NCBI RefSeq assembly: GCF_963675165.1
Contig: NC_087381.1
Location: 4,527,378-4,591,377 of the forward strand
Source of the DNA: Halichondria panicea
Taxonomy: Eukaryota > Porifera > Demospongiae > Suberitida > Halichondriidae
Length of the DNA: 64,000 nt
Reading direction: 5' to 3'
The translations under genes and the position numbers were made by a program. The notes under the pieces are model-generated. The model saw only the letters and a list, made by a program, of their open reading frames with translations, had not been told where the DNA came from and searched no databases. Of this stretch, positions 1-64,000 are shown piece after piece. Position 1 is the first letter of the stretch; each line of letters starts with the position of its first letter.

Positions 1-161
1 TATCCTAAATGAAAGCCGACTGTAACTGTAACAATGTACATGTTGTATGTTGTTCAGTATACATTTGGCATGATTCCAATTTCACCTCTTGATTTTGTTT
101 TGCTTTTGTGCTTCTGTGCTTTATACTTAACAGTACTTCTTTGCTCTTTTTCTCTATCTAG

Positions 162-1216
162 AGGGGCAATGTGCCGGCATTACGAGGCAAGGGCCGCAAA
201 CGCTCTTTCTCTGAAAACTACTTAGAGCACAAGCCCACGACCACAGTGAGAAGTGGGGACCTACTGCAGCCACTGATGAAGAAGAAAAAAACTGTCTCAA
301 CTCCCAGGCCTAAAGACTTTCAGTCTAGACAAGTAGACAAGTACTGCCTCCAGCATCAAGAGGAGGACTCTCAAGGAGACATACAGACAGCCCTGTTCAA
401 GGTACTGTTATGTGCTCTAGACTACCCATAATTTGGAGCTAGTTCATGCTGGAATAAAAAAGCCTAACCTGTATCATTCTATTTATTGACAAGAATTACA
501 TGTACCTTGTTGGTTAGCTAAAATAATTCGCTGCTCATTGTACTGTCACTCCCCCCTGCAGGGAGATATCCACCGCACTAGGGGAGGTGGCACCTCTGTC
601 CAGTTCACTGACGTTGAGGTACTCAAACACTCTCGTCCCAAAACACCATCCACTAGGGACAGGACGCGGCGGTCCACTCGCATTGCCTCACGGGGCAGAC
701 CGAGGGGTGGTCAGATGGGAGTGTCTAGTACTAGTGTCAAGAGTGATGTATCCTTGTCCAGTGTTAGCAGTCTGAGCAGCGAGGGGTCACCAGAGAGCAG
801 TGTGAATGAGTGGACTGACGTGGAGTCTAGGGTGAGTTGATCATAGCACATTGTACAGAATCCACAATATTTCATGCAGAGGGAGTGTCCTCCTTCCCCC
901 AAAAATGTGACAAAATTTCAAATGCACCTGCAGAACATTTTCGGGGAGGGGGACCCTGCTGCACATTTATTATCCTCACCCAGCAGCTGCCCCGTTAGCT
1001 AAGACCACATAATTTTCGTTCCTACAGTGTGCAGTGGCTATAGAAGGACGACCTGGATCAGCAACACCTGCCCTCACTCATGTCACTGTGTAAGTACAGT
1101 ACATGTATGCATGCAGTGTGCCTATATAGTGTCAGACAGTTACATACATCTATGATACATTATTGGGACATTTGTTGATACTCTCATCCCCACACACACA
1201 ATACAGACCGAAATAG
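162..1216 (+). CDS. KIF23: Kinesin-like protein KIF23 (MKLP1), C-terminal exons only (5' part lies outside the window)
   Basis: These are the last exons of the centralspindlin kinesin, which bundles antiparallel midzone microtubules in cytokinesis. Exons: 162-401, 562-831, 1028-1089 and probably 1207-1216. Exon 1 carries a GRKRSFSENYLEHKP stretch (a basic-RRSxS-type phosphosite region) and KYCLQHQEEDSQGDI. Exon 2 starts GDIHRTRGGGTSVQFTDVEV, and exon 2/3 reads NEWTDVESR-CAVAIEGRPGS. All of this lines up with the human KIF23 tail ([39 protein letters not shown]). The region between is a low-complexity Ser/Arg linker, longer than in human. Reading on without splicing, exon 3 meets TAA at 1091-1093. 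A perfect GTAAGT donor at 1090 and an acceptor at 1205-1206 would instead give the ending VPK, closer to the human tail, so I prefer the spliced form. The motor domain and Arf6-binding part are not in the window. Confidence 0.88.
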
Positions 1217-1516
1217 CTCATAAGGAAAAGACATTTCAAGTAGAACTCAGTGACACATTTCTGTTGTGTTTGTTTGACACATTTCATTTGCACATTTTTG
1301 ATCTGTTGACTCTTGACTTAAGTTACTTATTGGTCATTACTATACTGTAGTAGTTGTATCAAAATTAATATTAATCTTGGTGCTACAGTATGGGGTGTTA
1401 TCTGTGTCAGGGGGATTCACCGTTGCACATCACACATGCGCATTGAGACTGGCCACGTGGCTGCAAAACAACAGTAGGCGTACACTGCTGAGAATTAACA
1501 TAGAAAGGATATTGGA
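1217..1516. other. Intergenic spacer, no gene seen
   Basis: About 300 bases between KIF23 and a small downstream gene. The last 100 bases probably hold the promoter and 5' UTR of the next gene, but I see no recognisable core element. Confidence 0.4.
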
Positions 1517-1911
1517 ATGGCCCAGCATCTAGCCAAAAGATCACTTGCCCTAGTGTTGTCACAAGCTCTCAAGACAACCAGAACTGACAGGATTACAGGT
1601 GTGTTGTTTGTAAAAATTACGGAGCATAGGTATAAATAGACAAATAATTTTATCTTACAGTTTTTGTGGGTACCCGTTTTTGTTTATATCGAACTATCCA
1701 ATGGTGGTGTGTTCATACAGCATATAGATTAAAGTGGTCACATGGACTGCCACTGATTAGTCGCCCAGGGTGGATGAGTCCTCGTTACTATGTAACTGAT
1801 GTGCGTCCAGTAATGACAGAGTGGGAGGGTGGAGACAAGACCCCACCCCCTATAGAGGAAGTGTCAGTCGGGAAAGAGAAAGCGGTCTTAGAAGGAGCTT
1901 TCACTGGGTGA
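1517..1911 (+). CDS. Small two-exon gene of unknown function (about 109 aa)
   Basis: Exon 1 runs from ATG at 1517 to 1598 and exon 2 from 1661 to a TGA at 1909-1911. The GT (1599) and AG (1659-1660) boundaries and phase 1 fit. The N-terminus, MAQHLAKRSLALVLSQALK, is basic, lacks acidic residues and could be a mitochondrial targeting helix. The body is rich in aromatic residues (TIQWWCVHTAYRLKW, RPGWMSPRYYV) and ends in an acidic/proline segment (TEWEGGDKTPPPIEE). I do not recognise the family. It could be a fast-evolving mitochondrial protein, or the first exons of a longer gene if the GTGAGA at 1908 is used as a donor. Confidence 0.4.
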
Positions 1912-2942
1912 GATGAATTGTTTTACTGCGGGGATGTTCAAAAATGGTTGCTTTCGTCTCTTTGAAACAGCCATACCATAAGACGTCTAATAGGGGCCTT
2001 ATGCAAACTAGCTCTAATTCTGAAGCCCATTTATACTTTCCATCTACTTTCTTCAATCCACTTCCGTTTGTTGTGACGTCATTGTTTTACTGAGCATATA
2101 CAATGTTATCCATAGGTAGCGCATTTTTCTCCGTTCTGCTTTTTGTGCGCCAAAATAAAATTATTTTTGTGGTGCCTTTACGGCAAGGCCACACCAAATT
2201 AAATATCTGTTTCGCGAATTTTTAGCCAACATGTTTGACCATGGCTGGCAGACAGGTAAGTAATATCAATACTTTAATCTGTCAATGACATAATTATGAA
2301 CTTATAATTATAGAGCCCCACCCACCCACAAATTTGAGACCTACACATTGTCGGTCAATCAATAATTGACAATGATAAGGTCTTGTGCGTGGTTCGACCA
2401 TTCAATAACTTATTGCACTGCTATAAGATATCTAGAGACGTGTGTGCCTGCAATGCCTCATGCTCAGAAGTATATACAGATTACAACTGATAAAACAAAG
2501 GCTTGCAAATTGCCTTTCCTATATGCAAAATATATACTACATGCAAGTCAGAGTGCATAAGAAGAGAAGAGTGTCCAACTACTGATACTTCTACACAAAC
2601 ACTGTGCACAAAGTAATAATTATGACTCGCACGTGATAAAGTATTGTAAATTTTTCTAGTAATCTCCTTAGTAAATGTTAACCGGGATGTTTTTAGGGGT
2701 ATGGTTATCGAACAATTCTAGCTAGTTGTTCGCATTCAGCGTTCAGAGCTCATGGAGCTGCTCACTGCACACTGAGACTGGAGATTCACAAAATCATCTA
2801 GATAGAGATCGACAATAGTCAAGTTGATCTCTTCACTTGCACTCTTTACTCACTATTAACAAATTGTGTGCGTTGCGTAATTATGCGCAAACGTCATCAA
2901 TTGCGAGTTGCTCACGTGCAATTGACAGGATGTCACGTTACT

Positions 2943-3198
2943 TTGCACTAGAACGCTAGCTATATTGGTAGCTGCAAGAGTGAGAAGAGAGCTGCAAGGC
3001 TCTGCTGATGGCAGCCATTAATTTTACTTTGGCATCAATCGTTTTTAACAACAATCATGGTCAATCATTACCCACTCTTTGAGTTTGCATGCAGCATGCA
3101 AATTAAAAAATGTTCATCATGTGTAGAAAATTAAGCTTTATGTTATATGTAGCTTTGGCATCTCCACCGAGGCATCAGCACCTGAGGTGCTTTCATTG
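2943..3198 (+). repeat. MITE family A, 5'-truncated copy
   Basis: The sequence from 'cactagaacgctagctat' to 'ccaccgaggcatcagcacc' recurs at 11741-12315 and 33516-34036, and in shortened form at 4465-4650. The right end has CACCGAGGCA, the inverse of the TGCCTCGGTG that opens the full copies. This copy lacks the left terminus. Confidence 0.75.
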
Positions 3199-3304
3199 GT
3201 ACATGTACTATTCATGCCACATGATAAAATAAAATAACACACTACAAAAGTACTGTACTGTTTGTCTCACATACATGTAATACCTGTAATAATTATACGT
3301 ATAG

Positions 3305-12891
<9,587 letters not shown>

Positions 12892-14926
12892 ATGATCATG
12901 TTCCCATTACTGTAGCCCATTAACCGACTCAGCACACCTCTAATTATATATTTTGTATCCCTCAGTTCTGCTATTTATTGTACGTACCAGTAGTATAACT
13001 ATCACTGTGGTTTTGGCTATACTTTACTACTTACTCTGTGGAAAGTGAAAAAAGTGTTTGTGTTGTGGAGACGTTACATGTACATTGTTGATGCTGAATT
13101 ATAGTCCAGAACCCTCAATTTAACTCGAGGAGTGCCACACAGCGCCACGAGTTGGTGAGTGCATGTATTTGTTTGGATGCCATAGCGTTATACATTTAAA
13201 GCTATTAAATCGGACAACAAGCAAAGCTTGCACGTCGGCTATGCTATAGCATATTGTATGTATCTATAGTTGATGAATACACGCATTCAGAAATGCAGGC
13301 CTACTATGCATACTTTTAGTTGGGTATATTTCTAGGGTTTTCTTTGTTCGTGTAATAAATGCGGGAGCATAAATAGCATGTACTTCGAATCAAATGTATA
13401 CCCATGAATATTAATATCACATGAATTATAATGTATATTAATTAATGTATATTAATTACAGCTTTAGTTCCAGGCACCCCATATATTAGGATGCAGACAT
13501 CTAATTAATTGAGCCCTATCTGTTTTCTAGACTCGTCAGCCACTCCTTTTTCTCTGACCGTCCAGTCAGTGGAAGGAGTGGCTTAATTGCTAGTCTATGG
13601 GAACTCTTGGCTTTGCTGATTTTGCTGTGACGTATTGTGAACCAAAAATGTAATCCACGAAATCCTTAATAATCTCCAGATGTAATTATAATTATTATAA
13701 TTTTATACTCGCATAAATATATAATTATAATTCTACACGGTAGCTATAAACACACCATTAGGCCATTTCACATAATTATATGTTAATTATTGAGCCCTAT
13801 CTGTTTTCATGGGAACACTCTTGTGACTGTTAACCTATTCCGGTCCCACTACATTTCAGGTGTCCTGCGTGTATATACACAACACTCTGTAGGCCTCTTA
13901 CACGCCCATCCTAGAACCTCCTCGACCCCATCTATACAATGTAAAGGGGGTTGCCAGCTCAGCAACATTAATGCGGAAACTATATACTACAACTGTAGGA
14001 GGATCAACATTTTAGCTAGGTTCTAATTCACTTATTCCAACTCAACACCCACACAAGAACCTGCTGCTATCTCAATCTCAGCTCTCAGCCTCAGGGTTCA
14101 ACTGCAGTATACACCTGCATGGCGAAGGTCCCGAGTTTGCAGTGGCTGCATGCTGCATGGCTATCTGCTTAAAGGATTATTTCTGCTCGCATGTTTGAAA
14201 AAAATGCTGCAAACTATTGTGATAACTTTGTCGACACAAGCATACAAAATAATATTAAGGTAGAGAAGGATTGAGGTAGCTAGATAACTGATTAGTATTA
14301 CATGCAAAATAATTATGTAGCATTCCTTTTTAATTAAAACGTGTTTGGTATCGTCTCAAAATAATAATACTTAATTATGAGCCCTGTAATCCCCCCCGGA
14401 TAAACTGATTCGTCTACGGAGAGGTAGCCCTTATAGAGTGTACCGTTGTCAGAGGAATGAATGACTCCCCGGTCATTCCTGCCTAAGCCTAAGGTGTGGG
14501 GGACTCCCCCAGGAGCGAATGACACCGGTATAGATGTGAGATTGAGCTGCTATCGAATTGACAGAGTTTGACAAAACTGTTGATAAATGTGCTGTGCTGT
14601 GCCGATATACGGGTGATGTGGGCTCGCCAGTTGGTGATATAAATTATTTATAAGGCCGATCCAAAATAGAAGTCCACTGATTGTTCCATGCAGTGCCTCC
14701 TGGGTATAGATTATGCTAGCATAATTTTGAGCATAATAAGTACATTTTTTAGGTGAGAATTATGCTGGCATATAATAGGCACATTTATGAGAATAATAGT
14801 CAGGCTTCACAGAAATTATATACAGGTCATAGTATAAACAATTGGAAATACTGGTGGTTAATTATCTCTTTGCAATTCTTTAATTACTATAGTGCTAATT
14901 AATAATATTAATAGATAGGGTCACAT
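12892..14926. other. Gene-free, AT-rich repeat region
   Basis: No reading frame with family similarity. A segment beginning 'gagccctatctgttttc' occurs at 13511 and 13791. The first copy is followed by a 70-bp palindrome-like piece (arms 'agccactcct' and 'aggagtggct') that is missing from the second. Confidence 0.5.
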
Positions 14927-15729
14927 CAGGGGCGTTTCTAGAGATTGAAGCAGGAGGGTGCTCAAGAATACAGAAAAAATGGGGCCGCGCGCATAGCGCG
15001 CGCGATTTTACCCCCCCTCATTTATTGCGGCGCATCTTTCATACATCCAGCTCCTCCCCCATGCAGCCTTGCAGCAAAAAAGTACAGCACACTGGCCAAG
15101 AAAAGAGCAGCTCCTACTATTCTCCTCTAGAGCTTGTCTCTTCCACTCTATAGTTCTGTTACTATGTTACTAGATAAAGCATCTAGCTACAGTAATTTTT
15201 ATGTTATTACATGTGTATCTTCTTGTAAATGACAATACAATGTATAATGTTGTAGTTTGTAGCCCAGAGCAATCTATAGTACCAGTACTATAGCTCATAG
15301 TTCCCTGCTAAATACACTCAAATGGGATCTCATAGCGTGATAATTATGAGTCAGTCATCTTGTAGGATCTCCATGCACTATTCTCCTGGGGTACATCCTA
15401 GCAAACTGGTCAATCACTGCAATGGGGATGTCCAGTCATTCTGGTGTTAGTCATTGCTTCTCAGTATCTCTCAGTGGAGCAAGAGGTGACTGGGAGAGTG
15501 CAGAGGATCTTGATCAGCTATTTAGCATTACATAACCATTGGAATGGCAATACTGATTGCGCATGCTCAATTGGGCGTGGTCGATCATGACTTGTCGTTG
15601 TCAATGAGATAGAGCTGCACGTATCTCTGGAGCTGCACAGTTAGCTAGCTACTGAGTGATATTTCATGGTTGTCTGGGAGGACAGGGGGGTGCTCAAGCC
15701 CCCAAAGCCCCCCATTGTACACGCCACTG
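14927..15729. mobile_element. hAT-like non-autonomous element (ends CAGGGGCG / CGCCACTG)
   Basis: The termini CAGGGGCGT and ACGCCACTG are inverted with one mismatch, and TCACAT flanks both sides (14921-14926, 15730-15735). Both ends carry 'gggtgctcaag' words next to C/G runs. The interior holds an alternating 'gcgcgcatagcgcgcgcg' palindrome but no transposase. Confidence 0.6.
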
Positions 15730-15877
15730 TCACATGGTAGTTTGATGTTACTTGTGCAACGACATGGGGCCTAGCCTATAATTATGTTGTGCTTTGGAGG
15801 ATAATGTGGGAATAATAGGCGATTTGAAAAGAATATAGGCTGTACTTAGCATAAAAGAATAGCATAATAGGTATATC

Positions 15878-16010
15878 AGGAGTGCATGAATGCACTCCTA
15901 GTAATATCACCGGGGTGATATCTAATCCGGTTGGGTGGTGACTATAGCCTCGACACACAAGTCCTCTCGGACGACCCTGAAGTTCCAGGTCGTCCGAGAG
16001 GACTTGTGTG
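15878..16010. repeat. Cluster of three hairpins, one with a perfect 23-bp stem
   Basis: Hairpin 1: AGGAGTGCAT (15878-15887) with ATGCACTCCT (15890-15899). Hairpin 2: ATATCACC (15904-15911) with GGTGATAT (15914-15921). Hairpin 3: the arms 15954-15976 and 15988-16010 are exact inverse copies (23 bp) around an 11-base loop. Confidence 0.85.
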
Positions 16011-16405
16011 CATAGCCCATGTGTCTATACTGGCAGCGGGGTTAAATAGTTACAGCATCGGCCAATTAGTGCATTGCCTCCGCCACAAAGTTTAAAGTTG
16101 GCCATAACTTGGCCAAACAGAACATGATCATGAGGTGCATCAGAAGCTTTAATTAAATGCTGGCATAACTTGGAACAATAAACAAGGTGCCGCTTTTTTA
16201 CTATAAACGTATGCAAAACAAGAAAAGATGCAACTGCTATAATTTTGCAGGTCACTACTGGTGGCGCATACTTTGAAGGGGCTTTCAAGAGATCTACGGC
16301 AGGCATTATTTTTTGAGAATTATGCTAGCATCATGGGCACATACCTTTATACGAGAATATAGGGTTTTTGAAATACAAATTGTCATAATTATTAATTATA
16401 ATTAT

Positions 16406-16530
16406 AGGCCGAGACCAGAGGAGGTACGACATGCAGGATCAATTTGTTACCTTCCGTTCAATGTGTAGGCTTGCATTTTACAATTAGACTATTGTGATCC
16501 TGCATGTCATACCCTCCTCTGGGCCTAGAC
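16406..16530. mobile_element. Short MITE, about 125 bp
   Basis: 'gaccagaggaggtacgacat' near the left end is inverted near the right end as 'atgtcataccctcctctggg', and the arms extend about 35 bp in total with a few mismatches. A diverged relative occurs at about 24416-24520 in an intron of the alliinase gene. Confidence 0.7.
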
Positions 16531-16725
16531 ATAGTTGGTGTTGCACAGTGCATTAACATACATGACATACACACACACACACACACCCCGAAGGTCCCTA
16601 GGATTGTCTCTGGGGGATTGTCTTAGAGCAATAAGAAAAATTAAAATTGTACGTTTAATTAAGTTTATAGCGGCGCTATAATAAGAATAAAAACGGTAAA
16701 TGCTTCCAAGAACCTCAAATGCAAA

Positions 16726-20215
<3,490 letters not shown>

Positions 20216-20619
20216 CGTTTGAACCTTTTTTTGTCACTCTCAAGAATGCATGAACACTGAATTATGTGTGTACATGCATGTAGGTGTACTGTACTGTATG
20301 TTTTTGTGTCTTATTTCACTTCATTTAAACCGCGGCGAATTAACACATTATAATTATACTTTGATTTTAATGTCGCGGGTGTAGCGAGCCACCAAACACA
20401 CAGTAGTGAGGAGGACAAAGGTCGATCAGTATCACGTGATCCTCATCAACTTCGGTGAACTTAGTCGATCCCCGTCTCCAATAGTCCTTTCGAAGCTGAA
20501 ATATTCAATTACCGTTAATTAAACGTGACATCACAGCTGGAGTACATTCCAGAGGATAACTGGAGTATTTTACATTGTAAAACTGCGTGATCTTGAGCAA
20601 GGCATATTATGTGTACACA
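20216..20619. promoter_or_regulatory. Spacer between HIF1AN and the alliinase gene, presumably the alliinase promoter
   Basis: 404 bp between two genes on the same strand; it must hold the HIF1AN 3' UTR and the upstream region of the next gene. I see no TATA box or other defined element. Confidence 0.3.
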
Positions 20620-23600
20620 ATGAAGTTGCTGCTTGTTGTCTTGTCCTTGCTGCTGGGTGCTGCGCAGTGTTCTGGTGAGGGATGTGGAGGATATCCTAGC
20701 AACGATCCCTGCCTGCCTGGTGGAGTGTGGGATACTGTGCTGAAAAGGTGACTGTGCAGTGAGCTAGCTTTGCATGTGAATGTGACCATACAGCATCTGT
20801 TCTAAGACCACATACAGTAACACACACCTTAATTAGTGTGCATCGAAGGTCTTAATAGTTATCATCACTAGCTCTGTTGTGTGTCCTAGCCTAAAAAGTA
20901 ATGTGTGTTTTGCTTTTATGATCGAACTTCTGTTCAATGTATTAAACGAATGTTATTAACTGACAATACAGATGCACAGGCATAGACTCACAACCATGCT
21001 ACCAGTGCTATTCAGGTGACTACTGCAAGACCAAGGAGGACCCCCTGCAATGCAAACTGGCCTCTGTGGGGGGTAACCCGGTATACCTATCCGAGTACTG
21101 GACAGGGGGTCACTCCACTGAAGCCGAGCCTTGCACTCAGACACCAGGCCATTACAGGTGACTGGTTTATACATGTACATGCATGGCATGCACACTTTGC
21201 ACAGGGTACATCGAATAGTTAGCTAATGCTATAATTATGGCTAGCAATAAGATTCAGAGGATTATTGTGGTCTTGGGGTTAGGAAGTGCGTAGGCGGTGG
21301 GCCTGCATTCATGGTGAGCAGCGGGAGATTATCATACACTGCATGGGACAGCTCTCAACACGGTAGCTGCCCTGTCCCTTTCCTCGGATGGAAAAAGAAG
21401 TGGCTTCCACACAATTCAGCACTAAAGAATGTATACATGATGAATTGGCTTTCTTTATGTACCCAGACCAGCCTACCAGGGCAACCACTACAGCACAAAA
21501 GTGGAGGAGAACATCTTCCCTCCTCTGAAGGAGGCCATCCTACAACTGCATAAACTGGTGAGTGGCTGGCTATTATCACAGTGCCATAATTATGGATACA
21601 TGTCATTGTGCTAATAATATCGTTAAAAGGGAAGGTTAGAGAGCAAATACATGAGATCCTTGGAAAATGTGCTAGCTAGTGAAGAAATACTAAGAGTTTC
21701 AGATCTCAATTTCTATACATAATAATTATTATCTAAAATGCATTGTAAGTAAGTACATGCATGTATATAAAACTACATGTACATACCGTATATACTTGAT
21801 CAGCTAGGAGCCGCGGCTACTAAATGTTTCATTTTGCTGGAAGAGGAGGCTACAATTTGAGAGAAGCCACTGTTCAAGAGAGGTGTATTAGCCCCAGCTA
21901 TAATTCAATAACCTTTAGTTGTTCATTAAAAGTTCTTTTCACCTGCATAAACTTGAACTCAGCCATGAGAAAGTCATTGTGAAGCACTAACAAGCTGCTA
22001 CCTGTACCTATAGTAGCTACGTACATGTAGCTAGCTGCTAGTATTAATAATTTTTTTGGCTGCTACGTGCAAAAAATATGCTAAAGTCAAAGTTCACTGA
22101 TGCTACTATTTGAGAGCGGCTACTAAATGTTTCATTTTGCTAGCAAGGGAGGCTACTATTTGAGTGCGGCCTTCATACAAGAGCGGCCTCTGATCGAGCA
22201 TGTACGGTAACTGTACATTAATTCATACTTATTTCTACTACTGTACTGTGACTCTGATCATACGTACATGTATGCATGTACACATTATGCCTGAAGCATA
22301 TTTGGAGGAGTCGATAATGTACCAATTTTTTCTATAGACTGGCAATGCTGAGACTGAGGGGTATTTCATGGTGACAGGGATGGGTGCTACAATGGTGATA
22401 CACTCCGCTCTGGCTGTTATCTCTAAAAGAATACTACAGGTACTTATTATTCTAGCTACCTTATTGTTACTATTATAAACGGGTACTAATTTTAGCGAAT
22501 TTTAGCGAATTTGTAATTAATGCTAAATTAAGTACGCGCTAATAATAAAACGCAATTAAAAATTATGAATCTCATTAAAAAAATATATATTATTATATGT
22601 TTTTCTGATGTACTTTTGAGAGTATTGCTAAGCAAGCTAGCCCTTTTTTCATCTGTATCTGACTCCAAACTTTCCATTCAACCTTAAAACTCGTATACTT
22701 GCATGTATATGCATCTTTTGACTATATTAAATTTGCTACAAATCCGGCAAAAAATTAGTACCCTAAAGACAGAGAAAAATCTGAAAACGCTAAAATTACT
22801 ACCCGTCTATAATAGTAACATTAAGGTACATGTATAGTCAGTTCATGTACGTTCATGTATATGTAGGAAATGTATCCTCGTGTCGTTTTTGTTGTGTTCC
22901 TTTCTTTAATACTGAATGTGGTACCGTGACGTGTACCTATTAGCACTGCGAAAAGACAGTTTGCACATGACTCTTCAACATGCAGGAATGCAGTAGCTCC
23001 TTGGAGGTGTGTCCCACTGCAGTGGATGTGTTTGCTCAAGCCCCTTACTATCCAGGTTATATTTTCATATCTAGTAACTGTCCCAACACTCGGTGGAATG
23101 CTTCTGCTGATCCTAACTCACCATTCACCATAGAGATACTGACGTAAGTAACTTCTCAGCTGAGTTAAGTGTATTTAATGATCGCCCCTCCCCCTTTTAG
23201 TTATCCTGATAACCCTAGTGGAGTAAAAAGAAACCCACTGGTGATGGACCCCTCCCGAGTGGTCATGGATATGGTCTACTATTGGCCAATGTACACTGAG
23301 ATTAATGCTAAACTAGACCACCCTCTCATGGTCTTCTCAAGGTACATATATCGTTTTCTATCGAGATTACGCCCACATCTGAAATTACGCCCACCCCCCT
23401 TTTAAGTAACGGTTTTTGCATATAGGCTAGCCTAATGTGCCTCAACAATACGGAGGAAGTGATGCCCAAGAAAAGGTTCAGCAGTTTTTTCTGTAAAGCT
23501 GGTTAGCTCTGAAGACAGCTATTTTATAATTATATCTAGATCCAAAAATTATTGCTCCGATTTGCGAGGATACAAGACAAAGACAATCTTATGAATCACT

Positions 23601-26600
23601 GTTGAAGATCGATCGACTCTGACAGTGACAAGGAACAACCTTCTGATGCAGACTCTTAACTTCTAGCCCATGCATTACCATAGCATGCAATTAGGATGGG
23701 CGTAATCTCGATAGAATACTGGGTACACATTGTAGATTACAGATGTTGTCTTTAGAAGTAGAACCTTTTTGGGAATGAATTCTCCCATTAATATTTCATT
23801 CAAATTTGTGAATACAGTGATTAGTGGCACCGTATTTCAGTTTTCAATTCAATTATAACTCTTACTCCCCCCACCCCATATACAAACAGCTCCAAGCATG
23901 GTGGCCTGGCCGGCACCAGGTTTGGCTGGGGGCTGGTGAAGGACAAAGACCTAGCTGTAGGCATGCTACAAGTGGTGGACGGGATCATGCTCGACTTCTC
24001 TATTGATGTTCAACTCAGGGTGCTTAATGGCCTGCAGGTCGTGCTAGGTAAGTTAGTTAGTCGGTCTGAATATCCATCCCATGGATCAATTACATAAAAT
24101 AGGCCACTCCAAATGAAACGAGTTTCAGGTCCTCTGTTCGCATTGCTTGTTATTTCTCTTATTATTATCAATGAATTAAATATTATTACTGAATTAAATT
24201 CAATGACATAATTATGTCACAAGTTTATAATGATAATTTTCATGGTAATGAATAATGAGATATAAAATATTAAATAATGGTTCCCGTCTGCATGTAATAT
24301 TACTAATTTATAGCAGCTTATAGCTTAACAGAAAAGTTTGAAATGGATGCTCCCTCAATTTATACTTGATTTTTCCATTCCCAGAGCCTGCCATCTAAAT
24401 TCGTGATTAGCTATACACCAGAAGAGGTGCGACAAGCTGTAATTACATTCCAGTTCACGTGTAGGCCTATGTTTTAATGCTGAGTCAGCTAATTAGAATG
24501 TTGCTCCTGCATGTCGTCACATAATTATTTGAAAGACAAAATTGCACCTTCATTACCCGAGACGTGTAGGCTGTCGTGGGCATTTACAGCATGAATATAT
24601 ACATGTACATGTAGCCTCAACATATTTTAATGGAAGATTTTGTTTTAAGAAGTTTAGCCCAGCTATAATTCAATTCGCTATACGGTATTTCTTTTCCAAC
24701 TCATCTCTAGACATGCTCTTAAATTTAGCACTTCAGTGACTGCATGCATGACTAATTTTTTTTTATAATAATTATAAAAAGGCTTAAAAGCCGCCACTAT
24801 ACTACAGTGAGCGCTTTCATGCAACTGCACAACAAAAATAACTAGAGGACTGAGGCCATCATACATGTCTAATAATATAATTTTTCTCTCCCTGTGCAGA
24901 AGAAGCAAACAAGACTCAGACACACAATTTCCCCTTCCATGAGTTTGGTCATGAAGTCATTTCGTCTCGTTTCAAGGGGGTGTCTGACCTATTTTCTTCT
25001 TGTCCTGGCCTCTCGCTGACCAATCAACTGTCTTCGACAGGGGGTTATGCGTGGATCATGTGCTCGGCTGGTATAATGGCTAACGGGTCATGTGAGCAAG
25101 TGCTGGAGAGGGTAAATCTGTATGGGATAGAAGGATCAGTTTTTGGAGCTATGGATAACTGTGAGTTAATTTGCTTGGCCATAATAATTATAATATTGTA
25201 CATACGTATATAGCTGTAATAATTGCCTAAGGGAGCTAGTTCGTAGTTTTTAATTTGATTATCGTATTATTTTCTTATAGGCGGCCATGCATGCATGCTA
25301 GAGCTAGCTGTTATTAATTATGCTTCGATGCCCCGGCCACTACGGTGACATGTTTGTGCATGCATGTGTATATAATTATTATTATTGCTCTAAGAAATAA
25401 TTATGCTACATTAATTCATAGATTGGAAGCGACTGCTCTAAGAAATAATTATGCTACATTAATTCATAGATTGGAAGCGACCGGGCATCTCTGTGTAAAC
25501 AGTTGAAACACTCCGCGTTACGATTTAGCGATTGCGAATATTTTCGTGGTTGACCGTTCTGACATTGTATTTAACTGTTTCTAGTTCTCCTATCCACTAG
25601 CAATCACTTGGGGCTGGAAGGTACTAGTAAGTTTACATCACTGACAAGCTCTAAGTCCGTTGTCTTTACTCTGTTTTTGAGTTTAGCTTGAAAGTTAGTT
25701 TAACTTTTTTCTTTCTGTGAAACCGAAACAACAAAGAACATTGCTTGGCTTGGTTGTTATGTATCTAAGTGCTATCATAGTTTGAAGAGTTAGAGGGATA
25801 GGGAACGATTAGTATCTCGAGTAACATCCGCGCTACACTGAGGTTTAATCGAGGCCATCACAACAATATATATTTCTACACTCAGTGCATAATAAACTAC
25901 AAGTAACTGTGCTTAGTCCGTACAACTCACTTATATTTCAAGGTCTATACCTATATTGTAGTAGTCATAACCAGCCCGCTTACACGTTATATGTTCCAAT
26001 AGCTCTAAAACAGCCTTGGGAACATATAACTTTATTGGAGAGTTTCTTTTTACTGGGTGTGGTCAGTCATTAGCAAGTACTACACGTGGCTCATGGACTA
26101 GGTGTGTTAATAAATTGCTAAAAGAGATGATGTCTCGAGGAAACACAGCTTTGGGAGTTACCTGACAAAAATGTGCTTAATAGCCTCGTAACGCGGATAA
26201 TTTTCGAGGCTCCACTGCAGATTCAATGCAAAATCATCACGTGCACCACTCCGTTTCCTATCCCTCTAACTCTTCAATCTATGGTGCTATATAGAATTAA
26301 TGGCTTCTTGCTATGGATAAGCTGTACTGTTCATAAACGCGTAGTATAGTCTGTAATAACAAAAATACTATGGGGGAGTGCCCCCAGACCCCCCATTATA
26401 GGGTCTGCGCACTGATAATTCGTAACATCCATTCATTCAGCATCCCCCTCCCCCAAATCCTGGCTACGGCCCTGCATGCTGACTATAAATAATATCTTTG
26501 TAGTTTTAGCCATGCACACCCTATAATATAGCGCGGAGTGTTTCACGCAAATATATTCGTTTTCAATCCCTCTTATATGTACGTTCTACATGTATCTATG

Positions 26601-26746
26601 ACCAATTATGTAAAGTATGCTCTTATCATGCCATGCACTTATATATAATTAATTGTACAGATGTGAGATTGTCGATGCTTCTACCTACTGTTGAGTTTGA
26701 CACCTTGTTTTTAAAACTGAAATATCTCTGCTCAATGTTGGGTTAA
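20620..26746 (+). CDS. Secreted alliinase / TAA1-TAR family PLP enzyme
   Basis: A fold-type I PLP enzyme related to plant alliin lyase (C-S lyase on cysteine sulfoxides) and tryptophan aminotransferases. Exons: 20620-20747, 20972-21157, 21467-21557, 22338-22439, 22986-23143, 23201-23341, 23890-24047, 24900-25160, 26661-26746; 436 aa, all phases fit. Residues 1-18 (MKLLLVVLSLLLGAAQCS) form a signal peptide. Residues 31-70 are an EGF-alliinase type Cys cluster (C31, C44, C52, C55, C61, C70). The catalytic part has AQAPYYPGY, N226-P-S-G229, D245 and Y248 in MDMVYYWPMYTEI, the Schiff-base lysine K271 in SSSKHGGLAGTRFGWG with R279, SYAW-like GGYAWIMC, and R411 in YVRLSM for the substrate carboxylate. 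These match garlic alliinase motifs (APFYPVF, SPNNPEG, YDMVYYWPHYTPI, SKFTGHSGSRFGW, RYVRLSL). Its substrate cannot be read from sequence. Confidence 0.92.
21784..22209. mobile_element. MITE in alliinase intron 3
   Basis: The left end TACCGTATATACTTGATCAG and the right end CTGATCGAGCATGTACGGTA are inverted with a few mismatches. Inside, 'gcggctactaaatgtttcat' occurs twice (about 21814 and 22117) as subterminal repeats. Confidence 0.65.
22466..22819. mobile_element. MITE in alliinase intron 4
   Basis: The 32-bp ends 22466-22497 and 22788-22819 are inverted (core TTACTATTATARACGGGTA) with two mismatches. The interior is AT-rich and non-coding. Confidence 0.75.
23356..23716. mobile_element. MITE in alliinase intron 6
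   Basis: TTCTATCGAGATTACGCCCA at 23356-23375 is exactly inverted at 23697-23716. Non-coding interior. Confidence 0.75.
25386..25481 (+). repeat. 48-bp tandem duplication
   Basis: Two copies of a unit starting 'tgctctaagaaataattatg' in the last intron of the alliinase gene, apparently identical. Confidence 0.85.
25773..26285. mobile_element. TIR element (TIR CATAGNTTGAAGAGTTAGAG)
   Basis: About 30 bp at the left end ('catagtttgaagagttagag...ggga') is inverted at 26254-26285. A related element with 'gaatggataggaaac' ends occurs at 41373-41928. It sits in alliinase intron 8. An outer inverted pair, 'gaaacactccgcg' (25505) and 'cgcggagtgtttc' (26532), brackets it. Confidence 0.65.
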
Positions 26747-27231
26747 TTTTGATACTATTTTTTAACGTGCAATAACTATATAGATCGTATTATTTATTAT
26801 AATTATACAATGTCCATTGTATTACATGACTGTATAATACTATTATAGTTACTACTGCACTAGCTACCGTGTAGCGGGTACTTTTCGTTGATGCAAATTT
26901 TTGTCTAATTATATGAACTGTCCAATTAAATATTTTCGTACGATGCTCTACATACAAAAATAACCTGCTGTAGAAGATGAGTATTTTTGTTATGTTTGCC
27001 TCTAGAATGATGTTTATCAATAATAATAATAGTAGTGCGTATTATACCACATCATACATGTAAGAGATGTTTACGTATCAAACAAAATGATAGTCAAAAT
27101 ACATTATAGCACACACAATCTTATCTTACACAGGGTGCACTGTCCCACTTTAATTGTCAATGCAATGTAATGGAGGCTTTAAGATAATGGTCACAAACAT
27201 AAACAATTAAAACACAGTAAATAAGACCCAA
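26747..27231. other. Convergent intergenic region between alliinase and Rab genes
   Basis: 485 bp holding the 3' ends of both genes. AT-rich; I see no further gene or repeat that I can name. Confidence 0.4.
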
Positions 27232-31593
<4,362 letters not shown>

Positions 31594-31851
31594 TATGGTC
31601 AGCTCTAGCTCTCCCTCTCCCTCTCGTTCGCAAATTAAGCTCCCGTTTTTATGAATAGTGACTGCACAGCTAGCTAGCTATTTGCTAGCTGAGATTTGCT
31701 GAACTAGCTAAAAGGCCGTGGGGAAAGGTCTGACAAAAAAGTGGGTGGGGCTCATTCACCTTTTAGAAGGGCGCGTATTAATAAGAACACTCTTGGGTTG
31801 TAGCTAACAGCTAGCCTGCACTGCACTGCACTGTACTGGCTGAGCCTGATC
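31594..31851. promoter_or_regulatory. Putative bidirectional promoter, Rab / SKIC8
   Basis: Only 258 bp separate the two start codons, which point away from each other. The segment has a CT-rich stretch beside the Rab start ('ctctccctctccctctc'), a GC/CACCC-type box 'gtgggtggggct' at about 31740-31752, and a 'ctgcactgcactgcactg' run just before the SKIC8 ATG. No TATA box is seen. Shared use is inferred from the geometry. Confidence 0.55.
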
Positions 31852-34800
31852 ATGGTGAGAAATCTCTGCTACTAGTGGTCTAGATTGTGAGAACTTTGAG
31901 TCTGACATATCTGCATGTACAATGTCATGTAACGTCTCATAAAGGTGGCCACTCTGTTAATTAACTTAATAACTGAACTCTAAATGTACCTCCTGTATGT
32001 GGCTGCCACTCTAAATGAAAGTGCCAAGATCACATAATTTCCTCCATTATATTTTGTGCTACAATGAAATTTGAAATTCTGTTGGTGTATTAGACTTTTT
32101 ATGACAGAAGAATAGAGCTGCAGCATGTGCAGTCTTAGTTGTCATGATTCTGTACATCTACAATGTATCTTAATACTGGTTAAGTGGTGTAGCATATACC
32201 GTAATTGATGTAAATACAGTGCCATGTCAAGCATCAGCATAGTTTTTGAGGTCCTAAAAGAAGCATCTATACTGTTGCTGTAATTATTTTTTTCTGGCGC
32301 TTATAAAAAGGTTTGTTTGATGAGACATCAAGACAATCATCCTGCATCTTTGACTCCTTTACACTTTGAAAAATTGTCTGACCCATAGCTAGGCCACATT
32401 TATTTTCTCTAGCTGTAGAACATAAGCGCCAGCTGGACTGACTTACTGCTGTAACATTACAAAATAAATTATATTGTATGTAATTTTCGTCTAGCCTGTG
32501 TACAAGATAATAGATACGTAATGATCACTTTATTCCGCAGTACAATACACTAGTGAGGCAAGAACATGCTCACGAGGATGGTGTGTGGGGGTTAGCCTGG
32601 AGCAAGCACTCTCACACAGGTGTGTTAATTGACAAGATCTACATTATTTTTATACTAATTATGTGGTTGGTTTTTGGTGCCTCACACACGTGACATGTAA
32701 AGGTATAAAGGAGGTAAATCTTTCGGGAAATTACATGTAGTTCTGCAATTTGTATTAGGGCTGTATCTATATGAAAGAAGCGCCGCATTCTACGAAGTCT
32801 AAGCATCCGTAAGTAAGGGTTGTTTCGTATGTGATTATTATGCTACTGTAACAGTACCTTCAACCCCTCCCACGCTCACACAGGAGTGGAGACACTGGTG
32901 AGTGGGTCAGTTGACAGCAAGGTAAAGGCGTGGTCATGGGACACCAATTCAGACTCTCTGGTGGCCAAGTGGACGGCAGACGGCCATCAACTTGGAGTGG
33001 TGTCAGTGGCCATTGACCCTAGCGGGGAAGGTGAGGTCATCCCTTGCTACTGTATTATTGTGAGATTTGTAAGCTGCAGGTATGATGCCATTTATAATCA
33101 ATAATTACTGTGCCCTGGCATACTATACTGTACACTGTATAGAGTTTGTGATGTCACAACTTATAGTGTTAATGTACATGTACGTAGTTGCTGCCAGCAG
33201 TGGTCTGGATGGATGTATCAAACTGTGGGAGTTAGAGACTGGGAAGCTGCTGAAGAGTATCGATGGAGGACCAGGTGGGCCGGGACTATACATTTGCATC
33301 CAGTCATTTTGGCAAGGGGGAAATGGTGTGATTTACATTTACATGTAGGTGGGGGGTCATGCTCTCCCGGTAAATGATATACACTCTGAAACGTCATGAG
33401 AAAATTGTTTTAAATCAGTCTCTAAGTTCCAATGCCGCATACAGTGATTTGCCTTTATATATTAGGGTTTGTCTTAGAAGGCAGGTTTGCAACAGTGTAC
33501 ATAGTATCATGATTATGCCTCGGTGCGCATGCGCAAGCGAGGTATACAGTAGTGTGTTTGTGTGTGTGTGTCTGTGTAGACTGCTACAGCTGCTCAAGGA
33601 TGAATCAAGTGCAAGTAAGAGTTCCTATAGGCTTCTAGTCATGTTTACTTGGATTTTAATTCGTGGATTTGCTTCGTTCTCGAGTTGTCCTAATTTTGCT
33701 TAGTAATACTTGGAATGCCATTGCAGCCTTTTCAGAAGAGCACGTATCCAAACTTGTTTACCGAGTGTTGCTACTCTACTTAGTAGTTAGCTATGCACTA
33801 GAACGCTAGTCATTGGTAGCTGCAAGAGTGAGGGCTCTGCTGTGATGCAGCCATTAGACTTGAACTTTTGGCATCAATCGTTTTTAACAACAATCATGGT
33901 CGATCATTACCCACTCTTTGAGTTTGCATGCAGCAAAATTAATTAACGCAAAAATGTTCATCATGTGTATAGTATAACTTCATGTTATGTAGCTTTGGCG
34001 TCTCCACCGAGGCATCAGCACCTGCGATGCTTTCATTATATGGACTCGCATGACATGTGCCAATCCTAATATTAAGTACAGCGTATTAAAGTAGGTGTTA
34101 GAGTCATGTTTAGCATTTCACAGACTAACATTTAATACATAATTTATTATGCATGTTGAAATTTTACATGTATACCGGCTCCCTCTCACAGTATTACATA
34201 CGCAGCTTTTAATCTTCCACCCTTCATATGCAATGGCAGTTGATGTTTGGACTCTTGCCTTCTCTGCTGACTCTTGCCAGCTTGCGACTGGTAGCCATGA
34301 TGGCAAGATCAACTTGTTTAATGTGAAGGAGGGTAAGAAACAGAGTGCCCTCGACACTAGGGGCAAGTTCATCATGAGCATTGCCTATGTGAGTTGCCGG
34401 AAAGATTACTGTACACACATGATTGTAGCTTCTTCAAAAGTAATGGAAAGAAGGCTCATAATAATATGTGAATGAAATTTTTTGAGTACTGTGTAACGGG
34501 AAAACTATATGTAAACGAGTTGAATGAATTGGCAGTGACAATCCATCCTTAATTTGGCGATCCTAGGTAGAATATTCCCCATGATTATCGCCTAATCACA
34601 ACTCGTACAATACAATGTCATTATACTCTTTAGTCATTGTTTCACACAGAGTCGTAATGGCAAGTTGATCGCTTCTGGGGCCATAGATGGGATTATCAAC
34701 TTCTTCGACGTCAAAACAGAGAGACTGCTACATACTTTAGAAGGTTTGCACATCTATGATTGGATCACCTCTTTGTACAAGTGTGATGTACGTGTCTATA

Positions 34801-36589
34801 CAAAATGCTTACATGATTGGAACCTGAATAGGTGCCCTTTTGTTGTTGGCTTTGCCTGAACTTCATCTACCCGTGCATGTTCAATGTATTACACACGTAT
34901 CTTAGCAAGGTATAATAATTAAGAAAAGAAAGTTGATTGACGCAATGTGCTGTGCATGTATGCACCTCATCAAGGTTGGAAGGATTGGAACTATGAACTG
35001 TGCAATCTTCTTGACTTATATTCTAGACTAGAGAATAACAATGATGACTGGCCTGTACGTATCACACGCAAACACTGTCAGGTCACGCCATGCCCGTCCG
35101 GTCTCTGTGCTTCTCTTATGACTCCAGGCTGCTGGTCACTGCTTCTGATGACAGAGATATGAAGATATATGATGTGTAAGTCTGCTTCCTGCTATTGCTA
35201 CAGTGTATTAAGAGTGTTAATGGAAAACACAGCTAGGTTTTTGATTCACAAGTAGTTTTCCCTCCGAGTGACGACGATGATTCGATGAAGCCATGATTGC
35301 TAATGTGACACGGAATGTTCCATGACTGTATAGAACACATAATTTATGTCATCATTTTTACATGCGGTTACGTGATAACAATAATAATTTTCTTGTGTGC
35401 ATGTGCAGTGAGCATGCCATACTGGCTGGGACATTGTCTGGACACAGCTCGTGGGTTCTGAGTGTGGCATTCTCACCCGATGATAAACACTTTGTAACTG
35501 GGTTAGTTATTCGACGTACACTTGCATGTAGGCAGTATAGTTATTTACCCAGTGCGTACTATATAGTCATACAGAGAAGTACTTGTAGATTGCTTCTGAA
35601 AGTAAATCACTTAATTCCTAACACTAGCTGATCGTATCTACTTCTCTTCAGCTCCAGTGACAAAACAGTTAAAGTGTGGGACTCCAGTACCAGGCAGTGC
35701 TGCCACACCTTCAAAGAGCACGGCGACCAGGTTAACATTTTCATTTTCATGCTTGCATGCATGTAGCCTCGAATCCAGGTCACTTGCATATAATTATATA
35801 CACTGTTCGCACGCGCCAAGATTCTAGTAAATTTTCAGTAAGTAAAATTGTTGACATGAACGGATATCCACGGCTGTTTATAAAAAAAGAATGTCAATGC
35901 TAGCTAAGCCTATACTGTCACATTTCCTGTTTTCAACTAACCATGCATATATCAGGAAGTTGGAGACACTAGACAGTAATGGGTGTACTGCTGCTGATAT
36001 GGCCAGAACGTATGGGCACTATGCCTTGGCTAGCTATGGAGGCGTTTGAAGTACGGATAGAGTAGACAGCCACCACATGTGGATATTACATTGCTGTAAT
36101 TTAGTGCCTCGAGCTGTTGTCCTTTGGACCGATTCTTGCTTCCCCAAGCAAGAGAGAACAGCACTAGAAGCTATGATCACTAATGTGACACGACTGTATT
36201 TACAGAATATAAAGTATATACTAGTAGAAATTTACCATAGTATGTCGATCACTGTGTACACATGCATGCATGCATGACAATAAAAATATGTTGTTTGTTG
36301 GGTAGTGCGTAGGTTTACATGCGCAAAACAATCCATCTTTTCAAACGGCCTGGATTCGAGGCTAGCCTGCACAATGACACGATAGCCCATGTAGCCGTAG
36401 TAGCTGCGTGTTACAGCACAGATACAGGGTTTCATGCACAACACTGCACTACGTGTTGTGTCCAGTGTCCTCTATAAAGATTTGATTTTTTCACAGGTGT
36501 GGAGTGTGTGCTACAATGTCAATGGAACTAAGATAGCTTCAGTCTCAGACGATAAAGCACTGTATGTGTATGGCTGTCCTCATGAATAA
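31852..36589 (+). CDS. SKIC8: SKI complex subunit WD repeat protein SKIC8 (WDR61/SKI8)
   Basis: A seven-bladed WD40 propeller subunit of the SKI complex (3'-5' mRNA decay with the exosome) that also associates with PAF1C in animals. Exons: 31852-31854 (only the ATG), 32541-32619, 32884-33030, 33188-33274, 34240-34388, 34650-34743, 35082-35175, 35409-35501, 35652-35730, 36497-36589. The sum is 918 bp, 305 aa, identical to the length of human WDR61. Diagnostic blocks: [90 protein letters not shown]. The stop codon lies within GAATAAA (36584-36590), so a poly(A) signal overlaps the stop and the 3' UTR may be very short. Introns contain a family A MITE and a TIR element with an ankyrin-like fragment. 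Confidence 0.95.
33516..34036 (+). mobile_element. MITE family A, full-length copy
   Basis: Begins TGCCTCGGTGCGCATGCGCA and ends at 'caccgaggcatcagcacctg'. Collinear with 11741-12315 except for a short (GT)n and a few indels. In SKIC8 intron 4. Confidence 0.75.
35764..36364 (+). mobile_element. TIR element carrying an ankyrin-like coding fragment
   Basis: TAGCCTCGAATCCAGG (35764-35779) is exactly inverted at 36349-36364. Inside, an AG at 35953-35954 is followed by a frame reading [20 protein letters not shown] and on to a TGA at about 36049. This resembles the second half of an ankyrin repeat (G-T-A-D-A---GH). It lies in the last SKIC8 intron and is not part of SKIC8. Confidence 0.5.
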
Positions 36590-37300
36590 ACCGTCACGTT
36601 GTACGTATAATTACCGTATATACATGTATGTTGGAACACCAATGCAAGTTGCATGGTCAAGTGCACCCCAATTACGTAAACAAAATTAATTTGGTAGTAG
36701 TTTTTAGCATCCAGACTTATTTGTGGCCAGACATAAACATTGTTTGCATTGTACATGCTAAGTTTAAAATTACTTGGTCTCATGTCTCATGCTGTACTAC
36801 ACTGTACTCAATATAATTATAGCACCTGAAACATGCATGCAAGCATAATTATTTCATGTACGGAATTTCGATTATATATACATGTAGGCCAATGTACCTA
36901 GTTTCAATCATGCATGCTGAGAATAATTTATAAAACAGATGTCTAAAATAATGGCATCAATGTCCATTTTTGGTAAAGATCATTACATTAAGTTTTGATA
37001 TAACGACGTTTTTCATGGCAAAAAATGCTGAAGGTGAATATTATGGCTCGTTCACGTCAGTAAGATAACACTAGCTGAGAATCATGATTATATTAATGTC
37101 GTGTGTCAGTTGTGTGCTGTGCTTATGTCTACGTTAATTTCGTCTATAATAACATTTTTTGGATTTTAGGTATTGAGAATAATGGGTGAAAAAGCATAGG
37201 ATCACCAAAAAACTGGGATCCAGAAATGCTGACAGTGCAGAAAGTGAAATAAAGTGATCATTACCTAAATTTCACTATATTGTCAGAGAGCTAGCTAGAG
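36590..37300. other. Intergenic region SKIC8-TPGS2
   Basis: 711 bp, AT-rich. It must hold the TPGS2 promoter; I see no gene and no clear repeat. Confidence 0.4.
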
Positions 37301-39652
37301 ATGGACATTCCAGACCCGAAGAGTGGTGTGCTTTCTGGATTACTGGATTACCTTAGTAGGTATAGCTTGGTTATTGTATAGTCAATACCACACATAGCCT
37401 TATAATTTTGCAGCCTCCAAGTTGGAAGTGAGAGACGTCTCCCTAACGGAAGAATTGCCTGCCTCTGTGTCACAGATGCTAGCCTGGGAAGAAGTGAGGA
37501 ATTGTGTTCAGATGGGTGTCTACGTATAAACCAGAAGAAGTTGCACTCCAAAGTTTCGTATGGAGGGCTGCTAATTAATAATAGATCTATATACTTTACT
37601 ACCATGCATTTTTAAAGTTCCTGGTGTACTCGCGTAGTGTAGAGTATCTTTCATAGATCGACGTGTCACTGTTTTCATAACGATTCTCACAGACTAATGG
37701 TTGTAGTTTACCTAGTGACCTGAAAGAGTTCTATCGGACTAACAATGGACTAACACTCACTTGGAAGTACCTGTACAATGGTAAGTTTGGTAATGTACAG
37801 TGCTATTCTTGCTTAATATTTACACCGCTGATTTGTTTACTGAAGAAATCACTTTACTTTTCAAAATGTAAAAGCTTGTACACACTGCATGGTTTATAAT
37901 TGTGTCTGCATTATGTGAGCATTCAAAGACCTTAATGCAGATGTGGTTCATGATATTGGTCGATTAAATGTGAACAGTATACAAGAACTTCATTTGCTGG
38001 GAGGTCAAACTCAAACCGACATTTTTTTCTCTCAAGAAGGGAGTCTCATTTCAGCTAGACAACCCTCTCTCAATGATCTGGATACTCCATTATCGTCAGG
38101 TGGGATGATGGGAGTAAACTAGATGCCAAATGCATGTGTCTTCTACTGTAAGCTATGATAAAAGTAGGGGTACACATGGTGCACAAGGCTCATAGCCCAT
38201 TTCTGTGGCTGATGACGTCATTAAATGTTGGATATGTTCGGCATATAAGAAACTATAGGTTTGTGTATTCATACTCGGGTTCAATCGAGATCAATCGTGG
38301 TATACTGGTCGATCAAGGGTTCAAAACTTGCTCTAGCTGCTTTCCACTTCAGCGGTTTCGCTCTAAACTCTCAGTACAGGTATACTCTATAACACAAGAC
38401 TATCTGAACTACTTCTCATCCCACAGCGAGCTTACTTTAACTATGCTTTCTACACAGTGACGACCCACCACAAGAACGATCATTACAAACACAAATTTAG
38501 ATGTCAGCTTGCTGCGTCTCTACCCCTAGCGCTTCTATTTAAACTCAAAATAATTATGTAGTCTACATATCAACACAAGCTAGAGTTTCTGGACCACTTA
38601 GCAAGTTCTACACTGTCTATAGAATACACAAACCTAGCTATTTCATTTTGTTCTATAATGCATAAAATAAACATTCCCCCTACAAACAACAACCACATTA
38701 GATAGATGGAGCCCCAGTTTGAGTGGACGCTGCAAGACATTCATTTTAGACTATTGTCCATCATGTGGACATGTGTGTCTGGTCTATAATTTGGAGAATG
38801 ACGCAGGTACAGTCACATAATTATATTGTAGAGGTTATAATTATTGCGGAATAGCAGCCTTTCTGCAGCATGCGTGCATCCGATATTAAATTCGTGGGTA
38901 TAAATGTTCGCGGTACATGCTTATTCAGCGAAAACGCGAACATTTCTACCCTTGAAATACATTTCTACCTCTTCAAATTAGCACACCTGCATGTAGTATC
39001 ATAATAATGGTGTAATACATGCATGACTGTGTTCAATTGCTCACTACATGTATAGATTATAACTTATAATTATTGCTGTTTCCAAGATTGTAGGTACTGG
39101 TTGTTGGACCTCTCCCTGTGTTGGCATCCTCTCTCAACCACCTTTTCTGACTACCTGCGTTTGGCCGTTGTCCACCTTGCACTGGTGCAGTGGCCTTATG
39201 CACTCACCATCCTCGGACTAAGCCCTCAGTGGGAGGTTGGTGGATAAACTTTGAGTTTGGTGTATTGAACATAATTATACACATAGCGTTGGTTCCGAAT
39301 GTTCATTCCCAAGCGTCTCGAGATTGACTTGGAACTGTCTGCTCTGCAGACCAACAGTACCAGTATCGCTCACACTACATTGGACACGTCAAAGATTGTT
39401 ATTGTGAAACCCTCTAAAGAAAAGAAGTGAGTTATTAATTAAAATACAATTAACCTAGCGTTATTTCCCGATCAGCCTGTGAGGACGAGGCTAGTATTAT
39501 ACTTGCTATTAGGAAATCACTCAGGCACAGCTAGGGTTGCATGTGGAATATAATTATTTAGTAATTCATTACACGTTGAACCTGTACGGATATTTTGCAG
39601 GTCAAAAGTGGAGATCAGGCCCACACAGGGAGTGCAAGGACATAATAACTGA
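37301..39652 (+). CDS. TPGS2: Tubulin polyglutamylase complex subunit 2 (TPGS2)
   Basis: A SMI1/KNR4-like subunit of the TTLL1 tubulin polyglutamylase complex, acting on ciliary and neuronal microtubules in other animals. Exons: 37301-37355, 37414-37493, 37693-37780, 37941-38099, 38702-38806, 39087-39235, 39287-39426, 39601-39652; 828 bp, 275 aa, phases fit. Matches to human TPGS2: CSLPSDLKEFYRTNNGLTLTW (SMI1-type core; human CVMPEDVKNFYLMTNGFHMTW), LNVNSIQELHLL, KTFILDYCPSCGHVCLVY, YWLLDLSLCWHPLSTTFSDY, LVQWPYALTILGLSPQ, then RWFRMFIPKRLEI and a basic tail. Two acceptors are not the most obvious AG: 38700-38701 and 39085-39086 were chosen because they keep the conserved frame. Confidence 0.92.
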
Positions 39653-39673
39653 ACATACATGTAATTCGATCTA

Positions 39674-41137
39674 TTAATAATTGTATAAATTGCTGCACAT
39701 ACTGGTAATATAAATATCCAACAAATCAGAACGACCAGATAGTTTACTGTCTTCAGCACAACTCTTACATATGTCGGGACTAAAGAATGGTGCATTCCGA
39801 TAATGATACAGCAGTCCTGTGGTGGGTGCCACAGAGTTCATATTGTATCCACCCACGTAGCGTGCCACAGAGTGTATGCTAACCATGTCAACATTTTGCG
39901 GTTTTACGATAAATTTCCATCTTCCGAGGCCAACTGTTTCGGGTATTGGAAATGGTTTAGTCCGATACGTGTTTGTTACGAACTTAGGCTTTTCCACCTG
40001 TACACTAGAATTTGGGCAAGTATATTTGCCATATTGTTCTTTACCAGGGGTTGTCATCATAGCCGAGTGCTTGAACTGGAATGCTCCAACTTTGCTTGAA
40101 TCTATAGATGAAACCATATCGATAATGTTTGTGTGAGACTGGGGGACAATTACCTCGTCAATATCAGTCATAGCAAGGTACTTAACACGATGCATGTTAC
40201 GATACACACAATCCCGAATGGCCAGCAGTTCACCATAGTAACGCAAATCATAATAGGTCAACTCAGATACTGTCATATTGATGGCTTCGATGAGTCCTAG
40301 TGTTTCATACTCCTGAATAACTTGCATAACTTCGATCGAAGGATTCTCACGGTAGTACAGGGTAAACCATTTTGCACCCAAAACACGGTACCTTTCTACT
40401 GCCTCCACAATCACTTCCCTTTTCCAGCTTGCAGCCTGATAGAGTGGTGACTGAAAGCAAACCCCGAGGGGTACCTCTTTAACAAGTGGAGAGCCTGGTG
40501 TGTAATTTTCATACCTACTGTCTAGTATATCCATCCATTCAGTTCTCGGTGACTCACAGGTCGAGGAAGCTGATAGTATGACTTGAATAGGTAAGATATT
40601 AGAGTCCTCAAGCGTACAGGCAAAACGATGTGATAAACAACGTTTGCTACTATTTTCATCTGCTGCGCTAAGCTTTTCATTAAATGTTTCCTTAGTTAGG
40701 CACTTCTCACCACCATCTGGGTACTGGACAAGGCAGTAGTAGTGTGTCTCTGCTGCATGATGCTTTTGATACTGACATCCAAGAATTGCTACCATCCGTT
40801 GGCCTTGCCTGAAGTCGAAAAAAGCTGATACTATTTCCGTATTTTGACGAGTTGATACTAACACTGTTCCCTTGTATTCATGACGTAAAATCGTTGACTT
40901 GGGCTTATTATAACCACGTGTTGATGTTTTACTATCCATCGATGCAATGTTCGATCTTCTATTCTCAATTGTTAGTGAGTGTTGAAATTGGGCTTGTTCG
41001 ACTACATCTACATTTGGTGCTTCAGCAATAAATTTACTGCTGCGTTTTTCTCTATGCATCATGGACGTAAGAAAGTAGTAAGGTAGACACAGCACACTCA
41101 CAGTGAGTGCAACATACACTAGCTTTGCTCTCTTCAT
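39674..41137 (-). CDS. Glycosyltransferase family 92 (DUF23) protein, type II membrane
   Basis: A single-exon gene of 487 aa. GT92 enzymes such as worm GALT-1 are Golgi galactosyltransferases acting on N-glycan core fucose. Residues 1-5 are basic, residues 6-26 (LVYVALTVSVLCLPYYFLTSM) form a signal anchor, followed by a stem. The catalytic domain covers about 222-450: GVCFQSPLY, SWKREVIVEAVERYRVLGAKW, YDLRYYGELLAIRDCVYRNM, and the metal-binding DxD in MTDIDEV (D325, D327). The acceptor sugar cannot be predicted. Immediately upstream of the ATG the minus strand reads 'ttttcag', so a 5' UTR intron is possible. The stop lies 22 bp from the TPGS2 stop, so the 3' UTRs must overlap or be tiny. Confidence 0.88.
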   Translation of the reverse strand: MKRAKLVYVALTVSVLCLPYYFLTSMMHREKRSSKFIAEAPNVDVVEQAQFQHSLTIENRRSNIASMDSKTSTRGYNKPKSTILRHEYKGTVLVSTRQNTEIVSAFFDFRQGQRMVAILGCQYQKHHAAETHYYCLVQYPDGGEKCLTKETFNEKLSAADENSSKRCLSHRFACTLEDSNILPIQVILSASSTCESPRTEWMDILDSRYENYTPGSPLVKEVPLGVCFQSPLYQAASWKREVIVEAVERYRVLGAKWFTLYYRENPSIEVMQVIQEYETLGLIEAINMTVSELTYYDLRYYGELLAIRDCVYRNMHRVKYLAMTDIDEVIVPQSHTNIIDMVSSIDSSKVGAFQFKHSAMMTTPGKEQYGKYTCPNSSVQVEKPKFVTNTYRTKPFPIPETVGLGRWKFIVKPQNVDMVSIHSVARYVGGYNMNSVAPTTGLLYHYRNAPFFSPDICKSCAEDSKLSGRSDLLDIYITSMCSNLYNY

Positions 41138-41372
41138 CTGAAAACAATTGACGTATTATTATCACATAATTATAATAATAATAATTATGACAGGCAAAAT
41201 TATACATTATTATGTTTGGGAACCACTGCTTTGACAGGGTTTGTTCCATCTGTAATTAGGGTGTGGCATGGCTATGAATGATTTCGAAATCTTGTACGCT
41301 AGATCACCTATAGCCGGTCCGCGTCCTGTCATGAAGAAGTTCGTCTCGGGGGACCAAATAATAAAGGGCACA

Positions 41373-41928
41373 ATCATAGATAAAAGAGACGAATGGATAG
41401 GAAACACTTAGCGCCTCGAAAACTATCCGCGTTTCCCCCGGGATTCATTTGAGGCCGCCTACTGTACATGGAAAAAAATGGCCAAAAACACAAAAAAAAG
41501 AGACAAATGATTGTCTTACTGTCAGTGTGAGAACCCTGCTGCTGAACTTTTACTTTTGTTTAATACTTGAGGCTATATGACACACAGTACACTACTTATA
41601 TAGGTTGTTCTAGCTGTATTATAGGTGTTATTGGTACAAGAAACATCCTAAGTAGTGAAAGCAATGTTTCTGTATCTCTAGCTACTTCTTAGCAATCCCA
41701 AAAAAGTTTCTGTTATTTCCAAATGATACCTAGTATAAAGGGACATTAAATTGAAGTGGTAGGGAGACTTGGAAAGGTCTGAATTTTTCAAAACAGCCAT
41801 AGAAGTAGTTTTCCTGGGGGTTTGGGAGCGAAACACAGCTGTATCTTAGCTCAGTGTGTGTATTTTATATGCAGCTTATGGGATCACGTGATCCGTTTCC
41901 TATCCATTTCTCTCTTTTGTCTATGATG
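41373..41928. mobile_element. TIR element related to 25773-26285
   Basis: 'atcatagataaaagagacga...atggataggaaac' at the left is inverted as 'gtttcctatccatttctctc...tctatgat' at the right. Non-coding. Confidence 0.6.
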
Positions 41929-42097
41929 GCATGGCAGACATAAGAAAGGCTTACAATTTTCGATCGTCCTCAGTGCAGTTTAGTCAGGATCCCTAGCTGA
42001 TTAATGGTACAGTTCAGTAGATTTAAGATATTTAGTGTTCATCCACTCTGGATCCGATCCTAGGATCCTCTGCCTACTTTCTTCTACAGTGGGTGTG

Positions 42098-42860
42098 TAC
42101 CAGGGCTAGAACGCCAGGGTCAATAGGGTCACTTTTAATGAAGGATTAGTTCTGGGTTCTTGACCTTTGCTGCATATACAGCTTAGCTATAGCGCTTCTG
42201 TTTTTTATTTGCCTGCTTGGAAAGCTTATATACCTAGATCTATCCAGTGCAGCAAGCCAGTACATCAAAATTTATACCCTAGCCACGGATAGCCTCTAGT
42301 CGGGCGCCGCCGCCCTCTACCGTTGCCCGGAAGGAGGTCGGGAATCAAACAACAGAACAAAACTTTTGTTCTGTTGTTCGAAATCCAACAATTCCACCAG
42401 CTGCAATCCCATATAGAATAAATGATATTCATGATACTATTGCGTAACAGGCCAGAACAAAACTGTGGATAGGCTTGATTCCCGACCTCCTTCAAGGAGG
42501 GCGGCGGCGCTCGACTAGATAGCCTCCTTCACCGGCCTTCAAGCGAAAAGAAGAAGTGCGGCCTGGGATCGAGGCTATGGCACGGAAGGCTTAATTTCCA
42601 TATGTTGTGGTTTCAAAGAATGCAATAATAGGTCAAGGTTGCAATCCTGGATCTCCTCTCTCAAGCTGATTCCTCTGGGGTGCGATAGCTCAACCGATTT
42701 CTGTTGTGATTATAAAGAGGATCAAGCTAGGTGGTGTACCGTATAAACTCAGTCCGGGGCGTGAGGGTAAACTCAGTTTTACATGTAAAACATAGCCATA
42801 GGGCCACGTGGTATTTTAATTAGTGACCTTTTGACCCTGGCATTCCTCCTCCGCGATCCG
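42098..42860. mobile_element. MULE-like MITE, diverged copy with a nested hAT-like insertion
   Basis: Collinear with 45031-45432 ('ccagggtcaatagggtcac', 'ttatttgcctgcttggaaag', 'gaatgcaata', 'cctctggggtgcgatagctc', 'gaccttttgaccctggcatt'). It is interrupted by 42297-42518 and by a TAGCCTC...GAGGCTA segment. The left terminus is degraded. Confidence 0.65.
42297..42518. mobile_element. hAT-like MITE with perfect 8-bp target duplication
   Basis: The ends TAGTCGGGCGCCGCCG and CGGCGGCGCTCGACTAG are inverted. ATAGCCTC flanks both sides exactly (42289-42296, 42519-42526). An internal 'ggaggtcgggaatcaa' matches the subterminal region of the other end. Confidence 0.88.
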
Positions 42861-43017
42861 AGTGTGTGTTTACATGTGCAGTATTTAGAAATCAAAGAAA
42901 GTCTTGTGCTTGAAATTAGAGCCCTTTACTTAGCCGGGATACCAGGAGGAGAGACCATTTTAAGGGATATTGGCAGGTATGGATACATAATAATAGTACA
43001 TTAATGTAGTCTGAGTC

Positions 43018-43523
43018 TACTTGGGCGGAGCCCGACCGTCCCTGACGCGACAGGAGGTCGGGTTTCAAGCCTATGTCAGGATTTGTCTTTGCTGCAACTA
43101 TAGTTGCAGCCCAATCAGATTGCAGCATTTCTACTGTGGTCTGTGTCACGTCCGGTTGCGCAACCTCAAGCAAGGTAAAATTGATTAACACCCACTTCAG
43201 AATAATAATATTCATAGAATAAAATGATTACCGTATAGTGGGTAATTTTCGGGGGACAAAATATTCGTGACACTTGTGGGTAATATTTTCGTGATTGGAG
43301 CTTGCACTGCAGGTAAAGGTAGGCAAGGTCGCTTTATTCGTGGGTAAAATTTCGTGGTCAGACCTCCAACCACGAAAACCACGAATATTTGCCCCACGAA
43401 AATTACACGCTATACGGTATTCATTGCTGCTTATCAGCGTGTTACATAATTCAACAAGACAAATCCTGACATAGGCTTGAAACCCGACCTCCCGTCAGGG
43501 ACGGTCGGGCTCCGCCCAACTAG
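43018..43523. mobile_element. hAT-like MITE, 8-bp target duplication, carrying a nested MITE
   Basis: The ends TACTTGGGCGGAGCCCGACC and GGTCGGGCTCCGCCCAACTAG are inverted, and the arms continue for about 60 bp ('aggtcgggtttcaagcctat'). TCTGAGTC flanks both sides (43010-43017, 43524-43531). Confidence 0.88.
43231..43417. mobile_element. MITE (TIR CCGTATAGYG), nested in 43018-43523
   Basis: Left CCGTATAGTGGGTAATTTTC, right GAAAATTACACGCTATACGG, with TA at 43229-43230 and 43418-43419. The interior repeats 'cgtgggtaa/cgtggtca' words in both orientations. Terminal similarity to family B (18859, 54646). Confidence 0.8.
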
Positions 43524-43859
43524 TCTGAGTCTAGACTCCAATCTAGGGATTGGGACTGGTTAACTGCCAATCAACGAGTTGTTCTCATTACCGAAATCGG
43601 TAATGACCGCAATGTCATGTGACATATTTCTCCCACGTAATTTGTTGTACTTGGGCTGGGTCTTATGTTGTGTTAGATAAACCACGGGACATAACCCACA
43701 TTCACTGCAACTTTAGTCAACCGCACAAACAACAAGGTGATGTCATACAACTAATTAAAATTCCACTAGAACAACTCGATGATTGGCAGTTGACCAGTCC
43801 CAATCCCTAGGATAGACTGGCCAGTGAGTCTAGTCTGAGTCGTGTTTCGCATGATTGCA

Positions 43860-44260
43860 TACCGTACTTATTCAATTTAAGGCGACACTTGATACGAAGC
43901 CAGAGGTCGTTTAGGTTGAACAATTATGTTGAAGTCTAGATGGGCGTGGCCCGCCTCCAATTAGTACGCGATGCAGCAGAACGAATGCAACCTGTCTCCC
44001 TTTTGGAGGCGGGCCACGCTCGTCTAGTTGAAGTCCTGGTGTCACATCTAATTGGAGACTACTCTACTATCCTCAATTACAGGCCGCTTAATGCATTGTT
44101 TCTAGCGGCCTGGAATCATGGTTTGATCTCTAGATCTATTTAGGACACGACATAAATTTTTTTTGTCAATAACGGATCAGTTGCTACTTTTAGAGGTCAG
44201 AAAATTGCCTAAGATCGAGGGTGTCGCATATTTTGAGGGTCGCCTTAAATCAAATAAGTA
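43860..44260. mobile_element. TIR element (GTACTTATT...AAGGCGAC) carrying a nested hAT-like MITE
   Basis: The left 'gtacttattcaatttaaggc' and the right 'gccttaaatcaaataagtac' are inverted. 'ctcaattacaggccgcttaa' and 'ttgtttctagcggcct' match the diverged copy at 31095-31400. It is interrupted at 43937-44027. Confidence 0.65.
43937..44027. mobile_element. 91-bp hAT-like MITE with 8-bp target duplication
   Basis: The ends TAGATGGGCGTGGCCCGCC and GGCGGGCCACGCTCGTCTAG are inverted. TTGAAGTC flanks both sides exactly (43929-43936, 44028-44035). Same terminal plan as 42297 and 43018. Confidence 0.88.
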
Positions 44261-44653
44261 CCGTATATCTTCTAATTTATCGGACAGCAAAAAATAATTA
44301 TTTTGGAAATTGTCCGGGTATAATTGGAACAGATTTTTATAGAGCATGCAAAGTGTCCGGAATAATTAGAACAAGCAAGCAGCTGCATGCGAGCTAGCTA
44401 AGTTTAATAGAACAAGGTACGACTGAATAGTTGCAATAGCTATCTAAAACTAGCTCTCAAAGCTATCTAACTGCAGCACTCTAAGTCTTACTTGCCGTCT
44501 ATGAATGAAACTCAACTTTTCAAGGGTATTGTCCGGATATTTAAAACAAATGTAATATTAAAGCACTGGATTGTCCGTTGTATTAGAACAATGAAAATTG
44601 CCCAAAAGAGTGTCCGGGTAATTAGAAGTGTCCGATAAATTAGAAGATATACG
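44261..44653. mobile_element. MITE (TIR CCGTATATCTTCTAATTTAT), TA flanks
   Basis: CCGTATATCTTCTAATTTAT at the left end and its inverse at the right, both bordered by TA. 'gtccggrtaattagaa' words repeat through the interior. It abuts the previous element. Confidence 0.75.
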
Positions 44654-44919
44654 GTACTGCCCTTTGCAGCTCACTAGGAAGTTTAGGGAAAATAGTAAAT
44701 TGCAAAAAACCACTTGAGATAAGTGTAACAGTTTACATAAGTAAACCACAATACTATAGAGCCCTAAGGGACCAAGTTTAAATTTTGGAATAGACCAGAT
44801 CTTTATGTTTTGTTGTTGTAGTTTTTCACGCTATTTGTTGTAGCTCACGTAAGCTCACGTGAAGTTTTGGCAAATAGTATTACTGTAATACGGTAATTAG
44901 ATTGAAGCTACATGACATT

Positions 44920-44972
44920 TAGTCTCATGAATCAACCGCCCTTCCATGGGAGGGCGGTTGATTCATGAGACT
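44920..44972. mobile_element. 53-bp near-perfect palindrome with 10-bp direct repeats
   Basis: The 22-bp arms 44921-44942 and 44951-44972 are exact inverse copies around an 8-base spacer. ACATGACATT flanks both sides (44910-44919, 44973-44982), the signature of an insertion. Confidence 0.85.
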
Positions 44973-45030
44973 ACATGACATTATATTGGGAGCAGGTTTA
45001 ATAGTTGTCCTTCGCGAGAAGGTTACTAAC

Positions 45031-45432
45031 CAGAGGAGGAATACCAGGGTCAATAGGGTCACGTTTAGTTCTGGATTCTTGACCTTTGCTGCATATAGCA
45101 GCTTAGCGGTTCTGTTCTTTATTTGCCTGCTTAGAAAGCTTACTATACCTAGATCTATCCAGTGCACAAAATTTATATCCTTAGCCACGGAAGGCATATC
45201 TTGTGGTTTCGAAGAATGCAATAAGGTTGCAATTAAAATCCTGGATCTCTTCTCTCAAGCTGGTTTGTCTGGGGTGCAATAGCTCAACCAATTGCTGTTG
45301 TGGTTTTTATAAGCTAGTGGTGGTGATTAAACCTGCACCCAGGGGCGCGAGGGTAAACTCAGTTTTATATGTAAATATAGGGCTGTGTGGTGTTTTAATT
45401 AATGACCTTTTGACCCTGGCATTCCTCCTCTG
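45031..45432. mobile_element. MULE-like MITE with 9-bp target duplication
   Basis: The ends CAGAGGAGGAATACCAGGGT and CCTGGCATTCCTCCTCTG are inverted. GTTACTAAC flanks both sides exactly (45022-45030, 45433-45441). 402 bp, non-coding. The 9-bp duplication fits Mutator-like elements. Confidence 0.85.
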
Positions 45433-45451
45433 GTTACTAACACTATAGAGT

Positions 45452-46007
45452 ATCCGACTAGAAAAACATTTGCAATGTGAAAAATTGCTAGGATTGGCCA
45501 GGGGAACCACAAAAAAGCGTGGGAACAAGAAATCAGACGAGAGCATAACTCCAATCCGTTACAACGTCAATCACATGTATACTGGTAGTTTTCCCATGTT
45601 TTCCCAGCCAATATGCCACGCAATTTTTACTGGTGGAGTGATGACCAATCCCTATATATATTTATTATACATCCATTTTAGAATGTGGGGCACATAATCA
45701 TGATGATTTGTGATGAATTGATGTTCCTAATACATGCAGTGTTGAGCACAGGTACACACAGTCCATCCATGCGTAGTAACATGCACGGACCGTACTGGTG
45801 ACTGCATGGAATGATGTGGTGGATGGAAGCTGATAGGTGGATCTGGAACACAGTCTATTATTTAATATACTATGTATTGTACATGTTCATGACGTTGTAA
45901 CGGATTGGAGTTATGCTCTCGTCTGATTTCTTGTTCCCACGCTTTTTTGTGGTTCCCCTGGCCAATCCTAGCAATTTTTCACATTGCAAATGTTTTTCTA
46001 GTCGGAT
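45452..46007. mobile_element. Fold-back element with perfect 118-bp inverted repeats
   Basis: 45452-45569 and 45890-46007 are identical in inverse orientation over 118 bases (ends ATCCGACTAGAAAAACATTT). The 320-bp centre has no recognised coding content. I found no clear target duplication. Confidence 0.9.
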
Positions 46008-46561
46008 TCCCTTTCTTTTTCAGTACAGTTTACGTATCATGACATGCATAAGTGGAACGTCAAGAGGCAGTACAAGAAGAGAAGACAGGACTAATCAGAT
46101 ATCTTCTCGAATATCTCTGGACTAATAATTATAGTATAATGAGTAATAATTTATTACTTGATAATTATGTTGAATTTGCGAATCAGTATTAAATGACAGC
46201 CATTTTAAGAGCATGATATCTAGCCAGTGCATATAGCATGCCTGTCAGAGAAAGGGAGCTAGAGCTGAACAGTGTGAAGAAAAGGAACACCTCAGGCTCT
46301 GGAAAAGCACTGCTGCACTGATTTTAGGAGGACGGTTTATTAGCCACGCCTATCTATTATTATTGGCCACAACGCAATTGCTGAGTCATTAAAGATGGCG
46401 GAATTGTCTAGGTAAGAGAAATAGAGACTGAGAGGTCATCTGCCTCGTGGAAGCAATCGCAAATCTGAAGAAGCGCTTTGTAATCCAGGTTGTAGTCGTT
46501 TGGAAACCCTGTGCAGAATGTCCTGGAGATGGCTGTACTTGGAGTAAATGCTGGGCAAGAA

Positions 46562-46602
<41 letters not shown>

Positions 46603-46980
46603 GTCAGTCAGACAAAGAGCGGTGAAACGTCGAAATAGTGCAATTTTTAAAATGAAAATATTTATTCATTAAAATGTTTATGGATTATGAAATGAGAGAT
46701 ACAAAGAGAGAAAAGGCTAAATAAACTATCTGTTCAGCCAGTTTCTTGATGTGGCCTTTCCCTGCAGAGATAGAACAGTTTGAACATGAGTCAAAATAAT
46801 TGAAATATTGCTAAACACAGGCAAACCCACTGCCAATCCTATGTAAAACCTACTGGTTTTACTAATACATGTATTATAATGATTGTAGCATGTGACATTT
46901 GGGATTTTCCCTTTGATCACATGAGTCCCTACATATCCATTTTTATATTAGATCCACAAGATCACTGTTAAAACTTAATT
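46008..46980. other. Region upstream of the TRIM-like gene
   Basis: Contains AAGATGGCGGAATTGTCTAG|GTAAGA at 46393-46418: a YY1-type AAGATGGCGG box with an ATG and a strong donor, possibly a promoter plus a 5' UTR exon for the downstream gene. A (CTTA)n tract at 46562-46602 follows a segment that could be the tail of a SINE or LINE remnant. Confidence 0.35.
46562..46602 (+). repeat. (CTTA)n microsatellite
   Basis: Ten tandem CTTA units. Simple-sequence tails of this kind often mark the 3' ends of non-LTR retrotransposons, but no element body is recognisable. Confidence 0.9.
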
Positions 46981-48825
46981 ATGGAAGATCTAACTTGCAC
47001 TGTGTGCTGGGACGTCTACACAGCCCCGAAAATTCTACCTTGCTGCCACTCGTTTTGTCTAAAATGTTTGCAAAGGATTGTTAACAAAGACCAAACACCA
47101 TTAAGCCTAGATCCACCAACTTGTGATCAATCCGAGGATCCCTCTCAGCCCTTGATAGCAAGAATCACACCATGCCTTGAGGAAACTGAAAGTGACGAGC
47201 AAGAACTAGCATATAAAAAAGACGGTAACATGTTTCTTCCGAGAGAATATGACACACTGAAAGATGATACTACAGATCTAGCCTCGACTCTAGCCCCTTG
47301 TAGCCTCGACTCCAGCCCCTTGAATAGCCTTTCTCAGCGGCTTGAAATCGAGGCTACTACAGATCTACTGTTCCCCACTAAATCAGAAGAACTTACCGTT
47401 GACCATGGAATGTTAAGCGAAATTGAGATCACATGCCCTGTGTGTAAAGAGAAGCATGTTTTGGCTGCTGGTGGGGTTAACGGCTTAGCAGATGACTGTG
47501 AAATTAACTGCAGGCTTGAGCAAAGGAGTGTACAGCAATCACTGACGAATAAAGCATTTCAATGTGCCCTCTGCTCTAGTGAGGATGCCGTTACACTCTA
47601 CTGCCCTGATTGTGGGTTCTTGTGCGACTTTTGTGCTGGCGCTCACGAAAGGCAGTCCCAATACAAGGGTCACCATAGTAGATCATGTGACGAGCTGAGT
47701 TCCGAGACATTTATCGGCCATAAAAAAGCAAGAAATTGCGAACTGCACAATTATGCAGATTTCATATTTTTTTGTAATGACTGCAAAACAGCTTTGTGCC
47801 CAAAGTGTGTAGTAGGGGGGGCTGTAGATCACCGTGCACATGATTATGTTCAGCTGGAAGATTCCGATCAATACCATTCAGACCAGTCTCGCTCATTGAC
47901 AGAAGCTAGCAGGGACACTCTTGAGAAATACCGTCACTACAAAGATTATATTCAAAGAGTTGAGAAGGAATTCTTATCAAGCACACACTCAGATGTGCTG
48001 AACAAAACAATTAATGAGCGATTCGATTCCTACATTGAGATGATTCAAAAGAAACGGCAAGTACTCCTCGATCAAGTAGAAGAAGAATCTCTCTCATCAA
48101 AGAAGGCATTGTGGGCACAGAAAGAGCAAGTTGATCGTACAATCACAGCAATCGAGAGTGGGATCAAATTTGCCGAGCGAGTACGCACAGTACACAATCT
48201 TCTGGACCGTATTGAGATGAATTCACAAGTGATTGCTCGAATGAGCAGTGTAGACTCATCATGGAAGCCTTCTCGCATCAAGCCTCCTCTTGTTCTCAAA
48301 CCAACTGAGAAGTTTATACCTTCTCCTGTTACCCTCACAACAATTTCAGATTCTAATATTTCTCTCGAAACCGAAAAACCGTCCGTTTGTCAGCATGAAC
48401 TAGTGGTAGTAAAGTTTTCCATCCCACCCTTGAGTAAGCCACATATGCGAATCCTACACGGGAAATCACGACAAATACTGGATGAAAATGAAGTGGTATT
48501 CTATGATTCGGAGGAAAAACATTGCTACAACTTAGAGTTTGTGCCTCGAGTTGCTGGGGAGCATGTGGTTGTCATAGAGTTAGCTGGTACTCTAATTGCT
48601 GAAAAGACCTTCAATGTAACGGGGACACCTCGATATGGGAACACTGTCCAATGTGGGCCTGACTGGACTGTTGGGTTGCCAAGGAAACAGCTAGGTAGGG
48701 TAACAAGTCTGAGTAAGCAACTTGGATATGATGTAGTGAATGTAAAGTGGGGGGACGATGAAGAGACTTCACACATGTGGGGTAAAGATGGAGAGCATGA
48801 CATTGAGCTTGTCCCGGAACTTTAA
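46981..48825 (+). CDS. TRIM-like RING/B-box/coiled-coil protein with filamin-like and MIB/HERC2-like C-terminus
   Basis: A single-exon gene of 614 aa, a probable E3 ubiquitin ligase. RING first half: C6-x2-C9, C21/C22-x-H23, C26-x2-C29. The final CPVC pair lies far downstream at 152-155, because about 120 residues interrupt the domain. B-box 1 at about 195-240 (CALC...CDFCAGAH), B-box 2 at about 253-292 (CELH...CNDCKTALCPKC...DHRAHDY), then a charged coiled coil at about 300-410. Residues about 468-548 look like a filamin-type Ig repeat (LEFVPRVAGEHVVVIELAG). Residues about 555-612 (VQCGPDWTVGLPRKQLGRV, then VVNVKWGDDEE and GEHDIELV) resemble a MIB/HERC2 domain. Start chosen at the ATG just before the RING. 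The long linker inside the RING includes a 29-codon transposon insertion. Confidence 0.85.
   Translation: MEDLTCTVCWDVYTAPKILPCCHSFCLKCLQRIVNKDQTPLSLDPPTCDQSEDPSQPLIARITPCLEETESDEQELAYKKDGNMFLPREYDTLKDDTTDLASTLAPCSLDSSPLNSLSQRLEIEATTDLLFPTKSEELTVDHGMLSEIEITCPVCKEKHVLAAGGVNGLADDCEINCRLEQRSVQQSLTNKAFQCALCSSEDAVTLYCPDCGFLCDFCAGAHERQSQYKGHHSRSCDELSSETFIGHKKARNCELHNYADFIFFCNDCKTALCPKCVVGGAVDHRAHDYVQLEDSDQYHSDQSRSLTEASRDTLEKYRHYKDYIQRVEKEFLSSTHSDVLNKTINERFDSYIEMIQKKRQVLLDQVEEESLSSKKALWAQKEQVDRTITAIESGIKFAERVRTVHNLLDRIEMNSQVIARMSSVDSSWKPSRIKPPLVLKPTEKFIPSPVTLTTISDSNISLETEKPSVCQHELVVVKFSIPPLSKPHMRILHGKSRQILDENEVVFYDSEEKHCYNLEFVPRVAGEHVVVIELAGTLIAEKTFNVTGTPRYGNTVQCGPDWTVGLPRKQLGRVTSLSKQLGYDVVNVKWGDDEETSHMWGKDGEHDIELVPEL
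47281..47367 (+). mobile_element. 74-bp MITE-like insertion plus 13-bp direct repeat, inside the TRIM-like CDS
   Basis: TACTACAGATCTA occurs at 47268-47280 and again at 47355-47367. Between them lie 74 bp with inverted ends GCCTCGA...TCGAGGC, like the TAGCCTCGA elements at 35764 and 42521. Together 87 bp, exactly 29 codons (residues 101-129). The protein shows the repeat TTDL at 97-100 and 126-129. Confidence 0.75.
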
Positions 48826-48905
48826 TCTAATAATTTTTATACCTAGGCCTTGAGTGTAAAGAGTGCTAACGTACATGCAATAATAATTATACAATTCATG
48901 CTTAC

Positions 48906-49224
48906 TGTAATGACTTTGCTAGTTAGTTATTCACTTAGTCATTTCCTGTTCTTAATGTTTCCTGTGTTGTAATGTTTACTGTTTAATTGTACATGCGCAT
49001 GAGTTCTTATTACTAGTTAACACTTCTTTTGTATATTGCTTTGTGCTCTAGCCCGGCGTCCTGCTCCTAGCGGCGCCCTTTGTGTATGGGAGCCTCTGCT
49101 CCACTGTCTTTGTTGTCTTAGTATTTACCGTCTATGTTTTGTGCATACAGTTAGTTGATCCATGGTTGAATGTTTTAAATCTTATCTTGAACTGCCGCAC
49201 GCTGCTCGGTGCACGAACTCAACA
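48906..49224 (+). repeat. 5' LTR
   Basis: 319 bp, TG...CA. It differs from the 3' LTR by one base in 'cccggc(g)tcctg' and one in 'ctgtctttgttg'. The primer-binding site follows two bases later (TGGCGACGAGGAT at 49227). Confidence 0.95.
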
Positions 49225-49226
49225 AT

Positions 49227-49239
49227 TGGCGACGAGGAT
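49227..49239 (+). other. Primer-binding site
   Basis: TGGCGACGAGGAT directly after the 5' LTR would pair with the 3' end of a tRNA ending ...CGTCGCCA. The tRNA identity is not determined. Confidence 0.6.
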
Positions 49240-49271
49240 AAAAACAGGCTCCCTAACCTACCTCTCGAAGA

Positions 49272-52200
49272 ATGGCAGCTTCTCTAGGACACATTGGCTC
49301 TTTTAACTCCACCGTCGAGGACTGGACTGGATACACAGAGCGCATAGGGCACTATTTCCTAGCTAATGGAATCACAGATGCTACAAAGAAACGCTCCATT
49401 CTGCTCACTGCCTGTGGGCCTACAACCTATCAACTCATCAGGGATCTTCTCTCTCCTGTCAATCCCACAGAGAAGTCGTTCGATGAACTAGTCGAGCTAG
49501 TCAAAGAACATCAAGACCCCGCCCCTTCAATAATCCTGCAACGGTATAATTTTTTCACGAGGAAGCAGCACTCCACGGAAAGCATTGCAGTCTACACTAA
49601 GACTCCCGGAAGTGTGTATTACACAGTTCATTTGCCAATTTATATGGGCCCTTATGGGAGATAATGATATTCATAGTTCGCAGTAGTATCAAAAACAGTA
49701 ACACTGCTTTTGTCAAGGATAACTTTTCACCAGTAGGTGCCTACCACTATTAAATGATATACAAATAATGCTGAATAAATAAGCTACTGAATAATATAAA
49801 AATTAAGTGGTAAAAAAGTACTGAATTGCTGCATTGTATGAAAGAAAACTGGTGATATTTATATTTTCTGTGACTTTGATTTCCGGGCAAATTAGTAATG
49901 GGGGTGCTGGAGAGATACAGATAGGCCTAGACTATAGACAACACTGGTAACTACAAGTAGACCAAATAAGAACACTAATGACCCAGGTTTGACTAAGATA
50001 CAACAAAGTAAACATTGACAAAAATGAGTAAGTTTAGCTCTTGCCTACTTGCCACTTGAGTGTCCAGAGTTTCTTGAAACTGCCTAGATAGCTAATATAA
50101 TGCTAGAAGTTAGTATTTGCAAAGAAATAAACAGCATCCGCTTTGCCAATATTTTTTTATAGCAGGTCTTGTGTTCTAACATAGGCCAGTTTATTGGATA
50201 TATCCTGTTTGGACTGACTTTGATTTCTGGGCAAATTAGTACTCCCCAGTTCTGGATCCTAATTTTCCTGTGGCCAGTTCATGAATACTATATCTACTAG
50301 TACTGTGACTCTGGAACCTGGCTTGCACTTCAGGACCTGGGTATTGATGCTGGAAAAACTGAAAAAGTTGTTTCTTTATCCAATTCTGATAGTAAACAAT
50401 GACGTAACAGAAGCCATAATTAAATTTACGGAGAATTACTGTAGTATTTACAAGCCACAAACAGGAAATTTACTCACTATGATGCAAACCACAATTACAT
50501 CATTTGAAGCCAAAATTGTAGTCTTAGTGTAGACTGATTGGGGATTTTGTGGCTCAACTGAGGAAACTCGCTCACCACTGCAATTTTGGTGACACTTTGG
50601 ACGACATGCTGCGAGACCGGCTCGTCTGTGGCTGCAGGGACCGACGCCTGCAATTTAAACTACTTTCCAATGCTGCACTAACCTTCAAGATTGCCCTTGA
50701 ATCGGCCAAGGCTGACGAAACAGCTGAACGTGGCACTAAGGATCTGGCTGGAGGCCACTCACTACACAAGATGTATGGTCAACAAAAACGGCGCACAAAA
50801 ACTTTTTCGACGAAGCCGCCCACTCGAACTCCTATGAACCAGCCGCCCACTCAATCTTGCTCTCGTTGTGGTGCTGCCCACTCCCCTACAACATGCAAAT
50901 TTAAAGATTTCACCTGCCACTACTGTCAGAAGCAGGGACATCTAGCCTCAGTTTGCAGGAAGAAGGCCCGTGACCAGACAGAGAAGAAGGGAAGTGCCTC
51001 CCAGAATCACCAGATACAGGCTCACAATTCTGACACAGAGGAGGAACCCTGCCCCTTGTGCTACTCCTCCACACCTCGGACCAAGCCTATGGAGGTAACA
51101 ATAACACTAGACAATGTTGAAACAGTTATGGAGTTAGACACGGGGGCCACTCTCTCGGTGATGTCTGAGAGCACGTACCAGACACTCTGGCCAACTGATG
51201 GTCGCCCCCCTCTTCAACCCTCCACGGCCCGACTCTCAACCTACACGGGTGAGCGTATTTCGGTGTTAGGACAGATAACCCTGCGTGTCTCCTTTCAACA
51301 GCAGAACCACAGTCTCTCACTGTTAGTGGTACCTGGTACTGGCCCTACCCTCCTAGGACGTGACTGGCTGGAGAAAATCAAGCTTGACTGGCAAAGCATT
51401 CACCAACTACGGCAGGTCACGCCTCAGCAGTCAGTACAGCAGGTTCTGGATCGCTACCCTGCTGTATTCAATGGGGAACTCGCCGAGATTGCTGGCTCCA
51501 CGGTTACGCTGCATATTGATTCCTCGAAGCAACCAAGATTCTTTAGAGCCCGACCTGTTCCCTACTCTCTGCGCACTAAGGTGGAAGAGGAACTCACACG
51601 ACTTCAAAACCAAGGTGTAATAAAACCTGTTACTTTTTCGGAATGGGCTGCCCCAATTGTACCTGTGGTCAAGCAAGAAGGGAAGATAAGGATATGTGGC
51701 GACTACAAGCTGACGGTGAACGCGGTAGCAAAGACTGACCCTTACCCACTCCCTCGAATCGAAGACATTTTCGCATCTCTCGCGGGTGGAAAGACCTTCA
51801 CAAAGCTGGATCTGGAGAACGCGTACCTACAGGTCCCCCTAACTGAAACTAGTCAGAAGTACACCACGGTGAACACCCACAAAGGACTGTTTCAGTACCA
51901 GCGTCTACCTTTCGGCATTGCCTCAGCTCCTGGGATTTTCCAGCGCACTATGGAAACCATCCTACAGGACCTCCCTCACGTATGTGTGTATCTTGATGAT
52001 ATCCTTGTTACAGGTGCAAGTGAGCGAGAGCACCTCACTACCCTCGAGGAAGTGTTTCGCCGCCTAGACAAGGCGGGAGTCCAGCTCAAGCGAAAGAAGT
52101 GCGAGTTTATGCTGCCCTCGATTGAGTACCTGGGACACCGCATCTCTGCTGAAGGGTTGCAACCGACTGACAGCAAGATCAAGGCTCTCAAGAATGCCCC

Positions 52201-54145
52201 AGTTCCAATCAACGTCTCTCAACTCAAGTCATTCCTCGGGTTACTAAATTACTACGGTAAATTTGTACCTAACCTCTCAACTGTTCTTGCCCCCCTCCAC
52301 AGTCTACTTCATAAGCGTACTGCCTGGACGTGGGACTCAACGCATCAGTCGGCATTCGATTACGTCAAGGACCTCCTGACCTCTGACACAGTACTCGCCC
52401 ACTATGACCAGACGAAGCCCCTGATACTCGCCTGCGATGCCTCTCCATATGGTATTGGCGCAGTACTCTCTCACACATTCGAAGACGGCTCCGAACGCCC
52501 AATTGCCTTTGCCTCTCGCACCTTAGGACCAGCTGAGAAACGGTACTCACAATTGGACAAGGAAGGTTTGGCAATTATCTTTGGGGTAAAATGGTTCCAC
52601 CAATATCTGGCAGGCAGGCATTTCACAATTTTGTCTGACCATAAGCCCCTCCAGCACCTATTTCAGGAAACCAATGGTATCCCTACCCTGGCCTCGGCAC
52701 GGATTCAGCGATGGGCACTCACACTTGGTGCATATGACTATGCCATCCGGTACAAACCTGGCACAGCTCATGCAAACGCCGACGTCCTCAGCAGACTACC
52801 CCTACCAGATTCATCCCCTACCGAAGAAACCCCTGGTGAGATCACACTCTCAATTAATATGCTGCAATCCATCCCAGTGTTGGCCAAAGATGTTTGCTCA
52901 TGGACTACTCGCGATCCGACTCTCTCCAAGGTTCGAACAATGCTATCCTCTGGCTGGAAGGAGTGCACAGACCCCGCTCTCAAACCCTTCATACAGAGAC
53001 GAGACGGACTCAGCCTCCACGATGGGTGTATTCTCTGGGGCTCTCGGGTCGTCGTTCCACAACAATGAAGGGAAACCGTACTGGAAGAACTACACGAAGG
53101 ACACCCTGGTATTGCCCGGATGAAAGCTCTGGCTCGTTCTTTCGTTTGGTGGCCTGGTATCGACAAAGAACTTGAACTGAAAGTGAAACAGTGCGAATCC
53201 TGTCAGAAGAACCAGTACCTCCCAGCAACAGCCCCGATACAACCCTGGGAATTTCCCAAGACACCATGGTCACGACTCCACATTGACTATGCTGGCCCGG
53301 TCGATGGACATATGTTTTTGGTGGTAGTCGATGCATACTCTAAGTGGCTGGACGTCCGAATCGCCAAGCAAGCAAACTCCCGAACCACCATTTCCATTCT
53401 CAGATCGATATTTGCTACTCACGGCATCCCTGAACTGATTGTATCCGATAATGGAACACCTTTCACAAGCTACGAGTTCCAGGCCTTCACTCAGTCAAAT
53501 GGCATCAGACACAACACGTCTGCACCCTATCATCCCGCAACCAACGGACAAGCAGAAAGAGCTGTCCAAACGTTCAAGCAATATCTCCGAAAAGCCACAG
53601 AAGGTTCCCTGGAAGACAGGTTATCTCAATTCCTGTTTAGGTATCGAATAACGCCTCACAGTACCACTGGCTCAGCACCGGCACAGCTACTGATGGGACG
53701 CCTACCCCGATCACGGCTGGACCTACTCAGACCGAATCTGCACAACAAGGTCCAACAACAGCAAGAACGTCAGAAGGCATACAAGGATAACAGAGCACCG
53801 ACTCGCTCTTTTGCCATCAACGATGCTGTATTAGTGGCTGATCTCCCCGCTCGAGATACCTGGCTGCCTGGTATCATAACCAAGATTCTCGGTTCGCGCA
53901 GCTACGAGATACGGTTAACGGACAACAGAACTATTCGTCGACACATTGACCATATCCGAACGAACTCTATCCCCAGGTCAAGGGACACTGAAGAACTCCC
54001 AACCGATTGGGTACCAAATCCCATGGTGGACGCACCTACACTGCCGTCTCCATCACTTCCGGAGAATCCACCAACTGATCCTCCTCCTCGACGTTCTGGT
54101 CGCACCTCCCGTCCTCCTGACCGACTGGTTGACCAGTACGCTTGA
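49272..54145 (+). pseudogene. Retrotransposon gag-pol polyprotein, disrupted
   Basis: Gag starts at ATG 49272 and is cut by the DNA element at 49588-50536. The frame resumes after it, because insertion plus duplication (953 bp) only shifts it out of register. Downstream: nucleocapsid knuckle CHYCQKQGHLASVC (about 50917-50958), protease ELDTGATLSVMS, RT blocks FTKLDLENAYLQVPL and VYLDDILVTG, RNase H DASPYGIGAVLS, then a TGA at 53066-53068 in frame. The same frame continues with the integrase HHCC region, catalytic D (HIDYAGP), D (VSDNGTPF), E (NGQAERAVQTF). No chromodomain is seen. With both breaks this copy cannot make a full polyprotein. Confidence 0.93.
49588..50536. mobile_element. 949-bp DNA element inserted in gag, 4-bp target duplication
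   Basis: TIR CAGTCTACACTAAGACT at the left is inverted at the right (17 bp). ATTG flanks both sides (49584-49587, 50537-50540). 'tttgatttc(c/t)gggcaaatta' occurs twice inside. There is no transposase, and I cannot assign a superfamily. Confidence 0.85.
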
Positions 54146-54166
54146 CTGTTAGGTATGTTTAATCTA

Positions 54167-54179
54167 GAAGGGGAGGAAA
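54167..54179 (+). other. Polypurine tract
   Basis: GAAGGGGAGGAAA ends immediately before the 3' LTR, the expected plus-strand primer site. Confidence 0.85.
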
Positions 54180-54498
54180 TGTAATGACTTTGCTAGTTAG
54201 TTATTCACTTAGTCATTTCCTGTTCTTAATGTTTCCTGTGTTGTAATGTTTACTGTTTAATTGTACATGCGCATGAGTTCTTATTACTAGTTAACACTTC
54301 TTTTGTATATTGCTTTGTGCTCTAGCCCGGCGGCCTGCTCCTAGCGGCGCCCTTTGTGTATGGGAGCCTCTGCTCCACTGTCTTTTTTGTCTTAGTATTT
54401 ACCGTCTATGTTTTGTGCATACAGTTAGTTGATCCATGGTTGAATGTTTTAAATCTTATCTTGAACTGCCGCACGCTGCTCGGTGCACGAACTCAACA
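54180..54498 (+). repeat. 3' LTR
   Basis: 319 bp, two substitutions relative to the 5' LTR, followed by the CTTAC target duplication. Confidence 0.95.
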
Positions 54499-54645
54499 CT
54501 TACTTTATTATAATCAGTAACTATTACATCAAAAAAGCGAAAATTTGCACCTGCGAAAATTTCCCGCTATATATACGGTACATCAAAAGGCCATGATAAT
54601 TATAGGCCAGTCAATATAGAAGTAGAGAAAAAGAAGAAGGAACTA

Positions 54646-54871
54646 CCGTATAGCGCGAAATTTTCGAGGCACTTATATTTCGTGGATTGGCCTCTAAAAG
54701 CCATTTCGTTGCACAATGTTCGCGGAATGACTGCTTACCGGAAGCCACGCCTTTAAATCTTGCACGTTATAGCAGGTAAAGAACGATTTTCGTGGACTTA
54801 ATTTTCGTGTAGGATTGCTAACCCACGAAATCCACGAAAATTAAGCCCCTCGAAAATTTCGCGCTATACGG
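54646..54871. mobile_element. MITE family B, second copy (inverted relative to 18859-19100)
   Basis: CCGTATAGCGCGAAATTTTC at the left and its inverse at the right, with TA flanks. 'ggcctctaaaagccatttcg' and 'gcggaatgactgcttaccgg' match the other copy in reverse complement. Confidence 0.85.
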
Positions 54872-55374
54872 TATATAGTATAGGATAAGCAAATAAGCAA
54901 CAACCCCACATGCAGCCTAATTCTAGCTTTCTCTATAATAAAGTTTCGTCCCTTGATGCGTAGAGTCGACAGCATGATTATAATTATGTATATCTGCACA
55001 TGCTGGATGAAATAATAGCATTTCATGATCCTGTAAAAGATTGTAGATCATAATCAGCATGCAGCTAGTCCATCGTACCTATGTGCATGACATGTATTAT
55101 ATAATTATATCAATCTATACATGACTTGCATAAAATGTTTATAATTATTATTTTAAGCATTCGATGACCATGATATCTATGCGATGACAGTATAAATTAT
55201 GGAGTATAAACGATCGGGTGTGTGCATATAATTACTACACAACAATTATAAATCTGTAAAATTTATAGGCTGTATAGATCTAATTGTAACACGTGTTAAT
55301 GACTTTTAAAGATGTGTATAATAAAATTATCTACGTATAATGAAAGTGAACGTTACTGGTTCTTTACAAATTAA
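54872..55374. other. AT-rich spacer downstream of the receptor gene
   Basis: About 500 bp holding the 3' UTR of the minus-strand receptor. I see no gene. Confidence 0.4.
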
Positions 55375-58300
55375 TTAGACCTCTGAATCATCAACGGTTG
55401 AAAGCTGAAAATCGGCAGAAGTTATTTGCTGCCTATTAGTCTGATTTGGAATAGACTTTCGATTCCTCTCATCATTGGTAATGCAGGCTTGTGTAGAAGA
55501 AACGGACCTTGGTCGTCGAATCTCTGCCACGTTTTGGTACGAGTGACCTTGCTCCCGCAGTGAGGTGCGTCTGGCTGCTTGTTCTTGAATGCCGTCTTGA
55601 TGAAAAGGTTGGTAAGATTCCATGTCCACTGATGAAGTGTTCCCAAGCTCTCGTACGCATCTCTTGCCGTCCTTTGTTGTGACTACTTCCACATAGCCAG
55701 AGGTGCGCCCACGAGCAGAGGGTTGGGGTTGGTCCTTGAAGGGAGACGTTTTTGGCTTATCTTTACTGACTGGTTTTGCTTTGGCAAGGTTTTCTTCAGA
55801 TGAGACTGGGCTCAGTAATTTGGCTCCATTACTGACAGGGACATCAATTTTAGTGATATCGGTCATGGTTGTGACTTGACTCTCGTCAAGATCAAATGAC
55901 TTTTCGGAGATGCTGTGTATCGACAGGCAGGTTACTGTGAAGTGAAGAGTGTATTATAATAATTATGTGCGCATTCATGTAAAGACTATATGGAATCCCT
56001 CAGAGGAAAAATTTGGCAAGGTATAATGATATGTGAACTTATGCGTGCACACATTCATGGCTTGCCTAGATACAGCACAATTATCTATTGTCGTAAGCCA
56101 GCTGCTGACTGTAACTAACATCATAATATGCATGCATGCGTTCGTGTGTATGTAAACAATCAAGTGGTCTTTGTAAAAGGTGACATTAAACAGGACTGGA
56201 TAGGTCTACGGATGAAACAAACTTCCAGACAATACTTACATGCCCTGGCACACATAGACTCTATAGGCCTGCGCGAGTAGTATCCTGATTAGATATTTTA
56301 TCTGACAGTGACAATGACCACGTAAATGTGAAGTCAAGAGAGTCATTGTTATTTCAGATAATGATTGCGCAAGATTTATGTGCCTAACAGATGTAATTAA
56401 GAGCATAGGCTATTCTGATTGGTATTATCCTAATTGGGTGGTGTGGTTGTTCTGAATGAAATCGGTATAATTATGTGCGTTGGATGATGATTGCTTCCAA
56501 CACAATAAGTTGTGTGAAAGTAACTCGTTAATTGGTCTCTCTGTTCCAAGTTAAAAGACTATTGCACTTGCATTGTACATGTTCAGTTCATTGACCAAAC
56601 AAGGAAGTTTTAGGAAACAAGGCAGCAATCCCAAGGATTGTTTGTACCATAATATGTACTGTGGATTAATAGAGTAACTCACCACCATTCTGCAATGTTG
56701 GAGAGGACCTCATAGAGCTAGCATTACTGCGACGTGGGGTTGGTGGTTGTGGTGTCAACCTCAGTGGAATCTCATCATATATATTCTCAGTTTTGCTTGC
56801 TCTCCCTACCGAGATCTCATCATAGTGGCTCTGAATGTCCTGGTCAATGCTCAGTCGAGGGTTACCACCTCTACTAAGGAAAGACGGGGGGTCTGGGGAG
56901 AAAAACCACAATTATGATAATAATCAATATAATCAACTAATTATCTGTTTACCATTGATAATGTTGACAGAACTTACGGACATTATTTCTTGACCACGGT
57001 TGCTTCATAGCCGATGAATTTGACCCAGTTGGCGCCATACTGATGTATCCCTCATCAAACGGAACAGTGCTGTAGTGTTCCTCCTTCTTAGTGCTTTTCC
57101 TGTATGAGTAATTATTTTATGATGATTATGTAAGTAATAGTAACAGGAACATACTCATAGCGTCCTATGCAGACACAGCAAATGATAACAGTTGTTATCA
57201 GTAGAATGATCAGCAAAATGACAAGCACCAAGAATGTAATGCCAGCGTATGGATTAGCCAGAAAACTCCCGGTCAGACCGTCGCCTAAGAAAATTAGTAT
57301 CATTATAAATGTACATGTACTATGACGCCAATTGAATCACCAGTAATTTAGTGTAAAAGGGGATTAGAATAGAACAATTTGGACAAAGCGGTTAGTTATT
57401 TTTCAATAGACGCTATTGTTGACAGACTGGCAATGATTACTGAAGTGATAGAAGTGCCAAAAGTTGAATAAGCACTTAACAATGCCAGCCCAAACTTAGA
57501 GAGACTAAATAGAAATGATAATTTTTCTTGGGACTGCATTCAATACCTCTGCTGTACGTGTTCTGTGTATAGCTAGGGAACAAACATTGTGCATGAAATT
57601 TGGCCGATGATTATCAAGCACATACCTGAGGGATTGTAAACATTTACATTGTGTATGAGAATGTATTCTGTGATGACACTGCACTAATCAAGCACAGAAT
57701 ATAGAATAACAGGAATTGACATACCTCCTCCAGTGCAAGGCAGACTGGAGGGTAGCGAAGTGGTTCTCCGTCCCTCCCCCCTCTCATTAAAGGCAAACAC
57801 TGAACACTGGTAAGACCCCAAAGGCATCTCACAGTTGGCAGGGAGGAGTATATTGGCTGAGTAGCTTGCCATCGGTTGACTGTCCAGGACAACATGTCTT
57901 AGAAGCTCATTGGCTGTGCCTGTTGAGTTGTCAAAGCACGAGACAATAAACCCAATGTAATCAATAGACTGTACGGAGGTAGCTGACACTGACCACTCCA
58001 CAAGAACAGGGAATGGCTCTCTTGAAGAGGTGATGCTTGTGAACACATTCCCAAGGATTGTGGACGGAGCTGCAAGAAAAACCTTGTTTTATGCTTTATA
58101 AAACTGCTGCAGCAAATTTGGTGTGATAAGCTCTTATTGTACAGAGGCCAGACATGCACTTGAAAAAGTGCACATAGTAGTAATTAAAGACACTATTCTA
58201 AGCATAATAAAAATGTTATGCAAAATCACCTAGAGGCTATTATATATCTTAATGAATAGACAATGTCATATACTGGCAGACACTTCTATTATCAAAACAT

Positions 58301-61300
58301 ACCTTCCCTATGGGTTGTGACTGATATCCTTTCTTGAGGCCCCTCTCCAACCACAGTGGCTGCAGCTATATACACATTGTAGGTAACACTTTGATCCAAG
58401 TACATCAACAAATAGGAAAAAGATGTCTGATCTTGATTAATCCCTATGTTGAAATATTCCCTGATAACGAATGATCCTGTTCTCCCTGGGAATCGGGTGT
58501 CTTGTTTGTACAGATAAAGCGCGAATCCGTTCAGCTCTCCAGCTCTAGGTGTTTCCTCGTAAGTCCAGTGTAGCTGTACACTGTCAGTCCCAACGTTGGT
58601 GGCGTAGAGTTTGGTCGCTGACTGTTTTGGAACTGCACGAGCAATGGACATAACAATAATGAACAATGTTATGAAGTACTTGAATACGTATAATTATTGG
58701 CTAGAAATTACTTTATTGACATTGTGCAGTTGTATGCAGCTCGAGAATGCACACAACTGACCTCAGAGACGATCAACTTTAACTAACCAATGCATAGAGA
58801 CAACTATAAAGTCATACCTGTAAGTCAAGTAAAATTAATGAATAGACCCAGGCTACAACTTAAGTCATGAAAGAGCCCAAAGACTAATTATCACCAACAT
58901 CTTATACATGTACACATAACCGCACTTGTCTCAGGAGTCTTCAAGGATATTATTGAGCCAGGCTGCCCCACTCCGTAGGTGTTTAGAGAAGCCACTGAAC
59001 AGTCGTATCTCGTGAAAGGTTTCACCTGAACCCGAGCATTCTCAAACACTTCATCCTCATCTTGAAAATCAGACAGCCATACTGTATTTCTCACTTCTTC
59101 CCTGCTGATCTCAGCTCGACAAGTGATGACGTAACCGAGTAGTTCCACACAGGTAAAGTTGGACTCACACACAAACATCTCCCATTGAGCTCCAATGAAT
59201 AATGAGTCTCTGTTCTGGCGCATAACTTCAAACACCACATTACGAGGTGCGCTGGGCCTCCGATTGAGATCTACTGATGGATTTTGTGTATGTAACAAAA
59301 TATACTGCATCATGCAGGCTGTAATCACTAAAACCTCCAAGTAAAATGTGAGCAACATGAAAATTGACAGTACAATTTAAAATCTAGACAAGCATCTACA
59401 AAATAACTTGCACTAGCTGAAACACTTCACACTGCATGTATACACGTATGCAGGCCCCATTAATTGAAAATGAAAACTTTGTACTCACCCGCTGGAGTGG
59501 AGAATAGGATGGGTGTGCTAGCTGGCCCCTCTCCTACCTCGTTAAGAGCAGCCACCGAGCACTCATAGTGTGCAGCTGATAACAAGTTCTGCAAACTGTA
59601 CGTGAATGTTGAATTGGATACCATGTCTTTGATGTCCAAATTCCAGTCGTCACCGTTTCTCATATAGCGACAAGATATAATGTAATTTAATATGACTCCA
59701 TTGGCCAGGTGTGGTGATACAGACTGCCACTCAAAGTGAGCCGTGGATTGAAGGAGGGAAAAAAATGCAACAAAAGCTTGGGGGGAGCCAGTTGGAACTG
59801 TGTGTGTGTGTGTGTGTGTGGGGGGGGGGGGTACGATCACACAATAGTATTTTTACAGCACCATAGACATAACACCCAAACGTATACAAACAAGCAACAA
59901 TTAACTTACGACTCTTGTTAGTAGTGAACACAGTAATGTCACTGAAGTTGCTGGACAAAAAAGCAGTCCTTCCAAATAGAGTCCCGCTTCCCACCATATA
60001 TGTGCCATCACCACCATCCACATAGCCCACCACACGCACTCTCACAGAGTACTGAGTGTACGGTAACAATCCACGCATTTCGTACCGCTGCACAGAGTCT
60101 GGGGTATGTGTTACACTGTCGAGCCTGGTTACGGAGGACAGTCCACTTCTCTCCACATTGTATGATATCTCGTAAAAAAGATTGTCAATTCCACAGGTCA
60201 TGGGCTCCTACAGGGTACACAAATTACAAAGGTTACTAAATGTACATAATCAGCACAGTGCAAATAGTATAGGATTGTATGGCATGTTCTAATGAGGAAT
60301 TTCTAACTGGCAGTGCATGACTCTATGATTTTAATGACATACACCATGCAGTCTTACCGTCCACGATATGTTAGCAGTTGTTGGCCCACGAGTGTCTATC
60401 TGAATGTGACCAGGGGCGGTGATCACTGTAGGAAAATAAACGTTCACTGCATGCATACTGAAATGATAATATAACCAGTTATACTTGCTGGATTTTTACT
60501 TGCATGCATACTGTTGCTGTTAACCGTTCCACCATTCATTGTGTTGTGCAATACTAATTATCTTCAATGTGACGTACCATAAAAAGAATATCAATGTAAT
60601 GTACATGTAGTATGGGTGTAACAGAGCACTATATAATCATAATTATTATTATCATACGTTTCACAAACCTGGAGCCAGTGTGGTAATAACAGTGTTGTCA
60701 GAGAATGGGCTGGAACCAAGTGTGTTAGTAGCACTGACTTGGACCTCGTACTCTGAGAGGGGCGCTAAGTCACCAATGGTCAATGATTGCTCCTCACTGC
60801 TCGAGGGGTCCACTCTCCTGAAAATGCCATAAAAACAATCACCTTAATAATAATTATGGCCTGCTAATAATAATTATAGGTTGAAACACATGCTATACGG
60901 AACATTTGGAGTAACCTGCATGGCTGTATTAATTATGGAGGGTGACCTGGTTATAGGATGAGTGCAATTAAGTTTGCAACACCAATGGTATTCGTAGTAG
61001 AGGTACTGGTACATGTAACTAACATGGTAATCCAAGGAAGCTGGGTATCCAGAGGGTAACGGACGTAGGGCCGATACCTTATAGTATACGCGTCTATCTC
61101 ATGCCCTCTGTAATTGTCATGAGTGGTCCACTGAAGAGTGACAGAGGTACAACTGAGAAAGCTGGTTGTAGGGGGGTGGAGCTGGAGGGGGGTGCCTGGG
61201 GAGGATACACAATATGTTACTATAATTTTGGAAATCCATTTTTTGTTTTCAGGCTAAAACTACTTCGCTGCAGTTATAAATGTGAGTGTATATAAATAAT

Positions 61301-63604
61301 TATAGCTAAAAAAAAGAATATATGCATGCACAATTATAATTATGTTAAAACTGAATGCAAACTGAATGCATGTAATTAGCAAAATGGTGCTGATTCCCTG
61401 GCTCACCTGCACACTCTAGCTCAACAACCAGTCCACTGGAACAGTTGTTCAGAACACTTACGGGTGACCTGCATGATTGAAGGTTGGGCTCACTCCCTGT
61501 GCAATTCAGTGGAGACACAGTCACTGCTCCTGTCATGTTCACTCCTGCATACCGTACAATAGAGTACATGGTAAAATGAAAGAAGGCACCCATAGAAATG
61601 CTTAACACATGCAGTAACTGCGTGAGAGAAAATATTCGTGTAACTTTAAAGTAGCAATTAAAACACAAACTTTAAGACCATAAGTAATAAGTTATTATAC
61701 CTATATGATTATAGTTTACCTTGAGAACCTATTATCTGGTCGTAACCAAGCTGACGACAAGCAACAGAGGATTGCTCGGTTGTCCACAAGCTGTCGTAAC
61801 AGACTGGGCTCCAAATAGTACCACGCTGAATACCAAGTCTCCCAATGTTCCTGCTGCTGGTCATTGATTGGAGTCGAATCGAGTACTTCACTGTATCAGA
61901 GAAAACGTGTTCTCCGTATTATATCACAAAACCATCAATTAAATATCTACACCGTTCACGGCGTTGCATGTATAGCCGATTCACTCCACACAAATAATCC
62001 AGTCTGAAGACACAGGGTATACTACTTACCCTGAATAAATATTTTATGCACAAAAAAGACAGCATAATTCTACATATGCAGCTCTGCTCTTTCCTTGATT
62101 ATAGCCACAATAGCTTGTTTTTCAGTGCAAAATTGCTTCAAAATACCGCTTGCCAATCCTACATGCAGTGAACCTACCAGTTCTAACAATAGTTGCAGTA
62201 TATAACTCTGTTCTAAACATAAGAATTTGGAAAGATAATAATAATTACATAATCTGCCAATCATACGTACATTATATACATCATGTAGGCGGCACCTATT
62301 TAATTATACAGCATTTGGTCATGTTTGTTGTACTGTAATTGGACTATTCAGTGGCAATGTTCAAAATAAGCGAATGCCTTCAACCCCCCACATTCCAGAC
62401 TGGTCTACAATAGTGGAATTATTAAAATGTGTGGATACAAACAACATAAAAACAGTTGCTTCAGATGAGTTTTTGCGGGTGAATCCCTGAGCACGAATAT
62501 TTTAACCATGAATGAAGACATCATTGACCATACATTATTATGCGCCCGCTGCTAGCTATCAAATGTTGCAATCAATTCTGCATATACATGTAAGTGGCTG
62601 TTTTAGGAAAGCAATTTACCAACAAAAGAGACACCCGGCCCTAACAACTATTTTGTTGTACAAGTTCTCTGCAGCAGCCTTATAGCTAGCTACGTCTATA
62701 TAATTATGCACATGGCACATGTTTTGGCCTGCAGTGCAGGCAACCACGAAAATATATCCACGAACACACTTATAACCACACCCTCAGATGCTAAGAAGGG
62801 TTATGGTTTACTATAGCATGCACAGTAGTACTTTGAGAGCCCTCACTCACCAGCACACCTCACTCCAGCGTCTCGTGTGTGTAGATTATAGAAGGGCAGA
62901 CTATTGCCTGTTTGATACTCACAGTCCTGCAGTGAGACAGCTCCGTCACTGCACTGCACATCAGTGAGCAGAACAGGAGTGTGCAGATCAGCAGGAGCAA
63001 ACACTCTACCAGAAACAGCTGACTGCATGTGGTGCATAGTGTAAACATTACGTTAACAATTAGTGTGATAAACATCAGCACATTCATAGACGACCCCTTT
63101 GCTAAAAATAATGTTGACCAAAATCACTTTATAAAGACATAATTTTTATGTTTAGACTACTTACCGTATTACTAGAATGCATAAAACATATGCAAACTTC
63201 AGCGAGGGTTGATCAATTCGCAACAACAAAATCGCAAAACCTAAATTATTACTAGTAAACACACACGATCCTTGTCAGAACGCAATAGTTAAATCACAAA
63301 GGGTCAAATTTTCTGCTGATTTGGTTCATTCGCAAAGGTTTTTCAGCAGCAAAATATTTAGTAATATACATGTAATGTACATGGTGGAACAATAATATTA
63401 AGTCGATCTATCCTTATACACTTGTTGTAGTATGTATTTCACTGCAACTCACGTCAGCTGCTGAGAATCCAAGTTGCTTGCATACGACTAAAGCATCATC
63501 AAGCCCCCAGTTTGTGTCCTGGATGGTGCCCCAGCTGTTGTTAACGAGCACCTCCACTCTGCCTTCAAATGGTGACTGGCCACCTCTCAACCGCACCGAC
63601 CAAT
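55375..63604 (-). CDS. SRCR/FN3 transmembrane receptor with tyrosine-motif tail (5' end outside the window)
   Basis: Exons (complement): 63453-63604, 62851-63022, 61720-61890, 61407-61544, 61078-61195, 60669-60817, 60358-60425, 59910-60207, 59489-59797, 58926-59273, 58303-58632, 57725-58069, 57155-57284, 56978-57099, 56683-56892, 55375-55934; all phases fit. Two SRCR domains (VRLRGGQSPFEGRVEV...VCKQLGF, and IRLQSM...GTIWSPVC...ACRQLGY) are each split over two exons. Six FN3 domains follow, the last four on single phase 1-1 exons. The helix AGITFLVLVILLIILLITTV ends in CCVCIGRYE. The tail has HYSTV, GYISM (YxxM), HYDEISVG, NIYDEIPL, GYVEVV and SYQNV tyrosine motifs. SRCR-bearing surface proteins are numerous in sponges, where some act in cell aggregation; that role is only suggested here. 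Confidence 0.9.
59801..59830 (+). repeat. (GT)n/(G)n microsatellite at a receptor splice acceptor
   Basis: On the coding strand a C-run and (CA)n run straight into the AG before the FN3 exon 59489-59797. Confidence 0.85.
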
Positions 63605-64000
63605 CTTTGAAGGGAGTACAATAAACTACGAGTGTTTTGTGCATTGCATCTATGCGTACATCCTAGGAATTATAGTGTGTGGTTTGCATTTCAGGGACAA
63701 GCCTATAATTATAATTATAATTATGAACAAACTGTTTGTGTTGTAAGAACCATATCACTACAATACGGACTTGTTAAAACCACAAATACAAACATTCAGT
63801 AAACAATTATATTTTTGTATGATCCGTCAGTTCTACTTGGCAGCACATTGCACTGATCAAACATATAGAGACTCTATTAGGCATGCATGCAGCTACACAC
63901 CCTAGTGACCTCAATCAATACTTTCTTTGTGTGAAAATTCTTTTTCACGGTCATGTTCAAATTCTTTAAATGTTAGCTATTCAGTAAGTGTAATTTATGT

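Follow-up and report, generated by a model that had tools for sequence, protein, structure and literature searches.

Results

The window analyzed here, a stretch of 64,000 nucleotides of sponge genomic DNA, carries an alliinase-family gene on its + strand at positions 20620-26746. Nine exons, joined in frame, give 1311 nt encoding 436 amino acids and a stop codon, and the introns are GT-AG in 8/8 cases, with lengths from intron 1 to intron 8 of 224, 309, 780, 546, 57, 548, 852 and 1500 nt and a GC content of 37%, compared with 49% for the exons. An earlier reading made from the letters alone (hereafter, the sequence-only reading) had described a complete nine-exon gene; its coordinates proved exact to the base, the frame is open throughout, and the exon joins are supported by homology, frame and splice consensus. 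All exons lie on the + strand. Exon 1 (20620..20747) supplies the start codon, a signal-peptide-like segment (approximately residues 1-19) and the first cysteines, and exon 2 (20972..21157) encodes the cysteine cluster C44, C52, C55, C61 and C70 together with an EYW motif (residues 84-86). The large domain begins in exon 3 (21467..21557), which contains the Tyr108 region, and is followed by the GMGAT region of exon 4 (22338..22439), which we take to be the phosphate-loop side, the QAPYYPGY region and sequon N207 of exon 5 (22986..23143), and the residues N226, D245 and Y248 of exon 6 (23201..23341), presumably PLP contacts. The Schiff-base lysine K271 is found within SSSKHGGLAGTRFGWG in exon 7 (23890..24047), whereas exon 8 (24900..25160) encodes the small C-terminal domain with a Cys376/Cys386 pair and the sequons N325 and N383. 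Exon 9 (26661..26746) ends the gene with the stop codon and includes R411 within YVRLSML, an arginine that we assume to bind the substrate carboxylate.

Intron 8 contains a MITE-like transposon of approximately 510 bp (25776..26285, + strand) with terminal inverted repeats whose arms measure 32 nt. When 40 of 1046 candidates in the assembly were scored, its own copy among them, 39 further copies were found on 14 contigs at 93-96% identity, and the presence of this multicopy element within an intron places the alliinase-family gene in a host chromosome. A second, weaker inverted repeat lies outside the transposon (25504-25535/26514-26545), and the same intron includes a 48-bp perfect tandem duplication (25386-25481). 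Elsewhere in the window, inverted TAGCGCGAAATNTTCGAGG ends bound two elements, one at 18864-19095, by eye within an intron of HIF1AN, and the other at 54651-54866; a genome-wide count of this motif gave 540 + 547 occurrences, against 0 + 0 for its letters in reversed order. LTR-retrotransposon-like open frames occupy 49257-54145, where GC is locally raised, and by eye they appear gag-like, protease/reverse-transcriptase/RNase-H-like and integrase-like. The window also includes a glycosyltransferase family 92 gene on the - strand (39674-41155; one open frame of 493 aa, PF01697 E 6.8e-36) and a RING/B-box (TRIM-like) protein encoded by a single 617-aa open frame (46972-48825).

The alliinase-family locus is situated 4.5 Mb along a long contig, C5, of which the window spans 4527378-4591377, with animal genes on either side. 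A Pfam scan of ten open frames in the window assigned a family in eight of them, namely Cupin_8, Ras, DEAD, WD40 (just under the cut-off), glycosyltransferase 92, B-box plus RING, fibronectin III and the MKLP1 Arf-binding domain. The flanking cupin frame is HIF1AN (E 4.4e-28), and the flanking Ras frame finds its best solved-structure match in Rab11B (E 2.4e-6), which marks a Rab-like gene. In 4-kb windows over the alliinase-family gene, GC ranges from 0.38 to 0.42, inside the range of the remaining window once the LTR-like element is set aside. A search of the host genome (131 Mb, 39 contigs) with the protein returned nine matches, one per exon and all from this one locus; no second copy was detected in the assembly at E<=1, with 9/9 candidates scored. 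The presence of silicatein identifies the host as a siliceous sponge, most likely a demosponge; a silicatein query gave 73 matches in the same assembly, among them a locus on contig C2 (658700-660500) with an exon containing GDCGASYAFSAMGALEGA that places Ser at the position of the cathepsins' catalytic Cys. Six of the silicatein matches, of 194-197 residues at 45-53% identity, are single open frames on contigs C6, C15 and C9, unlike the silicatein exons on C2, which are separated by introns.

The alliinase/TAA family consists of vitamin-B6 enzymes that make the smell of garlic and the plant hormone auxin. The sponge protein matched the Pfam profile Alliinase_C (PF04864) with 195.1 bits (E 2.1e-57; cut-off 22), its residues 76-430 covering profile positions 5-361 of 363, and it scored 18.2 bits with Aminotran_1_2, just under the cut-off of 19.7. 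Since the PF04864 cut-off is permissive, being exceeded in 3/14 control genomes, all three of them prokaryotes, it is the score margin and the ranking of PDB structures that carry the weight for family membership. In a search of solved structures with the single sequence, garlic alliin lyase appeared as two sequences (E 2.8e-36 and 3.4e-36) and Arabidopsis TAA1 at E 1.7e-32, the only matches after these being two interleukin-27 chains at E 0.23, which were taken as chance. The garlic alignment (2hor, E 2.8e-36) pairs sponge residues 49-430 with garlic residues 38-420. When a three-sequence profile was used against the solved structures, ordinary class I aminotransferases were far behind, the best at 1.7e-5. 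Both the PF04864 and the garlic E-values are far beyond chance, and judged by these comparisons the sponge protein is a member of the Alliinase_C (alliinase/TAA-TAR) family with its catalytic residues kept, which agrees with what had been read from the letters. K271, D245, Y248 and N226 are invariant in a three-way alignment of the sponge protein, garlic alliinase and TAA1, and R411 is aligned with the arginine of garlic YVRLS in the same alignment and with an arginine of TAA1 in a longer one, such that all five residues named by the sequence-only reading are at the positions claimed and aligned with garlic alliinase. The roles of the individual PLP and carboxylate residues come from the structural literature.

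Across the entire protein, hydrophobicity over 11 residues peaks in the segment that begins at residue 3 (mean 3.07), and segments beginning at residue 11 or later reach at most 2.0. This signal-peptide-like start is in line with the signal peptide proposed previously, and the enzyme probably enters the secretory pathway; three N-glycosylation sequons are present (N207, N325 and N383). Seven cysteines follow the hydrophobic stretch, at residues 22, 31, 44, 52, 55, 61 and 70, and further ones occur as C97, C171, C178, C201, C356 and C432. The sponge cluster reads C52-x2-C55-x5-C61-x8-C70 versus C41-x2-C44-x5-C50-x6-C57 in garlic, with different cysteines upstream, and its last cysteine lies 15 residues ahead of the EYW tyrosine (Tyr85), the same distance as in garlic. 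As a control, seven cysteines were placed at random in the same stretch 200,000 times, and a comparable arrangement arose in 145 placings, where comparable means a last spacing of 4-8 and an end 14-16 residues before Tyr85, the allowed spacing having been widened after a tighter first pattern missed the observed one. The EGF_alliinase profile (PF04863) gave no match to the sponge protein at E<=10, and among 22 candidates scored in the host genome it gave 8 matches elsewhere, none of them above the cut-off and none on the alliinase-family gene. The previously proposed EGF-alliinase cysteine cluster is therefore only partly supported: the cysteine spacing is partly similar to that of garlic, PF04863 is unmatched, and the N-terminus is best described as cysteine-rich with a partial garlic resemblance that falls short of a demonstrated EGF-alliinase domain. 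Near the other end of the protein, the pair C376/C386 faces garlic C368/C376, which we take to be joined by a disulfide, and it is absent from TAA1 in the alignment. Like the hydrophobic start and the sequons, the cysteine cluster and this pair are signs that point toward secretion.

Over the 229 columns common to the three proteins, core identity is 30.6% (70) between sponge and garlic, 34.5% (79) between sponge and TAA1, and 44.5% between garlic and TAA1. This comparison comprises three sequences (sponge, garlic and part of TAA1) as pairwise identities with no outgroup, and hence no tree, yet the sponge enzyme falls outside of the garlic/TAA1 pair, which fits an old eukaryotic lineage, unlike a recent land-plant gene. 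Among the automatically annotated genes of cnidarians and sponges, labels such as "tryptophan aminotransferase-related protein" are in use. By title and abstract, the literature on alliinase with sponges yielded no animal gene; published sponge members may nonetheless exist, and nothing was found on tryptophan aminotransferase or related proteins with coral or choanoflagellates. Using a method best suited to close relatives, 103 + 8 stretches of prokaryote genomes and 10 + 0 of viral contigs matched a pattern, with no relative confirmed in either, and plasmids gave no match to the protein. The alliinase domains mentioned for Legionella in the accessible text of PMC7542358 were not among the prokaryote search returns.

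Discussion

The alliinase-family gene described here is native to the sponge genome. The sequence-only reading had argued against contamination, and this holds: there is one locus, its neighbors are HIF1AN and a Rab-like gene, the host encodes silicatein, and a multicopy host transposon resides in intron 8, all of which makes plant or microbial contamination very unlikely. Contamination by a plant or alga, or recent horizontal acquisition from one, might still be suspected from a 2022 review, in which the tryptophan aminotransferase clade is said to occur "almost exclusively in plants" (PMC9309667), as well as from the transfers proposed within the alliinase/TAA family (PMC4754409) and for Legionella (PMC7542358). 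We give this explanation very little credence, given that the locus lies on a long contig between animal genes, that a host transposon has inserted into intron 8, that the GC of the gene (0.38-0.42) is within the range of the window, and that by identity the protein stands apart from the garlic and TAA1 enzymes. It is conceivable that the gene derives from an old transfer out of a lineage that has yet to be sampled.

A plant-type enzyme in an animal had been presented as a surprise by the sequence-only reading. There is indeed a family member in an animal genome, but the surprise is reduced, as TAA1 homologues are already in print from the choanoflagellates Salpingoeca rosetta (XP_004988548) and Monosiga brevicollis (XP_001746485), a Capsaspora sequence is discussed in the TAA/alliinase tree of the same 2016 study (PMC4754409, in the portions available), and alliinase domains, presumably acquired, are mentioned for some Legionella species (PMC7542358). 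We therefore consider the sponge gene to be a new member of the alliinase/TAA-TAR family, which has already been reported in the unicellular relatives of animals, and, as the identities and the choanoflagellate homologues suggest, it was probably inherited from the holozoan ancestor. Under one rooting described in PMC4754409, transfer from plants to an "Ichthyosporea" sequence is possible; this sequence may be the Capsaspora one, and a plant origin for it would weaken the argument for a holozoan ancestor. The origin of the plant TAA/alliinase family is itself under debate, and the published work on this question, in the text accessible to us, uses few holozoan sequences (PMC4754409, PMC5611494). 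The cysteine-rich, secreted-looking plan of the sponge protein suggests that this architecture may have come first, the cytosolic auxin enzyme being the derived form.

Regarding function, we lean, if only slightly, toward a long-resident, apparently single-copy gene of holozoan inheritance that would encode a secreted fold-type-I PLP enzyme acting as a C-S or similar beta-lyase. Such a protein would be exported via the secretory pathway and fold with disulfides, and PLP would be bound on Lys271. An L-amino acid would be held by Arg411, its alpha-proton would then be abstracted, and elimination of the beta-substituent would yield aminoacrylate (pyruvate and ammonia) together with a sulfur leaving group. 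It is after alpha-proton abstraction that the two known chemistries part, garlic alliinase proceeding by beta-elimination of sulfenic acid and TAA1 by transamination. Of these, we find the lyase somewhat more likely for the sponge protein, since a secreted lyase would have no need of a keto-acid partner. Against the lyase, TAA1, an aminotransferase, shares slightly more core residues with the sponge protein than garlic alliinase does (79 vs 70 of 229). In addition, the position of garlic Ser63, which along with Gly64 presumably belongs to the substrate end, reads as Gly76 in an EYW-anchored alignment or as Ser74 with a two-residue gap, so that an alliinase-like pocket is conjectural. Three bryophytes have TAA-clade proteins that retain the alliinase (EGF) domain, as described in the available text of PMC5611494, so the secreted plan alone fails to separate the two clades, and the literature searched, much of it as partial text, gave no cysteine sulfoxide from sponges.

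Two other accounts of the protein were weighed. It could be a secreted or lysosomal aromatic aminotransferase resembling TAA1, producing indole-3-pyruvate or related keto acids, which we hold to be possible and on the doubtful side. Its identity to TAA1 (34.5%) exceeds that to garlic (30.6%) over the same 229 columns, a G-N-P, as read near the substrate end, resembles the G-D-P of TAA1, and the bryophyte TAA-clade proteins retain the alliinase (EGF) domain (PMC5611494, as excerpted). However, an extracellular transaminase would require a keto-acid acceptor, TAA1 shows neither the cysteine cluster (its alignment begins at residue 25) nor the C-terminal cysteine pair, and the gap in identity amounts to 9 residues of 229. 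If the protein were instead a family member with altered catalysis, having a non-enzymatic or very different role, this would be compatible with a substrate end of G76/G77/N78 versus garlic S63/G64/D65 in the EYW-anchored alignment and with several further cysteines (C97, C171, C178, C201, C356 and C432), but none of the five named PLP and carboxylate residues has been lost and all nine exons read as one open frame, making this a quite improbable account.

The secreted beta-lyase that we prefer invites an ecological extension, in which a garlic-family C-S lyase, secreted by the sponge, would act on a stored sulfur amino acid upon tissue damage, forming a two-component, volatile-sulfur defense of the sponge. 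We consider this extension unlikely; if true, it would be a chemical defense in an animal that parallels that of garlic. The "garlic sponge" Lissodendoryx isodictyalis, which is described as having a garlicky odor and a surface without fouling organisms (PMC9032870, in the part available), would be a natural place to look for a garlic-type defense. Regardless of its chemistry, the sponge gene offers a candidate, open to testing, for sulfur or indole chemistry that is made by the animal rather than by microbes, and it is well suited to enzymological study and relevant to the debate over how auxin synthesis arose.

Among known systems, shiitake (Lentinula edodes) has a lyase that acts on cysteine sulfoxides with the aid of PLP; by the account in the accessible text of PMC4460571, this enzyme is a relative of cysteine desulfurase without the conserved alliinase residues, and is therefore unrelated to the sponge gene. 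The proteins of Salpingoeca rosetta, Monosiga brevicollis and Capsaspora share the TAA/alliinase family by published description (PMC4754409, in part). The streptophyte-algal and TAR3/TAR4 proteins, composed of Alliinase-EGF and Alliinase-C, are similar in joining a cysteine-rich N-terminal part to Alliinase-C (PMC10015382, in the sections available), whereas the sponge N-terminus goes unrecognized by EGF_alliinase, the comparison being one of descriptions; TAR3/TAR4, the plant proteins closest in plan, are themselves of unknown function according to the accessible portions of PMC10015382 and PMC9309667. Arabidopsis TAA1 (PDB 3bwn, 3bwo) shares the family, the PLP residues and 35% core identity, and differs in an alignment that starts at its residue 25 and shows no cysteine cluster and no C-terminal cysteine pair. 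The Arabidopsis-type plan, Alliinase-C without a cysteine-rich N-terminus, is accordingly not that of the sponge protein with its signal-peptide-like start and cysteine-rich N-terminus, although bryophyte TAA-clade members with a cysteine-rich N-terminus (PMC5611494, as excerpted) mean that this plan is not a strict criterion. Garlic alliin lyase (PDB 2hor, 2hox, 1lk9) is set apart by 31% identity, a cysteine spacing of 2-5-6 versus 2-5-8 in the sponge, other upstream cysteines, a Ser63 whose position is not clearly kept in the sponge, and the lack of a PF04863 match in the sponge protein. Despite these differences, the two belong to the same family, align over nearly their full length, and have in common the catalytic residues, a similar cysteine cluster and the C-terminal cysteine pair.
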